DNA of 64,000 bases from Chloracidobacterium sp. N. Its GTDB lineage: Bacteria > Acidobacteriota > Blastocatellia > Chloracidobacteriales > Chloracidobacteriaceae. Shown one piece after another: positions 1 through 64,000 of the stretch (within the stretch, counting starts at the first letter, position 1; every line of letters starts with the position of its first letter). The notes under the pieces are model-generated. The model was not told where the DNA came from. It searched no databases and was given only the letters and a program-made list of their open reading frames with translations. The stretch lies in contig NZ_CP072643.1 in the NCBI RefSeq assembly GCF_018304765.1, forward strand, positions 930,001 to 994,000, in the 5' to 3' direction. A program made the position numbers and the translations under genes.

Positions 1-1
1 A

Positions 2-190
2 GTAGTTGTTGATAGTTACGGCAAACTAGACATATACCTAAACTCTTCTACGGAGTCTATTTATGTTATAGGAGATACGCAGCCAAATGCTCCGATTGTA
101 TTCGAGACTTCTGTCGAAAACGAAAGAAAACTTGAACTCGCTCATCTGATAGCCGAACTCTTGGGTGTTCCAGTAATCGAGAAGACATAA
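2..190 (+). CDS. C-terminal part of an unknown protein (cut by window edge)
   Basis: An open frame runs from the window edge to a TAA at 188-190 and gives the last 62 residues of a protein, ending GVPVIEKT. The composition is strikingly AT-rich compared with the GC-rich DNA that follows from about 200 on. Charged residues and a short predicted beta/alpha pattern are visible, but no family is recognisable from this fragment. The gene is convergent with the CHAT protease gene, whose stop lies 16 bases away. The base composition suggests a recently acquired gene. The 5' part is outside the window. Confidence 0.6.
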   Translation, partial: VVVDSYGKLDIYLNSSTESIYVIGDTQPNAPIVFETSVENERKLELAHLIAELLGVPVIEKT

Positions 191-206
191 ACCATACGGT
201 TTCGGT

Positions 207-3200
207 TCAGCGAGGTGCGTGTGGCGTGCGGTAGAGGGTTATCGAAGACCAGTCGCCGGAGATGACAAACGCTGCCCAATAGTACGGATTCTGCCAGTTG
301 GCCGGGCGTCCGGTTGTCGGCTTGCCGGACGACAACCTGATGGCGCGCTGGGTTTCTTCCGACTGCGGCCGTATGGCTCCGCGTAACAGCCCCAACCGGG
401 CCGCCCGCAGCGCTGCCATCCGGCCTTCACCCCGGCCCAGCCGCCGGTAAAACTCGCCCATCAGGGCGGCCGTCGCCGCATCCGAGACTTTCCACAAACT
501 CATGACCTGCGTCTCCGCTCCGGCCAGCACCAGCGCCCGCCGCAGCCCGTACACCCCTTCCCCCTGGCGCACTTCACCCAGCCCGGTTTCACAGGCCGAA
601 AGCACCACGAGTTGCGTTCCCCGGAGATCGAGTCCGGCGGCTTCGAGCACCGTCAGCACGCCATCTTCACCGGCGCCGCTTTGCCCCTGCTGCACCCCGG
701 CCAGAATCAGACCGGACCGCAGCAAGGGATTTTCCCGGACAGCCGGACGGCTCTCCATAACCAGCCCCAACTCCCGTGATTCCGCCGCGCCCTGTTCGGT
801 CGTGTTTTCGGGGAGGAAAAACCCGTGCGTGCCAATGTGGAGATACAGCGGGGCGTGCATGGCCTTGAGCCGCGACTCCGTTGCCGCCTCGCCCAGAACC
901 ACCTCGGCTTCCTGGAAAGTGCGCTGCAAAAGCTGCGCCTCGCGGCGCGTTCCCGGCAGCGGTGGATACACCACCGTCTGGAAATCCACCGAGCGCATCC
1001 CGTTGGCAGGTTGTCCGGCTGGTTGCTGTGCGGCCTGTTCGCCCAGATCGAAGCGTGGGTCGGCAATGACAAGTCCACGCCGACGCTCAGGAGGGCGTTT
1101 TGCTTCAAGCCGCACAAGGTCACGTCCGCTGGTCAACAGGGTGATGTCGTAACGCTCCACGAGGTAGCGCCCACGTTCGTCCACCAGCGCCTCGAAAGGA
1201 ATGAGGTTGGCGCTCCCGTCCGGCGCAATGAACAGATGTCGGGCCTTGCCCAGCCGTGACCGCACCGGAGCCAGAAGTTGCTCATCCAGCGCCCGCGCCA
1301 GCGGCCGCACATCCGACTGCGGATTGCCCAATGCGCGACGGAAAGCCGCCAGGCGTGTTTCAATGGGTTCAAGCTCGCCCAACTCGATGAACCGGGGCGC
1401 AGGGTCGCCAGCCCGCAGCAGGTAGGCGGCAAGGTGGCGCTTCGGGGCCAGCCGGTCGGTTTGGGACGGGTCGAGCGGGCGGTAGATAACATATTCAATC
1501 AGCGCCGCGTTCTTTGGCAGTGCCGCTTGTACGGCCTCGAATGTCACCGTCTGGAGCTGGGCGCCGAGTTGGGCAAAGCGTTCCCCAAGCTGGCTTTCCA
1601 ACTGCTCGATGGTACGTTCCAGTTGGGCGCGTTCATCCTGGGCCTCCGGTTTTCCGGCAAGCTGGGTCAACCGGTTGCGGGCGGCTTGCAGGTCATCCAG
1701 CACCTGCCGGTCGGCCGCCGTCGCACGGCGACGGAGCGCCGCCGTCTGATTGGCCAACACATCCAGTACCCGTCCCTTGTGGCGCAGGACGGTCAGCAGC
1801 GCCAGCCGCGCCGCCGTGGCCTCCGCCGGGAAATACCGGACCTGCCAGGCAACGGTGAGTTCCGCCAGGTGTCCGGCGCGCTGGGCATAGAGGATTTTCT
1901 GTCGTTCCGAACCCACCACCAGATTGCGCCGGGCGTCGGCTTCCGACAGGTCTGTAGCGCGGGCCAGCCACTCACCCGCCGTCTGCGCCTGACGGCGCGC
2001 CAGATAGAGCAGGGACAGGTGCATCGCCGAGGCCACCAGGTCGGGATGTCCCGGCCCAAGCACCTGCTGCCGAATGCGGAAGCTGCGCTGGTAAAACGAT
2101 TCCGCGCCGGCGTCGTCCCCACGTCGTCGGCTGAGATGCCCCAGATGGTTGAGGATGCTCGCCACCAGCGGGTGCGTCGGGCCGACGGCCTGCTCGGCAA
2201 TGGACAACGCCCGGGTGAAGTCCTGCCCGGCCGCAGCCAGGTTGCCCAGCTCCAGCTCAACCACGCCAAGATTCGCAAGTGTTGAGGCAACGAGTGGATG
2301 CCCCGCGCCAAGGGCTTTTTCACGAATACCCAGCGCCCGCTCAAGCAGGGGCCTGGCCTGGTCCGGGCGGTCCTGCATCCGGTACAGCTCGCCCAGATTG
2401 TTGAGCGCATTGGCAACGAGCGGATGCTGCGGCCCCAGCGCCTTTTCCCAGATGTCCAGAGCGCGCCGGTACAGCGGCTCGGCCGTTGTGTAATCGCCCC
2501 GGTCCCGGTACATGGCGGCGGCGTTGTTCAGCCCGATGGCCAGCTCGGAATGCGCCGGCCCCAGCCTGGCCTCGCAGATGGCAATGGCCCGGCGGTACAG
2601 CGGCTCGGCTGCCGTGTAGTCTCCCTGTACGCGGTACAGCTCCGCCAGATTGCTGGCCGCCGTGGCCACTTCGGGGTGCTCCGGGCCGAAAATGCGTTCA
2701 CGCAGGCTGAGGGCTTCCTGGAAATAGGGTTCCGCGCGCTGGTAATCCCCCTGGTCCTTGTAAAGTAACGCCAGATTGGTCAGCACCGTGGCCACGTAAG
2801 GGTGTTCCCTGCCCAGGGTTTTTTCCCAGATGGCGCGGGCGCGTTGGTACAGCGGCTCGGCCGCCGCGTACCTGCCTTGAGTGCGGTAGAGTTCCGCCAG
2901 GTTGTTGGCCGTTGCCGCCACATCGGGATGCCCGGCACCGAGCGCCTTTTCCCGAATCTCCAGCGCCCGCCGATACAGCGGCTCGGCCGCCGCATAATCA
3001 CCCTTGGTCTTGTAAAAAAGCGCCACGTTGTTAAGCACCATCGCCAGTTCGGGATGCTCCGGCCCGCGGACGTTCTCGATGATCTCCAGCGCCCGGCGGT
3101 ACAGCGGCTCGGCCGCCTGGTAGTTCCCCCGCAGCCGGTAAAACATCGCCAGATTCGCCAGACTCTGCGCCACTTCAGGATGTTCCGCGCCGAAATGCTG

Positions 3201-3548
3201 CTCGCGCAGCGACAGGGCGCGCCGCAGCGCGGCTTCAGCTTCGGGCATCTGCTTGAAGGCCTGCGCCACACCAAGGGCATTGTAGGCGCGCGCCACCAGC
3301 GCCGGCGGGACACCTTCCCGGCCACCGGACCGGGCTGCTTCACTTGCCGTCACGGCTTCCTGTGCCGTCCGCAGGGCGGCGTCATACTGCCCGGCCTGAA
3401 TGAGGGCGTCGGCTTTCTGCACCAGGGTTTCAATGGATTGCCCGGTGGGGTCGGAAGGGTTCTGGGCCGCGGCGGGTGCGGCCACGCTCAGCAGGCCGGT
3501 CGCCAGCCAGAAGGCGGTGAGCAGAGTTCGGGCAGACGGGATGCGCAT
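207..3548 (-). CDS. Secreted TPR-CHAT domain protease-like protein
   Basis: This 1113-residue protein begins with a signal peptide (MRIPSARTLL to about residue 29, AAPAAAQ). About ten tandem 42-residue TPR units of the kinesin-light-chain type follow (residues 104-523; each has AEPLYRRAL and a G-x-x-HP turn). The C-terminal CHAT (caspase HetF-associated) domain keeps both catalytic motifs: GTHGFF with His near residue 908, and SACETG with Cys near 986. CHAT domains are clan CD cysteine peptidases, so proteolytic activity is likely but the substrate is unknown. The start at 3548 is chosen because a GGAGG lies upstream and a signal peptide follows; the longer frame runs into the kinase gene. 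It is the last gene of the sigma factor-kinase run. Confidence 0.9.
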   Translation of the reverse strand: MRIPSARTLLTAFWLATGLLSVAAPAAAQNPSDPTGQSIETLVQKADALIQAGQYDAALRTAQEAVTASEAARSGGREGVPPALVARAYNALGVAQAFKQMPEAEAALRRALSLREQHFGAEHPEVAQSLANLAMFYRLRGNYQAAEPLYRRALEIIENVRGPEHPELAMVLNNVALFYKTKGDYAAAEPLYRRALEIREKALGAGHPDVAATANNLAELYRTQGRYAAAEPLYQRARAIWEKTLGREHPYVATVLTNLALLYKDQGDYQRAEPYFQEALSLRERIFGPEHPEVATAASNLAELYRVQGDYTAAEPLYRRAIAICEARLGPAHSELAIGLNNAAAMYRDRGDYTTAEPLYRRALDIWEKALGPQHPLVANALNNLGELYRMQDRPDQARPLLERALGIREKALGAGHPLVASTLANLGVVELELGNLAAAGQDFTRALSIAEQAVGPTHPLVASILNHLGHLSRRRGDDAGAESFYQRSFRIRQQVLGPGHPDLVASAMHLSLLYLARRQAQTAGEWLARATDLSEADARRNLVVGSERQKILYAQRAGHLAELTVAWQVRYFPAEATAARLALLTVLRHKGRVLDVLANQTAALRRRATAADRQVLDDLQAARNRLTQLAGKPEAQDERAQLERTIEQLESQLGERFAQLGAQLQTVTFEAVQAALPKNAALIEYVIYRPLDPSQTDRLAPKRHLAAYLLRAGDPAPRFIELGELEPIETRLAAFRRALGNPQSDVRPLARALDEQLLAPVRSRLGKARHLFIAPDGSANLIPFEALVDERGRYLVERYDITLLTSGRDLVRLEAKRPPERRRGLVIADPRFDLGEQAAQQPAGQPANGMRSVDFQTVVYPPLPGTRREAQLLQRTFQEAEVVLGEAATESRLKAMHAPLYLHIGTHGFFLPENTTEQGAAESRELGLVMESRPAVRENPLLRSGLILAGVQQGQSGAGEDGVLTVLEAAGLDLRGTQLVVLSACETGLGEVRQGEGVYGLRRALVLAGAETQVMSLWKVSDAATAALMGEFYRRLGRGEGRMAALRAARLGLLRGAIRPQSEETQRAIRLSSGKPTTGRPANWQNPYYWAAFVISGDWSSITLYRTPHAPR
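1980..3239 (-). repeat. Ten tandem 126-bp TPR-coding repeats
   Basis: The DNA repeats with a 126-base period, matching the 42-residue TPR units of the CHAT protein. Neighbouring units share long stretches of sequence (for example the segment encoding AAEPLYRRALEI). Such repeats can recombine and could vary in number between strains. Confidence 0.85.
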
Positions 3549-3612
3549 GGGGGGGCCTCCACAGGAAATTGCAGCCTGTGCGATGGGTGACAAGTTCAGA
3601 TCGGACGCAGCT

Positions 3613-5529
3613 TTAGTGGCGTACAATGACTTCACACACTGCCGGGTCGGTTCCGGGAGGGACTCTGATCTGGCGTTGTGTGTCTTCAATGATGACCTGG
3701 GCCTTTGGCGCGAAGCGTTCGACGAGTGTGGCCAGTTCCCGTTGCTGGGCGGCGGACAGCGCCTGTCCCGGACGCAGTCCGTCAAACACCGTCAGTCTGG
3801 CTCCCGACAGCACCAGGGTGAAGCGTGTGGCCGCCGTGCGCGCCAGACCAATCGAGGCATCTTTGGGAAAAACAAGCGGATAGCCCACGGCAGAAGGTTC
3901 ATCCGGGACACGGAACGCCGACAACTGGCCGTTGGAAGGTGCGAAAAGGTAGAGGTAGCCGGACTGGTGCGGCGTCAGGTGAAAGACGATGTCCTTGCCC
4001 GGCGGGACGACCTCCTCCGGGCGCAGGAAGCCGGCACCCTGCTGCGGACTGCCGGGCGTCACGAGTTCGATGTTGCAGGTCAGCGCGCTGGCGGCTGCCG
4101 GCGGCGCCGGCAATGACGGGGCCCCAGCGGCGGCCGTCATTTTGCCTTTGGTCGGTGCATCCCACCACCACAGCAGGGCGCTGCCGGCCGCGATCAGCAG
4201 CACCAGAACGCCTGCCGTCACAGCCATGCGCTCCAGCGCCCGTTCCCGTGGGGAAGGGGCCGGCGGTGGTGTCTCGGCCGTGGTGGTCGAGGTGGGGATG
4301 GCCGACTCGTCCAGCGTGGCGGCCTCGCCGGCGGGAGGCAGATTGGAAAGCGAAATCGTCGGTTCCTCTTCCACCGCGCGCAGTGACGCTTCCTGTTTTG
4401 CTGAAAGCTCCAGAGCGTGCAGAAAAGCCTGGACGAAATCTTCGGCGCTGGCGTACCGCTGACCGGCATCGTAAGCCAGTGCCTTGCGCAGCACCTGTTC
4501 GACTTCTTCATCGAGGTCAGGACGGCGCTGGCGCAGGTGCTGGCCGAAACCGGCGCGCTGCAGGGTGGTCATGGACTGGATGGCACTGCGCAGGTTGGAC
4601 TGGGCCGGCTTGTAGGGCCGCTCCCCGGCCAGCAGTTCGTAGGCAATGATGCCCAGGGCGTAAATGTCCGTCGCAGCCGAGCACCCGCTGGCAAGGATTT
4701 GCTCCGGGGCCATGTAGGGCAACGTGCCCACCAGACCATCCGGGCCGTCCTGTTTCACGGCCGAGTTCGCCACCTTGGCGATGCCGAAGTCAATCAGCTT
4801 GACGTGCAGCGCCTCATCGCCGAGGTCTTCGAGCATGACGTTTTCGGGCTTCAGGTCGCGGTGATAGACGCCTTCCCGATGGGCGGCGCTCAACGCCCGG
4901 CCAATCTGCGATACAACCCCGGCGACTTCGGCCAGCGACAGCCTGCGCCGCTGCATCACGGCCCGGAGCGTCTCGCCACGGACGTATTCCATGACGAAAT
5001 ATGACTGCCCGGAAAGCAGCCGGCCGCGGTCCAGAACCTTCACCACACCCGGATGGGAAATGCGGGCCAGGGCTTCGCTTTCACTCTCAAACATCCGTTG
5101 GGCGAGCGGTTCGCCCTGCTGGTTTTCGAGAAGGACCTTGACGACGACCAGCCGCCCATGGAGTTGCTGGTCACGGGCCAGATAGACGATGCCGTTGCCA
5201 CCGCGCCCCAGTTCCCGCTCCACCACGTAGCGGTCGCTGACACTCGTGCCGCGCGCCTGCTGTCCCGTGTCCAGATGGAAGAAGGATTGCGTCTGGAGCA
5301 CGGCCTGCTCGGTGGGCAAATCCTCCAGGTCTTCCAGCCCGGACGCCCGGAACGGCTCCTCGATAAAACTCTGCGCCGAAGGGTGTACCCGCAGAAGGGA
5401 CTCAACTTCCCGGCGCAGGGTGTCGTCCCCGGCGCAGAGCGCCGACAGCAGGCCGGCCTGCTGGTCAGACGGTGACTCGATGACCTGATTGAAAATTTCC
5501 GTTACCCGCTGGTATTGCTCTGGTGTCAT
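3613..5529 (-). CDS. Membrane-anchored Ser/Thr protein kinase with DUF4384-like tail
   Basis: This is a 638-residue Hanks-type kinase. Visible motifs are the glycine-rich loop GRGGNG (108-113), the catalytic Lys131, HRDLKPEN (223-230), DFG (247-249) and APE (274-276), so all catalytic residues are present. A Pro-rich linker and one transmembrane helix (about 435-456) follow. An extracytoplasmic region then contains a GYLYLFAPSNGQL segment resembling DUF4384. The ATG at 5529 overlaps the stop of the sigma factor gene (ATGA), which implies translational coupling. The kinase probably senses an envelope signal and phosphorylates cytoplasmic targets; the targets cannot be read from the sequence. 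Confidence 0.92.
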   Translation of the reverse strand: MTPEQYQRVTEIFNQVIESPSDQQAGLLSALCAGDDTLRREVESLLRVHPSAQSFIEEPFRASGLEDLEDLPTEQAVLQTQSFFHLDTGQQARGTSVSDRYVVERELGRGGNGIVYLARDQQLHGRLVVVKVLLENQQGEPLAQRMFESESEALARISHPGVVKVLDRGRLLSGQSYFVMEYVRGETLRAVMQRRRLSLAEVAGVVSQIGRALSAAHREGVYHRDLKPENVMLEDLGDEALHVKLIDFGIAKVANSAVKQDGPDGLVGTLPYMAPEQILASGCSAATDIYALGIIAYELLAGERPYKPAQSNLRSAIQSMTTLQRAGFGQHLRQRRPDLDEEVEQVLRKALAYDAGQRYASAEDFVQAFLHALELSAKQEASLRAVEEEPTISLSNLPPAGEAATLDESAIPTSTTTAETPPPAPSPRERALERMAVTAGVLVLLIAAGSALLWWWDAPTKGKMTAAAGAPSLPAPPAAASALTCNIELVTPGSPQQGAGFLRPEEVVPPGKDIVFHLTPHQSGYLYLFAPSNGQLSAFRVPDEPSAVGYPLVFPKDASIGLARTAATRFTLVLSGARLTVFDGLRPGQALSAAQQRELATLVERFAPKAQVIIEDTQRQIRVPPGTDPAVCEVIVRH

Positions 5530-6122
5530 GGCCGCTCTCCCCCGCAGGCCGCTTCGCGCGCCGGACGCAACTCCCGATACAGAAACGTCTTGGCCATGGC
5601 CCACTCCCGCTTGACCGTAATGGCGGAAATACCCAGCGCCTCGGCCGTGGCCTCGACGGTCAATCCACTGAAAAAGCGCAGCTCCACGATGCGGCACTGC
5701 CGGGGCGCGAGGGCTTCGAGCTTGCCCAGGGCTTCGTCGAGCGCCAGCACATCCACTGCGCCGCCGGATGGTTCCGGCGCTGCCAGGTCCGGCATCACAT
5801 CCAGCGTGATGATGACGTGCTCGCCACCGCGCCGTTGCCGTTGCCGCCGCCGGACGTGGTCCACCAGGATGCGCCGCATAAGCTGGGCGGCAATCGCAAA
5901 GAAGTGCGTGCGGTTGCGCCAGTTGGTGCGCTCCTGCTGGGTGAGTCGCAGGTACGCTTCATTGACGAGCGCCGTCGGCTGAAGCGTATGACCGACGGCT
6001 TCCCGGCGCATGGCGCGGACGGCAATGCGCCGCAGTTCTGCATAAACAACCGGCATCAGGCGCGCCAGGGCGCTTTCATCTCCGGCCTGCCAGGCATTGA
6101 GAAGTTGCGTGATGTCCCCCAT
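5526..6122 (-). CDS. ECF-type RNA polymerase sigma factor (TIGR02999-like)
   Basis: The 198-residue protein shows the sigma region 2 pattern (PVVYAELRRIA, ALVNEAYLRL, FFAIAAQLMRRILVDH) and a region 4 helix-turn-helix (LTVEATAEALGISAITVKREW). It resembles the ECF subgroup common in Acidobacteria and Planctomycetes, where it is often next to a Ser/Thr kinase, as here. No anti-sigma gene is adjacent. The shared ATGA with the kinase gene suggests the two proteins are made in proportion. Confidence 0.9.
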   Translation of the reverse strand: MGDITQLLNAWQAGDESALARLMPVVYAELRRIAVRAMRREAVGHTLQPTALVNEAYLRLTQQERTNWRNRTHFFAIAAQLMRRILVDHVRRRQRQRRGGEHVIITLDVMPDLAAPEPSGGAVDVLALDEALGKLEALAPRQCRIVELRFFSGLTVEATAEALGISAITVKREWAMAKTFLYRELRPAREAACGGERP

Positions 6123-6200
6123 ACAAACCTGCCGGTCAGGTCACACGTCGGCGTGGGTTCACCGTGGCTTTCACCCTCTGCCAGCACCCTTCACGTGCAT

Positions 6201-7043
6201 TCACTGTTTGACGAGTTCAAGTCCCACGACCAGGGCATCCGCCGCCGACTCACTCAGATGGATGACCGATGGGGCTGCCACATTGGGGCGCAGGCCGATT
6301 TCGCGGGTGATCGCCAGCGCCTCGTCGGGAGACTGGAGGCGTCCCAGTTCCTGCCGCACAATCGTGCGCTTGACCGGCTGTTCCATGGCTGTCTCGACTC
6401 GTGCCCAGACGTTGCCCGGAGGCGTCCAGACTTCCTGCCCGGACTGACGTACGGCCTGGATGAGCCGTTCATTGGTTGGCACATCCGGCAGTGGTGACCG
6501 CGATAGCACGAAGAAGATTTTTTCGCGTACTTCGCCCGGTGTCAGAAAGGCAAACCACTGGGCTTCGGGGTCAGGTTCCTTGGCCGAGGGAATCTGGTAA
6601 GGCACATGCCCCTGGATGAAGTTGTCGCCGTTTTGCAGCCGCGCGTGCGGGTAAATCATCCGCAGTGCGCCTTTGGAATCAGCATTGAAAACGTAGAGGT
6701 AAGCATCCTGGTTGGCTTCCACCACGAAGCGGATTTCATCGCCCGTATTGAAAACCCGCCGGGGATCAACCCGCTCCGGGCGTCCCTGCGAATTCCTGGC
6801 ATAGAGCGTGTAACCCAGGCCGAGTGGCTCCAGGCTGGCGGGAGGGGTTGGACGGTTTTTCGGCGATTTGTTGCGGGCCACAACCGGGCGCGTCTGCTTG
6901 ACGGACGTTGGGCGCGTACGGATGAAGGCATCGCGGACTTGATCATCGCCTCCCGGCCCGGACTGCGCCAACAGAAACCCACCAGCAGACAGGGCCGCCA
7001 CGATGAAGAGACCGGCTTTGACAGAGACTTTTGCAACCGACAT
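6201..7043 (-). CDS. Exported DUF4384 protein
   Basis: This 280-residue protein starts with a hydrophobic signal (AKVSVKAGLFIVAALSAGGFLLA). It carries a DUF4384-type domain with NQDAYLYVFNADSKGALRMIYP, the same segment type found in the C-terminal part of the kinase encoded 0.7 kb downstream. Function is unknown; DUF4384 domains are commonly attached to kinases and caspase-like proteins and are thought to be extracellular sensor or adaptor modules. The ATG at 7043 is preferred over an upstream in-frame start because it places the signal peptide at the N terminus. It is 78 bases ahead of the sigma factor gene on the same strand and is probably co-transcribed with it. Confidence 0.75.
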   Translation of the reverse strand: MSVAKVSVKAGLFIVAALSAGGFLLAQSGPGGDDQVRDAFIRTRPTSVKQTRPVVARNKSPKNRPTPPASLEPLGLGYTLYARNSQGRPERVDPRRVFNTGDEIRFVVEANQDAYLYVFNADSKGALRMIYPHARLQNGDNFIQGHVPYQIPSAKEPDPEAQWFAFLTPGEVREKIFFVLSRSPLPDVPTNERLIQAVRQSGQEVWTPPGNVWARVETAMEQPVKRTIVRQELGRLQSPDEALAITREIGLRPNVAAPSVIHLSESAADALVVGLELVKQ

Positions 7044-7261
7044 AGGGATAAACCTGCCTTTCCAGGGGGAAGTGGTTTGTACCTCATGACGCGATGTTTG
7101 ACCGGAAACAGTATCACGGGCCGGTGAAAAGCATAGGGAGGGCGCTGACCGTTGCAGCCGACGTTTGGCGGTCAATTGACGGAACTGCGCCTGTCCGACT
7201 AAGTTACGCCAGCTTCAACCTGGCCCGGTCGCCACAGTTTCGCGCCACACTCGTAAACCCG

Positions 7262-7936
7262 ATGACGAACCCCCACGCCGCGAAAATGGATGCGATGTAT
7301 CGGCGGCAGCGATACATCTACGATCTGTCCCGCAAATACTTCCTGTTTGGACGTGATCGGCTGCTGGCCCGGCTGCCGGTGCGCCCGGCTGCCCGCGTCC
7401 TTGAAATCGGCTGCGGCACGGCGCGCAATCTGGTGATTCTGGCCGGTCGGCATCCCCAGGCGCAGTTCTATGGCCTTGACATCTCGAATGAAATGCTGCG
7501 CTCGGCGCGTGCCAACATCCGCCGCCGCCGCCTGGAGAACGTCACCGTGGCACTGGCCGCGGCCGAAGCGCCTGACCACCACCGATTGTTTGGTCTCGAA
7601 GCGCCGTTTGATGTCGCCTTTTTTTCCTATTCGCTCTCGATGATTCCTGACTGGCAGGCGGCGCTGGCAACGGCGTTGGCCAGCGTCCGTCCGGGCGGCT
7701 GTCTGGCCGTGGTGGATTTCTGGGACCAGAAAGAATTGCCGGTGTGGTTTGAAAAAGTCCTGACGGCGTGGGTGCGGCGCTTCGATGTGACGCCACGCCC
7801 CGAAATCCTCGATGCGCTGGCGGCCCGCCGTGACCGGGGCGAGGGAAAACTCACCGTCGAATCCGTCGGCGGACGCTACGCTTTCATTGCGCTCTTTGAG
7901 ACGGCCGTTCCCGGCGCTGCCGGGGCGGTTTCCTGA
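7262..7936 (+). CDS. btaB: BtaB-like SAM methyltransferase (betaine lipid N-trimethylation)
   Basis: This is a class I SAM-dependent methyltransferase of about 224 residues. It has glycine motif LEIGCGTARN, acidic motif GLDISNEML and the later VRPGGCLAVVDFW. Order and spacing fit BtaB, which adds three methyl groups to diacylglyceryl homoserine. It lies just upstream of a BtaA homologue on the same strand, which supports the assignment. The start is uncertain: ATG 7262 is used; a longer frame begins at 7094 and a shorter one at 7286. It is divergent from the DUF4384 gene. Confidence 0.8.
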   Translation: MTNPHAAKMDAMYRRQRYIYDLSRKYFLFGRDRLLARLPVRPAARVLEIGCGTARNLVILAGRHPQAQFYGLDISNEMLRSARANIRRRRLENVTVALAAAEAPDHHRLFGLEAPFDVAFFSYSLSMIPDWQAALATALASVRPGGCLAVVDFWDQKELPVWFEKVLTAWVRRFDVTPRPEILDALAARRDRGEGKLTVESVGGRYAFIALFETAVPGAAGAVS

Positions 7937-7971
7937 TCCTGAAAACAACTCCCCTTGTGAGGCATTCATTC

Positions 7972-9198
7972 GTGGCAACCGATACGGCCCAACTGCTGCG
8001 CGCCGCCGTTCACCAAAGCCCCATCACCTCAAAGCAGGGCCTGCTGGAACGGCTTTTTACGGCGTACTTCGATGCGTTCGTCTATAACCAAATCTGGGAA
8101 GACCCACGGGTTGACCTGGCGGCGCTGGAACTCACGCCCGAAAGCCGCATCCTGACGATTTCTTCCGGCGGCTGTAACGTTCTCAACTACCTGATTCACG
8201 GTCCGGCACAGATAACGGCGATTGATCTGAACCGCTACCACTTGGCACTGCTGCGGTTGAAGCTGGCGGCCGTGCGCCATCTGCCTGACCACGAGACGTT
8301 CTTTCGCATGTTTGGGGAAGCCAATGACCCACGCAACGTCAGGGCGTACGACACCTATCTGAGCGCACACCTGGACGGGGCCGCGCGGGACTTCTGGGAA
8401 GGGCTGACGATGTTCGGCAAGCGGCGCATCCACTTTTTCGCCGACAACCTGTACGACCACGCCCGCAATGGCTTCTACCTGCGCTTCCTCGAAAAACTCG
8501 CCCACCTGATAGGCATTTACCCGGACCGCATGGTGCACGTCACCGACCCGGACGAACGCGCCCGCGTCTTTGATGCCACCATTGGGCGTTACTTCGACCA
8601 CTGGCTGGTACGCCTGCTCTCCAAGCTGCCCTTCATCGTCTTTGGCTTGGGGATTCCACCCCGGCAGTACGAAGCCATGCGCCGTGAAACGCCGGAGAAC
8701 ATCCTGGCGATGTACCGCCGGCGCGTCCGGCGCTTCATCTGCGATTTTCCCATCGAGGAAAACTACTTTGCCTGGCAGGCGCTGGCGCGGCGCTACGATA
8801 CCGAACACTGCCGGGCGATTCCCGAATACCTCAGAGCCGAACACTTCGGGACGCTGCGCGCCAACATTTCGCGGGTCACGACCGAGGTGACTTCGCTGAC
8901 GGACCACCTGCGCCGGCAGCCGGCCGGGGCTTACGACCGGTTTGTGTTTCTCGATGCCCAGGACTGGATGAAAGACGAGGAAATTGCCGCCCTGTGGCGG
9001 GAGGTGCTGCGGGTGGCCCCGGCCGGTTCGCGGATCATCTTCCGTACGGCCCCGGAAACTTCGCCGGTGGAACAGGCGCTTCCGCCGGAGCTGCGGGCGC
9101 GCGTGCGCTACGAACGGGAACGCTCGGCTGAGTTGTTCACACAGGACCGCTGCGCCATTTACGGCGGTTTTCACCTGTACGTCGTCAACGAAGCCTGA
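7972..9198 (+). CDS. btaA: BtaA: SAM:diacylglycerol 3-amino-3-carboxypropyltransferase (DUF3419)
   Basis: The protein has about 408 residues. Recognisable family segments are NQIWEDPRVD, a glycine-rich SSGGCNVLNYL and DLNRYHLALLRLKLAA, typical of DUF3419/BtaA proteins. BtaA transfers the 3-amino-3-carboxypropyl group of SAM to diacylglycerol to make diacylglyceryl homoserine, which BtaB then methylates to the betaine lipid DGTS. The GTG at 7972 is chosen because GAGG lies nine bases upstream; another GTG at 7957 is in frame. With btaB it forms a two-gene unit. Betaine lipids let cells replace phospholipids, often under phosphate limitation, but no Pho box was identified here. Confidence 0.88.
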   Translation: MATDTAQLLRAAVHQSPITSKQGLLERLFTAYFDAFVYNQIWEDPRVDLAALELTPESRILTISSGGCNVLNYLIHGPAQITAIDLNRYHLALLRLKLAAVRHLPDHETFFRMFGEANDPRNVRAYDTYLSAHLDGAARDFWEGLTMFGKRRIHFFADNLYDHARNGFYLRFLEKLAHLIGIYPDRMVHVTDPDERARVFDATIGRYFDHWLVRLLSKLPFIVFGLGIPPRQYEAMRRETPENILAMYRRRVRRFICDFPIEENYFAWQALARRYDTEHCRAIPEYLRAEHFGTLRANISRVTTEVTSLTDHLRRQPAGAYDRFVFLDAQDWMKDEEIAALWREVLRVAPAGSRIIFRTAPETSPVEQALPPELRARVRYERERSAELFTQDRCAIYGGFHLYVVNEA

Positions 9199-9227
9199 GC
9201 GCCGCCCTTTACCCTCGGGCAGAAGGT

Positions 9228-9836
9228 TTACGGCGTAGGCGACAACGCGCCGGCAGCCAGCCGGCGCAGGCACCGGATGGCGCGCTCCAGGCTTGTAGCC
9301 TGGAGCGCGGCTGTGTCGGGATGCCAGTGTTTGCCGGCATACTCGATGATGCGTGACGTGTAAGCCGGGCCAACCCGCCGGCCGCTCCCCGGTTGTGGAG
9401 CCATGTCTTCGCGGATGTCCCGGCGATGTGATCCCGCCGCCAGTTCGACCAGCATTGCTTTGGGATCGAGAACCGATTCCGGGTCGGCCGGAATGTTGCT
9501 GCGCGCCACGCCCAGAAAACCGGCGAGCGTTTCGGCGTCCGCCATCAGCCACGCTTCGACGGCGTGCACGGCAACGCGGAAGCACAGCCCGGAAGAAGGC
9601 TCCGGCAGCCAGGCGACGCGCAATGACGGCGCACAGCCGTCGCGGTCCAAATCCACCAGAACCAGCCACAGGGAATGCTGGGCGGCCTGGTTGTAGCCGG
9701 CAATCCGCTTTTTGAGATTGGGCTTGCCTTCCGCCACGTACACCGGCCCCGCTTCAGCCCCGACATGCGCGATGAGCCGCTCAACCACCACCTTGTCGGT
9801 TTTCCCTTCAACGGCTGCGTAAATCCTCGCCCGCAT
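9228..9836 (-). CDS. DUF4276-like TOPRIM-fold partner of an AAA ATPase
   Basis: The 202-residue protein opens with AAVEGKTDKVVVERL and later has LVLVDLDRDG. The Glu10 and the Asp62-x-Asp64 pair are the metal-binding pattern of a TOPRIM domain, as in DUF4276/OLD-like proteins. It begins three bases after the stop of the ATPase gene, so the two are one transcription unit. ATPase plus TOPRIM pairs (OLD, Gabija, PARIS-like) often act as anti-phage nucleases or toxins. That role is inferred; the exact family was not confirmed. Confidence 0.7.
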   Translation of the reverse strand: MRARIYAAVEGKTDKVVVERLIAHVGAEAGPVYVAEGKPNLKKRIAGYNQAAQHSLWLVLVDLDRDGCAPSLRVAWLPEPSSGLCFRVAVHAVEAWLMADAETLAGFLGVARSNIPADPESVLDPKAMLVELAAGSHRRDIREDMAPQPGSGRRVGPAYTSRIIEYAGKHWHPDTAALQATSLERAIRCLRRLAAGALSPTP

Positions 9837-9839
9837 GCG

Positions 9840-10991
9840 CTAGCTCTCTCCGAAGAGCATGAGTTGCTCGGCCTGCCTGGGTGTGGTGTGGGGCAGGACG
9901 GCCTCGGCGATGGAGAGCCCACCTTCCAGGAGCTGGCGGATGGTTTCGATGGAGCTGGCCGGTGTGACGGTTGTGCCTTCCAGAGCCGGAAGCAGCAACA
10001 GGACTTCATTCAGGCCAATACCTTCATCGCGGAGCAGTTCGGGTGAATGGGTACTCAGGAAAATCTGCCGTCCGTTCCGGCGCTGGATGCGGGCCAGCAT
10101 CTGCGGCAGGGTGCTGACGATGCCCGGATGCAGGGAAAGTTCCGGCTCCTCCAAAAGGAGCGGCCCCGTGCCGTCTGTCACAGCCCACAGCAGTCCCAGC
10201 AGCCGCAGGGTGCCATCCGACAACTGTTCCTCGGTCTGCCATGCCCCCTGTGGACGCCAGTGCTGGTAGCGCCCGCGCAGGTGCGGTGTGCCCCGTGCAT
10301 CGCGCCAGAGTTCAATGGCCTGCATCTGGGGCACGGCCACCTGCAGCGCCTCCTGGATGCGTTGCAGCCGGGCTTTCTGCGTCTTGGCAGGCGTTTTGGC
10401 CACCTGCTCCAGAAAGTCACCGCCGAAAGGATCATGGGCGCGTCCCACCGAGCGGTCCGGTTCCCTGACCAGTTGGGGAACGAGGTGCAGGTAGCGTACG
10501 GAGACAAAAAACGTGGCAATTTCACGGAACGGCTGATTGACATTGACCTGCTCCAGGTAGGTTTGCGTCAGTCGTTCGGGGTCGCGCCGGTCATCCGCCG
10601 TGGGGCGGTCGAGGATGACCTCTCCGTTGCGCCGGACCTGTTCCTTGCGCAGGTGCAGGCGGCCCTGCTTCTGGTTGAAAGCCACCTGGTAGGTCCACTG
10701 GATGTGATCGGCCACTTCGAGCGTGGCTGTTATCTCAACATCGGGAAAGCGGCGTGCCGCCAGGCAGCGGAGGGCGCTGACTCCCCCGCGCCGGCGCACG
10801 GCTTCCTGCAGGCCGCCGCCGGGAATGGCCAGATCGCGCAGGAACCGGAAGGCATCCAGAAAGTTGGACTTGCCCGCAGCATTGGGCCCGACGAGAAAGA
10901 GCCGCCGGCCAATCTCCACGTCGCAGTCGGTAAAATTCTTCCAGTTGCGGAGTTGCAGGCGTGTGAACCGGGGGGTTCCACATTCGCTCAT
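9840..10991 (-). CDS. AAA_21/RecF-like ATPase
   Basis: This 383-residue ABC-type ATPase has an SMC/RecF-like head. It contains Walker A GPNAAGKS (35-42), signature LSDGT (257-261), Walker B LLLEEPELSLHP (about 278-289) and the switch STHSPELL (313-320). No long coiled coil or membrane segment is present. It is directly followed by a TOPRIM-type gene, an arrangement typical of two-component defence modules. A DNA-repair role cannot be excluded. Confidence 0.88.
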   Translation of the reverse strand: MSECGTPRFTRLQLRNWKNFTDCDVEIGRRLFLVGPNAAGKSNFLDAFRFLRDLAIPGGGLQEAVRRRGGVSALRCLAARRFPDVEITATLEVADHIQWTYQVAFNQKQGRLHLRKEQVRRNGEVILDRPTADDRRDPERLTQTYLEQVNVNQPFREIATFFVSVRYLHLVPQLVREPDRSVGRAHDPFGGDFLEQVAKTPAKTQKARLQRIQEALQVAVPQMQAIELWRDARGTPHLRGRYQHWRPQGAWQTEEQLSDGTLRLLGLLWAVTDGTGPLLLEEPELSLHPGIVSTLPQMLARIQRRNGRQIFLSTHSPELLRDEGIGLNEVLLLLPALEGTTVTPASSIETIRQLLEGGLSIAEAVLPHTTPRQAEQLMLFGES

Positions 10992-11041
10992 GGATGGTTT
11001 CTCCCACGTCGCCCCTGTCCCTTGTCTGGCCTGTTCTGCAT

Positions 11042-13255
11042 TCAGGAATCTTCCCGGAAGGTTTCCAGGATGAGTCCCGGCGTGATGACCTCCGGCAGCA
11101 CTTTCGGCTCCCTGCCGTTGGCCGGATAAAACACGTAGAGCGGTACGCCGCTCCGTCCAAACTCGGCCAGGGTGCGGGTGATTTCTTCGTCGCGGTTTGT
11201 CCAGTCGGCCTTGACCATGACGATACCGCGCCGCTCGATTTCCTGCCGCACGGCTTCGGTCTCCAGCGCCACCTTTTCATTGGCCTTGCAGCTCAGGCAC
11301 CAGGCAGCCGTGAAATCCACAAAGACCGGCTTGCCGGCCCGGCGCAGTTCTTCGACCCGGGCCGGTGAGAACGGCTCCCACCGGATGCCGCCGGACTTCG
11401 TTTCCCTGGAACCGGTCGCCGCACTGGCGGCTGACGGAAGCTGGTGAATCGTCCGCACTCCGAAGACCGTGCTGCCCACGATGATCAACAGAGCCGTGGC
11501 CATGGCGATGCGCCGGACGGCCGGCGTCCGTGTCAGGCTGCCCCAGCGTCCCCAAATCCAGCCGCCCAGCCCGATGAGGACGAGCATGCCGAGCATCAGT
11601 GCCAGCCCGTCCACGCCAACTTCCAGCCCCAGCACCCACAGCAGCCAGACGACCGACCCCATGAGCAGAAAGCCCATGAACTGCTTGAAACTCTCCATCC
11701 ACGCGCCCGGTCGGGGGACAAAGCGGAGAAGCTGCGGCGCGGCGGCCAGAATGAGGTACGGCGCGGACATCCCCAGCGCCAGCGCCGTGAAGATGAGCAG
11801 CGCCACGGCCGTCGGTTGCGCCAGCGCCACCCCCAGCGCCGACCCCATGAACGGGGCCGTGCACGGCGTGGCAACCACCGTGGCCAGTACGCCTGTGAAA
11901 AACGAGCCGGCCAGCCCGCTCCGGTTCATGGCCGCACCGCCAACCGTGGTCAGCGTCAGTCCCACTTCAAAGACGCCAAACAGCACCAGCCCGAAAACAA
12001 ACAGCACGGCCACGAGAAAGGCGACAAAGGCCGGTTCCTGCAACTGAAAGCCCCAGCCAAGCTGCTGTCCGCCGGCCCGCAGCGCAAGCAGGATGCCGGC
12101 CAGCGCCCAGAACGACAGCACGACGCCGGCCGTAAACACCAGCCCGTGCTGCCAGGCCTCGCCCCGCCCGGCCTTTGCCTGCTCGACAAAACCCAGCACC
12201 TTGATCGAAAGCACCGGCAGCACACATGGCATCAGGTTCAGAATCAGCCCGCCGAGAAACGCGCCGCCCAGCGTGACGAGCAGCGCCAGCCAGCCCAGCG
12301 GTTGACCGCCCGACGATGACCGGTCAGACCGGGTGCCGGCGACTGGTGTCAGCAGATCGCCCAGCGCCGTCAGCGGTTCAATCGGCGCTTCCACCGTCAA
12401 CCCCGGTTCCGTTCCGGCCCCGCGCCACCCGGTGGGTGTGACAACCACCCCGGCCAGTTGGGTTGGCGTCTTTTCAGCGACTTTTGAGCGCACCAGGCGC
12501 AGGGCGTACCCACCTTTGACGCGCAGCAGGCGCTGCGGTTCAGCGCCTTCGATGACGAGTTCCTCGAAGGGAAAGAACGTCACCTCCGTCAGCGGTTCGG
12601 CCCCCGTCGGCGGCGTCAGCAACAGCACCAGATGGTCGCCGTCCTGTGCCGCGCGCAGCTTCCATTCCGAAGTCGCCAGCGGCAACTGCGCACGGGCGCG
12701 GGAAAATGCCTCCGTCCACGGCGAAGGCTGGGGAACGTCATTCGTCACCGGCAACGTCAGCGTCAACTCGGCGTCGCCGGGGATACATTCTTCCTTGCAT
12801 ACGAGCCAGCGCACCTTGCCTGCCAGCGTCACCGGCTTGCCGACCGGGAGCTTGTCTGGCGGCGTGATGCGGATCAGGTGCAGGACTTCCTTTTCATAGC
12901 CATAGCCAACCAGGCCGCTGACCTCGATACGTTTGGGAATCGGCCACTGAATGTCGTCGGCTTTGAAACCGGGCGGCAGTTTCCACTTGATGGACGTGGG
13001 TTGCCCGGAATCGCCGGGGTTGCGCCAGTACGTGTGCCAGTGTTCTTCCAGCTCAAAGCGGATGGCCACCCAGAACGGCACGCCGGGCCGGATGGCCGTC
13101 GTTTCGGCAATCAGTTCGGCTTTGACGTGCGGTTGTTCCACGGGCGCCGCCACCGCCGGGCTGGTCCACAACCCACCCGGCCAACCAATCGAGAAGAGTC
13201 CCAGAGCAACGGCCGCCAACCACAGCCGGCCGTGTTTCCACCTGTGTTGCATCAT
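11042..13255 (-). CDS. dsbD: DsbD/ScsB-type thiol:disulfide interchange protein
   Basis: The protein has about 737 residues. Order of parts: signal peptide, an N-terminal periplasmic DsbD-alpha/DsbC-like domain, eight or so transmembrane helices with the redox cysteines in LMPCVLPVLS and ATPCTAPFMG, and a C-terminal thioredoxin domain with AAWCLSCK. It passes electrons from cytoplasmic thioredoxin to periplasmic thiol proteins or cytochrome c maturation. ATG 13255 is used; a TTG one codon earlier and an ATG one codon later are also in frame, and GAGG precedes them inside the end of the acs gene. It is probably co-transcribed with acs. Confidence 0.92.
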   Translation of the reverse strand: MMQHRWKHGRLWLAAVALGLFSIGWPGGLWTSPAVAAPVEQPHVKAELIAETTAIRPGVPFWVAIRFELEEHWHTYWRNPGDSGQPTSIKWKLPPGFKADDIQWPIPKRIEVSGLVGYGYEKEVLHLIRITPPDKLPVGKPVTLAGKVRWLVCKEECIPGDAELTLTLPVTNDVPQPSPWTEAFSRARAQLPLATSEWKLRAAQDGDHLVLLLTPPTGAEPLTEVTFFPFEELVIEGAEPQRLLRVKGGYALRLVRSKVAEKTPTQLAGVVVTPTGWRGAGTEPGLTVEAPIEPLTALGDLLTPVAGTRSDRSSSGGQPLGWLALLVTLGGAFLGGLILNLMPCVLPVLSIKVLGFVEQAKAGRGEAWQHGLVFTAGVVLSFWALAGILLALRAGGQQLGWGFQLQEPAFVAFLVAVLFVFGLVLFGVFEVGLTLTTVGGAAMNRSGLAGSFFTGVLATVVATPCTAPFMGSALGVALAQPTAVALLIFTALALGMSAPYLILAAAPQLLRFVPRPGAWMESFKQFMGFLLMGSVVWLLWVLGLEVGVDGLALMLGMLVLIGLGGWIWGRWGSLTRTPAVRRIAMATALLIIVGSTVFGVRTIHQLPSAASAATGSRETKSGGIRWEPFSPARVEELRRAGKPVFVDFTAAWCLSCKANEKVALETEAVRQEIERRGIVMVKADWTNRDEEITRTLAEFGRSGVPLYVFYPANGREPKVLPEVITPGLILETFREDS

Positions 13256-13261
13256 CAAACC

Positions 13262-15211
13262 TCAATCCTCATCAGTGCGGAGCTTTTCGAGTACCGAAAA
13301 ATCCTCCAGCGTGGTGACATCCCCGACGACATTGCCGCTGGCGGCGATTTCGCGCAGCAGGCGGCGCATGATTTTACCGGAGCGCGTCTTGGGCAGTGCA
13401 TCGGTAAAGCGGATGTCGTCCGGCTTGGCCAGCGCGCCGATTTCCTTCGCCACATGCTCGCGCAGGGCAGCCCGGAGGGCATCATCCCCGGCCCGGCCGC
13501 CCTGAAGCGTGACAAACGCCACAATCGCTGAGCCTTTGAGTTCATCAGGCCGGCCGACGACCGCCGCCTCGGCCACGGCTTCGTGCGACACCAATGCACT
13601 TTCGATTTCAGCCGTGCCCAGCCGGTGGCCGCTGACGTTGATGACATCATCCACCCGCCCCATGATCCAGTAGTTGCCATGTTCATCGCGCCGTGCGCCG
13701 TCGCCGGCAAAATAGACGCCTTCAATCTCGCTCCAGTACTGCCGGCGGTAGCGTTCGTCGTCGCCCCAGATGGTACGCAGCATTGCCGGCCAGGGCCGCG
13801 TCAGCACGAGATACCCGCCCTCGTTGACTCCGACGGACTGCCCGTCCTTCGTACGAATGTCGGCGCTGATGCCCGGCAGCGGACGGGTGGCCGTGCCGGG
13901 CGTCGTCGTCGTGGCCCCCGGCAGGGGCGCAATCATCATGCCGCCGGTTTCGGTTTGCCACCAGGTGTCCACGATGGGGCAACGTCCTTTCCCCACCACC
14001 TGGCGATACCACATCCAGGCTTCGGGGTTGATGGGTTCGCCAACCGTACCGAGCAGGCGCAGGCTGTCGAGACGATGTTTCAGCACCCACTGCTCACCCC
14101 AGCGGATAAACGCCCGGATGGCAGTCGGGGCGGTGTAAAGAATCGTCACGCCGTGGCGGTCCACGATGCGCCAGAAGCGGTCCGGCTCAGGATGGTTGGG
14201 CGCGCCTTCGTACATCATCACCGTGGCCCCGTTGGCCAGCGGCCCATAGACGACGTAGCTGTGGCCCGTCACCCAACCGACATCGGCCGTGCACCAGTAC
14301 ACGTCATCGTCCTTGAGGTCGAGCACCCACCGGGCCGTGGCCGCCACCTGGGTCAGGTAGCCGCCCGTCGTGTGCAGGATGCCCTTGGGTTTACCGGTCG
14401 TGCCGCTGGTGTAGAGGATGAACAGCGGGTGTTCGGCGTCGAGGGCTTCCGGCGGGCAGTCGTCGCCCACCGTTTCGAGCATTTCGTGCCACCAGTGATC
14501 GCGTCCGGGCTGCATGTCCACCTTCGAGCCGGTCCGCCGCAGCACAATACAGGTTTCGACCGTCGGCGTCTGGTCAAGGGCCACATCCACGGCCGGTTTG
14601 AGGCGGACTTCCGTTCCGCGTCGCCAGCAGCCGTCGGCCGTGACGACAAGCCTGCATCCGGCGTCGTTGATGCGGTCGCGCAGGGCTTCGGCCGAGAAAC
14701 CGCCGAAGACGACGGAGTGTGTCGCCCCGATGCGGGCGCAGGCCAGCATGGCGATGGCGATTTCCGGCGTCATCGGCATGTAAATGGCCACGCGGTCGCC
14801 GGCCCGGACGCCAAACTTCTTCAGAACATTGGCAAACCGGCAGACTTCGCGGTGCAATTCCCAGTACGTCAGCGTCCGGGTGTCGCCTGGCTCGCCTTCC
14901 CACACGATGGCCGCTTTCGTGCGCCGCCAGGTTTTCAGGTGACGGTCAAGGCAGTTGGCAGAAATGTTGAGTTTGCCGCCGATGAACCATTTGGCGTGGG
15001 GTGGGTTCCACTCCAGAACCTGCGTCCAGGGCGTCATCCAGTCGAGAGCCGCTGCCTGTTTGGCCCAGAAAGCCTCGAAGTCAGCTTCGGCTTCGGCATA
15101 GAGCTGGGCGGCGAGTTCCGGCGTGACGTTGGCCTGCCAGGCAAAGTCCGGCGGCGGTGGAAACTGTCTGGTTTCATGCTGGTGAGACTCGATGGCATAG
15201 GATTCAGTCAT
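13262..15211 (-). CDS. acs: Acetyl-CoA synthetase (AMP-forming)
   Basis: The 649-residue length is typical of Acs. Motifs seen: [11 protein letters not shown] (ATP binding), [40 protein letters not shown] and the C-terminal [10 protein letters not shown] that carries the regulatory lysine acetylated in other species. It makes acetyl-CoA from acetate, ATP and CoA. The start at 15211 (MTESYAIE) is chosen over a longer frame because the conserved N terminus begins there. The stop is six bases before the dsbD start. Confidence 0.95.
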
Positions 15212-15306
15212 GGCTTGTGTGGCTCCAGGATGCAGCAAAATGACGGGGGCCAACCCGACGGCAAGGCAGGTTGTCGGCGGGTCTAGTGGAATGTAGCTTG
15301 AAAGGT

Positions 15307-15759
15307 ATGGAACGCGCGAACTCTGCACCACTTTCCAGGTCAGCCACCTATGCCCGCTACTGGCTGCAGGCGGTGTTCTTTCTGCTTGCCGGCGTCGAGC
15401 TGGCCAACGCGCTCATGGCGCTCTTTTTTCAGGATGCGGCGGCCAGCTTCTACGGCTGGGAGATCAGTGACCCGGCGATGACGCAGCAGTATGGTATTGC
15501 GCTGTGTGTCGTCGCGGCGGCGTACTTTCTCATCGGGCTTGATCCAGTTGCCAATCGCCGCCTGCTGCTGTTGCCGCTGGTTGAAGTTGGCGTGGCCACC
15601 TTCTGGACGTTTTTCCTGTCCCGTGGGCAGTATGGCGGGCGCAGCGCCGTGCTCATGGCGCTGGGCTACTGCCTGTTCATTGTGGCCGCGGTGGTCGTCC
15701 CGACGGCGATGCTGCGGACGGCGGCGGAAGGTGTGGACCCGACACCACCGGCGGCCTGA
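15307..15759 (+). CDS. Small four-helix membrane protein of unknown function
   Basis: This 150-residue protein has four predicted transmembrane segments (around [54 protein letters not shown] and [16 protein letters not shown]). AAAGG lies just before the ATG at 15307. No family is recognised. It is divergent from acs. Its last 94 bases overlap the 3' end of the hydrolase gene on the other strand. Confidence 0.65.
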
Positions 15760-16766
15760 GCCGGTTGCGGCGTCTCCGGGCGCGCTGTCTCCGGGTGCGC
15801 TGTCTCCGGGTGCGCTGGCGCAATCCCGGCAAACGCCTGCATGGCGCGGACAGCCTCCCCATGGGGCAGGGCAAAGGTCGTGTCGTGATTCCCGCTGGGG
15901 ATGGTGATCTGCACCACCTGCTGATTGCCGCCTTCAAAGGCCGCCTTGGTCAGCGCCTCGGCCATCCAGAGCGGCACGGTGGTGTCGTTTTCAGCATGCA
16001 GGATGAGAATCGGCGCGCGCACCTGCCGGATTTTTTCGACGTTCGGGCAGCGGATGCGCGTCAGGTAGTGGCAGGGAAACATCGGGTAGCGCAGGGCGGC
16101 AATATCAGGCAGTGACGTGAAGGTGGCCAGCGTGATGAGTCCGGCCGGCTGCACCCGCGCCGCCAAATCCACGGCCGGCGCACCGCCCAGCGAGTGCCCG
16201 ACAATGAAAATCCGCTGCGGATCAATGTCCGGCCGCTGTTTGAGATATTCAAAGGCGGCCAGTGCCGTGTCATACAGGCCCTGTTCGCTTGGCTCCCCGC
16301 TGCTGAGTCCCAACCCGATGTATTCCGGCACCAGGACGTTGAACCCGGCCCGGCGGAAGACTTCAATCTGGGAACGGAGAAACGGATAGTTGAGGTATTC
16401 GCCGACGCCGTAGAAGAACAGCAGGGTCGGGCGGCGGGCCGTATCGGGAAGCACCCGGTCGCCGTGTTCGTCGAGCGCCGGGCCGAACAGCGCCGTAATC
16501 GTTTCACCCCGCGCCGCCGGAAACGTGACATAGCCTGCGCCCAGCGGCGGCATCACCTGCCGCCGGGCCCGTTCCCCACGGGCGACGGCGCGGAACACCA
16601 TGGCGTGCTGGCGGGTGTAGAAGTAAATGCCTGCGCCGATGTAGCCCAGCAGTCCCAGCGTGAACAGCACCAGAAAGACCCGCAGCAGGCGCGCTGCGAA
16701 GAGATAGCGCCGGGCAAAGGAAGCCTGTGGATTGGTCTCTGTGGATGTTGTTTTCAGTCCTGCCAT
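15666..16766 (-). CDS. Membrane-anchored alpha/beta hydrolase (BEM46-like)
   Basis: About 366 residues. An N-terminal transmembrane helix (LLRVFLVLFTLGLLGYIGAG) anchors an alpha/beta hydrolase with nucleophile motif GHSLGG, the acid in HAENDTTVPL and the histidine in SGNHDTT. The C-terminal tail is low complexity, with repeated HPETA units, and reads antisense through the end of the neighbouring membrane-protein gene. The ATG at 16766 is used; an in-frame TTG at 16790 would add eight residues. Substrate unknown. It lies directly downstream of the POT transporter gene. Confidence 0.82.
   Translation of the reverse strand: MAGLKTTSTETNPQASFARRYLFAARLLRVFLVLFTLGLLGYIGAGIYFYTRQHAMVFRAVARGERARRQVMPPLGAGYVTFPAARGETITALFGPALDEHGDRVLPDTARRPTLLFFYGVGEYLNYPFLRSQIEVFRRAGFNVLVPEYIGLGLSSGEPSEQGLYDTALAAFEYLKQRPDIDPQRIFIVGHSLGGAPAVDLAARVQPAGLITLATFTSLPDIAALRYPMFPCHYLTRIRCPNVEKIRQVRAPILILHAENDTTVPLWMAEALTKAAFEGGNQQVVQITIPSGNHDTTFALPHGEAVRAMQAFAGIAPAHPETAHPETARPETPQPAQAAGGVGSTPSAAVRSIAVGTTTAATMNRQ
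15772..15816. repeat. Three tandem copies of a 15-bp unit
   Basis: The unit GTCTCCGGGTGCGCT occurs three times in a row (the first copy has one substitution). On the minus strand it encodes HPETA repeats in the tail of the hydrolase. Possible slippage site. Confidence 0.9.
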
Positions 16767-16801
16767 GCGCTTCTGCACCACTCCGTTCAATGGCGGTTGT
16801 T

Positions 16802-18352
16802 CTAGCGCACGTTACCCATGAGCCGGCGGATGAACGGTGTGAGGACAAACGCCACCACGGAAACCACGATCCCGGTCGCCGCCACCTGGTAAAACAGCGA
16901 GCCGACGCTTTCCGGGCGGGTTTCGTCGAAGTGACCGGCAATGAGACCGCCGATGTAGTTGCCGAAGGTCGGCCCCAGAAACCATATCCCCATCACCAGC
17001 CCGCTCAGCCGTTCCGGGGCCAGCTTGGTCATCGTACTCAGACCCACCGGACTCAGGCACAGTTCGCCCAGCGTGTGGATGAGATAGACGGCCACCAGCC
17101 ACCACGGACTCAGCTTGCCGCCGTTGAGAAAGGCCACGCCCACGGCCGCCACAACGAAGCCGACGCCAACCAACAGGATGCCGACGGAAAACTTGGCCGG
17201 GCTGGACGGCTGCCGGTCGCCCCACTGCACCCAGAGCCAGGCAAAGACCGGGGCCAGAAAGATGATGAGCATGGCGTTGAGTGACTGAAAGTAGCTCGAA
17301 GGAAATGCAAAACCGAAGATGCGGCAGTCCGTCAGCCGGTCGGCATAGAGGTTGAGGCTCGATCCGGCCTGCTCGAAAAGCGCCCAGAACACAATCGAGG
17401 CCAGGAAGAAATACACAATGGCCAGCATCCGTTTGAGTTCGTCTTCCGCCAGGGTACGGAGGAAGGAAAACCAGACCAGGGCAATGATGCCGGCAAAGAC
17501 CAGGGCAATGTAGGCATAGCCGGCCGCATTGCCCAGACGGCCCACAACCAGCCCGTGGAGCTGCTGAAGGCCCGCGACGACGGCAAACAGCGCGAATGCC
17601 ACGGCCAGGTAGGAGGCCAGCCCCTGCCAGACCGGCGTCGCGTTGCCATCTTCGCGCACCGGACGTTCGCCGACGCCCTCCAGATACTTGAACCCGACAA
17701 GGTACTGCACCAGTCCCAGCGTCATCCCGATGCCGGCGGCGGCAAAGCCCCAGTGCCAGCTTGAACTTGGTTGAAAGCCCCAGCCGGCAATGGTGCGTTT
17801 CCACGTGTCGGATTGGGCCAGAAAGCCGCAGGCCAGCGGGGCGAGAAAGGCTCCGATGTTGATGCCCATGTAAAAAATCGAGAAACCGGCATCCCGGCGC
17901 TGGTCTTCCGGCCGGTAGAGCCGCCCGACAATGGCGCTGATGTTGGGCTTCAGAAGACCCGTGCCGAGCACAATCAGCACGAGACCGGTGTAAAAAGCCA
18001 CTTCCGACTCAAAGGCCATGGTGAAGTGACCGGCGGCAATGATGATGCCGCCAATGAAGACGGCATATTTCAGACCCAGCAGCCGGTCAGCCGCCCAGCC
18101 GCCGGGCATGGCCAGCAGATAGACGGCGGAGGTGTACGTCCCATAGACCAGCGCCGCCTGCGCGTTGGAATAGCCCAGCCCGCCGTTTTCGTGGCTGGCC
18201 GTCATGTACAAAACGAGGAGCGCCCGCATGCCGTAGTAGCTGAAACGCTCCCACAGTTCCGTGAAAAACAGGGTCATCAGGCCAATGGGATGGCCGAAAA
18301 ACTGCTTCCCTGACATGACGCCTTCCGGCGTCTCTGCAATGGCAGCCGACAT
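16802..18352 (-). CDS. POT/PTR2 family proton-dependent oligopeptide transporter
   Basis: The 516-residue polytopic membrane protein has the POT signatures: ELWERFSYYGMRALLVLY in the first helix and FSIFYMGINIGAFLAPL in the PTR2 motif. About 12-14 helices are visible. It imports di- and tripeptides with protons. The start at 18352 has AAGGA nine bases ahead; the longer frame has no better signal. The stop lies 35 bases before the downstream hydrolase start. Confidence 0.93.
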   Translation of the reverse strand: MSAAIAETPEGVMSGKQFFGHPIGLMTLFFTELWERFSYYGMRALLVLYMTASHENGGLGYSNAQAALVYGTYTSAVYLLAMPGGWAADRLLGLKYAVFIGGIIIAAGHFTMAFESEVAFYTGLVLIVLGTGLLKPNISAIVGRLYRPEDQRRDAGFSIFYMGINIGAFLAPLACGFLAQSDTWKRTIAGWGFQPSSSWHWGFAAAGIGMTLGLVQYLVGFKYLEGVGERPVREDGNATPVWQGLASYLAVAFALFAVVAGLQQLHGLVVGRLGNAAGYAYIALVFAGIIALVWFSFLRTLAEDELKRMLAIVYFFLASIVFWALFEQAGSSLNLYADRLTDCRIFGFAFPSSYFQSLNAMLIIFLAPVFAWLWVQWGDRQPSSPAKFSVGILLVGVGFVVAAVGVAFLNGGKLSPWWLVAVYLIHTLGELCLSPVGLSTMTKLAPERLSGLVMGIWFLGPTFGNYIGGLIAGHFDETRPESVGSLFYQVAATGIVVSVVAFVLTPFIRRLMGNVR

Positions 18353-18561
18353 GGTGTGAGCTTCCTTGACGGGAATCGAAATGAATTTGGCTGCGCACAA
18401 TAACGCATTCACGTCGTTCGTACACGGATGAAATGCATGGCGCAAAAACTTTGGCCGCCGGGCCGGTCTGGCCGGCTATGACAGAAAGCTGCCGGCCGCT
18501 ATCATCGCTTCAACATTGCTGCCGGAACATTTCTGCCGAAGCCGGAGGCTGTGGAAAGGCC

Positions 18562-19890
18562 ATGGAGACCCTGGCGTTACCGAAACTCGACCTGTCACCC
18601 TACGTCCGGGCGCTTGACTGGCTGCCGTCGGTGGAAGTCCGGGGGCGCGTGACGGAACTGGTCGGCCTGCTGGTACGGGCATCCGTGCCGGGCGCCCGCG
18701 TGGAAGAGCTGTGCCTGATTCGGTCGCCGCACCGGGCGCATGACCTCAAGGCCGAGGTCGTCGGGTTCCGGGGATCGGAAATCATCCTCATGCCCTTGGG
18801 CGAGTTGCAGGATGTCGCCATGGGGGCGGAGGTCATCTCGACCGGCGGCTCCCTCAAGGTCCGGGTGGGCGACAGTCTGCTGGGGCGGGTGCTCGACGGC
18901 CTGGGCGAGCCGATGGACGGCAAGGGGCCGATTCCGAATGCCGTGGAGGTGTCCGTCACGGCGCGCCCACCGGACCCGATGAAGCGCCAGCGCGTGACCA
19001 GGCGGTTTATGACTGGCGTCCGCGCCATAGACGCCACCCTGACGGTTGGCGAAGGCCAGCGTGTCGGCGTCTTTGCGGCGGCTGGCGTGGGGAAATCCAC
19101 CCTGCTCGGCATGCTGGCGCGCAATACCGAAGCCGAAGTCAACGTCATCGCGCTCATCGGCGAACGTGGCCGTGAAGTGCGCGACTTCCTCGAACATGAC
19201 CTCGGACCCGAAGGTCTCAAACGCTCGGTCATCGTGGTTGCCACTTCAAACGAGCCATCGCTGGTGCGCCTCAAGGCCGCGCACGTGGCCACGGCCATTG
19301 CCGAATACTTCCGCGACCAAGGCAAAAAGGTGCTGCTGATGATGGATTCCGTGACGCGCTTTGCGCGCGCGCTGCGCGAAGTTGGTCTCGCCACGGGGGA
19401 GCCGCCGGCACGCGCCGGCTTTCCGCCTTCGGTGTTCAGCGAGTTGCCCAAGCTGCTCGAACGGACGGGCAATTCCCAGCGCGGCTCGATCACGGCCTTC
19501 TATACCGTTCTGGTCGAAGGCGACGACATGACGGAACCCATTGCCGACGAAACCCGCTCGATTCTCGACGGGCATATCATTCTCTCGCGGGCGCTGGCGG
19601 CGGCCGGGCATTATCCGGCGATTGATGTACGGCACTCGGTGTCGCGCGTCATGACGGCCGTGGCCGACAAGGACCACATCGCCAAGGCCATGAAACTGCG
19701 CGACATCCTCGACGCCTACGAGTCGCAGAAGGACCTCATTCTCATCGGGGCCTACAAAAGCGGCAAGGACAAGCGCACCGACTACGCCATTTCCAAAATT
19801 GACGCCGTCAACCAGTTTTTGCGCCAGCCTACGAGCGAGAAAGCCGATTTCCAGGACACGCTCAACCGCCTGACGAAGCTGGTTTCCTGA
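18562..19890 (+). CDS. FliI/SctN-type (type III export) ATPase, no other export genes nearby
   Basis: This 442-residue rotary ATPase relative has Walker [10 protein letters not shown] (172-180), [39 protein letters not shown] and [16 protein letters not shown]. These features place it among flagellar FliI and injectisome SctN ATPases rather than F1-beta. No other flagellar or secretion gene lies in the window, so which machine it serves cannot be told. The ATG at 18562 is chosen because the conserved N-terminal beta-barrel begins soon after; the frame is open upstream to 18433. It is divergent from the POT gene. Confidence 0.88.
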
Positions 19891-19911
19891 CGCAGAAAGG
19901 GCGCGCCCGGC

Positions 19912-20787
19912 CTACGGAACATCGGCCAGAAAGCGGCACGTTGCGTCCACGACGGCTTCAAACTGATCGTGGTGAACCCAGTGGCCGGCGTCGGGGATTT
20001 CGACGTACTGCATCCGCTCGATCATCTGAAGCTGCGGACTCTGGGCCAGATTGGCTGCCCAGCTTTTCGCGCCCCGGATGCACAGTACCGGGCATTTCAC
20101 GGCCGCAAAGAGTTCCCTGGCCAGTTCGGTCGGCAGTCCCAGCGGCGGCAGGTTGCGCAGGTAGGGATCGAACTTCCAGATGAGGCTGCCGTCGGCCGTA
20201 CGGTTCGTGCCGTAGCGCGTCAGGTGCGCGGCCATGGCGTCGGAAAGATGCGGGTTGGCTTCCTTCATCCGGGCGGTGGCTTCCTCGATGGAGGCATAGC
20301 GGCGCGGCGTCCGGCTTTCGGCCGCCAGCACCCGTTCTGCCCAGGTGCGCAGCCGTTCCGTGTAGGTCTTCGTCCTGGTTGCCGGGGGCGGGCCCCAGCC
20401 TTCGATGTTGACGACGGCCGCAACCCGTTCGGGAAACGCGCCGGCGTAGTGCATGGCCACAATGCCGCCCAGCGAGTGCCCGACGATGGCCGCCGGAAAC
20501 CGCTGCACGACACCGCCGAAGGCCACCAGGTCGAGCATGAACTCCGGGAAAGCGTACATCGCACCTTCCACCCACGCACTGTCGCCATGACCGCGCAGGT
20601 CAAGGGCATAAACGTGGTACTCACGGCGGAACTCCCGCGCAAAGTCATCCCAGCTTCGCGCGTGATCCTGTGTGCCGTGAACGAGGATGAGGGGCGGGCG
20701 GTCGTCGGGCCCGCCGTAGTCCCAGTAGTGCAGCTTGAGCCGGTGCGAGTGGAAGTAGTGTGACGATGGGTTCAAAGGTTGTTCCAT
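19912..20787 (-). CDS. Alpha/beta hydrolase
   Basis: The 291-residue protein has the oxyanion motif ILVHGTQDHARSW, the nucleophile elbow VGHSLGG and a C-terminal DAGHWVHHDQ with the catalytic His. Soluble, no signal peptide. It starts ten bases after the S9 peptidase stop and is likely co-transcribed with it. Substrate unknown. Confidence 0.88.
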   Translation of the reverse strand: MEQPLNPSSHYFHSHRLKLHYWDYGGPDDRPPLILVHGTQDHARSWDDFAREFRREYHVYALDLRGHGDSAWVEGAMYAFPEFMLDLVAFGGVVQRFPAAIVGHSLGGIVAMHYAGAFPERVAAVVNIEGWGPPPATRTKTYTERLRTWAERVLAAESRTPRRYASIEEATARMKEANPHLSDAMAAHLTRYGTNRTADGSLIWKFDPYLRNLPPLGLPTELARELFAAVKCPVLCIRGAKSWAANLAQSPQLQMIERMQYVEIPDAGHWVHHDQFEAVVDATCRFLADVP

Positions 20788-20797
20788 GGATGTTGCG

Positions 20798-23308
20798 TCA
20801 GCGCTGTTCCGGCTGGCCGGAACGGGTCCCGGCCGGTTTCGTTTCGGCTTCCAGCGGTTTGGCCGCCTTGACGTGCTCTTCCAGCCAGGTGTGCGTTTCC
20901 CAGAGCATGTGCAGGATGGATTCGCGCGCCCGGTAGCCATGGCGTTCGTGAGGCAGCATCACCAGCCGTACTGTCCCGCCAAGGCCCTTGATGGCCTGAA
21001 ACAGCCGTTCGCTCTGGATGGGGAAGGTGCCGGAGTTGTCGTCGGCTTCGCCGTGAATCAGCAGCAGCGGGTCGCGTATCTGGTCGGCGTAGTTGAACGG
21101 CGACATGCGCTGATACACCTCGCGGGCCTGCCAGTAGGTACGCTCTTCAGCCTGAAAGCCAAAGGGGGTGAGCGTCCGGTTGTAGGCGCCGCTGCGGGCA
21201 ATCCCGGCGCGGAACAGCCGCGAGTGGGCCAGCAGGTTGGCCGTCATGAACGCCCCGTAGGAGTGGCCACCGATGGCGACGCGGTTGGGGTCGGCGACAC
21301 CGCGCCGGACACACTCATCAATGGCTGCCTTGGCCGAGGCTACGAGCTGCTCGATGTAGGTGTCATTCGGTTCGCGACCGCCTTCGCCCACGATGGGGAA
21401 GGAAGGGTCATCGAGAACGGCATACCCCTGCGTCAGCAGGAAAAGTGGCCCCCAGTAGCTGACACGGACGAACCGGTAGGGTGATCCCTGTACCTGGCTG
21501 GCGGCCGTGGCGCTGACGAATTCCTGTGGGTAGGCCCACATCATCAGCGGCAGCGGGCCGTCCCGCTTGGGATCGTAGCCGGGTGGCAGGTACAGCGTGG
21601 CCGTCAGATCAACGCCGTCGGCCCGTTTGTAGCGGATTTGCTCTTTCTGGATGCCGATAAGCTGCGGCGTCGGGTGGGGGAAGTCCGTGAGCGCCGTCAT
21701 CCGGCCTGTCTCCATGTCCCGGATGAAGTAGTTGGGCGGCGCGGTTGGCGACTCGCGCGTGAGCAGAACGCGCGTGGCGGCCGGGTCAAGCAGGGCTACG
21801 GGGTTTTCATAGTAGGGCGGTTCTGACCGCCACAGCCGTGTTGTCTGGCCTGTGGCCACCTCGAAGCGGTCCAGAAACGGGCGGTCGCCTTCCGGCGAAG
21901 CGCCTTCGCCGGTCAGGTAGAGCGTCCTGCCGCCATCGGGCGAAAGCAGGCGGGGTGTGCCGTTGGGTGCTGTGGCTGTAAGAAAGTTGCCGGGGTCGCC
22001 ATAGCGGTCTTCGGTTGAACGTTCAAACACAAGCGTCGGTGCCGCATCGGGCGTATCCGGCTGGAATCGCCAGGTACGGCGCAGGCGCGTCTTGCGCCAG
22101 CCTTCGTAGGCAATGGCCAACTGTCCGCTGTGCCACTGGACGGCCAGAAAGCGGTAGGCAAAGCCGAGGCTGGGAGTCGGTGTGCCGGCAAATGGCGCGG
22201 ACAGGAAAAAGAGACGGTCCCGAATGTCAGCCTTGACGGCTGGGTTGCCTTCGTCTTGGGCTTCCACCCAGACGAGCGTGGCCGGAGCGTCGCTGCGCCA
22301 CTGTACGTTGCGGGGGCCTTTGGCGACAGCGTCAAAGCTCGTCGGGATGTCATCCCGCAGCGGCAGGTCGGCAACTTCGCGGACAACGTTCCCGTTTTCG
22401 TCCCAGACCTGAATCCGGTTGGGGAAATAGTTTGCCGGCAGGGTGTAAGAATAGGGGCGGTGCAGTATCTGCACCAGGAAATACTGCCCGTTGGGTGAGG
22501 GCGCAGCGCTCTGGAAAACGGCCGGGGCGCCGATGGGTTTGGTACGGCCGTTCAGGTCAACCCGGACAAGCTGGGACGTAAGATAGTAGTCAAACAGCGT
22601 TTCGTCGTAGGGATTGCGCAGCAGGTCCTGGAAGGTACGGGCGGCCGTGACCCGTCCGCGGTTTTCCTGCACGATGGGTCCGTCCGGCGCGGCTGGCGGT
22701 GATGGCGGTGCACCGCGCTTGGCCGGTACGGTTCGGCACAGCAGCGCCTGGCTGTTGGGAAGCCACTGGAAGGGGCGTCCGGCAATGGCGTTGAGCTGGA
22801 AATCACCCAGCCGGCGCACGGCGGCCTGTTCGACATCGAGCAGCCACAGTTCGACGCGGTCGGGCGTCGTGTGGGTCAACGCCAGGAAGCGTTCGTCCGG
22901 CGACCAACTGAGGTCGCTCAGGCGTGCCGGGTTGGGAAGTCCGGTCACAGGGCGTTTCGTCCCGTCCGTCAGGCGCACCAGCGTGAGTCCGGTCAGGTAG
23001 GACGGTTGGCTGGGGCCGTTGGTCTTTGGGTTGAAGCGGATACCGCCCAGGCGGAGTTCGGGCTGGGCGACTTCGGCAATGGGCGGCAGGGTGGGGCGGT
23101 CGGCCAGCAGCAGCCAGTTCCGTTGCGGACTCAGCAGGGCCGCGGGCGGCAGGGGGGCGTCCACCAGGTCGGCAATGGCTTTGGGCGGCGTGCGGTAGGG
23201 TGTTTCGGCCGGCGTGGAAGCCAGACCGAATCCAGCCAGCCAGCCAAGGAGCAGGAGTGCGCCGATGCAGGCGCGGGAGGGAGTCCGTTTGGGAACCATA
23301 GGCAGCAT
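20798..23308 (-). CDS. Exported S9 family (prolyl oligopeptidase-like) peptidase
   Basis: About 836 residues. A signal peptide (ACIGALLLLGWLAGFGLA) precedes a beta-propeller region and a C-terminal alpha/beta hydrolase domain. Catalytic residues are visible as Ser in GGHSYGAFM, Asp in HGEADDNSG and His in HERHGYRARE. The spacing resembles glutamyl endopeptidase/S9D-type enzymes. The start is not certain: 23308 is used, 23299 is also plausible, and the frame is open to 23356, which would overlap the upstream VOC gene. It probably degrades peptides in the periplasm. Confidence 0.88.
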   Translation of the reverse strand: MLPMVPKRTPSRACIGALLLLGWLAGFGLASTPAETPYRTPPKAIADLVDAPLPPAALLSPQRNWLLLADRPTLPPIAEVAQPELRLGGIRFNPKTNGPSQPSYLTGLTLVRLTDGTKRPVTGLPNPARLSDLSWSPDERFLALTHTTPDRVELWLLDVEQAAVRRLGDFQLNAIAGRPFQWLPNSQALLCRTVPAKRGAPPSPPAAPDGPIVQENRGRVTAARTFQDLLRNPYDETLFDYYLTSQLVRVDLNGRTKPIGAPAVFQSAAPSPNGQYFLVQILHRPYSYTLPANYFPNRIQVWDENGNVVREVADLPLRDDIPTSFDAVAKGPRNVQWRSDAPATLVWVEAQDEGNPAVKADIRDRLFFLSAPFAGTPTPSLGFAYRFLAVQWHSGQLAIAYEGWRKTRLRRTWRFQPDTPDAAPTLVFERSTEDRYGDPGNFLTATAPNGTPRLLSPDGGRTLYLTGEGASPEGDRPFLDRFEVATGQTTRLWRSEPPYYENPVALLDPAATRVLLTRESPTAPPNYFIRDMETGRMTALTDFPHPTPQLIGIQKEQIRYKRADGVDLTATLYLPPGYDPKRDGPLPLMMWAYPQEFVSATAASQVQGSPYRFVRVSYWGPLFLLTQGYAVLDDPSFPIVGEGGREPNDTYIEQLVASAKAAIDECVRRGVADPNRVAIGGHSYGAFMTANLLAHSRLFRAGIARSGAYNRTLTPFGFQAEERTYWQAREVYQRMSPFNYADQIRDPLLLIHGEADDNSGTFPIQSERLFQAIKGLGGTVRLVMLPHERHGYRARESILHMLWETHTWLEEHVKAAKPLEAETKPAGTRSGQPEQR

Positions 23309-23336
23309 CAGCAGGTTGTGGTCGTTGGGGGGTGGC

Positions 23337-23768
23337 TTAGGCGTCGCCGATGTCATTCAGTTCGGGACACCCGAACACGGCTTCGGCGTTGGTGTAGTGC
23401 TTGAACTCCAGCAGGTTGCCCGACGGGTCTTCCAGAAAGAACGTCCGGTGTTCGGTCGGCTCGCCGGGAAAGCGGACGCGCGGGGGATGGCGAAAGCGCA
23501 GGTCGTGCGCCCTGGCGCGTGCGGCAACGTCGGCCCAGGCGGTCTCGGTGGGAAACACCATGCCGAAGTGACGCGGGTAGATACCGGTTTGTGGTGGCGG
23601 CGGCTCGGAGACGAGATGGGCGACGAGCTGGTGTCCGAAGAAGTTGAGAATCAGCGCCCGCTCTGAGGCCCGGCCCGGAGTGCAGCCAAGACCTTCGACA
23701 TAAAAACGGCGGGTTGCTCCAAGGTCAGTTACGGGAAATGCCAGGTGAAAGCAGGGTGCGTTCAGCAT
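23337..23768 (-). CDS. VOC (glyoxalase/dioxygenase-fold) family protein
   Basis: The 143-residue protein has two beta-alpha-beta-beta-beta units. Likely metal ligands are the His of CFHLAFPV, the His of PRHFGMVF and the Glu of NLLEFKHY. This pattern is common in small dioxygenase-like VOC proteins of unknown substrate. ATG 23768 is chosen because the conserved fold begins immediately. It leads the S9 peptidase and hydrolase genes on the minus strand. Confidence 0.85.
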   Translation of the reverse strand: MLNAPCFHLAFPVTDLGATRRFYVEGLGCTPGRASERALILNFFGHQLVAHLVSEPPPPQTGIYPRHFGMVFPTETAWADVAARARAHDLRFRHPPRVRFPGEPTEHRTFFLEDPSGNLLEFKHYTNAEAVFGCPELNDIGDA

Positions 23769-23952
23769 AGGCCGTATTGGGACAGGTCTTTGGAAGAGTC
23801 TCTGCCGCCTGCCCAAGAGGGCGTTTTCATCCGGCGGCGCTGGTCATCTTAAGCCGCGCGCCAAAGGCGAGACAACCGGGATGGTCGGGAAGGGGGTACA
23901 AACCGGCTGTGGCGTACGACATCGCATCTGGCATCCTGGCGCAATGCCGTTT

Positions 23953-24522
23953 TCAGGCCGTGATGCCCAGCACCAGCACCGGGATGTCAATGTTGGAGAC
24001 GCCACGGGTCTCCAGGTCCCAGACAAACTGCTCAAAATAGGAAACACCGGTTGACATTTTGTCAGCAAAAGTTTTGACGGGTACGATTTCAATACCTGCG
24101 TCTATCACATTCGACTTGTGAAAAATAGTCATTTTCGCACACACATTGTACACCATGAAAGCGTATTTGCCGAATTGAACCTCTACACCGAGACGATTTT
24201 TTACAAAATCAATTTCGCGGAATGCACTCTTTGGTTGTTCTGCAGGGTGAAAGTTTTCTGTGTAGTATTTACTGGAATATGTACATTTTATTCTATGCCT
24301 TTTCCAATTTTGCCTTGCAAACTCTTCTGTGAATGCTTTATTCAGTTCTTTTGGATTGTAGAGCTTTCTTCCAGACATTGTTTTTTCCCTGCTGATTTTC
24401 GTTCTGCACCTTTCGCTGTCTATGCTGCGGATGATATTTTTGATTTCGCTGAATTCCAGAGTGTATTCGCTTTCGACAACTTCTTTGCCATTATTGAACG
24501 AGTAAATGCCTGCAATGTTCAT
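23953..24522 (-). CDS. Type II restriction endonuclease, BstYI/BglII family
   Basis: This 189-residue protein matches the BglII/BstYI family. IDFVKNR followed by GVEVQFGKY gives the catalytic Asp105, Glu114 and Gln116 of the unusual ExQ active site. SIDSERCRTK, IFHKSN and DAGIEIVPVK also fit BstYI-type enzymes as I remember them. Those enzymes cut sites containing GATC (BstYI: RGATCY), so a GATC-containing target is likely. Its ATG overlaps the stop of the methyltransferase gene (ATGA at 24519-24522). The DNA is clearly AT-richer than the flanks, suggesting horizontal transfer. Confidence 0.85.
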   Translation of the reverse strand: MNIAGIYSFNNGKEVVESEYTLEFSEIKNIIRSIDSERCRTKISREKTMSGRKLYNPKELNKAFTEEFARQNWKRHRIKCTYSSKYYTENFHPAEQPKSAFREIDFVKNRLGVEVQFGKYAFMVYNVCAKMTIFHKSNVIDAGIEIVPVKTFADKMSTGVSYFEQFVWDLETRGVSNIDIPVLVLGITA

Positions 24523-25508
24523 TCAGCTTTGTCCTGACTTTCTATAGTGTCAATCTGCAACTTTTCCTTCCATTCCTCTGGAACCTGCGACACCTTCTCT
24601 CTCCCCGTCGGCTGATGAACCGGCTTGCCTATTGGGCGATACCCAAGGGTGCCGTTGAAATAGTCGGACAGGCGCCGGCGGGCAATTTCAACGTAGGTGG
24701 CTTCTTTGTCGCATCCTGCAGCCCGCCGGCCGTGCCTGACAGCCGCCACCAGTGCTGAGCCAACGCCCATGTAGGGGTCAAAAACCCAATCCCACTCGTT
24801 GGTCAGTGCCAGTACGCAGCGTTCGGCGAGTTCAATGGGAAACTGGCAGGGATGGATGGTCTTTTCAGGATGATTGGATTTCACATTGGGAATGTCCCAT
24901 ACTGCGGCTTCCCAGTCCTGGATGAGTATCTCCCAGACATCGGATGGGTTTTTACCAAGGGGATTGCCTGATGGCTTTCCCCTGTTTGGTCCCTTGAAGT
25001 GACGTTTTCCCGGATATTTTGAGGGAACACGAACGGAGTCGAGATTGAATATGTAGTCATCTGACTTGGTAAACCATAGTATTGTTTCATACCGACCAGA
25101 AAAACGTTTGGAGGAATGCAGTCCATGTCCAAACGTCCATATTATCCGATTGCGCAACTTCATTCTAAACTTTTTGAAAATGGGATAATAGAAAATATCC
25201 AATGGATAGATTTCTCCATCTTCCACGAAGTTACCAACCTGCCAGCATATACTCCCGTTTGGTTTCAGTATCCTGCAAAGCTCCGAAATCAGACTGGATT
25301 GGGTTTCCAGATAGTCACTTATCGTTGTGCGGTTTTCGTAGATTTTTCCAAGATTGTATGGCGGGGAAGTGATAATGAGTGTGATGGATTCATCTGGAAT
25401 CTGTGCCACAAAGTCCGCCACATCGCCATTGAAAGCTACGATTTCAGCTTCCTGATGAAAAGTGGCTTCAATTGATTTGACCGGGTGAAACAAAGGCAGG
25501 CTGCTCAT
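24519..25508 (-). CDS. Type II DNA methyltransferase (probable N4-cytosine), partner of BstYI-like nuclease
   Basis: The 329-residue beta-class methyltransferase has catalytic TSPPYN (47-52) first and the SAM-binding DPYMGVGSALVAAV later. SPPY is typical of N4-cytosine enzymes, which fits the modification used by BglII-type systems. The start at 25508 (MSSLPLF) is chosen because the frame upstream lacks conserved sequence. The nuclease gene is translationally coupled behind it. Composition is AT-rich relative to the chromosome. Confidence 0.9.
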   Translation of the reverse strand: MSSLPLFHPVKSIEATFHQEAEIVAFNGDVADFVAQIPDESITLIITSPPYNLGKIYENRTTISDYLETQSSLISELCRILKPNGSICWQVGNFVEDGEIYPLDIFYYPIFKKFRMKLRNRIIWTFGHGLHSSKRFSGRYETILWFTKSDDYIFNLDSVRVPSKYPGKRHFKGPNRGKPSGNPLGKNPSDVWEILIQDWEAAVWDIPNVKSNHPEKTIHPCQFPIELAERCVLALTNEWDWVFDPYMGVGSALVAAVRHGRRAAGCDKEATYVEIARRRLSDYFNGTLGYRPIGKPVHQPTGREKVSQVPEEWKEKLQIDTIESQDKAE

Positions 25509-25616
25509 GATGGACTTCTTTGAATCCAAAGCACTTCCAAAGGCAAAGCGTTTGTGAACTTCCCTCAAGTCACCGGGCAGGATTCCTGATCGGTGAAGAA
25601 ACGGCAATGGCAGCTT

Positions 25617-27212
25617 TCAGTTCCCGTTCCCGTGCTGGTTGGCGGGCGGCGTGGCCGTCCGCCGTGGGGAGCGTGGCGCTGTCGGCTGGGGGCGCAAAAG
25701 CAACAACCGCGCGCCATGTGGCGGTACGAGCGCGGCAAACACCTGGTCAAACGTCCCGACATCACGCCGCTGCCACACATCCCGTACAGTACAGCGCCCG
25801 CGCAATCCCAGGTCACGCCAGTTCGCTGTGACCGTCTGCGTGTCGTTGCTGCGGTTGAACAACCCGACCGCCAGACGGCCGTCAGCCAGCGGACGCGCCC
25901 AGACTTCCGTTCCATCCTGTGCTGTATCGCGCCGGGTGGCTGGTACGCCCAACTCGTCCTGGTCAATGCCAATGACTTCGGGATTCGTCAGCAGCCGCCG
26001 GGTGAACTCATCCAGCCGGGTCAGATCACAACCCAGGATGAGCGGGGCTGCCAGCAGCGCCCACAACGTCATGTGCGTAATCTGTTCGTCCGGCGTCAGG
26101 CGCGTCGGACGGGTCTTTTCCCCCCACCCGACAACCCCCAGCACAAGCATGTCCGGGTCATTCCAGCCGCCGGGCCCGGCAAACCGTGCCAGCGGCGAGT
26201 GTCGAAACCCAATCTCCGCGACGCTTTGCCACGTGTCCTCGATGTCGCCCGTCGTCCGCCAGAGGTTGCCGCCAATGTCGGGTTGGCGCGCCCACGTCCA
26301 CACCTCGCCCATGCCGTATTGACAGATGGCATAAACGATGTCGCGGTCGGTTTTGTCGAGTGCCGTCCGCATCACGATGTATGGCTGCTGCAGTGCCTCC
26401 GGTGTCTTCTGCCGCGCAATGCCCTCGTACGAACACCAGTCATGCTTGAGGTAATCCACGCCCCAACTGGCATACAGCCGGGCGTCAGCTTCCTCGTGCC
26501 GCCAACTGCCGACATAACGCCCACAGGTAAACGGCCCCGGCGAGGTGTACATCCCGAAAAGCAGGCCCCTGGCATGCAGCCAGTCGCCAAGGGCTTTCAT
26601 GTCCGGGAACCGTTCGTTGGGCTGCATGACGCCCTCCGGCGTACGGCGGCCCTGCCAGCCATCGTCAATGCAGACGTAGCGGTAGCCATGAGCTGCCAGC
26701 CCGGTCCGTTCAAGGGCTTCGGCGGCGGCGCGCACCTTTTCGTCCGAAACCTGCGTGCCCCAGACGTTCCACGAGTTCCAGCCCATGGGCGGCGTCAGCG
26801 CCAGTTTGTTCCGGCCGGCGACAATGCGCAGCGTGGCCCGCGCCGTGCCGTAGCGGTTGCGCAAGGTCATCGAAACCGGCGTCACGCCTTCTTTTTCCAC
26901 CCGGCCGCGGATGACACCTGTGGCGGCATCGAAGGTCAAGCCGGGCGGCAGATTGGTGACGGTGCAGGTCAGCGGGGCGGCGCCGGTTACGGGCAGGCGG
27001 TAGATGAACTCGCGCCCCGGCGTCGTGCCCACCACGCGGGGGCCGTTGAGGCGTGGCGTCGGTTCGTCGTTGGCCGCGATGTCCGGGTAGCTCGGTTCGG
27101 CCGGAGGCTCTTCCGGGAGGGCGGACACCGGACGGGCCGCCCGCGCCGCATGGACAACCGGCCACGGCATGGCTGTCAGGGCAAGCAACAGCACGCTGAT
27201 GAGAAACCGCAT
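25617..27212 (-). CDS. Exported GH27 family glycosidase (alpha-galactosidase-like)
   Basis: About 531 residues. Signal peptide, an N-terminal putative Ig/He_PIG module (LPPGLTFDAATGVIRG), then a GH27 barrel: TPPMGWNSWN, CIDDGWQG, DYLKHDWCSY with the likely nucleophile Asp, and TGDIEDTW with the acid/base Asp. A C-terminal beta domain ends in a low-complexity tail. It should remove terminal alpha-galactosyl or related sugars outside the cytoplasm. The ATG at 27212 gives the signal peptide. The gene sits between two restriction-modification systems but has normal high GC. Confidence 0.9.
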   Translation of the reverse strand: MRFLISVLLLALTAMPWPVVHAARAARPVSALPEEPPAEPSYPDIAANDEPTPRLNGPRVVGTTPGREFIYRLPVTGAAPLTCTVTNLPPGLTFDAATGVIRGRVEKEGVTPVSMTLRNRYGTARATLRIVAGRNKLALTPPMGWNSWNVWGTQVSDEKVRAAAEALERTGLAAHGYRYVCIDDGWQGRRTPEGVMQPNERFPDMKALGDWLHARGLLFGMYTSPGPFTCGRYVGSWRHEEADARLYASWGVDYLKHDWCSYEGIARQKTPEALQQPYIVMRTALDKTDRDIVYAICQYGMGEVWTWARQPDIGGNLWRTTGDIEDTWQSVAEIGFRHSPLARFAGPGGWNDPDMLVLGVVGWGEKTRPTRLTPDEQITHMTLWALLAAPLILGCDLTRLDEFTRRLLTNPEVIGIDQDELGVPATRRDTAQDGTEVWARPLADGRLAVGLFNRSNDTQTVTANWRDLGLRGRCTVRDVWQRRDVGTFDQVFAALVPPHGARLLLLRPQPTAPRSPRRTATPPANQHGNGN

Positions 27213-27467
27213 TGCAGGCAAAATCCTTCACCTCGCCAGAAAAATCCCCACCAGCCGGGACTTTACCGCTTCGGGACACCGCGGCCAATTTGTTGAGTCC
27301 GGGATACTTGGTGCTGTGGACAGGGGGCCGGCGCAGCGTCCAATGTCTGACCTGCCCCGGATTGTGCTACCAATTCCGCCGGCGTTTCTGAAAACTCCCG
27401 GAAACGGAACACGGCGAAAGATGCAGGAAACCGAACCTGCTGTATGAAAGCCAGTGTGCCGGGGTTC

Positions 27468-27490
27468 GTTCTGTGAACAGCCATGAACAG
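27468..27490. promoter_or_regulatory. Possible operator: GTTC-TGT-GAAC palindrome and GAACAG direct repeat
   Basis: The palindrome GTTCTGTGAAC (27468-27478) overlaps a direct repeat GAACAG at 27475 and 27485, ten bases apart, ending ten bases before the methyltransferase start. Position and symmetry suggest a binding site for a regulator of this restriction system. No controller gene is seen in the window. Confidence 0.3.
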
Positions 27491-27499
27491 GTAATCTGA

Positions 27500-28444
27500 A
27501 TGACTGCGGAACAGCTTGGACAACGCTACGCCGGCGACTGTGCGTATCAGTCTGTGGGAAACTCCGTGGTAATTCACGCCGACTGCCTGGAGTGGATGCG
27601 TCGCGTGCCGGGCGAATGTTTCCATGCCATCGTCACCGATCCGCCATACGGGCTGAAAGAGTATGACCCGGAACAGTTGGCCAAACGCTCAAACGGTCAC
27701 GGCGGTATCTGGCGCATCCCACCTTCCTTTGATGGGCACACCCGATCACCGCTCCCGCGCTTCACGGCCCTGAACGGGAAGGAGCGGGAACAAATCGAAG
27801 TGTATTTTCAGGAGTGGGCAATGCTTGCCCTGCGGGTCCTGTACCCAGGCGGGCATCTTTTTCTTGCCTCCAATGTTTTTCTGTCGCAAACCGTTTTTGC
27901 GGCTCTGGTCCGCGCCGGCCTGGAGTTTCGGGGGCAGGTCATCCGGTTGGTGAGAACCCTGCGGGGCGGGGACAAGCCCAAAAATGCCGAAGAGGAGTTT
28001 CCCGATGTCTGTTCCATGCCGCGTGGGTGTTACGAACCCTGGGGCATCTTCCGCAAGCCACTACCTAAAGGCATGACCGTCAGCGAGTGCCTGCGACAGT
28101 TTCAGACCGGCGGCTTGCGGCGCAAGCCCGATGGCAATCCTTTCGAGGACGTCATTGAAAGTGAACGCACGCCACGAAAAGAACGGATGCTGGCCAATCA
28201 TCCGAGCCTGAAACCGCAATCTTTTCTGCGCCAGCTTGTGTATGCTTCTTTGCCGCTTGGCGAAGGCATTCTTCTTGACCCTTTTATGGGTTCAGGCTCC
28301 ACGATTGCGGCTGCCGAGGCAGTTGGGTATTCTGCCCTCGGTATCGAGAAAAACCCGGATTACTACCACTTAAGCCTGACGTCCATACCGGCTTTATCGG
28401 CACTTGACGTCAAGGAAAATCAAATGTCTCTTCAGTTGCCCTAA
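27500..28444 (+). CDS. DNA methyltransferase of a second restriction-modification system
   Basis: The 314-residue beta-class methyltransferase has catalytic TDPPYG (46-51) and SAM-binding LDPFMGSGSTIAAAEAVG near the C terminus. DPPY usually marks N6-adenine enzymes, though N4-cytosine is possible. The stop codon overlaps the stop of the convergent gene at 28441. This tail-to-tail layout with a putative nuclease suggests a type II pair. Confidence 0.88.
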   Translation: MTAEQLGQRYAGDCAYQSVGNSVVIHADCLEWMRRVPGECFHAIVTDPPYGLKEYDPEQLAKRSNGHGGIWRIPPSFDGHTRSPLPRFTALNGKEREQIEVYFQEWAMLALRVLYPGGHLFLASNVFLSQTVFAALVRAGLEFRGQVIRLVRTLRGGDKPKNAEEEFPDVCSMPRGCYEPWGIFRKPLPKGMTVSECLRQFQTGGLRRKPDGNPFEDVIESERTPRKERMLANHPSLKPQSFLRQLVYASLPLGEGILLDPFMGSGSTIAAAEAVGYSALGIEKNPDYYHLSLTSIPALSALDVKENQMSLQLP

Positions 28445-29052
28445 GTCCGGTATATCCAGTTTTGCTTCATCTTCTCAAGTCCACTTTTGTTGACGCTGGC
28501 TGTTATCGTCCGACGGCTCGTGGCTGAGCGGCCGGAAAAATTCCAGTCTTGCTTGTCAAGTTTGGCCCCATAAACCGCCTTGAACTGAAAAGGCTTGGGT
28601 TGCGTGACCTTCTCATTGGGTGAGTTGCAATCAATCTGAAATACCAGAAGCCAAACGGATTCAGGATTATGTCCCTGCCAACCACTTGAGTATTTTGAAG
28701 CCTTTACTTCTATGCCCTCGTCTGTGTGAAGAACGGCATTTTGGGGGAAAATTCCTGTTGGAATCAGGTCTGGATGCCCATTGTGGTGTTGATTCTTTAC
28801 CAGTTGCGTGCAGTAGAAGGGAATTCTGTAAACGATGTACTCTCCAACCAAACTACTGAAGGTTGCTGGCATAAGAAGACATTCGAGGCGGGGTATCCCT
28901 TTTGAGTAAAGCTGCCTGTTGACAAAGCCCAGAAAGTCATTCATGGCCTGGTGCAGTTGATTGAGTTGCAAGCCATACGGAAGCGTGGACTTTTGGTTGA
29001 AGCCGCCTGGATTCACCGGGACAGGTGTGCAGACGGCAGCAGTATCCGACAT
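28441..29052 (-). CDS. Putative type II restriction endonuclease (PD-(D/E)XK-like), family not recognised
   Basis: The 203-residue protein has GHPDLIPTG followed by EGIEVKASK, giving a possible PD-(D/E)XK catalytic set of Asp95, Glu115 and Lys117. SGWQGHNPE follows. It overlaps by four bases, tail to tail, with a DNA methyltransferase gene. The gene is AT-rich relative to its neighbours. It starts 14 bases after ligA on the same strand and may use the ligA transcript. The nuclease role is inferred from motif and context. Confidence 0.7.
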   Translation of the reverse strand: MSDTAAVCTPVPVNPGGFNQKSTLPYGLQLNQLHQAMNDFLGFVNRQLYSKGIPRLECLLMPATFSSLVGEYIVYRIPFYCTQLVKNQHHNGHPDLIPTGIFPQNAVLHTDEGIEVKASKYSSGWQGHNPESVWLLVFQIDCNSPNEKVTQPKPFQFKAVYGAKLDKQDWNFSGRSATSRRTITASVNKSGLEKMKQNWIYRT

Positions 29053-29066
29053 AGCGGCAGGTCTTC

Positions 29067-31142
<2,076 letters not shown>

Positions 31143-31454
31143 TCAGTCGTCGGCCAGAAGTCCGTCTATGGCCTGCTGCAACTCCGCTTCGGTCAGGGAA
31201 GTGATGACAAAAATTTCCTGGACGCCCCCGCTGGAACGCGCCTGAAGTTTGAAGCCGCCGACAATCGGCACCGTGACCCGAATCGTCAGAGGCAGCGGGC
31301 GTCCCTTGGCCTGTCCCAGGCGGCCCGGCGTCACCGTCTTGACGCCGGGCACTTTGCACAGGCGCGTCAGCACGGGGATGAGTCCCGGAATGTGGGTCGA
31401 ATGGTTCCACACCAGGCGACCTTCGGCTGCTTCCGAAGACTTTTTCCTGACCAT
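31143..31454 (-). CDS. Small DUF2103-like protein
   Basis: The 103-residue protein has WNHSTHIPGLIPVLTRLCKVPGV and TVTPGRL, resembling the DUF2103 predicted metal-binding family. The start at 31454 has GGGAGG seven bases ahead and is preferred to the upstream TTG. Function unknown. It precedes ligA on the same strand with 24 bases between them. Confidence 0.6.
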   Translation of the reverse strand: MVRKKSSEAAEGRLVWNHSTHIPGLIPVLTRLCKVPGVKTVTPGRLGQAKGRPLPLTIRVTVPIVGGFKLQARSSGGVQEIFVITSLTEAELQQAIDGLLADD

Positions 31455-31540
31455 GCCGACGCCTCCCAAAAGAAAGCTGCCAGTGGAGGGCCTTCAATTG
31501 CCTGTCCCAGGCCCGTTGCCCGGCCCGGGCAGCCGGCCTG

Positions 31541-32434
31541 TCACTGTAGTGTCATGGGCTTGGGCTGTTTCGGGTCGCTGTAGTCGTAAAAGCCGCGTCC
31601 GGTTTTGCGACCCAGCCAGCCAGCCGCCACCATGCGCGTCAGAAGCGGCGGGGGCGCGAACCGCCGTTCCCGGAAGGCATCGTACATGACATTGGCCACG
31701 TTGAGGAGGACATCCAGCCCCACCAGGTCGTTGAGCATCAGCGGCCCCATGGGATGCCCCGCCCCCAACTTCATTGCCTGGTCAATGTCGGCTATCGAGC
31801 CGACGCCCTCTTCCAGCGCACGGATGGCGTCGAGCGAGTAGGGCACGAGCAGGCGGTTGACGATGAAGCCCGTCTTGTCCGTAGCCTGAACAGGCGTTTT
31901 CCCAATCGCATGCACAAAAGCCGTGACCTGCTCGGCCACGGCGGCGTCGGTCAGAAACGACCGGACGACTTCCACGAGCGCCATGCGCGGGACGGGATTG
32001 AAGAAGTGCAGGCCGAGAAAACGGGTCTGCCGCGCCGGTGAAACGACACCCGCCATCTGGGTAATCGAGAGCGAGGAGGTGTTACTGGCAAAGACCGTTT
32101 CCGGCCGGCACAGTTCATCCAACTGGCGGAACAACGTCTGCTTGGCAGCCAGGTCTTCCACGATGGCCTCGATGACGAGGTCACATCCCGCCAGCGCCGC
32201 AAGCTCGGTCGAGCCACGCAGCCGCTGCTGGGCCGCACTTTTGGCTTCATCTTCCAAAAGCCCCTTCTCGACCAGTTTCGACAGGGATGAAACAATCATC
32301 GTAAAACCGCGTTGCAGCCGGTCGTCGTCCGCTTCGACCACCACCACATCCAGGCCAGCCTGAATCACGGTTTGGGCAATACCGGCGCCCATCGTGCCGC
32401 AGCCGACGACGCCTATGTTGCGCAGTTCAGTCAT
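31541..32434 (-). CDS. hbd: 3-hydroxybutyryl-CoA dehydrogenase
   Basis: The 297-residue protein has an N-terminal NAD-binding GCGTMGAGIAQ, the catalytic region LGLHFFNPVP and the C-terminal domain start GFIVNRLLVPY. It interconverts acetoacetyl-CoA and 3-hydroxybutyryl-CoA. Length and absence of a hydratase domain fit a stand-alone Hbd/PaaH enzyme. It is divergent from queF. The start MTELRN is chosen because the Rossmann fold begins there. Confidence 0.92.
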   Translation of the reverse strand: MTELRNIGVVGCGTMGAGIAQTVIQAGLDVVVVEADDDRLQRGFTMIVSSLSKLVEKGLLEDEAKSAAQQRLRGSTELAALAGCDLVIEAIVEDLAAKQTLFRQLDELCRPETVFASNTSSLSITQMAGVVSPARQTRFLGLHFFNPVPRMALVEVVRSFLTDAAVAEQVTAFVHAIGKTPVQATDKTGFIVNRLLVPYSLDAIRALEEGVGSIADIDQAMKLGAGHPMGPLMLNDLVGLDVLLNVANVMYDAFRERRFAPPPLLTRMVAAGWLGRKTGRGFYDYSDPKQPKPMTLQ

Positions 32435-32591
32435 ACCGTTATGATTCCTTTCAAATGAAAAGTGCTTGCGCCTCAATGTCGCAAAAGTTCAGCTCCACGG
32501 CGCAAAAATTCATGTCAGAAAAATTCGTGCCAGTCCGCCTGGCGGCTGGTAAGGTAACACCGATTTTCAGGAAACGAGGTCTGAATGTCTC

Positions 32592-32987
32592 ATGGGCGCT
32601 TACACCGATGAACATGCCAGAAAGGGGCTGGATGCACCGTTGCCACCCATCGAGTGCTGGGCCAACCAGTTTCCGAACTACCGAATTACGATTCGCATCC
32701 CGGAGTTTACGTCCGTGTGCCCGCTCACCGAGCAGCCGGATTTTGGGACGGTGACCATCACCTACGTGCCCCGTGACCGCTGCCTGGAGCTGAAATCGCT
32801 GAAACTTTACATGCACGCCTACCGCCAGTTGGGGATTTTTTACGAAAACGCCATCAACCGCATCCTGCGCGATGTCGTTGCGGCCTGCGATCCGGTCGAA
32901 TGTACGGTCACGGGTGACTTTACACCCCGCGGCGGCATCAGTTCCCTGGTCGAAGCCACCTACCAGGCTGCCCACCGCCCGGCCTGA
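32592..32987 (+). CDS. queF: NADPH-dependent 7-cyano-7-deazaguanine reductase (unimodular QueF)
   Basis: The 131-residue protein has the catalytic Cys in FTSVCPLTEQPDFG and the QueF motif LELKSLKLY, and ends with a GDFTPRGGI segment. It reduces preQ0 to preQ1 in queuosine synthesis. Length fits the single-module bacterial form. GAGG lies 12 bases before the ATG. No preQ1 aptamer was recognised in the 157-base leader. Confidence 0.94.
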   Translation: MGAYTDEHARKGLDAPLPPIECWANQFPNYRITIRIPEFTSVCPLTEQPDFGTVTITYVPRDRCLELKSLKLYMHAYRQLGIFYENAINRILRDVVAACDPVECTVTGDFTPRGGISSLVEATYQAAHRPA

Positions 32988-33021
32988 ACCCGTCCATTTG
33001 CGCCTACGGAGGAATTGTCCT

Positions 33022-33789
33022 ATGACCGCACCTGCGCCGCTGAGTGTTCGTGACCGTGTCTCGCCGGAAGAATGGCAGGCGCGGGTTGATCTGGCCGCCA
33101 TGTATCGCCTCACGGCGCTGTATGGTTGGGATGACCTGGTGTTTACGCACATTTCGATGCGCGTTCCGGGGGAAGACCACCACTTTCTCATCAATCCCTA
33201 CGGTCTGCTCTTTGAAGAAGTGACGGCCTCGAACCTGGTCAAGATTGATCTCAATGGGCAGATCGTCATGGAAACACCCTACCGCATCAATCCGGCCGGC
33301 TTCACCATTCACGGCGCCATTCATGCCGCGCGGGAAGATGCCCGGTGTGTGTTCCACACGCACACGCCACATGGCATTGCCGTTGCCGCCCAGGCCGAAG
33401 GGCTGCGGCCGCTTTCCCAGCAGTCGCTCTTTGCCCTTGCCAGCCTTGGGTATCACGACTACGAAGGCGTGGCGCTCAATGAAGACGAAAAGCCACGTCT
33501 GGTGGCCGACCTGGGCGACAAGCAGATTCTCATCCTGCGCAACCACGGCCTGCTGACTGTCGGGCGGACGGCCGCCGAAGCCTTCCTGCTGATGTACGTC
33601 GTGGAAAGCGCCTGCCGCATCCAGGTTCTGGCGCAGTCTGGCGGGCAACCGCTCGTGACGATTCCTGAGCCGATTCTGCGGGGCATTCGCGCCCAGGCTG
33701 ACCAGGTGACGCTTGGGTTGGGCGCTGAACTGGTCTGGCCTGCGCTGCTGCGCAAACTCGACCGGGTGGACGCCTCATACCGTAACTAG
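33022..33789 (+). CDS. Class II aldolase/adducin domain protein
   Basis: The 255-residue protein has the zinc-binding HTHTPHG, the later RNHGLLTVG and the N-terminal GWDDLVFTHISMRVPG typical of AraD-like and adducin-type proteins. GGAGG stands nine bases before the ATG at 33022. Substrate is not predictable; many relatives act on sugar phosphates or decarboxylate related acids. It follows queF with 34 bases between. Confidence 0.88.
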   Translation: MTAPAPLSVRDRVSPEEWQARVDLAAMYRLTALYGWDDLVFTHISMRVPGEDHHFLINPYGLLFEEVTASNLVKIDLNGQIVMETPYRINPAGFTIHGAIHAAREDARCVFHTHTPHGIAVAAQAEGLRPLSQQSLFALASLGYHDYEGVALNEDEKPRLVADLGDKQILILRNHGLLTVGRTAAEAFLLMYVVESACRIQVLAQSGGQPLVTIPEPILRGIRAQADQVTLGLGAELVWPALLRKLDRVDASYRN

Positions 33790-33808
33790 TGCAACGATAC
33801 CGGAACCG

Positions 33809-34477
33809 ATGGAAACCGCACCGCTGGCAACCTGGTTTGTCGCTCTGACGCTGGCCTACCTCATCGGCGGCCTGCCTTCGGGCTTCCTGATTGCCAAAGC
33901 CGTGACCGGTGAAGACGTACGGGCTTCCGGGTCGGGAAGTACCGGGGCGACGAATGTCGTCCGCAAGGCCGGACTCGCGGCCGGGCTGGCAACCTACGTG
34001 CTGGATGTGGCCAAGGGCCTGCTGGCGCTGTGGCTGGCGACGCGGTGGTTCGGATTGTCCGCGCCCACAGCTCAGGGCGCCGTGGGGCTGGCGGCCGTAC
34101 TGGGGCACATGTTTCCGGTCTATCTCGGCTTTCGCGGCGGGAAGGGTGTGGCGACCGGAGTGGGCGTGTTTCTGATGCTGTCGCCGTGGGCCACGCTTCT
34201 GTCGCTCGGAGTCTGGGTGGTTGCCTTTGCCCTGACGCGCGCGGTGTCGCTAGGTTCGCTGCTGGGGGTGGTCGCGCTGCCGCTTGGCATCTGGAGTTGT
34301 GATGGCTGGTGGGCGGGGCGTCCGTCGTCCGTCTGGTTGCCGACCCTGGTGTGGTCGGTTGTGATTGGTCTGGTCATTGTTGCGCGCCACCGCGAGAATC
34401 TCCAGCGGCTCTATCGGGGCACGGAATTGACCTTTGGAGAGACGCGGCTGCGTTCGACGCCGCCACAGGGTTCCTGA
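33809..34477 (+). CDS. plsY: Glycerol-3-phosphate acyltransferase PlsY
   Basis: The 222-residue membrane protein has the PlsY motifs GGLPSGFLIAK, SGSGSTGATNVVRK and GFRGGKGVATGVGV. It transfers an acyl group from acyl-phosphate to glycerol-3-phosphate, the first step of phospholipid synthesis. Four to six membrane helices are visible. It is 19 bases after the aldolase gene and four bases before the kinase gene. Confidence 0.95.
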   Translation: METAPLATWFVALTLAYLIGGLPSGFLIAKAVTGEDVRASGSGSTGATNVVRKAGLAAGLATYVLDVAKGLLALWLATRWFGLSAPTAQGAVGLAAVLGHMFPVYLGFRGGKGVATGVGVFLMLSPWATLLSLGVWVVAFALTRAVSLGSLLGVVALPLGIWSCDGWWAGRPSSVWLPTLVWSVVIGLVIVARHRENLQRLYRGTELTFGETRLRSTPPQGS

Positions 34478-34481
34478 GCCT

Positions 34482-35687
34482 ATGTCCAACACGGTGCTGG
34501 TGGTGGATGACGAAGCCACGATACGCCTGTTTTTCAGAAAAATCCTGACCAAGGCCGGCTTTGCCGTGCTGGAGGCCGTGGACGGAGAAGACGCCCTGCA
34601 TCAGGCCGAAGCCGCCTTGCCGGGGGTGATTCTGCTGGACTGGGTGATGCCGGGTCTGGATGGGCCTGAGGTGTGCCGTTTGATTCGCACCAATCCCAAA
34701 TTGCTCGACAGCCAAATCATCATGCTGTCGTCGCGCAGCGAACTCGAAGACCGGGTGCAGGGGCTTGATGCCGGGGCGGATGACTACCTGGTGAAGCCCT
34801 GTGAAACCAAGGAACTTCTGGCGCGGGTGCGCAGCGCCATGCGCATTCACGAACTCAAACACCAACTGCGCGAAAAAGCTGCCCAGCTTCAGGAAACCGT
34901 TGCCAAGCTGGAAGAGCTGGCCCACCAGCGGGAGGAATTCACGGCCGTGCTCGTCCACGACATCCGCTCGCCACTCGCCACAGTCTATGGCGCATTGGAA
35001 CTGACGGAGCTCCGGGCGGAGGAAACCGGCATCCTGGATGACGACCTGCGCCGGATTTTTCAGCATGGCTACCGTACCCTCGACCACATCACCCGGCTGG
35101 TCAACGAGGTGCTGGACTTTTCCAAGGCCGAAGCCGGGGAAGCCACGCTCGAACTGGAACTGGTGGCTGCCGGGGAGCTCGTCCAGGAAGCGGCTGATCA
35201 GGTCTCCCTCAACGCCGAGCGCAAGGGCATCACCCTGCGCGTCGAGTGCCCGGCTGACCTGCCCAGTCTGCTGCTTGACCGGGGCAAAATGCTGCGTGCC
35301 ATCGGCAACCTGCTCTCCAACGCCATCAAGTTCACGCCCGCCGGCGGTACGGTGTCGCTGCGCGCCGAGCAAACAGAAGGCGTCGGGCTGGACGCGGGTA
35401 AAAGTTTTCTGGTCATTCACGTCGAAGACACCGGGCCGGGTATTCCGGCCAAGGACCTGCCCTACATTTTCAACCCCTACTACCAGGCCCGGCAGCGCAC
35501 CCGGCAGTTGGGCACCGGACTGGGACTCGCCATCGTGCAGCGCATCACGGCCGCCCATGGCGGGCAGGTGAGTGTCAAGAGCGCCGAAGGTGTCGGAACT
35601 GCCTTTACCATCGCCCTGCCGACAACAAACACGTGCCTGCTTTCGTCATCCTCTGCGCTGCCGGCGGCCGACACGGAAATGGGTTGA
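34482..35687 (+). CDS. Soluble response regulator-histidine kinase hybrid
   Basis: 401 residues. A receiver domain comes first (VVDDEATI, phospho-Asp in LLDWVMPG, Lys in LVKP), then a coiled coil (ELKHQLREKAAQLQETV), a HisKA domain with His in LVHDIRSPLA, and an HATPase domain with NLLSNAIKF, DTGPGIPA and GTGLGLAI. There is no membrane segment, so it must receive its input by phosphotransfer or protein contact. The receiver-first order is less usual than the reverse. It starts four bases after plsY. Confidence 0.92.
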   Translation: MSNTVLVVDDEATIRLFFRKILTKAGFAVLEAVDGEDALHQAEAALPGVILLDWVMPGLDGPEVCRLIRTNPKLLDSQIIMLSSRSELEDRVQGLDAGADDYLVKPCETKELLARVRSAMRIHELKHQLREKAAQLQETVAKLEELAHQREEFTAVLVHDIRSPLATVYGALELTELRAEETGILDDDLRRIFQHGYRTLDHITRLVNEVLDFSKAEAGEATLELELVAAGELVQEAADQVSLNAERKGITLRVECPADLPSLLLDRGKMLRAIGNLLSNAIKFTPAGGTVSLRAEQTEGVGLDAGKSFLVIHVEDTGPGIPAKDLPYIFNPYYQARQRTRQLGTGLGLAIVQRITAAHGGQVSVKSAEGVGTAFTIALPTTNTCLLSSSSALPAADTEMG

Positions 35688-35744
35688 CAAGGCTCTCCGT
35701 TATCATCCATCGTTCGTCCGTCATAACGGATGACTTTGACAACC

Positions 35745-35795
35745 TGACGTGGCGATTTAGGCAACTTGCTCCACGCTAAAAACTGCTAAAGCGCC
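35745..35795 (+). promoter_or_regulatory. SAM-II riboswitch aptamer
   Basis: The leader of metY carries the SAM-II pattern: CGTGG (35748-35752), GATTT immediately after (35754-35758), the pairing CCACG (35771-35775), then CTAAAAA and GCTAAAG (35785-35791), which forms the pseudoknot side. Order and spacing agree with the metA-motif aptamer known from alphaproteobacteria. It binds S-adenosylmethionine and switches off methionine genes, which fits metY-metX downstream. Confidence 0.85.
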
Positions 35796-35806
35796 GGTGG
35801 TTTTGA

Positions 35807-37225
<1,419 letters not shown>

Positions 37226-37328
37226 AACCTGCGAGCTTCGTCGGCGCCGGCGCTCTCTTGTGACGGTTCGGGCTGAGAGAGTTTCCGTCCCAGCGCCTGG
37301 CGTCGGCGATGGTTTTTGCCTGCGGCGC

Positions 37329-37353
37329 TTTTCCTTCCCGGCGGGAAGGAAAA
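37329..37353 (+). other. 11-bp hairpin between metY and metX
   Basis: TTTTCCTTCCC and GGGAAGGAAAA pair perfectly around a three-base loop, ending 25 bases before the metX start. No T-run follows, so termination is unlikely. It may stabilise or partition the metY-metX message. Confidence 0.6.
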
Positions 37354-37378
37354 GTTGCCGGGGCCCTGAAAAAACGCC

Positions 37379-38443
37379 ATGGATGCCATCGAACCAACGG
37401 TCGAGTGCGATGTCACCCTCGACGAGCATCCCTTTCGCCTGGAAGCCGGGGGCGAACTGCCGGAGGTGACGCTCCGGTGCGCCTGGTACGGCCAACCGGA
37501 AACGGCTCCCGGCGGCGTCATTCTCGTCTGCCATGCCCTGACCGGCTCGGCCCGGGTGGCCGACTGGTGGGGCGGACTCGTGGGTCCGGGGCGCCTGCTG
37601 GACCCGGCGCACTATGCCATCGTGGGCATCAATGTGCTTGGCTCCTGCTATGGTTCGACCGGGCCGACAACACCTGACCGGCAGCGCGGACGCCCCTACG
37701 GAGCGCGGTTTCCGCTGGTGACCATCGGGGATATGGTGCGCGCCCAGTACCTTGCGCTGCGGCAACTGGGCATCCTGCGCCTGACGGCCGTGATTGGCGG
37801 TTCGATTGGGGGCATGCAGGCGCTGCGCTGGGCCACGGATTTCCCCGCCGTGCTCGATGTCTGCTGCGCCATTGGCGCGACGCCACTGCCGGCCATGGGG
37901 TTGGCGCTCAACCATCTTCAGCGGCAGGCCATCCTGTCCGACCCCGCCTGGCAGGATGGCGACTACACGACGCAGCCGGTGGCCGGACTCGCCCTGGCCC
38001 GCGCCATTGCCATGTGCAGTTACAAGTCAGCGGCGCTGTTTGATGCCCGTTTCGGCCGCCGTCCCGACCGGTCAGGTGAAGACCCCCGAAAGACGCTGAC
38101 CGGAAGATACGACGTAGCCGGCTATCTCGACCACCAGGGAGAAAAGTTCGTCCGGCGGTTCGACGCCAACAGCTACCTTGTGCTGAGCAAGGCCATGGAC
38201 ACCTTCGATCTCACCGACGCTGACCTGGCGCGGATTCGCGCCCGGATACACCTGGTGGGGCTGTCTTCGGACTGGCTTTTTCCGGCAGCCGGCGTCCGCG
38301 CGCTGGCCCACCGGCTGCGGGCGGTCAAGGTAGCGGTTCAGTATGATGAAATTACGACCGACCATGGTCACGATGGCTTTCTGGCCGAACCCGATGCTGT
38401 TGCCCCCTGCCTGCGTGCGGCACTCACGACCCAACCCACATGA
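37379..38443 (+). CDS. metX: Homoserine O-acetyltransferase
   Basis: The 354-residue alpha/beta hydrolase-fold enzyme has the oxyanion region LVCHALTGSARV, NVLGSCYGSTGP, the nucleophile Ser142 in GGSIGGMQ and a C-terminal TDHGHDGFL with catalytic His. It provides O-acetylhomoserine for MetY. Whether it prefers acetyl- or succinyl-CoA cannot be settled by sight. Its stop overlaps the lysC start (ATGA at 38440). Confidence 0.94.
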   Translation: MDAIEPTVECDVTLDEHPFRLEAGGELPEVTLRCAWYGQPETAPGGVILVCHALTGSARVADWWGGLVGPGRLLDPAHYAIVGINVLGSCYGSTGPTTPDRQRGRPYGARFPLVTIGDMVRAQYLALRQLGILRLTAVIGGSIGGMQALRWATDFPAVLDVCCAIGATPLPAMGLALNHLQRQAILSDPAWQDGDYTTQPVAGLALARAIAMCSYKSAALFDARFGRRPDRSGEDPRKTLTGRYDVAGYLDHQGEKFVRRFDANSYLVLSKAMDTFDLTDADLARIRARIHLVGLSSDWLFPAAGVRALAHRLRAVKVAVQYDEITTDHGHDGFLAEPDAVAPCLRAALTTQPT

Positions 38444-39864
38444 ACCCAACACCATCTCTTTCCGTGCCTTCGGCCGCCAACTCCGGGCTGTGCCCCGTGG
38501 TGATGAAGTTTGGCGGCACTTCGGTTCAGGACACGGCGGCCTTTGAGCGGGTGGCCGCCATCATTCGTCGGCAGCAGGGACAGCCGCCCCGACAGCAGCC
38601 CGTCGTCGTGGTGTCGGCCATGGCCGGGATGACCGATGCGTTGCTGGATGCCGTCAAGCGTTCCCTGGAACAGGACACGACGGCGGCGCTGGAGTGGCTG
38701 GAACCCCATTTTGCCCGCTACAGCGAGGTGGCCGAACGGCTGACTGATGGCATCGCCTACGGTGCATTCGTCCACGTGCTCTATGCCGCACGCGAACACA
38801 TCGGGCAGGCGTTGGAAGTGATGCGTCGCTATCCGGGCACCATTCCACCGCTGCGCGATGAAGTCGTGGCCTATGGTGAGCATCTTTCCGCCGCGCTGCT
38901 GGCGGCCGTTCTGTCGGGTGACGGCACCGCCTGCCGTACGGTGGATGCCCGCACCTGCATTGTGACGGATGATGTTTACGGGCGGGCGCGCCCGCGCTGG
39001 GATGCGACGCAAACCCACACCCGCCAGGTTTTGGAGCCGCTGCTGGCGGAAGGAGTCATCCCGGTGCTGGGCGGCTTCATCGGCGCGACCTTTGACGGCG
39101 CGACCACGACACTTGGCCGCGGCGGCTCGGATTATTCGGCCACCCTGATTGGCGCAGCACTTCAGGCCTGCGAAGTCCAGATTTGGACGGATGTCGCCGG
39201 CATTTACTCGGCCGATCCACGTCTGGTTGCCCAAGTACGGCGGCTGGACACGCTGGCCTACGGGGAAGCCACCGATCTGGCACTGTACGGAGCGAAAGTG
39301 CTGCATCCACGCACCATCGAGCCGGTCGAGCGGTTGAGCATTCCGGTGAGCATTCGCAACTCGTACGACCCGGAAGCTGGCTACTCGACGATTAGGGCTT
39401 CATCCGGCGCTCCGTCCGGGGCCATTCTGGCCGTCACCCACCGCAACGGTGTGGCGGCCGTTCACGTGCGTCCACGGGGGAGCTGGCGCGCGGCGGTGGC
39501 CCTGGACGAAATGGCCCAGATTCTGGACGCCCACGGCATCCTGGTCGAGCACTTGGCGGCCTCGCGCCTGGGGCTGACGGCCACAGTGGAGGACGGCGAG
39601 GCACTGGAAGCGGCCCGGCGCGACCTTCAGACCTGTGGCGACGTGCAGGTGACGACCGACCGCGCGCTGCTGTGTGTCGTCGGCAACTTCGGAACTGAGG
39701 CCACGGAACTACATCCGGCGCTGAGCGAAATTCTGGCCGAGTTTCGTTCCACGCCGCTGTTGCCCCATCCATCGCCCCACGCGCGTCTGTTTCTTCTGGC
39801 GGAAGCTGCCGCGCCGACGGCCGTCCAGAAGCTGCACGCACAGCTCATTGAAAATCCAGCCTGA
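38440..39864 (+). CDS. lysC: Aspartate kinase (monofunctional)
   Basis: The 474-residue protein has VMKFGGTSVQD, VVVSAMAGMTD, GGFIGAT, LGRGGSDYSA and two C-terminal ACT-like regions. It phosphorylates aspartate, the entry to lysine, threonine and methionine. Translational coupling to metX suggests that methionine supply drives its expression here. No homoserine dehydrogenase domain is attached. Confidence 0.94.
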   Translation: MNPTPSLSVPSAANSGLCPVVMKFGGTSVQDTAAFERVAAIIRRQQGQPPRQQPVVVVSAMAGMTDALLDAVKRSLEQDTTAALEWLEPHFARYSEVAERLTDGIAYGAFVHVLYAAREHIGQALEVMRRYPGTIPPLRDEVVAYGEHLSAALLAAVLSGDGTACRTVDARTCIVTDDVYGRARPRWDATQTHTRQVLEPLLAEGVIPVLGGFIGATFDGATTTLGRGGSDYSATLIGAALQACEVQIWTDVAGIYSADPRLVAQVRRLDTLAYGEATDLALYGAKVLHPRTIEPVERLSIPVSIRNSYDPEAGYSTIRASSGAPSGAILAVTHRNGVAAVHVRPRGSWRAAVALDEMAQILDAHGILVEHLAASRLGLTATVEDGEALEAARRDLQTCGDVQVTTDRALLCVVGNFGTEATELHPALSEILAEFRSTPLLPHPSPHARLFLLAEAAAPTAVQKLHAQLIENPA

Positions 39865-39917
39865 GCGTGTCACCGTTGTCACCCGTGAAACGCCCCAACT
39901 GCCGGAGGTGAGTCGCC

Positions 39918-40649
39918 ATGGCGGAACTTTCCGATGCCAGCCTGCTTGTCCGCTCCTTTATGCGCGCCTACCGCTACACGGTGTCCGTCTGGCAACCGGC
40001 GCGGCTGACCAAGCCGCTGTCCGCCTGCAAGGTCGGCCTGGTGACGACAGCCGCCTTTCACCTGCCCACGCAACCGGCGTTTGATCTCAAGCTGGCCGGC
40101 GATCCGTCCTTTCGCGTCATTCCGACCGACTGTGACCTCACCACGCTCAAGGTCGGACACGTCAGCCCTTCGTTTGACCACACGGGCATCGAGCGGGACC
40201 CGAACCTGGCGCTGCCCATCACCCGTTTTCAGGAACTCGTGGCGGAAGGTGTCGTGGGGGCACTCAACGCGCGGGCCTGGTCATTTTGCGGTTCGATTGC
40301 CAAGCCGGGGGAACTCATTGCCCGTACCGCGCCGGAAGCTGCCGCCCAGTCCCGGGCCGACGGCGTGGAAGTCGCCCTGCTGACCCCGGTCTGACCGATG
40401 TGCAATCAGTCGGTCGGACTGATTCAGGCTGCATTTGAAAACGAAGGCATCGTGACGGTCTCGATTTCGCTGTACCGGTTCGTCACCGAGAAGGTACGTC
40501 CGCCGCGCGCCCTGTGGGTGCCGTTCCCATTGGGGTATCCCCTGGGTGAACCCCACAACCCGGCGCTCCAACGGCGGGTCATCCTGGCGGCGCTGGAGTT
40601 GTTGACCGCCGATGAGCCGTTGCCGCTCATCCGCGACTTTCAACCATGA
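39918..40649 (+). CDS. Selenocysteine-containing GrdB-family (selenoprotein B-like) redox protein, UGA read through
   Basis: Two adjoining frames, 39918-40394 and 40398-40649, are in the same phase and separated only by a TGA at 40392-40394. Read through, they give one 243-residue protein with Sec159-Pro-Met-Cys162, a UxxC redox motif in the context LLTPV-U-PMCNQSVGLIQ. The N-terminal part (FDHTGIERDPNLALPITRF) and this context fit the short glycine/sarcosine/betaine reductase selenoprotein B family, whose members carry Sec or Cys at this position. A SECIS-like hairpin follows. Substrate is unknown. It sits after lysC and overlaps the cruF start (ATGA). Confidence 0.85.
40404..40424 (+). promoter_or_regulatory. 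Bacterial SECIS-like hairpin
   Basis: AATCAGTC pairs perfectly with GACTGATT around the loop GGTCG. The loop starts 17 bases after the UGA codon and has G at its first two positions and a GGTC core like the E. coli fdhF element. Position and shape are as expected for SelB recognition. Confidence 0.75.
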
Positions 40650-41443
40650 CCGATCTGCTGCACCGCCTGGCGGGGACCGTCCTGCTGCGTCCCTACGTCT
40701 TTGTGTTCCTGCTGGCGTACCTGTTTCTGGCTGTGGCGCGGCTGGGCTGGCTGCGTACCCTGGTCTGGACCGTCACGGCCTATCTCATTGCGTGGGCCTG
40801 TGAATGGAGTTCCATTCACAACGGTTTTCCCTTCGGGCGGTACGACTACATTGACCGCACGAGTGACCGCGAACTGTGGGTGGCGGGCGTGCCTTTTTTT
40901 GATTCGCTGTCCTTTGCCTTTCTTTCCTTCATCAGCTTCGAGGCGGCCGTCATCCTGCGCACGCCGTTGACTTCCTGGCATGTGTCGCCCGATGACGCTC
41001 CGGCGCGGCGGTCATGGCTGACGACCGTCTATGCCGGACTGCTGATGATGTTTCTCGATGTGGTGATTGATCCGGTGACGCTCCAGGGCGAACGGTGGTT
41101 TCTGGGGCAAATCTACGGCTATCCACATGGCGGCCCGCACTTTGGCGTGACGATTGAAAACTATGTCGGGTGGTTTGTGGTCAGCGTGCTCATCACCACA
41201 ACCTTTCGCCTGTGGGAAGCGACGCTGCTGCGGGGTGTCGCGCGGACGGGAACCTTTGCCTTTCCGTTCCAGCACGTTGCCCCGCTGGGGGTCTATTTTG
41301 GCATCTTCGCCTTCAACATTGCCGTCACCTTCTGGATTGGCGAGACGACCATGGGCTGGGCCAGCACCTTCATTGCGTTCCTCATCGGCTGGATGTTCGT
41401 TCAGCACGCCCTCTCACCCTACCGAAGCCGGCCCGGTGAATGA
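40646..41443 (+). CDS. cruF: Carotenoid biosynthesis protein of the CruF family (DUF422)
   Basis: The 265-residue membrane protein has seven or so helices with conserved acidic and glycine-rich loops (CEWSSIHNGFPFGRYDY, MMFLDVVIDPV, FGVTIENYVGWF) characteristic of CruF/DUF422. CruF hydrates the 1',2' double bond of an acyclic carotenoid end. This suits a phototroph making 1'-hydroxy carotenoids. It is coupled to the selenoprotein gene by a four-base overlap, but a functional link is not evident. Conversely, some DUF422 proteins have unknown roles. Confidence 0.78.
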   Translation: MTDLLHRLAGTVLLRPYVFVFLLAYLFLAVARLGWLRTLVWTVTAYLIAWACEWSSIHNGFPFGRYDYIDRTSDRELWVAGVPFFDSLSFAFLSFISFEAAVILRTPLTSWHVSPDDAPARRSWLTTVYAGLLMMFLDVVIDPVTLQGERWFLGQIYGYPHGGPHFGVTIENYVGWFVVSVLITTTFRLWEATLLRGVARTGTFAFPFQHVAPLGVYFGIFAFNIAVTFWIGETTMGWASTFIAFLIGWMFVQHALSPYRSRPGE

Positions 41444-41463
41444 CGGCGGAAACAACAGCCACA

Positions 41464-41516
41464 GAAAAACACCACAGCCCGGCGGGTTCACACACGCCGG
41501 GCCGGGTGGGGAAGTC
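41464..41516 (-). terminator. Probable terminator between cruF and rpsN
   Basis: CCCGGCG (41478-41484) pairs with CGCCGGG (41495-41501), with weaker outer pairing CCAC/GTGG. On the minus strand a T-run (complement of 41464-41468) follows. It would end the rpmE-rpsN transcript. Confidence 0.5.
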
Positions 41517-41566
41517 GGTGCTGGGGAACGTGAGGTCCGGTGGTGGGTTGTGCCGTGTGGCGGAGG

Positions 41567-41872
41567 TTACCAACTGGCCTTTTTGACGCCCGGAATCTCG
41601 CCCCGCAGGGCCAGTTCGCGGAACTTGATGCGCGACAGGCCAAACTTGCGCAGGTAGGCGCGTGGGCGTCCCGTGATGGCGCAGCGGTTGCGAATGCGTA
41701 CCGGGGAGGAGTTGCGCGGCAGGTCTTGGAGCTTGTACAGCGCCGCTTCGCGCTCTTCGTCGGTTGCGTTCGGATTGCGGATGATCGCCTTCAGCGCCGC
41801 CCGCTTTTCGGCATACTTGGCGACAAGGCGCTTGATTTTCTCAGCTTTGGCAATGCGACTTTTCTTGGCCAT
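41567..41872 (-). CDS. rpsN: 30S ribosomal protein S14, zinc-free type
   Basis: The 101-residue length and [28 protein letters not shown] are typical. The N-terminal zinc ribbon cysteines of the short S14 type are absent, so this is the C-minus form. It belongs to the small subunit head. It is 84 bases after rpmE on the same strand. Confidence 0.96.
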
Positions 41873-41956
41873 AACGACTCTCGTGAAATCAGCGATGTTG
41901 GCTCGGCAACCTGCCTTGGCGGGCGGACGCCGCCGCCCTGTCCATCAATTGGTCCG

Positions 41957-42244
41957 TCACTTCGACGCCTTCGCCGCCGGTTTGTCCGCGGCCCCGGTCG
42001 TCTTTTTCCCATAGCGCCGGTTGAAGCGGTCAACGCGCCCGGCAGTGTCCACAAACTTCTGCTTCCCGGTGAAGAACGGATGGGAGGCAGCGGAGATGTC
42101 CAGCATCACCAGCGGGTATTCCTGCCCGTCAATGGTGATGGTCTTGTTGGTTCTGACCGTCGAACGGATGATGTAGTTGACGTCGGCGGAGTCGTCCCGG
42201 AACACGACGGGACGGTAGTTTTCGGGATGGATGCCTTTTTTCAC
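41957..42244 (-). CDS. rpmE2: 50S ribosomal protein L31 type B (zinc-free)
   Basis: The 95-residue protein has MKKGIHPENYRPVVF, SAASHPFFTG and VDTAGRVDRFNRRYG. It lacks the CxxC pair of zinc L31, so it is the B type. The start is a GTG with AAGG six bases ahead. Together with S14 of the same zinc-free class it forms a two-gene set often placed under Zur control in other bacteria; no Zur box was recognised here. Confidence 0.94.
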   Translation of the reverse strand: MKKGIHPENYRPVVFRDDSADVNYIIRSTVRTNKTITIDGQEYPLVMLDISAASHPFFTGKQKFVDTAGRVDRFNRRYGKKTTGAADKPAAKASK

Positions 42245-42471
42245 TGCTCACCTTCCTGCCAGACGGGCGCCGGATGCCATGCCATCTTCACTGGACGCCC
42301 CGTTTGGTCTTGCACAAACTCACCGGCTGAGACGCGCCGGGCCGAAGCCAAAGCGAAACCGCAATCCTACACGGAAATGCTGCCCTTCGCCAAGCGCAAA
42401 TTTCAGAAAGGATGTATCCCAACCGCCCGGAAGCGGCCTGTGCGCCGGTAGCGGACGGGGGGACGTTGCCT

Positions 42472-43179
42472 ATGTCACTTCAGGAACATGTCATTGTCAT
42501 TGCCGGCGGCACCGGCGGGTTGGGGCCGGCCGTCGTGCAGTCCTGCCTGCGCGCCGGGGCCGTGGTTGTGGTGAGTCATCGCGGACGCATCGCCGCGGAT
42601 GAATGGCGGTCCCGGTTTGGAGCTGCGGACGGGCAGCTTGCGTTTGTGTCAGCCGACCTGACGGATGAAACCAGTGTCCCGGCGCTGGCTGACCACGCCA
42701 TACAGCAGTACGGCCGACTCGACGGCTGGCTCAATCTGGTCGGCGGCTATGCCGGGGGGACGCCCGTCGCCGACCTCGGACTGGCGGAGTTTGAAGCCAT
42801 GCTGACGCTCAACCTGCGGACGGCCTTTCTGGGCAGCCGGGCCGCCTTCCGCGCCATGCAACCGCGCCGCCGGGGAAGCATCGTCAATGTCTCCTCGCTG
42901 GGGGCGCTGCGCGGCACGGCCGGACATGCCGGCTATGCTGCCGCCAAAGCCGCCGTCATCCGTCTGACGGAAACCCTGGCGGCGGAGGGTGCGCCCTACG
43001 GGATTCGGGCCAACGTCGTCCTGCCCGGCATGATTGACACGCCGGCCAACCGGGCGGCGATGCCGGGGGCGGACCGCGCCACGTGGGTTGCACCGGAAGA
43101 CATTGCCGCCGTGCTGGTGTTTCTGTTGTCCGATGCCGCCCGGGCCGTCAGTGGCACCAGCCTTCCGGTGGGGGGCTGA
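42472..43179 (+). CDS. SDR family oxidoreductase
   Basis: The 235-residue Rossmann protein has GGTGGLGPAV near the N terminus, the catalytic Ser in VNVSSLGA and YAAAK with the Tyr and Lys. Cofactor and substrate are not predictable. The start at 42472 (MSLQEHV) gives the fold immediately. It is divergent from rpmE2. Confidence 0.9.
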   Translation: MSLQEHVIVIAGGTGGLGPAVVQSCLRAGAVVVVSHRGRIAADEWRSRFGAADGQLAFVSADLTDETSVPALADHAIQQYGRLDGWLNLVGGYAGGTPVADLGLAEFEAMLTLNLRTAFLGSRAAFRAMQPRRRGSIVNVSSLGALRGTAGHAGYAAAKAAVIRLTETLAAEGAPYGIRANVVLPGMIDTPANRAAMPGADRATWVAPEDIAAVLVFLLSDAARAVSGTSLPVGG

Positions 43180-43246
43180 AAACCGGCCGGCTGGCGGCGG
43201 CGGCGCACCCGGCATTCGTGCTGCCGGCGTGACCGGGCTGGTCCGG

Positions 43247-43714
43247 TCAGGGCTGGTCCGGCTGGGGTTGGTCTTCGGCCGTGAAGTCGTACTCGACCGG
43301 AATTTCCGAGGCGACGAGGTTCCACGCCTGAAAGGACTTCATCATCGCCATGACGAGGCTCATGTTGCCCTCGATTTTGTAGTCCGGCGATGACAGCGCC
43401 CGTTGCACGGTGATTTCGCCCCGGTTGAGTCGGGCCGCCTTGTCGTAGGTCATGGTGGTGCGGGACACGAAGTTGGCGCTGAAGGGTTCTTCCCGCAGTG
43501 CCTGCCACGGGCTGGGGTGGTCTTCATACTTCCATTCGATGGCCTTGCCTTGTTTGAACGTCCACTGTGTCCGCCGGTCCCGGCCGTCCGGGCCGTCATA
43601 GACCCGAAAGACGAACGTGCCGTTGAGTTTTTTGCCATCTGCCAGAAAGCGCGGGTCGGTCTCCATCCGCCGCGCCATTTCATCGAGCCATGCCTTGGAA
43701 TAGAACTTGATCAT
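43247..43714 (-). CDS. SCP2 sterol-binding-like domain protein
   Basis: The 155-residue soluble protein has the beta-rich pattern and ALSSPDYKIEGNMSLVMAMMKSF near the end, resembling SCP2-type lipid-binding proteins. AGGA lies six bases ahead of the ATG. The ligand is unknown. It converges with the SDR gene and is divergent from the ATP-grasp-like gene. Confidence 0.65.
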   Translation of the reverse strand: MIKFYSKAWLDEMARRMETDPRFLADGKKLNGTFVFRVYDGPDGRDRRTQWTFKQGKAIEWKYEDHPSPWQALREEPFSANFVSRTTMTYDKAARLNRGEITVQRALSSPDYKIEGNMSLVMAMMKSFQAWNLVASEIPVEYDFTAEDQPQPDQP

Positions 43715-43802
43715 AATGCTTCCTGAAGGAACTGGGGTCCGGGGGAGATTAACGCACAGTCATTCACCGGGTGCGTTGGCGTCAAGCCCTGACAAGGACG
43801 CC

Positions 43803-44795
43803 ATGGGGGACGTTCCGGGTGAACCGCGCCTGTGGTACGTCAACACCGATTTTGAGGCCGAACTGGCGGCTCTGTCGCAGGGGCGGCGCTACGTCCCGAC
43901 CGGACGCTTTGCGGCGCGCAACCGGGTGATCGCCTACAACCTGCTGAAATACCTGCTTCGGCCCGGTGATGCCCTGCTGACGCCCGACGCCTGGCGGACA
44001 TCGTTGGAGGACGTGGCCGCCCGGCGGGGCATCGCCCTGCTGCCGCTGGAAAGCACGCAGGAGGCGTCCACCTACCACTTCACGCCCTGGGGCTGGACGC
44101 CCACGGCGCTGGCCGTTGGAGTGCGCGCTGGCGCGCGGCTGTCACCGCCGCCACTGAACAGCGTGGCGCGGGTCAACTCGAAAGTCTACAGCCACAGTCT
44201 GGAAGTCGAACTCGCTGTAGCCGATGAACGGGCGCGGCTGGTGGCGTCCGAGGCGGAACTCGTGGCGCATGTGGCGCAGGCCTGTCCGCAGGCAGAAGCC
44301 AAATGGGTCATCAAGCATCCCTACGGGGTTGCCGCCCGCGAGCGGGTGCTGGGGCGCGGGCCCGTGGTGTCGCCACCGGCCGCCGCCTGGTGTCGCCGGC
44401 GCTTTGCCGAAGGGCTGCCGCTGCTGTTTGAGCCCTGGTATGACGTGCGGCAGGAATACGGACTGTGTGGCTTCCTTGACCCGGAGGGCGACCTGCGGCT
44501 GCTGGGCGTCAGCCGGCCTGTCACCAACGGGGCTGGCGTGCTTGTCGGCTATGAACTGGAAGCGGCATCGCTGCCGGCTTCGGTGCTGTCTCTGGGAAGA
44601 CAGGTCGGTGCGCGCCTGGCCGCGGAGAGCTACCGCGGCCCGTGGGGAATGGATGTTCTTGAACACTCCCAGGGGTGGCGCTGCCTTCTGGAAATCAATG
44701 CCCGCTGGACCGTTGGCTTTCTGGCTCTGGGGGCTATGGCACAGACCGCACAAGGCATTGGACGCTGGGCGCTGGAGCTGCCGCCCGGCGCCTGA
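43803..44795 (+). CDS. ATP-grasp-like protein of unknown function
   Basis: The 330-residue protein has WVIKHPYGVAARERVLGRG and a C-terminal GPWGMDVLEH followed by CLLEINARWTVG, the kind of Lys and Glu-Asn pair used by ATP-grasp ligases for ATP and magnesium. The N-terminal third has no recognised domain. AAGGA lies four bases before the ATG at 43803; the frame is open upstream but would cross into the divergent gene. It stands directly upstream of bchH, though separated by 249 bases. The reaction cannot be told. Confidence 0.6.
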   Translation: MGDVPGEPRLWYVNTDFEAELAALSQGRRYVPTGRFAARNRVIAYNLLKYLLRPGDALLTPDAWRTSLEDVAARRGIALLPLESTQEASTYHFTPWGWTPTALAVGVRAGARLSPPPLNSVARVNSKVYSHSLEVELAVADERARLVASEAELVAHVAQACPQAEAKWVIKHPYGVAARERVLGRGPVVSPPAAAWCRRRFAEGLPLLFEPWYDVRQEYGLCGFLDPEGDLRLLGVSRPVTNGAGVLVGYELEAASLPASVLSLGRQVGARLAAESYRGPWGMDVLEHSQGWRCLLEINARWTVGFLALGAMAQTAQGIGRWALELPPGA

Positions 44796-44801
44796 CGCCG
44801 T

Positions 44802-44835
44802 GCGTTCCGGGCCTGCGCTGCGCGTTCCGGGCCTG
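44802..44835. repeat. 14-bp direct repeat with 20-bp period upstream of bchH
   Basis: GCGTTCCGGGCCTG occurs at 44802-44815 and again at 44822-44835, about two helical turns apart, in the 249-base region before bchH. The spacing would suit a dimeric regulator binding one face of the DNA. Confidence 0.6.
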
Positions 44836-44861
44836 ATACGGAAAAACTTCAAAGAATTTTT

Positions 44862-44888
44862 TTGCGATGCCATAAACCGTTCTATAGC
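44862..44888 (+). promoter_or_regulatory. Possible sigma-70-type promoter of the bch cluster
   Basis: TTGCGA and TATAGC are separated by 15 bases, a short spacing, in a locally AT-rich stretch 27 bases after the direct repeats. Start of bchH is 157 bases further on. Only a candidate. Confidence 0.3.
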
Positions 44889-45044
44889 TTGGTTTCAGGC
44901 TCACCCAGTCCCTCACAGCCTTCCCCCCTCACCTGCCTGCTGGAAGGTGTGCGTCCCCGAATCGCGTGAGTCCCATCCGAGGCGTGTCCTGCCGGGAAAG
45001 TCGGCGGTGCGCTTGCTTTGGGTTTCAGAAGAGCGTTTTCGGGT

Positions 45045-48000
45045 ATGAAGTTTCTTTTCATCGCACTCGATGGACAGGCCGATCTGGCCCTTGCTGTTGC
45101 TGCGGCGCGGGTCCGTGAGCAGCACGGCGTCAATCTCCAGGTGGCCTTTCACATTGCAGCCGAACTTGACCGGGCTGAGGCCATTGAAAAGCTCCGCGCC
45201 GACGCGGCGGAAGCCGACCTGGTGTTTGTCGTCCACCAGTTTGACGACGAAAAAATTGCCCTTATCCGGGAGTTGCTCCACCGCCATGCCGCCCGCTACC
45301 AGGCTGTCATCTGCGTGATGTGCGCGCCGTCGCTGATTCGGGAGACGCGCCTGGGACGCTTCGTGCTGGCCAAAAAGGATGAAGGCGAAACGCCGTGGTA
45401 TTCGCCGCTGCGCATGATCCGGGCCGTCAAGGATTCCTTCAAAAAGGACGACGCCCCGACCGCCGAACCCAAGGCGGCCCAGCCGCCGGGACGCACCATG
45501 CTCACCATGCTCAAGAATGCCGGGAAGATTATGAAGTACATCCCCGGCACGGCGCAGGACATTCACGCCTACATGATGAGCATCCAGTACTGGCTCAACG
45601 CCTCGGCTGACAATCTGGAGCAGTTTCTGCTGTTTTTGCTGACGCGCTACACGGAAGCTTACCGTGGGCGCTTCAACCCGAAGCCGCCGGTTGAATACCC
45701 CGATGTGGGGCTGTTTCACCCCCGTGAAGGGCGCATTGTCGAATCCATCAGGGAACTGCGGACGCACGTCCCGTCGCGGCCGAATGCTCCTACGATTGGC
45801 GTGCTGATGTTGCGGTCCTATCTGCTGTCGGGCAACCGGGCGCACTATGCGGCCGTCATCGAAGCCCTTGAACAGCGTGGCGCGAATGTCATTCCGGCCT
45901 ATGCCTTTGGGTTGGACGGCCGGCCGGCGGTGGAAAAATACTTCCTCGAACGCGGCCGCCCGGTGGTGGATGCCGTGCTGTCACTGACCGGGTTTTCTCT
46001 CGTCGGCGGGCCGGCCTACAACGACGCCCTGGCGGCCGAGCGGCTGCTGAAGCAGCTTGACGTGCCCTACATCTGCGCGCCCTCGCTGGAGTTTCAGACC
46101 ATCGAGGAGTGGCTCTCCGACACTCAGGGACTGAACCGCCTTCAGGCAACGCTGATGGTCTCCATTCCAGAGCTGGACGGGACGACCGATCAGATTGTCT
46201 TTGCCGGCAAGTCCGGGAACTCGCGCCTGCTGGAACCCATCCCGGATCGGGTCGAGCGTCTGGTTGGGCGGGTTATGGCGCGGGTCCGGTTGCGCCGCCT
46301 GCCGCCGGCCAAACGGCGCGTTGCCATCGTGCTGTTCAACTTTCCGCCGAGCCAGGGCAACGTTGGCACGGCGGCCTACCTTGATGTGTGGACAAGCCTG
46401 CACCGCCTGCTCGGCAAAATGCAGCAGGCTGGCTACCACCTCACCGACGTGCCGGCCACGGTGGACGAATTGCGCGACAGCATCGTTCACGGCAATGCCG
46501 TCCAGTACGGCCAGCCGGCCAACGTCTGTGACCTGTTTCCACGGCTGGAATACGAGCGGCTCGTGCCGATCTACCGCGAAATCGAGCGGTCGTGGGGACC
46601 CTCGCCAGGTGAAAAGAACGTCTATGGCGGCGACTTCGCCATCATGGGACGGGTGTTTGGCAACGTCGGGGTGTTTGTCCAGCCGAGTTTTGGCTTCGAG
46701 GATGACCCGATGCGCCTGCTGTTTTCGGAGGACGCCACGCCCAACCACGGTTTTACCGCCTTTTATGCGTATCTCAACCGGACGTGGGGGGCGGATGTGC
46801 TGCTCCACTTCGGAACGCACGGGGCGACGGAGTTCATGCCCGGCAAGCAGGTTGGGTTGAGCCAGTTCTGCTGGAGCGACCGGCTCATTGGCGACCAGCC
46901 CAACGTCTATGCCTACTGCGCCAACAACCCGTCGGAGGGTCTCATTGCGAAGCGCCGGGGCTACGCGATGCTGGTGAGCTACCTCAGCCCGCCCATCGAG
47001 GCGGCCGGTCTCTACAAGGAATTCGTGACGCTCAAGGAAACCATGGACGGTTTCCGCAATGAACCGACCCGGCGCGAAGCCTACATCCCGGCCATCGTCG
47101 AAAAGGCCAAAGAACTCAACCTGCTCGACCACGACTTCACCCCCGACGAACTGACGACCGAGCGCTTCCAGAAGCTTTATGCCGACCTGCTGGAACTGGA
47201 ATACAGCCTCATTCCGACGGGGCTGCACACGATGGATGACGGCCTCGACAGCCAGGAACTCGTCGGGATGCTGCGCGTCGTGGCGGATTTTCCGGTTGCG
47301 GGGCAGCACCTGCCAAGCCTGACCAAAACCGTCCTGGCCCACTGGGCCGATCTGAACGGGAAGTCCGCCGCCGGAAAGACCGGGACGGACGATGCGCTGG
47401 CGACCTTTTCACAAAACGTTGAGCTGGAGCGGCAGGCGCGGCATTTCATCGGCGAGGCCATTCTGGAAATGCACCAGAAGCGTTCGGCCAGCGCCGGGGC
47501 GAGCCACCTGGCCAAACTCTGCCGCGCCAGGCGGAGTCTCTTTGACGCACACTTTGCGTTTCTGTTTGACCTGCACGAAAAACTCCGCACCAACGCCGAA
47601 CTCGATGCCATTCTGCGGGCCCTGGACGGGCGCTACATTGCGCCGGTGGCGGGCGGGGATGTCGTGCGTGATCCCAGCATTCTTCCGACCGGGCGCAACC
47701 TGCATGCCATTGACCCGTACCGCATGCCGACCTATGCCGCAACGCGCGAAGCCCAGAAGTCCGTGGAGCAGCTTCTTGAGCGGTATGCGCGGGAGCACGG
47801 CGGCGCACTGCCGCGCAGCGTGGCGCTCGTGCTGTGGGGCACCGACAACCTGAAAAGTGGCGGCGTGGGCGTGGCCCAGGCCCTGTGGCTGCTGGGGGCG
47901 CGGGCCGTGGCCGACGAGATGGGACGCATTGCCAACGTCGAACTCCTCCCGCTGGCCGAGTTGGGACGGCCCCGGATTGATGTGGTGCTGACGCTGTCCG

Positions 48001-48878
48001 GCATCTTCCGGGATGTCCTGCCGCAGCAGATGCGGCTGCTTGACCGTGCCGTGCGCCTGGCGGCCCAGGCGGATGAGCCGGAGGCGCAAAACTTCATCCG
48101 CGCCCACGTGCAGGAAATGCTGCGGCAGGGCGTGGCCTGGGAAGATGCCGTCCGGCGGATTTTCTCGAATGCCGCCGGCAGCTACGGGGCCAATGTCAAC
48201 CATCTGGTGGATTCGTCCACGTGGGAAAACGACGGTGAAATTGCCCAGACGTTCCTTTCACGCAAGGGCTTTGCCTACGACCCGAACGGGCAGTTTGTCG
48301 AGGCCCGGGCCGACTACGAACGGGTTCTGGGGGGCGTCACGCTGGCGTTTCAGAACGTGGATTCCACTGAAATGAACATCACCGATATTGACCACTACTA
48401 CGAGTACCTGGGCGGTGTCACCAGCGCCGTCAAGCACCTGCGGGGCGATGGTGCCGCGCCGGCCGTGATGCTGGCTGATGCGACCGGAGCCGAAGCCAAG
48501 GTGCGCAGTCTCGAAGAAACGGTCCGGCTCGAATCCCGCACCAAGCTGCTCAATCCCAAGTGGTACGAAGCCATGCTGGAGAACGGCTACGCCGGTGTGA
48601 GCCAGATCGAACGGCAGGTTTCCAACACTTTTGGCTGGAGCGCGACCTGCCAGGCCGTGGATGACTGGGTGTATGACGGCGTGGCGCAGACCTACGTGCT
48701 TGACGAAGCCATGCGTGCGCGGTTGCAGCGCCTCAACCCCAGCAGTCTGTCGAAGTTGACCCGCCGGCTGCTCGAAGCCCATGGGCGGGGGCTGTGGAAA
48801 ACAGACGAGGCGACGCTTGAACAGTTGCGTGAAGCCTACGCCCAGATGGAAGACGCACTGGAAAACGTGACTTTGTGA
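45045..48878 (+). CDS. bchH: Magnesium chelatase subunit H (protoporphyrin IX)
   Basis: The 1277-residue length and sequence fit BchH. The family core segments HFGTHGATEFMPGKQVG, GDQPNVYAYCANNPSEG and DVVLTLSGIFRDVLPQQ are present. It binds protoporphyrin IX and, with the ATPase subunits BchI and BchD (not in this window), inserts magnesium, committing it to bacteriochlorophyll. The start at 45045 matches the conserved beginning. It opens a plus-strand run ending at 56859. Confidence 0.96.
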   Translation: MKFLFIALDGQADLALAVAAARVREQHGVNLQVAFHIAAELDRAEAIEKLRADAAEADLVFVVHQFDDEKIALIRELLHRHAARYQAVICVMCAPSLIRETRLGRFVLAKKDEGETPWYSPLRMIRAVKDSFKKDDAPTAEPKAAQPPGRTMLTMLKNAGKIMKYIPGTAQDIHAYMMSIQYWLNASADNLEQFLLFLLTRYTEAYRGRFNPKPPVEYPDVGLFHPREGRIVESIRELRTHVPSRPNAPTIGVLMLRSYLLSGNRAHYAAVIEALEQRGANVIPAYAFGLDGRPAVEKYFLERGRPVVDAVLSLTGFSLVGGPAYNDALAAERLLKQLDVPYICAPSLEFQTIEEWLSDTQGLNRLQATLMVSIPELDGTTDQIVFAGKSGNSRLLEPIPDRVERLVGRVMARVRLRRLPPAKRRVAIVLFNFPPSQGNVGTAAYLDVWTSLHRLLGKMQQAGYHLTDVPATVDELRDSIVHGNAVQYGQPANVCDLFPRLEYERLVPIYREIERSWGPSPGEKNVYGGDFAIMGRVFGNVGVFVQPSFGFEDDPMRLLFSEDATPNHGFTAFYAYLNRTWGADVLLHFGTHGATEFMPGKQVGLSQFCWSDRLIGDQPNVYAYCANNPSEGLIAKRRGYAMLVSYLSPPIEAAGLYKEFVTLKETMDGFRNEPTRREAYIPAIVEKAKELNLLDHDFTPDELTTERFQKLYADLLELEYSLIPTGLHTMDDGLDSQELVGMLRVVADFPVAGQHLPSLTKTVLAHWADLNGKSAAGKTGTDDALATFSQNVELERQARHFIGEAILEMHQKRSASAGASHLAKLCRARRSLFDAHFAFLFDLHEKLRTNAELDAILRALDGRYIAPVAGGDVVRDPSILPTGRNLHAIDPYRMPTYAATREAQKSVEQLLERYAREHGGALPRSVALVLWGTDNLKSGGVGVAQALWLLGARAVADEMGRIANVELLPLAELGRPRIDVVLTLSGIFRDVLPQQMRLLDRAVRLAAQADEPEAQNFIRAHVQEMLRQGVAWEDAVRRIFSNAAGSYGANVNHLVDSSTWENDGEIAQTFLSRKGFAYDPNGQFVEARADYERVLGGVTLAFQNVDSTEMNITDIDHYYEYLGGVTSAVKHLRGDGAAPAVMLADATGAEAKVRSLEETVRLESRTKLLNPKWYEAMLENGYAGVSQIERQVSNTFGWSATCQAVDDWVYDGVAQTYVLDEAMRARLQRLNPSSLSKLTRRLLEAHGRGLWKTDEATLEQLREAYAQMEDALENVTL

Positions 48879-48921
48879 TCCCCAAGCCCTTATCCGGGAA
48901 GTACCCCCCAAGTGAACTGCC

Positions 48922-50229
48922 ATGAAGTTTGTACTCGTTGGCCTCAATCATCACACGGCGCCCATTGCGGTCCGCGAACGCTTTGCTTTCAGCAAGCACT
49001 ACCTGCCTGAAGCCCTCAACCTGTTCGTGGATGGACAAAACATCTGCGAAGGGATGATTCTCTCCACCTGCAACCGGGTTGAACTGCTGGGTGTGACGCC
49101 ATACGAAGGAACCCAGGGCATCGCCTGCGTCAAAAACTTCCTCAAGGCCATTCATCAGAAGTGCGACAGTTACGACGAGCACCTGTACTACTACACCGAC
49201 CAGGATGTGGTACGGCACGTCTTCCGGGTGGCGTCGAGCCTGGACTCCATGATCATCGGCGAGCCGCAGATTCTGGGACAAGTCAAGGACGCCTACGCCA
49301 CGGCGCAGTCACTGAACAAGACCGGGACGCTCATCAACAAGCTGATGCACAAGGCGTTCAGCGTTGCCAAGCGGGTCCGCACGGAGACGAAAATCGGCGC
49401 CAACGCCATTTCGGTCAGTTACGCCGCCGTCGAGCTGGCGCGGCGTATTTTCACCAGTCTTGAAGGGCAGACCGTCATGCTGGTCGGCGCCGGGGAGATG
49501 GCCGAGCTGGCTGCCACCCATCTGATGAGCGCCGGAGCGAGCCACATCGTCGTGGCCAGCCGGTCCTTCGACAAAGCCGTTCAGTTGGCCACCAAGTTCA
49601 ATGGCTCGGCCGTGATTTTCGACCGCTTTCGGGAGCGGTTGCCGGAAGCCGACATCCTCATCTTTGCCACGGCGGCCCCGCACTTCGTTGTGCGTGTGGC
49701 CGACGTGGCGGCGGCGATGGAGCGGCGGCGGCACCGCCCGATGTTCATCATTGACATTTCCGTGCCGCGCAACGTGGACCCGTCCATCAACGACCTGGAG
49801 CAGGTCTTTGTGTATGACGTGGATGACCTTCAGGCCGTGGTTGAAAGCAACCTGCGCGAGCGGAAACAGGAAGCCGAACGGGCCAGTCGCATTGTCGAGG
49901 AGGAAGTCGCGGCCTTTGTGGCCGAATGGCGCAGCATGGCCGCTGCCCCCTTCATTGCCGCGCTCAATGCGCACCTTGTGGAGATGGCCCAGGCCGAATA
50001 TGAGCGCCATCGCAAGCGCATTGACCGGCTGGGCGGGATGTCTCCCGAAGTCGAGCGGTACGTGCGCGAGGTCATCATCACCTCGATTCTGCGCAAATTC
50101 GCCCATCCGCTCATCGAGAACATCCGCGAAGCCGCCGCGCAGGGCGAGCAGAGCCGGCTGTGTGAAACCTTCGGGCTGGAAGTGCGGGTTGGCGCTCAAC
50201 AGCAGGTGCGCCTGGCGCGTTCGGCCTGA
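48922..50229 (+). CDS. hemA: Glutamyl-tRNA reductase
   Basis: The 435-residue protein has the catalytic Cys50 in LSTCNRVE, SSLDSMIIGEPQILGQVK, the NADPH-binding VMLVGAGEMAEL and the C-terminal dimerisation helix. It makes glutamate-1-semialdehyde, the first step of the C5 tetrapyrrole pathway. Placement between bchH and bchL ties precursor supply to pigment synthesis. Confidence 0.97.
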   Translation: MKFVLVGLNHHTAPIAVRERFAFSKHYLPEALNLFVDGQNICEGMILSTCNRVELLGVTPYEGTQGIACVKNFLKAIHQKCDSYDEHLYYYTDQDVVRHVFRVASSLDSMIIGEPQILGQVKDAYATAQSLNKTGTLINKLMHKAFSVAKRVRTETKIGANAISVSYAAVELARRIFTSLEGQTVMLVGAGEMAELAATHLMSAGASHIVVASRSFDKAVQLATKFNGSAVIFDRFRERLPEADILIFATAAPHFVVRVADVAAAMERRRHRPMFIIDISVPRNVDPSINDLEQVFVYDVDDLQAVVESNLRERKQEAERASRIVEEEVAAFVAEWRSMAAAPFIAALNAHLVEMAQAEYERHRKRIDRLGGMSPEVERYVREVIITSILRKFAHPLIENIREAAAQGEQSRLCETFGLEVRVGAQQQVRLARSA

Positions 50230-50246
50230 AGTGACTCCGTGATGGA

Positions 50247-50297
50247 GGGTTGGAACCGGCCCTTCGTCCCCTGACCAGTTTTCATCCATTCCAACCC
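50247..50297 (+). other. 9-bp inverted repeat between hemA and bchL
   Basis: GGGTTGGAA (50247-50255) and TTCCAACCC (50289-50297) can pair around a 33-base loop. The structure ends 18 bases before the bchL start, next to its GGTGAGG ribosome site, so it could influence bchL translation or mRNA processing. Confidence 0.5.
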
Positions 50298-50315
50298 CAG
50301 GTGAGGTACTGATTC

Positions 50316-51191
50316 ATGATCGTTTCAATCTACGGCAAAGGCGGTATCGGTAAATCCACGACCTCTTCCAACATCGCCATCGCCATGGCCAAGCGTGGCG
50401 CGCGTGTCCTTCAGGTGGGTTGTGACCCCAAACATGATTCGACCTTTACCATCACCAAGCGGATGATCCCGACGCTCGTCGAAATCCTCGAAGAGCATGA
50501 CTACCACCATGAGGAAATCGAGCCCTCCGATGTGATTTTCAAGGGCAAGATGGGCGTGGACGCCATGGAATCCGGCGGCCCGGCCGCTGGCGCCGGCTGT
50601 GGTGGGTACGTCACCGGCGAGGCGGTGAAGTTTTTGCGCGACCACAAGCTGATGGACGAATACGACGTGGTGATTTTCGACGTGCTGGGCGATGTCGTCT
50701 GTGGCGGTTTCGCCACGCCGCTCAACCACTCGGATTTCGCCTGTGTGGTGACGGCCAACGACTTCGACTCGCTCTTTGCGGCCAACCGTATCTGTGCGGC
50801 CGTGATGGCCAAGACCAAAAACTATCCCATCTACATTGCCGGTCTGATTGTGAACCGCTGCCCGGACACCGACCACGTCGAACGCTTCTGTGACCGGACT
50901 GGCGCGCGGATTGTCGGGCACGTCCCGCAGATTGACGAAATCCGGCGGTCACGGCTGGCTGGTGTCTCCATCTTCGAGATGAAGCGCATTGGCGGAATTG
51001 CCCTGGCGCAGGATCGGTATCTCGAAATTGCCGACTACCTGCTGTCCGAGCCGGAAGCCCTCAAGGTCAAGCCCCTGACCGACCGGGAAGTGTTCGAGCA
51101 TCTGCGCAGCGAGTACATCAACATCAACATCCAGCGTTTCAACGCCGAAGACCTGGAACTGCTCGAAGACCCATCCTGCCTGGCTCTTTGA
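50316..51191 (+). CDS. bchL: Light-independent protochlorophyllide reductase iron protein BchL
   Basis: The 291-residue NifH-like ATPase has P-loop YGKGGIGKSTTSSN and the two cluster ligands Cys95 and Cys129. Sequence fits BchL rather than BchX, whose N terminus is longer. It transfers electrons to BchN-BchB (outside the window) to reduce ring D of protochlorophyllide. Oxygen-sensitive in other organisms. Confidence 0.95.
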   Translation: MIVSIYGKGGIGKSTTSSNIAIAMAKRGARVLQVGCDPKHDSTFTITKRMIPTLVEILEEHDYHHEEIEPSDVIFKGKMGVDAMESGGPAAGAGCGGYVTGEAVKFLRDHKLMDEYDVVIFDVLGDVVCGGFATPLNHSDFACVVTANDFDSLFAANRICAAVMAKTKNYPIYIAGLIVNRCPDTDHVERFCDRTGARIVGHVPQIDEIRRSRLAGVSIFEMKRIGGIALAQDRYLEIADYLLSEPEALKVKPLTDREVFEHLRSEYININIQRFNAEDLELLEDPSCLAL

Positions 51192-51313
51192 GAGAGGTGA
51201 AGCGGAGTGGCCTCTCCAGCGTCGCCCACGGCAGAAGCTGTGGGCGGGGAAGGGAGGAGCCGTGATCGCTGGTGGCGCGCGTTTTGGACGGACATGTTCC
51301 AGAAAGGCAATCT

Positions 51314-52600
51314 ATGGCAACCCCACTGCCCATTGTGAAACCGGATGCTGCCGAGCGGTTTTCGCGCATTTGCAGCGACTGTGGCATCTGCACGTCCAGT
51401 CTGCGCCCGCACGTCAAGGAAGCCTGTGCTTTCCTGGTGCAAAAATACGATGAGCTGGAGCTGACCGTGCAGGGACACGCCCGGCGGGCCGGAACGGATG
51501 AGGTGTATTTTGGGCCGTACAAAAAAATCCTGCGCGTCCGGCGGCAACGCCCCATCGCCGGGGCGCAGTGGACGGGGGTGGTGACGACCATTGCCATGCG
51601 CGCCCTGGAACAGGGGCTGGTGGAAGGCGTCATCCTGACCGGCACAGAACCCGGTACGCTCAACAAACCCCAGCCCGTTCTGGCGCGCACACCGGAAGAA
51701 GTGCTCGCCTGTCGCGGCAACAAGTTCGGCCTTTCACCGACCCTGGAAAAGATAGACGACGCCATTGCCGCCGGTCTGAAGCGCGTCATGGTGGTTGGCA
51801 CGCCGTGTCAGTTCCACGCCCTGCGCGTCATCGAGCCAACCCTGCCCTTTGACGAGCTGTGGTGTCTGGGCATTCTGTGCAGTGACAACACGACGCACGA
51901 AAACTACATGACGTTTCTGAAGTCCGTCAGCCGGTCACCGGATACGGTCGTGCACATGGAGTTCATGCCGGATTTCCGCCTGTGGATGCGGCATACCAAT
52001 GGGGAAGTCGAAAAGCTGAACTTCGTCGAAATTCCCATGCACGAGATTGGCCCCGACCTCATCGCACCTTCCTGCCGGGTGTGTTTCAACTACACGAACT
52101 CGCTGGCCGATTTGTCGGTGGGCTACATGGGCGGCGGCATGCCGGACAACCAGTGGTTGCTCATTCGGAATGCCAAGGGCTGGCGTTTGCTTGACCTCAT
52201 CCGCGATGACGTGGAGTTGTCCGAGCCGACCGAAAGCGGCAGCCGCGCGCTGGCCATGAAGGGCTTTCTGTCGCAGCTTGGGAAACCCTACACCAAAGGC
52301 GCGCCCCGTCCGGTCAAAAAACTCATTGCCTTTCTCCAGCGTCGGCTGGGGCCGCGGGGGCTGGAGTTTGCCCGGACCCGCGTCGAGATGAAGCTGGCGG
52401 AAGGGCTGTTTACGGTACGCCGCAAGGCCGGCCACCGGGAGGCGCTGCTGGTTCCGCGCTACGCCTATGTCCCGCTGGAGAAGTACGTCCTGCCGGGCGA
52501 AACCCAGCCGCCACGGCCGCCTGTCAGCGTGAAACGTCCACGTCGTTCGCCGGCGTCGGGCAAGACTTTGAAAACCATTGACCCGATTGGCGTTGGCTGA
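51314..52600 (+). CDS. bciB: Ferredoxin-dependent divinyl chlorophyllide 8-vinyl reductase (BciB, FrhB family)
   Basis: The 428-residue protein has an N-terminal cysteine set (Cys20, 23, 26 and 38) plus VVGTPCQFHAL and SCRVCFNYTN, as expected for a two-cluster flavoprotein of the FrhB/BciB group. It reduces the C8 vinyl group. The related plant enzyme HCAR reduces 7-hydroxymethyl chlorophyll, but the cluster context supports BciB. ATG 51314 is used because the N terminus then matches the family. Confidence 0.88.
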   Translation: MATPLPIVKPDAAERFSRICSDCGICTSSLRPHVKEACAFLVQKYDELELTVQGHARRAGTDEVYFGPYKKILRVRRQRPIAGAQWTGVVTTIAMRALEQGLVEGVILTGTEPGTLNKPQPVLARTPEEVLACRGNKFGLSPTLEKIDDAIAAGLKRVMVVGTPCQFHALRVIEPTLPFDELWCLGILCSDNTTHENYMTFLKSVSRSPDTVVHMEFMPDFRLWMRHTNGEVEKLNFVEIPMHEIGPDLIAPSCRVCFNYTNSLADLSVGYMGGGMPDNQWLLIRNAKGWRLLDLIRDDVELSEPTESGSRALAMKGFLSQLGKPYTKGAPRPVKKLIAFLQRRLGPRGLEFARTRVEMKLAEGLFTVRRKAGHREALLVPRYAYVPLEKYVLPGETQPPRPPVSVKRPRRSPASGKTLKTIDPIGVG

Positions 52601-52644
52601 CGGGTTCCAGACACATCACACCAATTCATCCGGGAGGCTTCACC

Positions 52645-53136
52645 GTGTCGACCTACACCCCGGAGCAGATGCTCCGCCGTCAGAAAAGCAAATGGATGCC
52701 AGTACAGGCATTTCTGGCCCCGGTGCAGTTCGTCATTTTCTTCATCAGTCTGGCGCTCATCATCTATTTTATCTCTACCGGTCACGGATTCTGGCTGGCC
52801 AACGTGAGCGTCATGGTCAAGGTCTTTGTGCTGTGGGTCATGGCCATTACCGGGGCTTTTTGGGAAAAGGATGTTTTTGGACACTATGCCTTTGCCAAAG
52901 AGTTCTGGTGGGAAGATTTCTTCTCGACATTCGTCCTGATTTCCCACACGCTCTATGTCATTGGCTTTTTCCTCAAGTGGGAGGAAATGACGCTGGCTTA
53001 CGTCGCCCTTGTGGCCTATCTGACATACTGCATCAATGCGTACCAGTTTGTGCGCAAGTATGTCATCAACCGACAGAAACTAAAGAGCCACGGTTACACG
53101 ATTGCCGGGGATGTGCCTTGGGTTTCCGGTTCCTAA
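52645..53136 (+). CDS. bchF: 3-vinyl (bacterio)chlorophyllide hydratase, BchF/BchV type
   Basis: The 163-residue membrane protein has YTPEQMLRRQKSKW, LAPVQF, ITGAFWEKDVFG and KEFWWEDFFS, the conserved pattern of BchF. GTG start with GGGAGG eight bases ahead. It adds water to the C3 vinyl group, needed for bacteriochlorophyll c and a. Paralogue BchV has the same fold, so the exact paralogue cannot be decided from sequence memory. Confidence 0.88.
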   Translation: MSTYTPEQMLRRQKSKWMPVQAFLAPVQFVIFFISLALIIYFISTGHGFWLANVSVMVKVFVLWVMAITGAFWEKDVFGHYAFAKEFWWEDFFSTFVLISHTLYVIGFFLKWEEMTLAYVALVAYLTYCINAYQFVRKYVINRQKLKSHGYTIAGDVPWVSGS

Positions 53137-53161
53137 AAACACCGGGGAAAGTGTTGTTCTT

Positions 53162-53869
53162 ATGCCAGTATTGCAGGCTGTCGAAAAATTGGAGCGTTAT
53201 GCGCCGGGTGGGGTAGATACCGATACGCCGAGTTGGGGACGTGAAGGGGCTATCGTGCTCTACTGGCTGGGGGCTTTTGCACTTACCTGGCTGTTTCGTC
53301 TGCCGGAGCCTTTCGTCTTCAATGTCCACCAGACTGTTGCCTCGGTCTGGGGAATCCTTCTGCTGTTGGCCACCCTTGGTTTCTCCCAGTGGCTCTATGC
53401 ACAGGTAGCCATTCATGAGGAGCGTCCGTTCAACCTCGTTGGTACACCCATCTTCATCATCGGCAACAGCCTTGGGGAGACACTGGCCTTTCTGCTGGTC
53501 TTCAGGTTCGGGGCAGCGATAGGAACCTGGCTGGCCTATCCCATGGGGCTGACCGGGACACCCTTCCACCTGCTCGTTTTTGGCAGTGGCTTTTTCGCCT
53601 TTCTCATCTACGGTGGTGCCATCCATGGTCTTTTCTGGATGCGCATCTTTCCTCCACACTTTCGGGAAGATAAGTGGGCGCGAAAGATTCGGAAGTTTCG
53701 GCTCTGGTCAGAAAGCGCGCTTTCTTTTTCCTGGTGTCTGACGTTCTATGTCTTTGAGGATTTCTGGAGTGTCGTCTTCTTTCATGCCATCGTGGATACG
53801 GTGCTTATGCTGAGGGTACGCCCCCGAATCTTCCGCTTTGCTTCCCAACTTCCGGCCACGGTTCGTTGA
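53162..53869 (+). CDS. Unknown polytopic membrane protein in the bch cluster
   Basis: The 235-residue protein has five or six helices (AIVLYWLGAFALTWLF, ASVWGILLLLATLGF, IFIIGNSLGETLAFLL, LLVFGSGFFAFLIYGG, SFSWCLTFYVFEDFWSVVF). Polar residues inside membrane segments include a Glu in NSLGETLAF, His in AIHGLFW and His/Asp in FHAIVDTVL, so it may bind a metal, pigment or substrate. No family is recognised. It lies 25 bases after bchF and 112 before the radical-SAM gene, and so is likely part of the pigment operon. Confidence 0.75.
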   Translation: MPVLQAVEKLERYAPGGVDTDTPSWGREGAIVLYWLGAFALTWLFRLPEPFVFNVHQTVASVWGILLLLATLGFSQWLYAQVAIHEERPFNLVGTPIFIIGNSLGETLAFLLVFRFGAAIGTWLAYPMGLTGTPFHLLVFGSGFFAFLIYGGAIHGLFWMRIFPPHFREDKWARKIRKFRLWSESALSFSWCLTFYVFEDFWSVVFFHAIVDTVLMLRVRPRIFRFASQLPATVR

Positions 53870-53981
53870 TGCCCAAACCGGGTTGGATTTGGGTGTTGGG
53901 TTCAGGGGTGTCCGGCAGTCCGATTTGCAGTAGTTGTCTGAACAGAATTCTGTATCACCGTCATACGGAGAAAACATTGCC

Positions 53982-55367
53982 ATGAAAAAGCCCAAGTGCT
54001 TGTTCGTCAATCCCCCGGTCATCGAGAAAGTCGCCGAACGGTTCAGCTTCATCAGCATGCCGTTGGCCATTCTCTACATTGGCACGTTTATCCAGTCACA
54101 GGGTTACGAAGTCGAACTCTGCGACATGAATGCCGGTCAGGAGCCTGTTTTCAGTGATGACATTGATATTGTGGGCATCTCCTGTGACACGGTGAAATAC
54201 ACAGTGGGGATGCGGGTGGCCAAGGCGGCCAAGGCGGCCGGAAAGTATGTGGTGATGGGGGGAACGCATCCCACTTTTGACGATGAAGCCACCTTGCGCT
54301 CCGGCTACGTGGATGTCGTCGTGCGGAGTGAAGGGGAGTATCAAATGCTGGAAATCGTCCAGCAGTTCGAGGCCAACGGCAAGGTTGATCCTTCGACTAT
54401 CAAGGGGGTTGCCTGGCTGGATGGTAACCAGTTCGTGCGCAATCCGCCGATGCCGTTTATCAAAGACCTTGACAGTCTGCCGATTCCCAACCGGGAGCTG
54501 CTCGACGTGCCCCGCTACTGGAAACAGACCCGCTCCTGGTTGGGGAAATTTGCCGATCCGGTTTACAACATTTCAGGCTCACGGGGCTGCCCCTACGACT
54601 GCTCGTTCTGCATTGTGACGGCCAACTACGGGGCCAAGTGGCGGTATCGTTCGGTTGACTCGATCATGCAGGAAATCGAGGAAGGTTTTTACAAGTACAA
54701 GTACCGGACATTTTTCTTTACGGATGACATTTTCAATGCCAGTCCAAAGCGTGCCATGGCGATTTCACAGGCCATCATTGATGCTGGTCTGGCAGACAAA
54801 ATCAAATGGACAGCGCAGTGCGTCACCAACATTTTTGTGAAGTTCCCGGAAGTCGTCGAAATCATGGCTGCGGCCGGCTGCATGGGCGTCATCATGGGGA
54901 TTGAGTCCATGGACCCGGAAACCCTCAAGGACTACAACAAGACGGCAACCAGCGACGACAATGCCCAGTGCATCCGCCTGTTGAAAAAACACGGGATTGC
55001 TTCGATGGCCTCGATCATCATCGGCCATCCGAAGGAAACCCGCGAGTCACTCCAGGCGACGATGAAGTACATGTGTGATCTCAACCCGGAAATGCTCTGG
55101 ATCAACATCCTGACGCCTTACGTCGGCACGACCATGCGGCGTGAATTCATTCAGTCGGGAAGGCTGCTGCCGAACCTGTCATGGGAAGACTATGACATCT
55201 CACATGTGACCTTCAAACTGGACCACCTCGAAGCCTGGGAAATTGAAGTCACGCGCAAGGCCATGACGGCGATGTATTACACCCGTCCGCGATACATCAT
55301 GGAGAATCTTCCGCGCCTGTTTTTCGGAAAAATACCTACGCCCGTGGTGAAACAGGCTGCCTGCTGA
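53982..55367 (+). CDS. Radical SAM protein with B12-binding-like N-terminal domain (BchQ/BchR/BchE-like)
   Basis: The 461-residue protein has a Rossmann-like N-terminal domain (CLFVNPPVIEK, VVMGGTHPTFDDE) followed by a radical-SAM domain with the cluster motif RGCPYDCSFC and GIESMDPETL. This class includes the BChl c methyltransferases BchQ (C8) and BchR (C12) and the cyclase BchE. Length is shorter than most BchE. Context and pairing with a second similar gene support a bacteriochlorophyll methylation role, but which ring position cannot be told. Confidence 0.8.
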   Translation: MKKPKCLFVNPPVIEKVAERFSFISMPLAILYIGTFIQSQGYEVELCDMNAGQEPVFSDDIDIVGISCDTVKYTVGMRVAKAAKAAGKYVVMGGTHPTFDDEATLRSGYVDVVVRSEGEYQMLEIVQQFEANGKVDPSTIKGVAWLDGNQFVRNPPMPFIKDLDSLPIPNRELLDVPRYWKQTRSWLGKFADPVYNISGSRGCPYDCSFCIVTANYGAKWRYRSVDSIMQEIEEGFYKYKYRTFFFTDDIFNASPKRAMAISQAIIDAGLADKIKWTAQCVTNIFVKFPEVVEIMAAAGCMGVIMGIESMDPETLKDYNKTATSDDNAQCIRLLKKHGIASMASIIIGHPKETRESLQATMKYMCDLNPEMLWINILTPYVGTTMRREFIQSGRLLPNLSWEDYDISHVTFKLDHLEAWEIEVTRKAMTAMYYTRPRYIMENLPRLFFGKIPTPVVKQAAC

Positions 55368-55440
55368 TGACCTGTGGGAGCGCGTCATCCGGGCCTGTGG
55401 CTCAACTTTTTGCATCCCTCCAAGGAGACCCCTCGTTGCC

Positions 55441-56859
55441 ATGCCTGTCGTCGTTCAAATCAAGCGTCGCAAGAAACTCGGCCAGCATCGTCCGCTCAAC
55501 ATCCGGTTGGTTTTGCCCCGGTACTACAACCCGGAAAAAGGACAGCAGCACAAGCCGTTCATGATTTTTCCAAACATCGTTCTTCCGACGCTGGCGGCGA
55601 TTACGCCGGCGCCGCACAAGGTGACGATTGTGGATGAGAATGTCGAGGAACTGCACATCCCCGACGACACCGATCTGGTGGCGATCACGACCTACACCCG
55701 CAACGTCCAGCGTGGCTACCAGATTGCGGATGAGTGCCGGGCACGGGGCATTCCGGTCGTCATGGGGGGCATTCACGTCAGCTTCATGATTGAAGAGGCG
55801 CTTCAGCACTGCGACGCGGTCGTGTCTGGCGAGGGGGAAGCCCTCTGGCCGCAGATTCTCGAAGACGTACAGAGTGACGACCTCAAGCCGGTGTATCAGG
55901 GGGGGCATTCGCAGGACTTGAATGAGCTGCCGGTGCCGCGCTGGGACCTGCTCAAACTGGAACGCTACTTCAAGCCCATCCCCACCCTGAAGATGCCCAT
56001 CATGAGCATTCAGACCTCCCGTGGGTGTCCGCACAAGTGTGACTTCTGTACCGTGCCGGTTTTTGCCGGCGGCAAGATGCGGTACCGTGACCCGGCGCAT
56101 CTGCTGCGCGAAATTGATGCCTATGGGGCTGAGTTTTTCTCGATTGCCGATGACAACCTCATCGTCAACCCCGATGCGGCGGCACAACTGTTCAAGACCC
56201 TGGCCAAGCGCAAGCTGAGCTGGTTTGGATTTTTTGACACCCAGACGCTCAAGCGGCCGGAACTGGTTGAACTGGCCGCCAGGTCCGGCTGCCGCCGGGC
56301 CTTTCTGGGCATCGAAAGCATCCACCCGAACGAGCTGGCCACAGTGAACAAGAAGTTCAACCGGCCGGAGAAGTACGAAGACCTCATCCGGCTCTTTCAC
56401 CGGAACGGCATTGCCGTGGATGTTGGCATTCTTTTCGGATTCGAGGATGAAACCGTCGAGAGCACGCTGGAAACCATCGAAGAACTCAAACGGTGCAACG
56501 TGGAGACGGCCATTTTTTCCGTGATGACACCCTTTCCGGGAACGGCGCTCTACCAGCGCACGAAGGACAAACTGCTGCACACCGACTGGGACCGTTACAC
56601 GGGCGAGGAAGTCGTCTGGGCGCGCGAAGGGACAGACGCCGAACAGACCCGCCGGCTGTTGCAGCTTGCCTTCGAGCGGTTTTATTCCGTGCCTTCGATT
56701 TACAAGCGGGTGCTGTCGCCGCGCTCCCATGCCCAGCGCAAGCTCCTGGCAACCATTTCCAACCTTCGTTTCCGCAGCATCATCAAGCACCGGTTCCCGG
56801 AGCCGCTCCCGCCGGATTTCCTGCGCAGCGCCCGCCAGGCCCGTCCGGCCTACGCCTGA
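55441..56859 (+). CDS. Second radical SAM protein, P-methylase-like (BchQ/BchR-like)
   Basis: The 472-residue protein has a B12-binding-like N-terminal half (YYNPEKGQQHKP, VVMGGIHVSFMIEEAL) and a radical-SAM half with RGCPHKCDFC, DDNLIVNPDAA and GIESIHPNELA, then a C-terminal helical tail. It fits the P-methylase group that includes BchQ and BchR. AAGGAG is 13 bases ahead of the ATG. Divergence from the gene before it suggests different target positions rather than simple duplication. It is the last gene before the cluster terminator. Confidence 0.8.
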   Translation: MPVVVQIKRRKKLGQHRPLNIRLVLPRYYNPEKGQQHKPFMIFPNIVLPTLAAITPAPHKVTIVDENVEELHIPDDTDLVAITTYTRNVQRGYQIADECRARGIPVVMGGIHVSFMIEEALQHCDAVVSGEGEALWPQILEDVQSDDLKPVYQGGHSQDLNELPVPRWDLLKLERYFKPIPTLKMPIMSIQTSRGCPHKCDFCTVPVFAGGKMRYRDPAHLLREIDAYGAEFFSIADDNLIVNPDAAAQLFKTLAKRKLSWFGFFDTQTLKRPELVELAARSGCRRAFLGIESIHPNELATVNKKFNRPEKYEDLIRLFHRNGIAVDVGILFGFEDETVESTLETIEELKRCNVETAIFSVMTPFPGTALYQRTKDKLLHTDWDRYTGEEVVWAREGTDAEQTRRLLQLAFERFYSVPSIYKRVLSPRSHAQRKLLATISNLRFRSIIKHRFPEPLPPDFLRSARQARPAYA

Positions 56860-56889
56860 CGCCGCCGGCCGCCGCGACAGCCTGCAGCC

Positions 56890-56928
56890 AGCCCGTCCGT
56901 ATTCATCAGGATATGGACGGGCTTTCTT
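56890..56928 (+). terminator. Intrinsic terminator ending the bch cluster
   Basis: AGCCCGTCC (56890-56898) pairs with GGACGGGCT (56915-56923), extended by four weaker pairs inwards, and TTCTT follows. It lies 31 bases after the last radical-SAM stop. Confidence 0.85.
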
Positions 56929-56998
56929 CTGCCGGTCGTCATTCGGTGTGGACCGTGTGGGTGTTGGCTGAAAGCCCCGCAGACGCGCCAGCCGACGC

Positions 56999-57523
56999 TC
57001 AGGCAAGAAAAAGAAACTCGGCGTTCCACTTGCCCTGGGCCTTGAGAATCAGCTCGATGGCTTCCCGTACAGCCCCGCGCCCACCCGTCCGGGTGGTGAT
57101 GTAGTGGGCGGCCTGTTTGACTTCCGGCACAGCGTTGGCCACGGCAATGCCCAGCCCCACCTGCTGCATCACCGGGACATCCGGCAGGTCATCCCCGATG
57201 AAGGCCACCGCCTGGGGGGATATTCCCTGGGCCGTCAGCAGTTCGGTCAGCGCCTGGGCTTTGTCGCTGGTGGCCTGACAGAGGAACTCGATGCCGGTTT
57301 CACGCGCCCGCTGTTCAAGCGCCGGTGAGCGCCGCCCGGTAATGACGCCGGTCCGAATGCCGGCCCGCCTGGCCAGCTTGAGACCGTGTCCGTCCTGCGA
57401 GTTGAAGCTCTTGAGTTCCGTTCCATCCGGGAGGAGATGGATGAAACCTTCGGTCAGCACGCCGTCGCAGTCCATCAGCAGCAGGCCGATGTGGCGGGCC
57501 CGTTCCGTCAGGGCATCGCTCAT
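56999..57523 (-). CDS. kdsC: KdsC-like 3-deoxy-D-manno-octulosonate 8-phosphate phosphatase
   Basis: The 174-residue C0-type HAD phosphatase has MDCDGVLTEG (nucleophile Asp18 and Asp20), VITGRRS, and FIGDDLPDVPVM. Length and lack of a cap domain fit KdsC, which removes phosphate from KDO-8-P during lipopolysaccharide synthesis. Related enzymes act on other sugar phosphates. It follows the SET gene by 17 bases. Confidence 0.88.
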   Translation of the reverse strand: MSDALTERARHIGLLLMDCDGVLTEGFIHLLPDGTELKSFNSQDGHGLKLARRAGIRTGVITGRRSPALEQRARETGIEFLCQATSDKAQALTELLTAQGISPQAVAFIGDDLPDVPVMQQVGLGIAVANAVPEVKQAAHYITTRTGGRGAVREAIELILKAQGKWNAEFLFLA

Positions 57524-57540
57524 GGGCAGTCCTCCGGGGT

Positions 57541-58035
57541 TCAGACAAAGGGAGGTTTGAAGGTTGAGTTGACGGTGAAAGGCGGGATAGGTCCCACCAG
57601 CGTTCCCCGACAGCGCGGCGCGCCACAGGCGCAGGGGTAGTCCCGCCGCCAGGTTTCGGGGTCTCCGTCGGCGACTTGCAGGTGATAGTCCATCGTCAGT
57701 TCGGTGCCCGGCGGGATGTCCGCAATCGCCTCGATAAAAACGCGGCCGCTGCTTTCCTGGAGGCTTTCACAGTTGGGTTCGCAGGAATGGTTGATGTAGC
57801 GCGCCAGGTTGCCGAAGCGGCCGCCATCCAGAACCGTGTGCTCATCCAGGATAAAGAGAAACGTATGCGTCGTCTGCTCCAGTTTGCGCGCATAGCGCCG
57901 GTCGGCTTCTTCGCGGCTGATCCGCTCGCCACGGTATTCGATGATGCGGGTCCGGGCTTTGATGAACGTCGTGGCAAAGACGCCCCAGCCGTGAATGGGT
58001 GAACGACGCAGCTCGCAAAGGTGGTGGCGTTGCAT
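57541..58035 (-). CDS. SET-domain protein-lysine methyltransferase
   Basis: The 164-residue protein has GWGVFATTFIKA, RYINHSCEPNCE and a post-SET-like CACGAPRCRGTL with three cysteines. The SET motifs for SAM and lysine binding are present, so it is probably active. In bacteria the targets are rarely known. It is the first gene of a pair with kdsC. Confidence 0.9.
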   Translation of the reverse strand: MQRHHLCELRRSPIHGWGVFATTFIKARTRIIEYRGERISREEADRRYARKLEQTTHTFLFILDEHTVLDGGRFGNLARYINHSCEPNCESLQESSGRVFIEAIADIPPGTELTMDYHLQVADGDPETWRRDYPCACGAPRCRGTLVGPIPPFTVNSTFKPPFV

Positions 58036-58142
58036 GGTGCGCTGATAACCGGCATCGGCCGGGGAATGCCTCCCCGGTCACAGGCGGGACTTCACTTTCC
58101 CGCGTGTGGCGGGCAGTCGTTTTCCGCCGGGAGAGGCCTCGT

Positions 58143-58817
58143 TCAGGTCATGGGAACAGTGGACGCGCCGCCGGGTTGCCAGCAAATCCGAAACCGGCAC
58201 TCCGGCGCACCCTCGCGCCGGCAACTGGTCACGGTGACTTCCGGCTGGATGCCGCCGCACAGTTCGACGGCGCGGCGGAAATAGCCGATACCTGACTGGC
58301 AATACTGCGATGGTGGTGGTGTGTCATACGCAAGGCAGACCGTGCCGGCGCGAACCGGTCCCGTTTTGCTTTCCGGCTCATAGCGCGCGCTGCCAAAGGT
58401 CTGGAACGTGGGGGAGACCACGGCCGAAAGCTGCAAGAACCCTTCCACATCCCGCTGCACCAGACTTTCGTAGGTGCCGCCGATGTTGAGTTCGGCGGAA
58501 AATGCGCCGAGCGCCTCCAGCAGGTCAGGAGTGTTTGCACCCAGTTCCGCCACAATCGCGGCATCGAGCCGGACGAGCAAGCCCAGCTCATACCACTCGC
58601 CCACAAAGACGGTTTTGGTGAGAACCGCCCGATCCGCTTCGCCAAGGCTCTGCAGGATGCGCTTGAGCGTGGCAATGCCGTGCTTCATTTGCAGGTACAG
58701 CAACCGCGACTTGATGAGGCTGCCCTGAACTTTCCAGTGGCGAACCGTGGAAAGCTGGGCGGCGCGCTCTTCATCCGTAATGGGGCGGCAGCAGATGGGG
58801 CGTGACAGGGTATCCAT
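58143..58817 (-). CDS. TIGR02265/DUF2378-like protein with V4R-like C-terminal part
   Basis: The 224-residue protein has KVQGSLIKSRLLYLQMKHG and EWYELGLLVRLDAAI, resembling the TIGR02265 family best known as large paralogous sets in myxobacteria. The C-terminal CRREGAPECRFRICW resembles V4R/haem-NO-binding ends. GGAG is seven bases before the ATG at 58817. Function unknown; a ligand-sensing role is a guess. Confidence 0.6.
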   Translation of the reverse strand: MDTLSRPICCRPITDEERAAQLSTVRHWKVQGSLIKSRLLYLQMKHGIATLKRILQSLGEADRAVLTKTVFVGEWYELGLLVRLDAAIVAELGANTPDLLEALGAFSAELNIGGTYESLVQRDVEGFLQLSAVVSPTFQTFGSARYEPESKTGPVRAGTVCLAYDTPPPSQYCQSGIGYFRRAVELCGGIQPEVTVTSCRREGAPECRFRICWQPGGASTVPMT

Positions 58818-58925
58818 GGGCGGGCTCCGCAAGCTTGGGTAAGGAGGGATTCCTGCCGGCGGGCAGCCGGCGGCCGCGACGTGAGGCGCACCACGGTGCA
58901 GGGGGGAGAACCGTTGGCCGCCACT

Positions 58926-60350
58926 TCATAAGTCTTCCTCCCAGAGGTTGTCAAAGCGGGTGCAGGCTTTGATGAAGGTCAGTTCAACCGTGCCCGTAGG
59001 GCCGTTGCGCTGTTTGGCCACGATGAGTTCGGCCCGTCCGGCATTGTCGTCCGTGGGGTTATACATCTCTTCCCGGAAAATGAACGCCACGACATCCGCA
59101 TCCTGCTCAATGCTGCCGCTTTCGCGCAAGTCGGACAGCATCGGACGGTGGTCGGCGCGATTCTCTGACGCGCGGCTGAGCTGGGACAGGGCAATCAACG
59201 GAATGTCGAGTTCCTTGGCCAGCCCCTTCAGATCGCGGGAAATCTGCGAAACCTCCGTCTGGCGGTTTTCGTGGCGTCCGCGGCCGCGCACGAGCTGGAG
59301 GTAATCCACAATGAGCAGGTCAAGACCGTGCTGCGCCTTGAGCCGCCGCGCCTTGGCGCGCATCTCGGCGACCGAAATGCCCGGTGTGTCGTCAATGAAG
59401 ATGGGTGCGGTCGTCAGTTCCTGGAGGGCTTCGGCGAGTTTTCGCCATTCGTCACGGCTCAGATAGCCGCTCCGCAACCGCTGTGAATCCACGCGGCTCT
59501 GGGCGCACAGCAGGCGCATGACGAGCGATTCCTTGGACATCTCCAGCGAAAAGATGCCCACCCGCTTGCCGTCCACCACGGCTGCATTCTGCGCGATGTT
59601 GAGACAAAAGGCGGTTTTGCCGGCTGACGGCCGCGCCGCGACGATGATGAGGTCGGACGGCTGGAGTCCATTGGTCAGGCGGTCGAAGTCGGCAAACCCC
59701 GTGGCCAGCCCCGTCAGGCGGCCGCTGGTGCTCTGGGCGGCTTCGACCTGTTGGAGCTGCGTGCGGGCCACCTCGGACACTGGTACGAAGCCGCTGCGGA
59801 TGCGGGCTTCCCCAACCTCGAAAATGCCGCGCTCCAGCTCATCGATGATGCTGTGGGCATCCTGTTCCTCCAGCCGGCAGGCCCGGATGCCGGCCTGACA
59901 GATGTCAATGGCCCGGCGGAGCATGGATTTGTCTTTGACCGTTTTGGCGTAGGCCTCGAGGTTGGCCGGGATGGCATAGGCGTCCAGCAGCGCCGAAAGG
60001 GCGGTGATGCCGCCGACTTTGTCGAGCTGGCCGCGCTGGCGCAGGAGCGTGGCGAGGGTGGTGGGATCAATCGGCTGTCCGGTTTCCGACAGCTCGCGCA
60101 TAGCCGCAAAAATCTGCTGGTGACTGGGCCGGAAGAAGTCTTCCGGCTGGAGCAGTTCCAGCGCCTCGTGGCACACCTCATTGTCCAGCAGAATCGAAGC
60201 CAGGATGCTGCGCTCGGCATCCAGGTCGTGCGGGAGGGTAAAGGTTTCTTCCGTGGTTTTGGCGTCGGCTTTGGCCCGCCCCTTCGGAGACCCCGTGTAG
60301 AAGGCGAGCATGGGACTTTCGGAGTCGGTTTTGCCTGATCGTCCTGACAT
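58926..60350 (-). CDS. dnaB: Replicative DNA helicase DnaB
   Basis: The 474-residue protein has the DnaB N-terminal domain (LPHDLDAERSIL), Walker A ARPSAGKTA (239-247), IFSLEMSKESLVMRLL, DLLIVDYLQL and DLRESGSIEQDAD. It unwinds the fork during replication. No intein is present. The start at 60350 is used; a shorter start at 60311 is possible. The frame is open to 60632 but without conserved sequence. Confidence 0.96.
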   Translation of the reverse strand: MSGRSGKTDSESPMLAFYTGSPKGRAKADAKTTEETFTLPHDLDAERSILASILLDNEVCHEALELLQPEDFFRPSHQQIFAAMRELSETGQPIDPTTLATLLRQRGQLDKVGGITALSALLDAYAIPANLEAYAKTVKDKSMLRRAIDICQAGIRACRLEEQDAHSIIDELERGIFEVGEARIRSGFVPVSEVARTQLQQVEAAQSTSGRLTGLATGFADFDRLTNGLQPSDLIIVAARPSAGKTAFCLNIAQNAAVVDGKRVGIFSLEMSKESLVMRLLCAQSRVDSQRLRSGYLSRDEWRKLAEALQELTTAPIFIDDTPGISVAEMRAKARRLKAQHGLDLLIVDYLQLVRGRGRHENRQTEVSQISRDLKGLAKELDIPLIALSQLSRASENRADHRPMLSDLRESGSIEQDADVVAFIFREEMYNPTDDNAGRAELIVAKQRNGPTGTVELTFIKACTRFDNLWEEDL

Positions 60351-60573
60351 ACTGGGCCTGACGTGGGGCGAAAGGGCGCCGGTCTGACGGCCAAGGCGAA
60401 GAACAGACGGCGGTGCCCCGTGTCGCTTGAACCTGGTTTCCCCAAACGACGCTCGACTGGTGGCGCGCCGTGCCCGGCAGGTCGGACCCCGGCGCGGGTA
60501 TATGGCTCTGGTTTCCCTGGCAAACCGTACCAGACCCGCCGCCGGACGGCACGCCGATTCTTCGTGGCGCGGC

Positions 60574-60909
60574 TCAGCACGGATAAGCCGGCGGATGAAA
60601 TTCCTCCGGGAACAGCGGGGTGACGTTGACACTCCAGTAGTTGTCGGAGCGCTCCAGGCTGCCCACCGCCAGGATAATCAGGTGATTCATGCCGACGACC
60701 AGCGTACCGACCGACCCCACAATGAGAAATCCCTGCTCTTCGAGCGCCTCCCGGGCCGAGCGGGCTTTTTTCTCGCAGAACGGTACAACAAAACCGTCCT
60801 GCAGGGCCTGTTTCCAGCGTGCCAGCAGGGCAAAGGCATAAGATTCAAGTCCGCCCACCGCAAGGGCTTCCGCCTTGGGAAAGGTTGCCTCCCAGAATTG
60901 CATGTTCAT
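60574..60909 (-). CDS. Small hypothetical protein
   Basis: The 111-residue protein begins MNMQFWEATFPKAEALAVGG and has a hydrophobic stretch GTLVVGMNHLIILAVGSLER in the second half. GAGG is seven bases ahead of the ATG at 60909, which supports real translation. No family is recognised. It is 223 bases upstream of dnaB, and that gap shows no gene. Confidence 0.55.
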   Translation of the reverse strand: MNMQFWEATFPKAEALAVGGLESYAFALLARWKQALQDGFVVPFCEKKARSAREALEEQGFLIVGSVGTLVVGMNHLIILAVGSLERSDNYWSVNVTPLFPEEFHPPAYPC

Positions 60910-61052
60910 GGCCACACCTCATACGTCCACCCGGAGCAGGCGGCACATCAGTGGTTGTCGGCAAGTCGTGCTGTCGTCGGCATGCGTGCGTTGTCGGGTT
61001 GGGGGACGGTTGCTGGATAGGGGGCGTTCTCAAAGGTCAGGGCCGCCGTTGA

Positions 61053-62309
61053 CTAGGCTGCCAGAAAATCCAGTGCCAGCGCGGACATCGCCCGCACACC
61101 AGCGGCAATACTCACTTCATCCACTGCAAATCTGGGGGTGTGAATGTCTCCGTCAATGCCGGCCGTGTGGTTGGAAACACCCAGCGAATAAAACATCGCC
61201 GGCACGGCGCGGGCAAAATAGGCAAAGTCTTCGGCACCCATCCGTGGGGCATGCTCAATCACGCGCTCGTCCCCGGCCACCCGCCGGAGCGTCGGCAGCA
61301 TCTGCTCCACCAGCGCCCGATCATTGACCAGTGGTGGAACGAGCCGCTCATAGCGAATGTCGCAACTGGCTCCGCTGCCGGCTGCCGCATTTGAGACAAT
61401 CTGGTGAATCAGGTGCTCAGTTTCGGTCCGCACGGTTTCGTCAAAAGCCCGTACCGTGCCTTCCAGGATGACTTCATCGGCGACAATGTTGTAGCGCCGT
61501 CCGCCCTGCATCCGTCCGACCGTCAACACCATCGGCTGCTGGGCATCAATCATCCGGCTGCGGATGGTCTGAAGCATCATGACGATGGTCGAAGCCACGA
61601 CGATGGCATCCACGCCCCGGTGCGGATAGGCCCCGTGGGCCATGCGCCCTCGGACGGTGATGGTAAACCGGTCACAGCTCGACATCATCACGCCCTCGTT
61701 GTAGCCAAGCTGTCCGGCGGCCAGCGGCGGGTAGCAGTGTAGGGCAAACATGGCGTCCGGGCGCTGGGGTTCCAGCGCGCCTTCGTCCAGCATCAGCTTG
61801 GCCCCGCCCACCTCGCCCGGCGGCGGCCCTTCTTCGGCCGGCTGGAAGAAAAAGCGAACGGTACCGCAGAAGTACTGGCGCAGCCGTGCGAGCACCTCTG
61901 CCGTACCCAAGGCCACCGTCATGTGAACGTCGTGGCCGCAGGCATGCATCACCCCCGGCACGGTTGAGGCAAAGGGCAGTCCCGGTGGTTCGTCAATGGG
62001 CAGGGCATCCATATCGGCCCGGATGCCGACGACCCTGCCGGGTTGCCGGCCGTGGAGGGTGGCCACGATGCCGTGGTGGGCGACGTTGGTGCGCAGTTCA
62101 AAGCCGCCAATTTCGCGCAGCCGGTGCAGGAGAAACCGCGACGTGCGGACTTCGCGGTTGGAAAGTTCCGGGTGCTGATGCAACTCGCGCCGGGTGGCAA
62201 TGAGCCGGGGTTCGAGGTGGGCTACCAGATCAGCCACATACCGGTCACGGTGTTTGACCGAATCGAACGAGCGCGGGTGCGTGGAAGTGGTGACAGCGTC
62301 ATCAGGCAT
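61053..62309 (-). CDS. M20 family amidohydrolase (IAA-amino acid hydrolase/aminoacylase-like)
   Basis: The 418-residue metallopeptidase has RRELHQHPELS, GIRADMDALPI, HACGHDVHMT, FFFQPAEEG and MGAEDFAYF, the metal-binding and catalytic motifs of the M20D group. It hydrolyses N-acyl amino acids or related amides. No signal peptide. Divergent from the CAP gene. Confidence 0.92.
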   Translation of the reverse strand: MPDDAVTTSTHPRSFDSVKHRDRYVADLVAHLEPRLIATRRELHQHPELSNREVRTSRFLLHRLREIGGFELRTNVAHHGIVATLHGRQPGRVVGIRADMDALPIDEPPGLPFASTVPGVMHACGHDVHMTVALGTAEVLARLRQYFCGTVRFFFQPAEEGPPPGEVGGAKLMLDEGALEPQRPDAMFALHCYPPLAAGQLGYNEGVMMSSCDRFTITVRGRMAHGAYPHRGVDAIVVASTIVMMLQTIRSRMIDAQQPMVLTVGRMQGGRRYNIVADEVILEGTVRAFDETVRTETEHLIHQIVSNAAAGSGASCDIRYERLVPPLVNDRALVEQMLPTLRRVAGDERVIEHAPRMGAEDFAYFARAVPAMFYSLGVSNHTAGIDGDIHTPRFAVDEVSIAAGVRAMSALALDFLAA

Positions 62310-62438
62310 GGTCTTGCAAACGGTGATTCACGATTTCAAACGGCATTTCGGAGAAGTTTCATGAGAAATAGTCCAATGGTAATCTTACCTGCGCCCGTTG
62401 GAAATCATACTTTGCGAAAACGGTCAGTCCGCTTGGGC

Positions 62439-62478
62439 TGGACGCGCAGCGCAGGTTGGATTGGACGCGCAGCGCAGG
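62439..62478. repeat. 17-bp direct repeat before the CAP-domain gene
   Basis: TGGACGCGCAGCGCAGG occurs at 62439-62455 and 62462-62478, 23 bases apart, just upstream of the CAP-domain start. Could be an operator or a duplication by slippage. Confidence 0.6.
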
Positions 62479-62493
62479 GAGGTCATAGAAGGC

Positions 62494-63432
62494 ATGCGGT
62501 ACACGTTGGCCGGCTGGTGGTTCCTGGTGTTGGTGGTGGTGCTGCCTGGGGCGCGCCCCGAATTGGCGGCGGACACTTCCGGGGCGCAAACCGCAAATGA
62601 AACCAAGGTGGACTTCGCCCGTATCCGGCGCGAACTGCTGGACATGATCAACGCCCAGCGCGCGCGGGCCGGTGCGCCGCCCGTCGCACTCGACGACCTT
62701 GCCGGTCAGGTTGCCGAAGCCCATGCGCAGGAGATGGCACAGTACAACTACCTGAGCCACTGGAACCGCGCTGGCTTCCTGCCCTACATGCGCTATGGGC
62801 TGCGGGGTGGGACGGACTACTGCGCCGAAAATGTCTCCATGCTTTCGGGGCTGTCGCCGCGTGCCGGCACGGCCGAAGTCAGGGAAGCCATTCTCCAGCT
62901 CCAGCAGTCCATGCACGATGAAACCCCGCCCAATGACGGCCATCGCCGCACGATTCTCAACCCGGAGCATACCCACGTGGGTCTGGGCATGGCCGTGGTT
63001 GGGAAGGAGCTGCGTCTGGCGCAGGAGTTCCTGAGCCGCTACATCCGCTTTGAACCGCTGCCCACCCAGTCCCGGCCGGGAGACCGGTTGAATGTCGTCG
63101 GGCAGGTACTCAACCCGGATGCGTATGCCTTCTATGCCGCCACGGTATATCACGAGCCGCTGCCCCAGCCGCTGACGCTGGAACGCCTCCGCCAGCCGCG
63201 CCCCTACACCCTGCCGGAAACCTCCCGCATGCTCAAACCCCGCCTCACCGACGGTTCGCAATATACCGACGGCACGACCGGCGAAATCGAAGTCGGCGCT
63301 GGCGGGCGCTTCAAATTCGAGCTGTCGTTTCCCAAGCGCGAGCCGGGCGTCTATACGGCGCTCGTCTTCGTACAGCGCGGCGTCAGGGGCAAACCCTTCC
63401 CGGCGGGAAGTCTCTGCTTCCGGGTTGAGTAA
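62494..63432 (+). CDS. Exported CAP-domain (SCP/PR1-like) protein
   Basis: The 312-residue protein begins with a signal peptide (LAGWWFLVLVVVLPGARP) and has a CAP domain with AEAHAQEMAQYNYLSHWN, AENVS and DGHRRTILNPEHTHVGLG, including the conserved His and Glu residues. About 130 further residues form a beta-rich tail of unknown kind. ATG 62494 is chosen because the signal peptide starts there. Bacterial CAP proteins are secreted or cell-surface; their roles are mostly unknown. Confidence 0.88.
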   Translation: MRYTLAGWWFLVLVVVLPGARPELAADTSGAQTANETKVDFARIRRELLDMINAQRARAGAPPVALDDLAGQVAEAHAQEMAQYNYLSHWNRAGFLPYMRYGLRGGTDYCAENVSMLSGLSPRAGTAEVREAILQLQQSMHDETPPNDGHRRTILNPEHTHVGLGMAVVGKELRLAQEFLSRYIRFEPLPTQSRPGDRLNVVGQVLNPDAYAFYAATVYHEPLPQPLTLERLRQPRPYTLPETSRMLKPRLTDGSQYTDGTTGEIEVGAGGRFKFELSFPKREPGVYTALVFVQRGVRGKPFPAGSLCFRVE

Positions 63433-63449
63433 CGTCGGATGGGGCGTCA

Positions 63450-63504
63450 GTGAAATTTTCGTAGGGCGGAAACCAAGTTTTTGGATACCACCCGGAAATT
63501 TCAC
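63450..63504. repeat. 12-bp inverted repeat downstream of the CAP gene
   Basis: GTGAAATTTTCG (63450-63461) pairs with CGGAAATTTCAC (63493-63504) with one G-T pair; the loop holds a smaller CCAA/TTGG hairpin. It starts 18 bases after the CAP-gene stop. No T-run follows, so it is not a standard terminator. Confidence 0.6.
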
Positions 63505-63692
63505 ATCCCCGGCGTGGTGCTTCATTTCCGTTCTCCCTTCTGGCAGGGCCGCACGCTGCCGTGGCGGCTGCGCTAAAGACAGACGTTACAAAATTTTGCA
63601 TTCTTTGCCGTGGGTTGTTCTCCGGTGGGGCGGGGCCGGAGAAGTGGCCCTGTTGGGCCGGGTTGGCCACGGCCTGGAAGGTAACAGCACTG

Positions 63693-63708
63693 TGGCATCG
63701 AAGTTGCT
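63693..63708 (+). promoter_or_regulatory. Sigma-54-type promoter before the receptor gene
   Basis: TGGCATC, four bases (GAAG), then TTGCT matches the -24/-12 consensus, with GG and GC ten bases apart. It is 74 bases before the receptor ATG. Confidence 0.55.
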
Positions 63709-63782
63709 TGTCTCTGGCTCAACGAAACCGGCAGCCATAACAAGCCGGGTGGTTTTCTGCGCAGCAGAGAGGAGAAAGCAGT

Positions 63783-64000
63783 ATGACGAACTGGATGAGT
63801 CGTCTGGTGTACGCCGTCGTCCTGGTGTTCGGGTTGGTGACGGCAGGTTATGCCCAACTCGACACCGGGACGATCACCGGGACGGTATCCGATGAATCCA
63901 AGGCTGTGGTTGGCAATGCGACCGTTACCGTGCGGAACGTCCGTACCGGGCTGACCCGCACGACCCAGACGGATGGCGACGGACGTTTCCGTTTCAGCAG
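63783..64000 (+). CDS. Oar-like/TonB-dependent receptor with carboxypeptidase-regulatory N-terminal domain (cut by window edge)
   Basis: The first 72 codons give a signal peptide (SRLVYAVVLVFGLVTAGYAQ) followed by GTITGTVSDESKAVVGNATV and TQTDGDGRFRFS, a CarboxypepD_reg-like domain. In Acidobacteria this N terminus leads large outer-membrane receptors of the Oar/TonB-dependent kind, used for uptake of sugars or other ligands. AGGAG lies eight bases ahead of the ATG. The rest, including any beta-barrel, is outside the window. Confidence 0.8.
   Translation, partial: MTNWMSRLVYAVVLVFGLVTAGYAQLDTGTITGTVSDESKAVVGNATVTVRNVRTGLTRTTQTDGDGRFRFS

Follow-up and report, generated by a model that had tools for sequence, protein, structure and literature searches.

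A PrdB-like gene with a predicted selenocysteine codon and a stand-alone setting in Chloracidobacterium sp. N

Does the UGA at 40392 separate two genes, or would it be read as selenocysteine (Sec) within a single one, and what kind of protein would then be made? The window that we analysed is a 64-kb stretch (bases 930001-994000) of the smaller of the two contigs (2.64 and 1.08 Mb) that make up this 3.7-Mb genome. A preliminary description, made from the letters of this DNA, had read the locus as a GrdB-like selenoprotein gene coupled to the carotenoid gene cruF and hidden by standard annotation. Here we examine the reading frame, the hairpin that follows the UGA, the protein family and the gene neighbourhood, whose features are collected in Table 1.

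Table 1. Coordinates in the window of the features of the PrdB-like locus
Feature	Coordinates	Strand	Remarks
Shine-Dalgarno-like GGAGGTGA	39904..39911	+	script scan; 6 nt ahead of ATG 39918
PrdB-like predicted selenoprotein gene	39918..40649	+	243 residues, Sec159, stop TGA 40647-40649; TIGR04483 3.3e-35
In-frame UGA, predicted Sec159	40392..40394	+	TGA in 88/88 distinct homologues (including the best 80 of 90 relatives)
TGC, Cys162, second residue of UxxC	40401..40403	+	Cys codon in 88/88 distinct homologues
Putative SECIS-type hairpin, 8-bp stem and 5-nt loop GGUCG	40404..40424	+	fold, synonymous conservation, covariation
CruF-like carotenoid biosynthesis gene (PF04240)	40646..41443	+	overlaps selenoprotein stop by ATGA

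Reading frame and conservation of the UGA codon

The TGA at codon 159 is the sole interruption of the frame 39918-40649, and both of its flanks lie in a single phase, as the preliminary description had stated. Its expectation that standard annotation would split the gene was also borne out, since ORF calling with table 11 produced two ORFs of 158 and 83 aa. The predicted Sec lies in the protein context LLTPV-U-PMC, and the frame shows the feature that characterizes selenoprotein genes, an in-frame UGA with both sides belonging to one protein. Selection acts on both sides of the codon, with a dN/dS of 0.057 downstream of the UGA compared to 0.101 upstream (21 pairs within the genus). Sequence comparison makes us nearly certain that 39918-40649 is one complete gene whose UGA would encode Sec, and selenium is presumably inserted at this codon through SelB binding.

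Conservation of the UGA was followed through several sets of genomes. A homologue was found in 29 of the 39 genomes searched, the own genome included. All seven genomes of the genus (again with the own one) contained exactly one in-frame TGA at the same site, and so did each of nine further homologues of 49-58% identity. A genome-collection search matched 131 stretches, giving 90 relatives of which the best 80 were kept, and TGA occupied the Sec site in all 80 of these loci. After removal of 8 duplicates from 96 rows, 88 distinct homologues were available, including the best 80 of the 90 relatives; every one of them had TGA at the Sec site and Cys at position 162, encoded by TGC in 69 and by TGT in 19. 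Their records are labelled Acidobacteriota or Poribacteria, apart from one bin each under the names Latescibacterota, Rubrobacter, actinobacterium and Brocadia. The PrdB-like group is thus widespread, with a predicted Sec in each of these 88 sequences.

The alignment of homologues proposed in the preliminary description, which looked for Cys at the Sec position, gave another result than the one foreseen: none of the 88 distinct close homologues had Cys there. In the search of the same class, 38 places matched, 30 of which became loci and were aligned; 22 of them have Sec at this position, 7 have Ser and one has Cys, so that the non-Sec versions mostly carry Ser. No Cys version was present among the best 80 of the 90 collection relatives either, and one of the two patterns used in that search asks for Cys at this site, which suggests that such versions could have surfaced.

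Several variants of the motif were observed in these searches. In family f4, seven homologues (L039-L042, L044, L047 and L048) carry Ser where Sec would stand (PASRLC); they retain the second Cys, and no stop interrupts their frame. A second PrdB-like group (L045, L046 and L050) displays the motif GGUPxVCHRT with a spacing one residue longer; L043, of this second group, has Cys in place of Sec. One relative, L038 (1501-2112; G017:C91:14962-15573), carries two in-frame TGAs in the context CPA-U-PI-U-HQ (UxxU), and it was the sole two-TGA relative among the matches in the 28 genomes searched around it. Its UxxU may represent a genuine diselenide-type motif or result from an error in sequencing.

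The downstream hairpin and the selenocysteine machinery

The perfect 8-bp hairpin with a GGTC-type loop that had been described 9 bases 3′ of the UGA is indeed present. Its stem pairs 40404-40411 with 40417-40424 around the loop GGUCG (40412-40416), and the distance from the UGA to the loop is 17 nt. A guanosine in a small apical loop is given as a mark of bacterial SECIS elements in the accessible part of PMC1088965, and a hairpin just past the UGA with a G in its small apical loop is what we found at 40404-40424. Perfect stems of at least 8 bp (loop of 3-8) located 6-20 nt downstream are infrequent in the window, following 5 of the 947 TGAs of the plus strand (0.5%, UGA 40392 included). The folding energy of the hairpin was unremarkable (z = -1.38, with 23 of 200 shuffles equal or better), and three of the 18 loci L021-L038 had another MFE structure, namely L023 inside the genus and L032 and L038 outside it. 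The case for the hairpin rests on conservation of the TGA, conservation at synonymous sites and covariation.

Synonymous codon change at unchanged residues, compared across the genus genomes, was lowest over the region of the UGA and hairpin. The mean codon difference was 0.085 in codons 161-170 versus 0.407 over the 177 informative codons, codons 161-168 were identical in all seven genomes, and the conservation of codons 160-172 reached p = 0.0002 by resampling. When 185 sliding windows of 13 codons were ranked, the lowest started at codons 157 and 158. As the hairpin lies in coding DNA, part of its conservation is conservation of the protein, a point that the synonymous test deals with.

A first covariation analysis comprised 17 sequences (15 distinct). 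The larger set of 89 sequences (75 distinct) was made of 9 of those 17 together with the best 80 of the 90 collection relatives; of the 8 omitted, 7 were present under other locus ids, and L022 is identical to L021 over the stretch compared. In the 75 distinct sequences, 88.0% of hairpin cells were paired; pairing fell to 11.5-50.8% when the register was shifted by 1-3 columns. Cells changed on both sides numbered 46 compared to 15.5 in shuffles, involving 4 of the 8 pairs, and the covariation score was reached by none of 500 shuffles. Two of the five structure measures fell within the shuffle range (pairs with change on both sides, 453/500; pair types, 120/500), and the outermost pair (columns 13-33) was broken in 55 of the 75 sequences. 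All 89 sequences had the same G and U in the loop (columns 22-23).

A covariance model of the hairpin recovered the site 40404-40424 in the own genome at E 1.4e-11, the next match having an E of 1.34 (150 of 1696 first-look candidates scored); this model is tied to the PrdB-like family and leaves room for further selenoproteins in the genome. An Rfam scan of 39800-40800 produced no family above cut-off and one chance-level match (E 2.1).

The preliminary description had made the Sec reading depend on the presence of selA, selB, selC and selD, and all four were detected in the own genome. Scores were 503.5 bits for selA (cut-off 267.9), 355.6 bits for selB (cut-off 242.25), whose product has SelB winged-helix and beta-barrel domains, 386.6 bits for selD (cut-off 125) and 62.4 bits for tRNA-Sec (cut-off 47), which ARAGORN also called as tRNA-SeC with anticodon UCA. 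A second tRNA-Sec match above the cut-off (47.8 bits) was discarded as a tRNA-Leu. With selA present in 38 of the 39 genomes, the own one included, this gene is uninformative as a negative control. No SelW/T/H protein was detected in the own genome with TIGR02174.

Two other readings of the UGA have to be weighed at this point. If the locus consisted of two separate genes, the first would end at the UGA (40394) and the second would start at the ATG at 40398; these are exactly the two ORFs that standard calling yields, and 62 of the 88 distinct homologues have ATG as codon 161. However, among the same 88, which include the best 80 of the 90 relatives, codon 161 is not ATG, GTG or TTG in 21 sequences that still keep the TGA, and 14 have no start codon there even when CTG is allowed, Thr, Phe, Ile or other residues being found instead. 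The similarity to PrdB crosses the junction, the synonymous conservation over the hairpin would be left unexplained by two genes, and no Shine-Dalgarno match precedes 40398, though several other genes of the window also lack one. A sequencing error or a recent pseudogene, on the other hand, had no observation in its favour and would have to account for a TGA that recurs at this site in all 88 distinct homologues (including the best 80 of 90), from records labelled with several phyla, and for the low dN/dS downstream of it. Both readings are very unlikely; we give the two-gene arrangement hardly any weight and an error or pseudogene still less.

The best reading is a single Sec-containing protein. 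In the proposed mechanism, ribosomes would initiate at 39918, SelB on the hairpin would deliver Sec-tRNA(Sec) at UGA 40392, and translation would then continue to the TGA at 40647. In the accessible text of PMC4376005, selenium does not figure in the trace-element stock for C. thermophilum, so that either traces of it are enough or cultures can do without the product.

Protein family, model and partner subunits

The preliminary description had called the protein GrdB-like. The kind was recognized correctly, as a GrdB/PrdB-type protein with UxxC, whereas the nearest family turned out to be PrdB rather than GrdB. The match to TIGR04483 (PrdB; 121.6 bits, 3.3e-35) aligned residues 23-230 to positions 18-219 of the 238 in the profile and spanned the junction, remaining below the cut-off of 300. 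The score against Pfam GRDB (PF07355) was 17.9 bits, under the cut-off of 22, and that against TIGR01918 (3.1e-06, profile 269-423 of 431) was also below cut-off.

Similarity to PrdB thus extends over most of the length and includes the UxxC motif, whose first residue is Sec in clostridial PrdB (PMC13188914, accessible part); in contrast to PrdB, the Chloracidobacterium protein scores far below the equivalog cut-off, and the PF09338 partner was not found in its genome. Likewise, it aligns to the C-terminal part of GrdB (PF07355, TIGR01918), but differs from it in length (244 versus 431 positions), in falling below the cut-offs and in that GrdA was not found in the genome. By their accessible descriptions (PMC1088965, PMC2398784), the selenoproteins labelled PrdB in the Sargasso Sea and GOS ocean metagenomes are likewise UxxC proteins of PrdB type.

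The partner subunits were searched for across the genomes. PF09338, which we take to be the pyruvoyl subunit family, was not found in any of the seven genomes of the genus, nor in 37 of the 39 genomes in all; the same search was positive in G016 and G028. A first GrdA search gave no match in 11 genomes nor in the controls, and it was rerun with G016 and G028 included; the rerun found GrdA in both of these and not in the own genome. D-proline and glycine reductases need a pyruvoyl subunit, and because partner subunits of the PF09338 and GrdA types were not found, the selenoprotein should not reduce proline or glycine.

G016 and G028, two relatives of the same class, contain glycine-reductase-type genes (G016:C1, G016:C47 and G028:C53; L049, L068-L071, L152 and L153), a set comprising PF09338 subunits, GrdA with one TGA and a GrdB-like gene with a TGA.

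An AlphaFold model built from 15 sequences with Cys in place of Sec was alpha/beta and had a mean pLDDT of 90.0 and a pTM of 0.90. It placed Sec159-Cys162 (U-P-M-C) between a beta strand (152-156) and a helix (162-175), and such strand-to-helix junctions often harbour a reactive thiol or selenol. A sequence search of the PDB with the family profile returned nothing at E <= 1, and Foldseek gave no PDB match at E <= 0.001, the best being 0.014. The best Z scores from a second look with VIA-align, 8.4 for microcystinase C and 8.2 for a LacI-type regulator, barely exceeded background, and no fold was assigned.

The UxxC motif and the partner subunits not found lead us to favour, by a modest margin over doubt, a product acting as a stand-alone PrdB-like selenol/thiol oxidoreductase, with Sec and Cys as its probable redox pair. 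The selenolate would attack the substrate, a selenenylsulfide would form between Sec159 and Cys162, and a thioredoxin-type system would presumably re-reduce it. As a guess, the substrate might be of the thiol/disulfide or peroxide type, the host being microaerophilic. Taken as one statement weighted to its tested parts, a single 243-residue Sec protein that is a stand-alone PrdB-like oxidoreductase is, on the sequence evidence, a reading in which we have good confidence.

The predicted protein adds to a PrdB-type selenoprotein family that was known before, and does so in a stand-alone setting. In the accessible parts of the literature, PrdB figures among the bacterial selenoprotein families, with the motif UxxC (PMC13188914, PMC9312934); selenoproteins of PrdB type had been published by 2005 at the latest, and PrdB-labelled sequences were abundant in the metagenomes of the Sargasso Sea and GOS (42 and 235, respectively; PMC1088965, PMC2398784). 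Acidobacteria are credited with four selenoproteins in three families (PMC1794560, accessible part). A term search of the main text of PMC8245765 and PMC4376005 found no words beginning with seleno- or selenium, and a search of titles and abstract openings, which left subscription papers mostly outside, returned no report on Chloracidobacterium selenoproteins. C. thermophilum is described in the accessible part of PMC4376005 as a light- and oxygen-dependent microaerophile, and the present gene places predicted Sec decoding in a microaerophilic chlorophototroph, a light-harvesting acidobacterium. Most of the genomes tested yielded no partners for proline or glycine reduction (37 of 39 without PF09338), and automatic annotation may split such UGA-containing genes.

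The CruF-like neighbour and the gene context

Upstream of the selenoprotein gene lie genes for a Cys/Met-metabolism PLP enzyme, MetX and aspartate kinase, and downstream lies the CruF-like gene. The label of this neighbour comes from Pfam Caroten_synth (PF04240; 70.4 bits, cut-off 25), and the CruF equivalog cut-offs were not reached (NF045693, 39.1 of 400; TIGR03460, 32.4 of 154.7; NF041333, 21.4 of 300), so that the designation CruF is weak. The coupling to cruF put forward in the preliminary description held within Chloracidobacterium, where the two genes are adjacent, with the ATGA overlap, in all seven genomes (own included); it did not extend to the 11 loci of other genera, in whose stretches around the homologue no CruF-like gene was detected. 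At L053 the pair is kept together in a 16-kb stretch that holds no other gene of the compared window segment. The 11 other-genus loci contained few other window genes, namely a short-chain dehydrogenase of about 28% identity (L057, L060 and L064) and a sensor-kinase-type gene (L061), both of which are common gene kinds.

Two alternative roles can be set against the stand-alone oxidoreductase. Membership of a true D-proline reductase (PrdB with PrdA) or of a glycine/betaine/sarcosine reductase (GrdB) would agree with PrdB being the best-matching family, aligned from position 18 to 219 of the 238 in its profile, and with the common UxxC motif (PMC13188914, accessible part); the score of 121.6 bits against a cut-off of 300, the PF09338 search in the seven genus genomes and the GrdA search all speak against it, and we judge it highly improbable. 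A selenoprotein dedicated to carotenoid synthesis as partner of the CruF-like protein deserves slightly more credit and is still improbable: the adjacency with ATGA overlap in the seven Chloracidobacterium genomes, L053 included, is in its favour, whereas no CruF-like gene was detected around the 11 homologues of other genera, and 6 of these loci share a different downstream gene (family 1).

A link at the level of translation in Chloracidobacterium, in which selenium supply would gate the CruF-like gene, is a little less remote than a carotenoid role, though we doubt it. For ribosomes coming from upstream, the ATGA overlap lies beyond the UGA and can be reached only if this codon is decoded as Sec, and translation of the CruF-like gene would for this reason drop without selenium. 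Six of the 7 genus genomes have no Shine-Dalgarno match ahead of its start, and L023 has a partial 5-base one. However, other gene starts examined in the window also lack a match, including that of ask (taken at its listed start), which has the same type of overlap, and the selenoprotein start itself has none in one of the 7 genus loci (L026); this speaks against giving special weight to the missing match of the CruF-like gene.

Close to the selenoprotein gene, at window positions 45018-48878, lies the gene for a 1286-aa protein of the CobN/magnesium chelatase family with a DUF3479 domain, possibly BchH.
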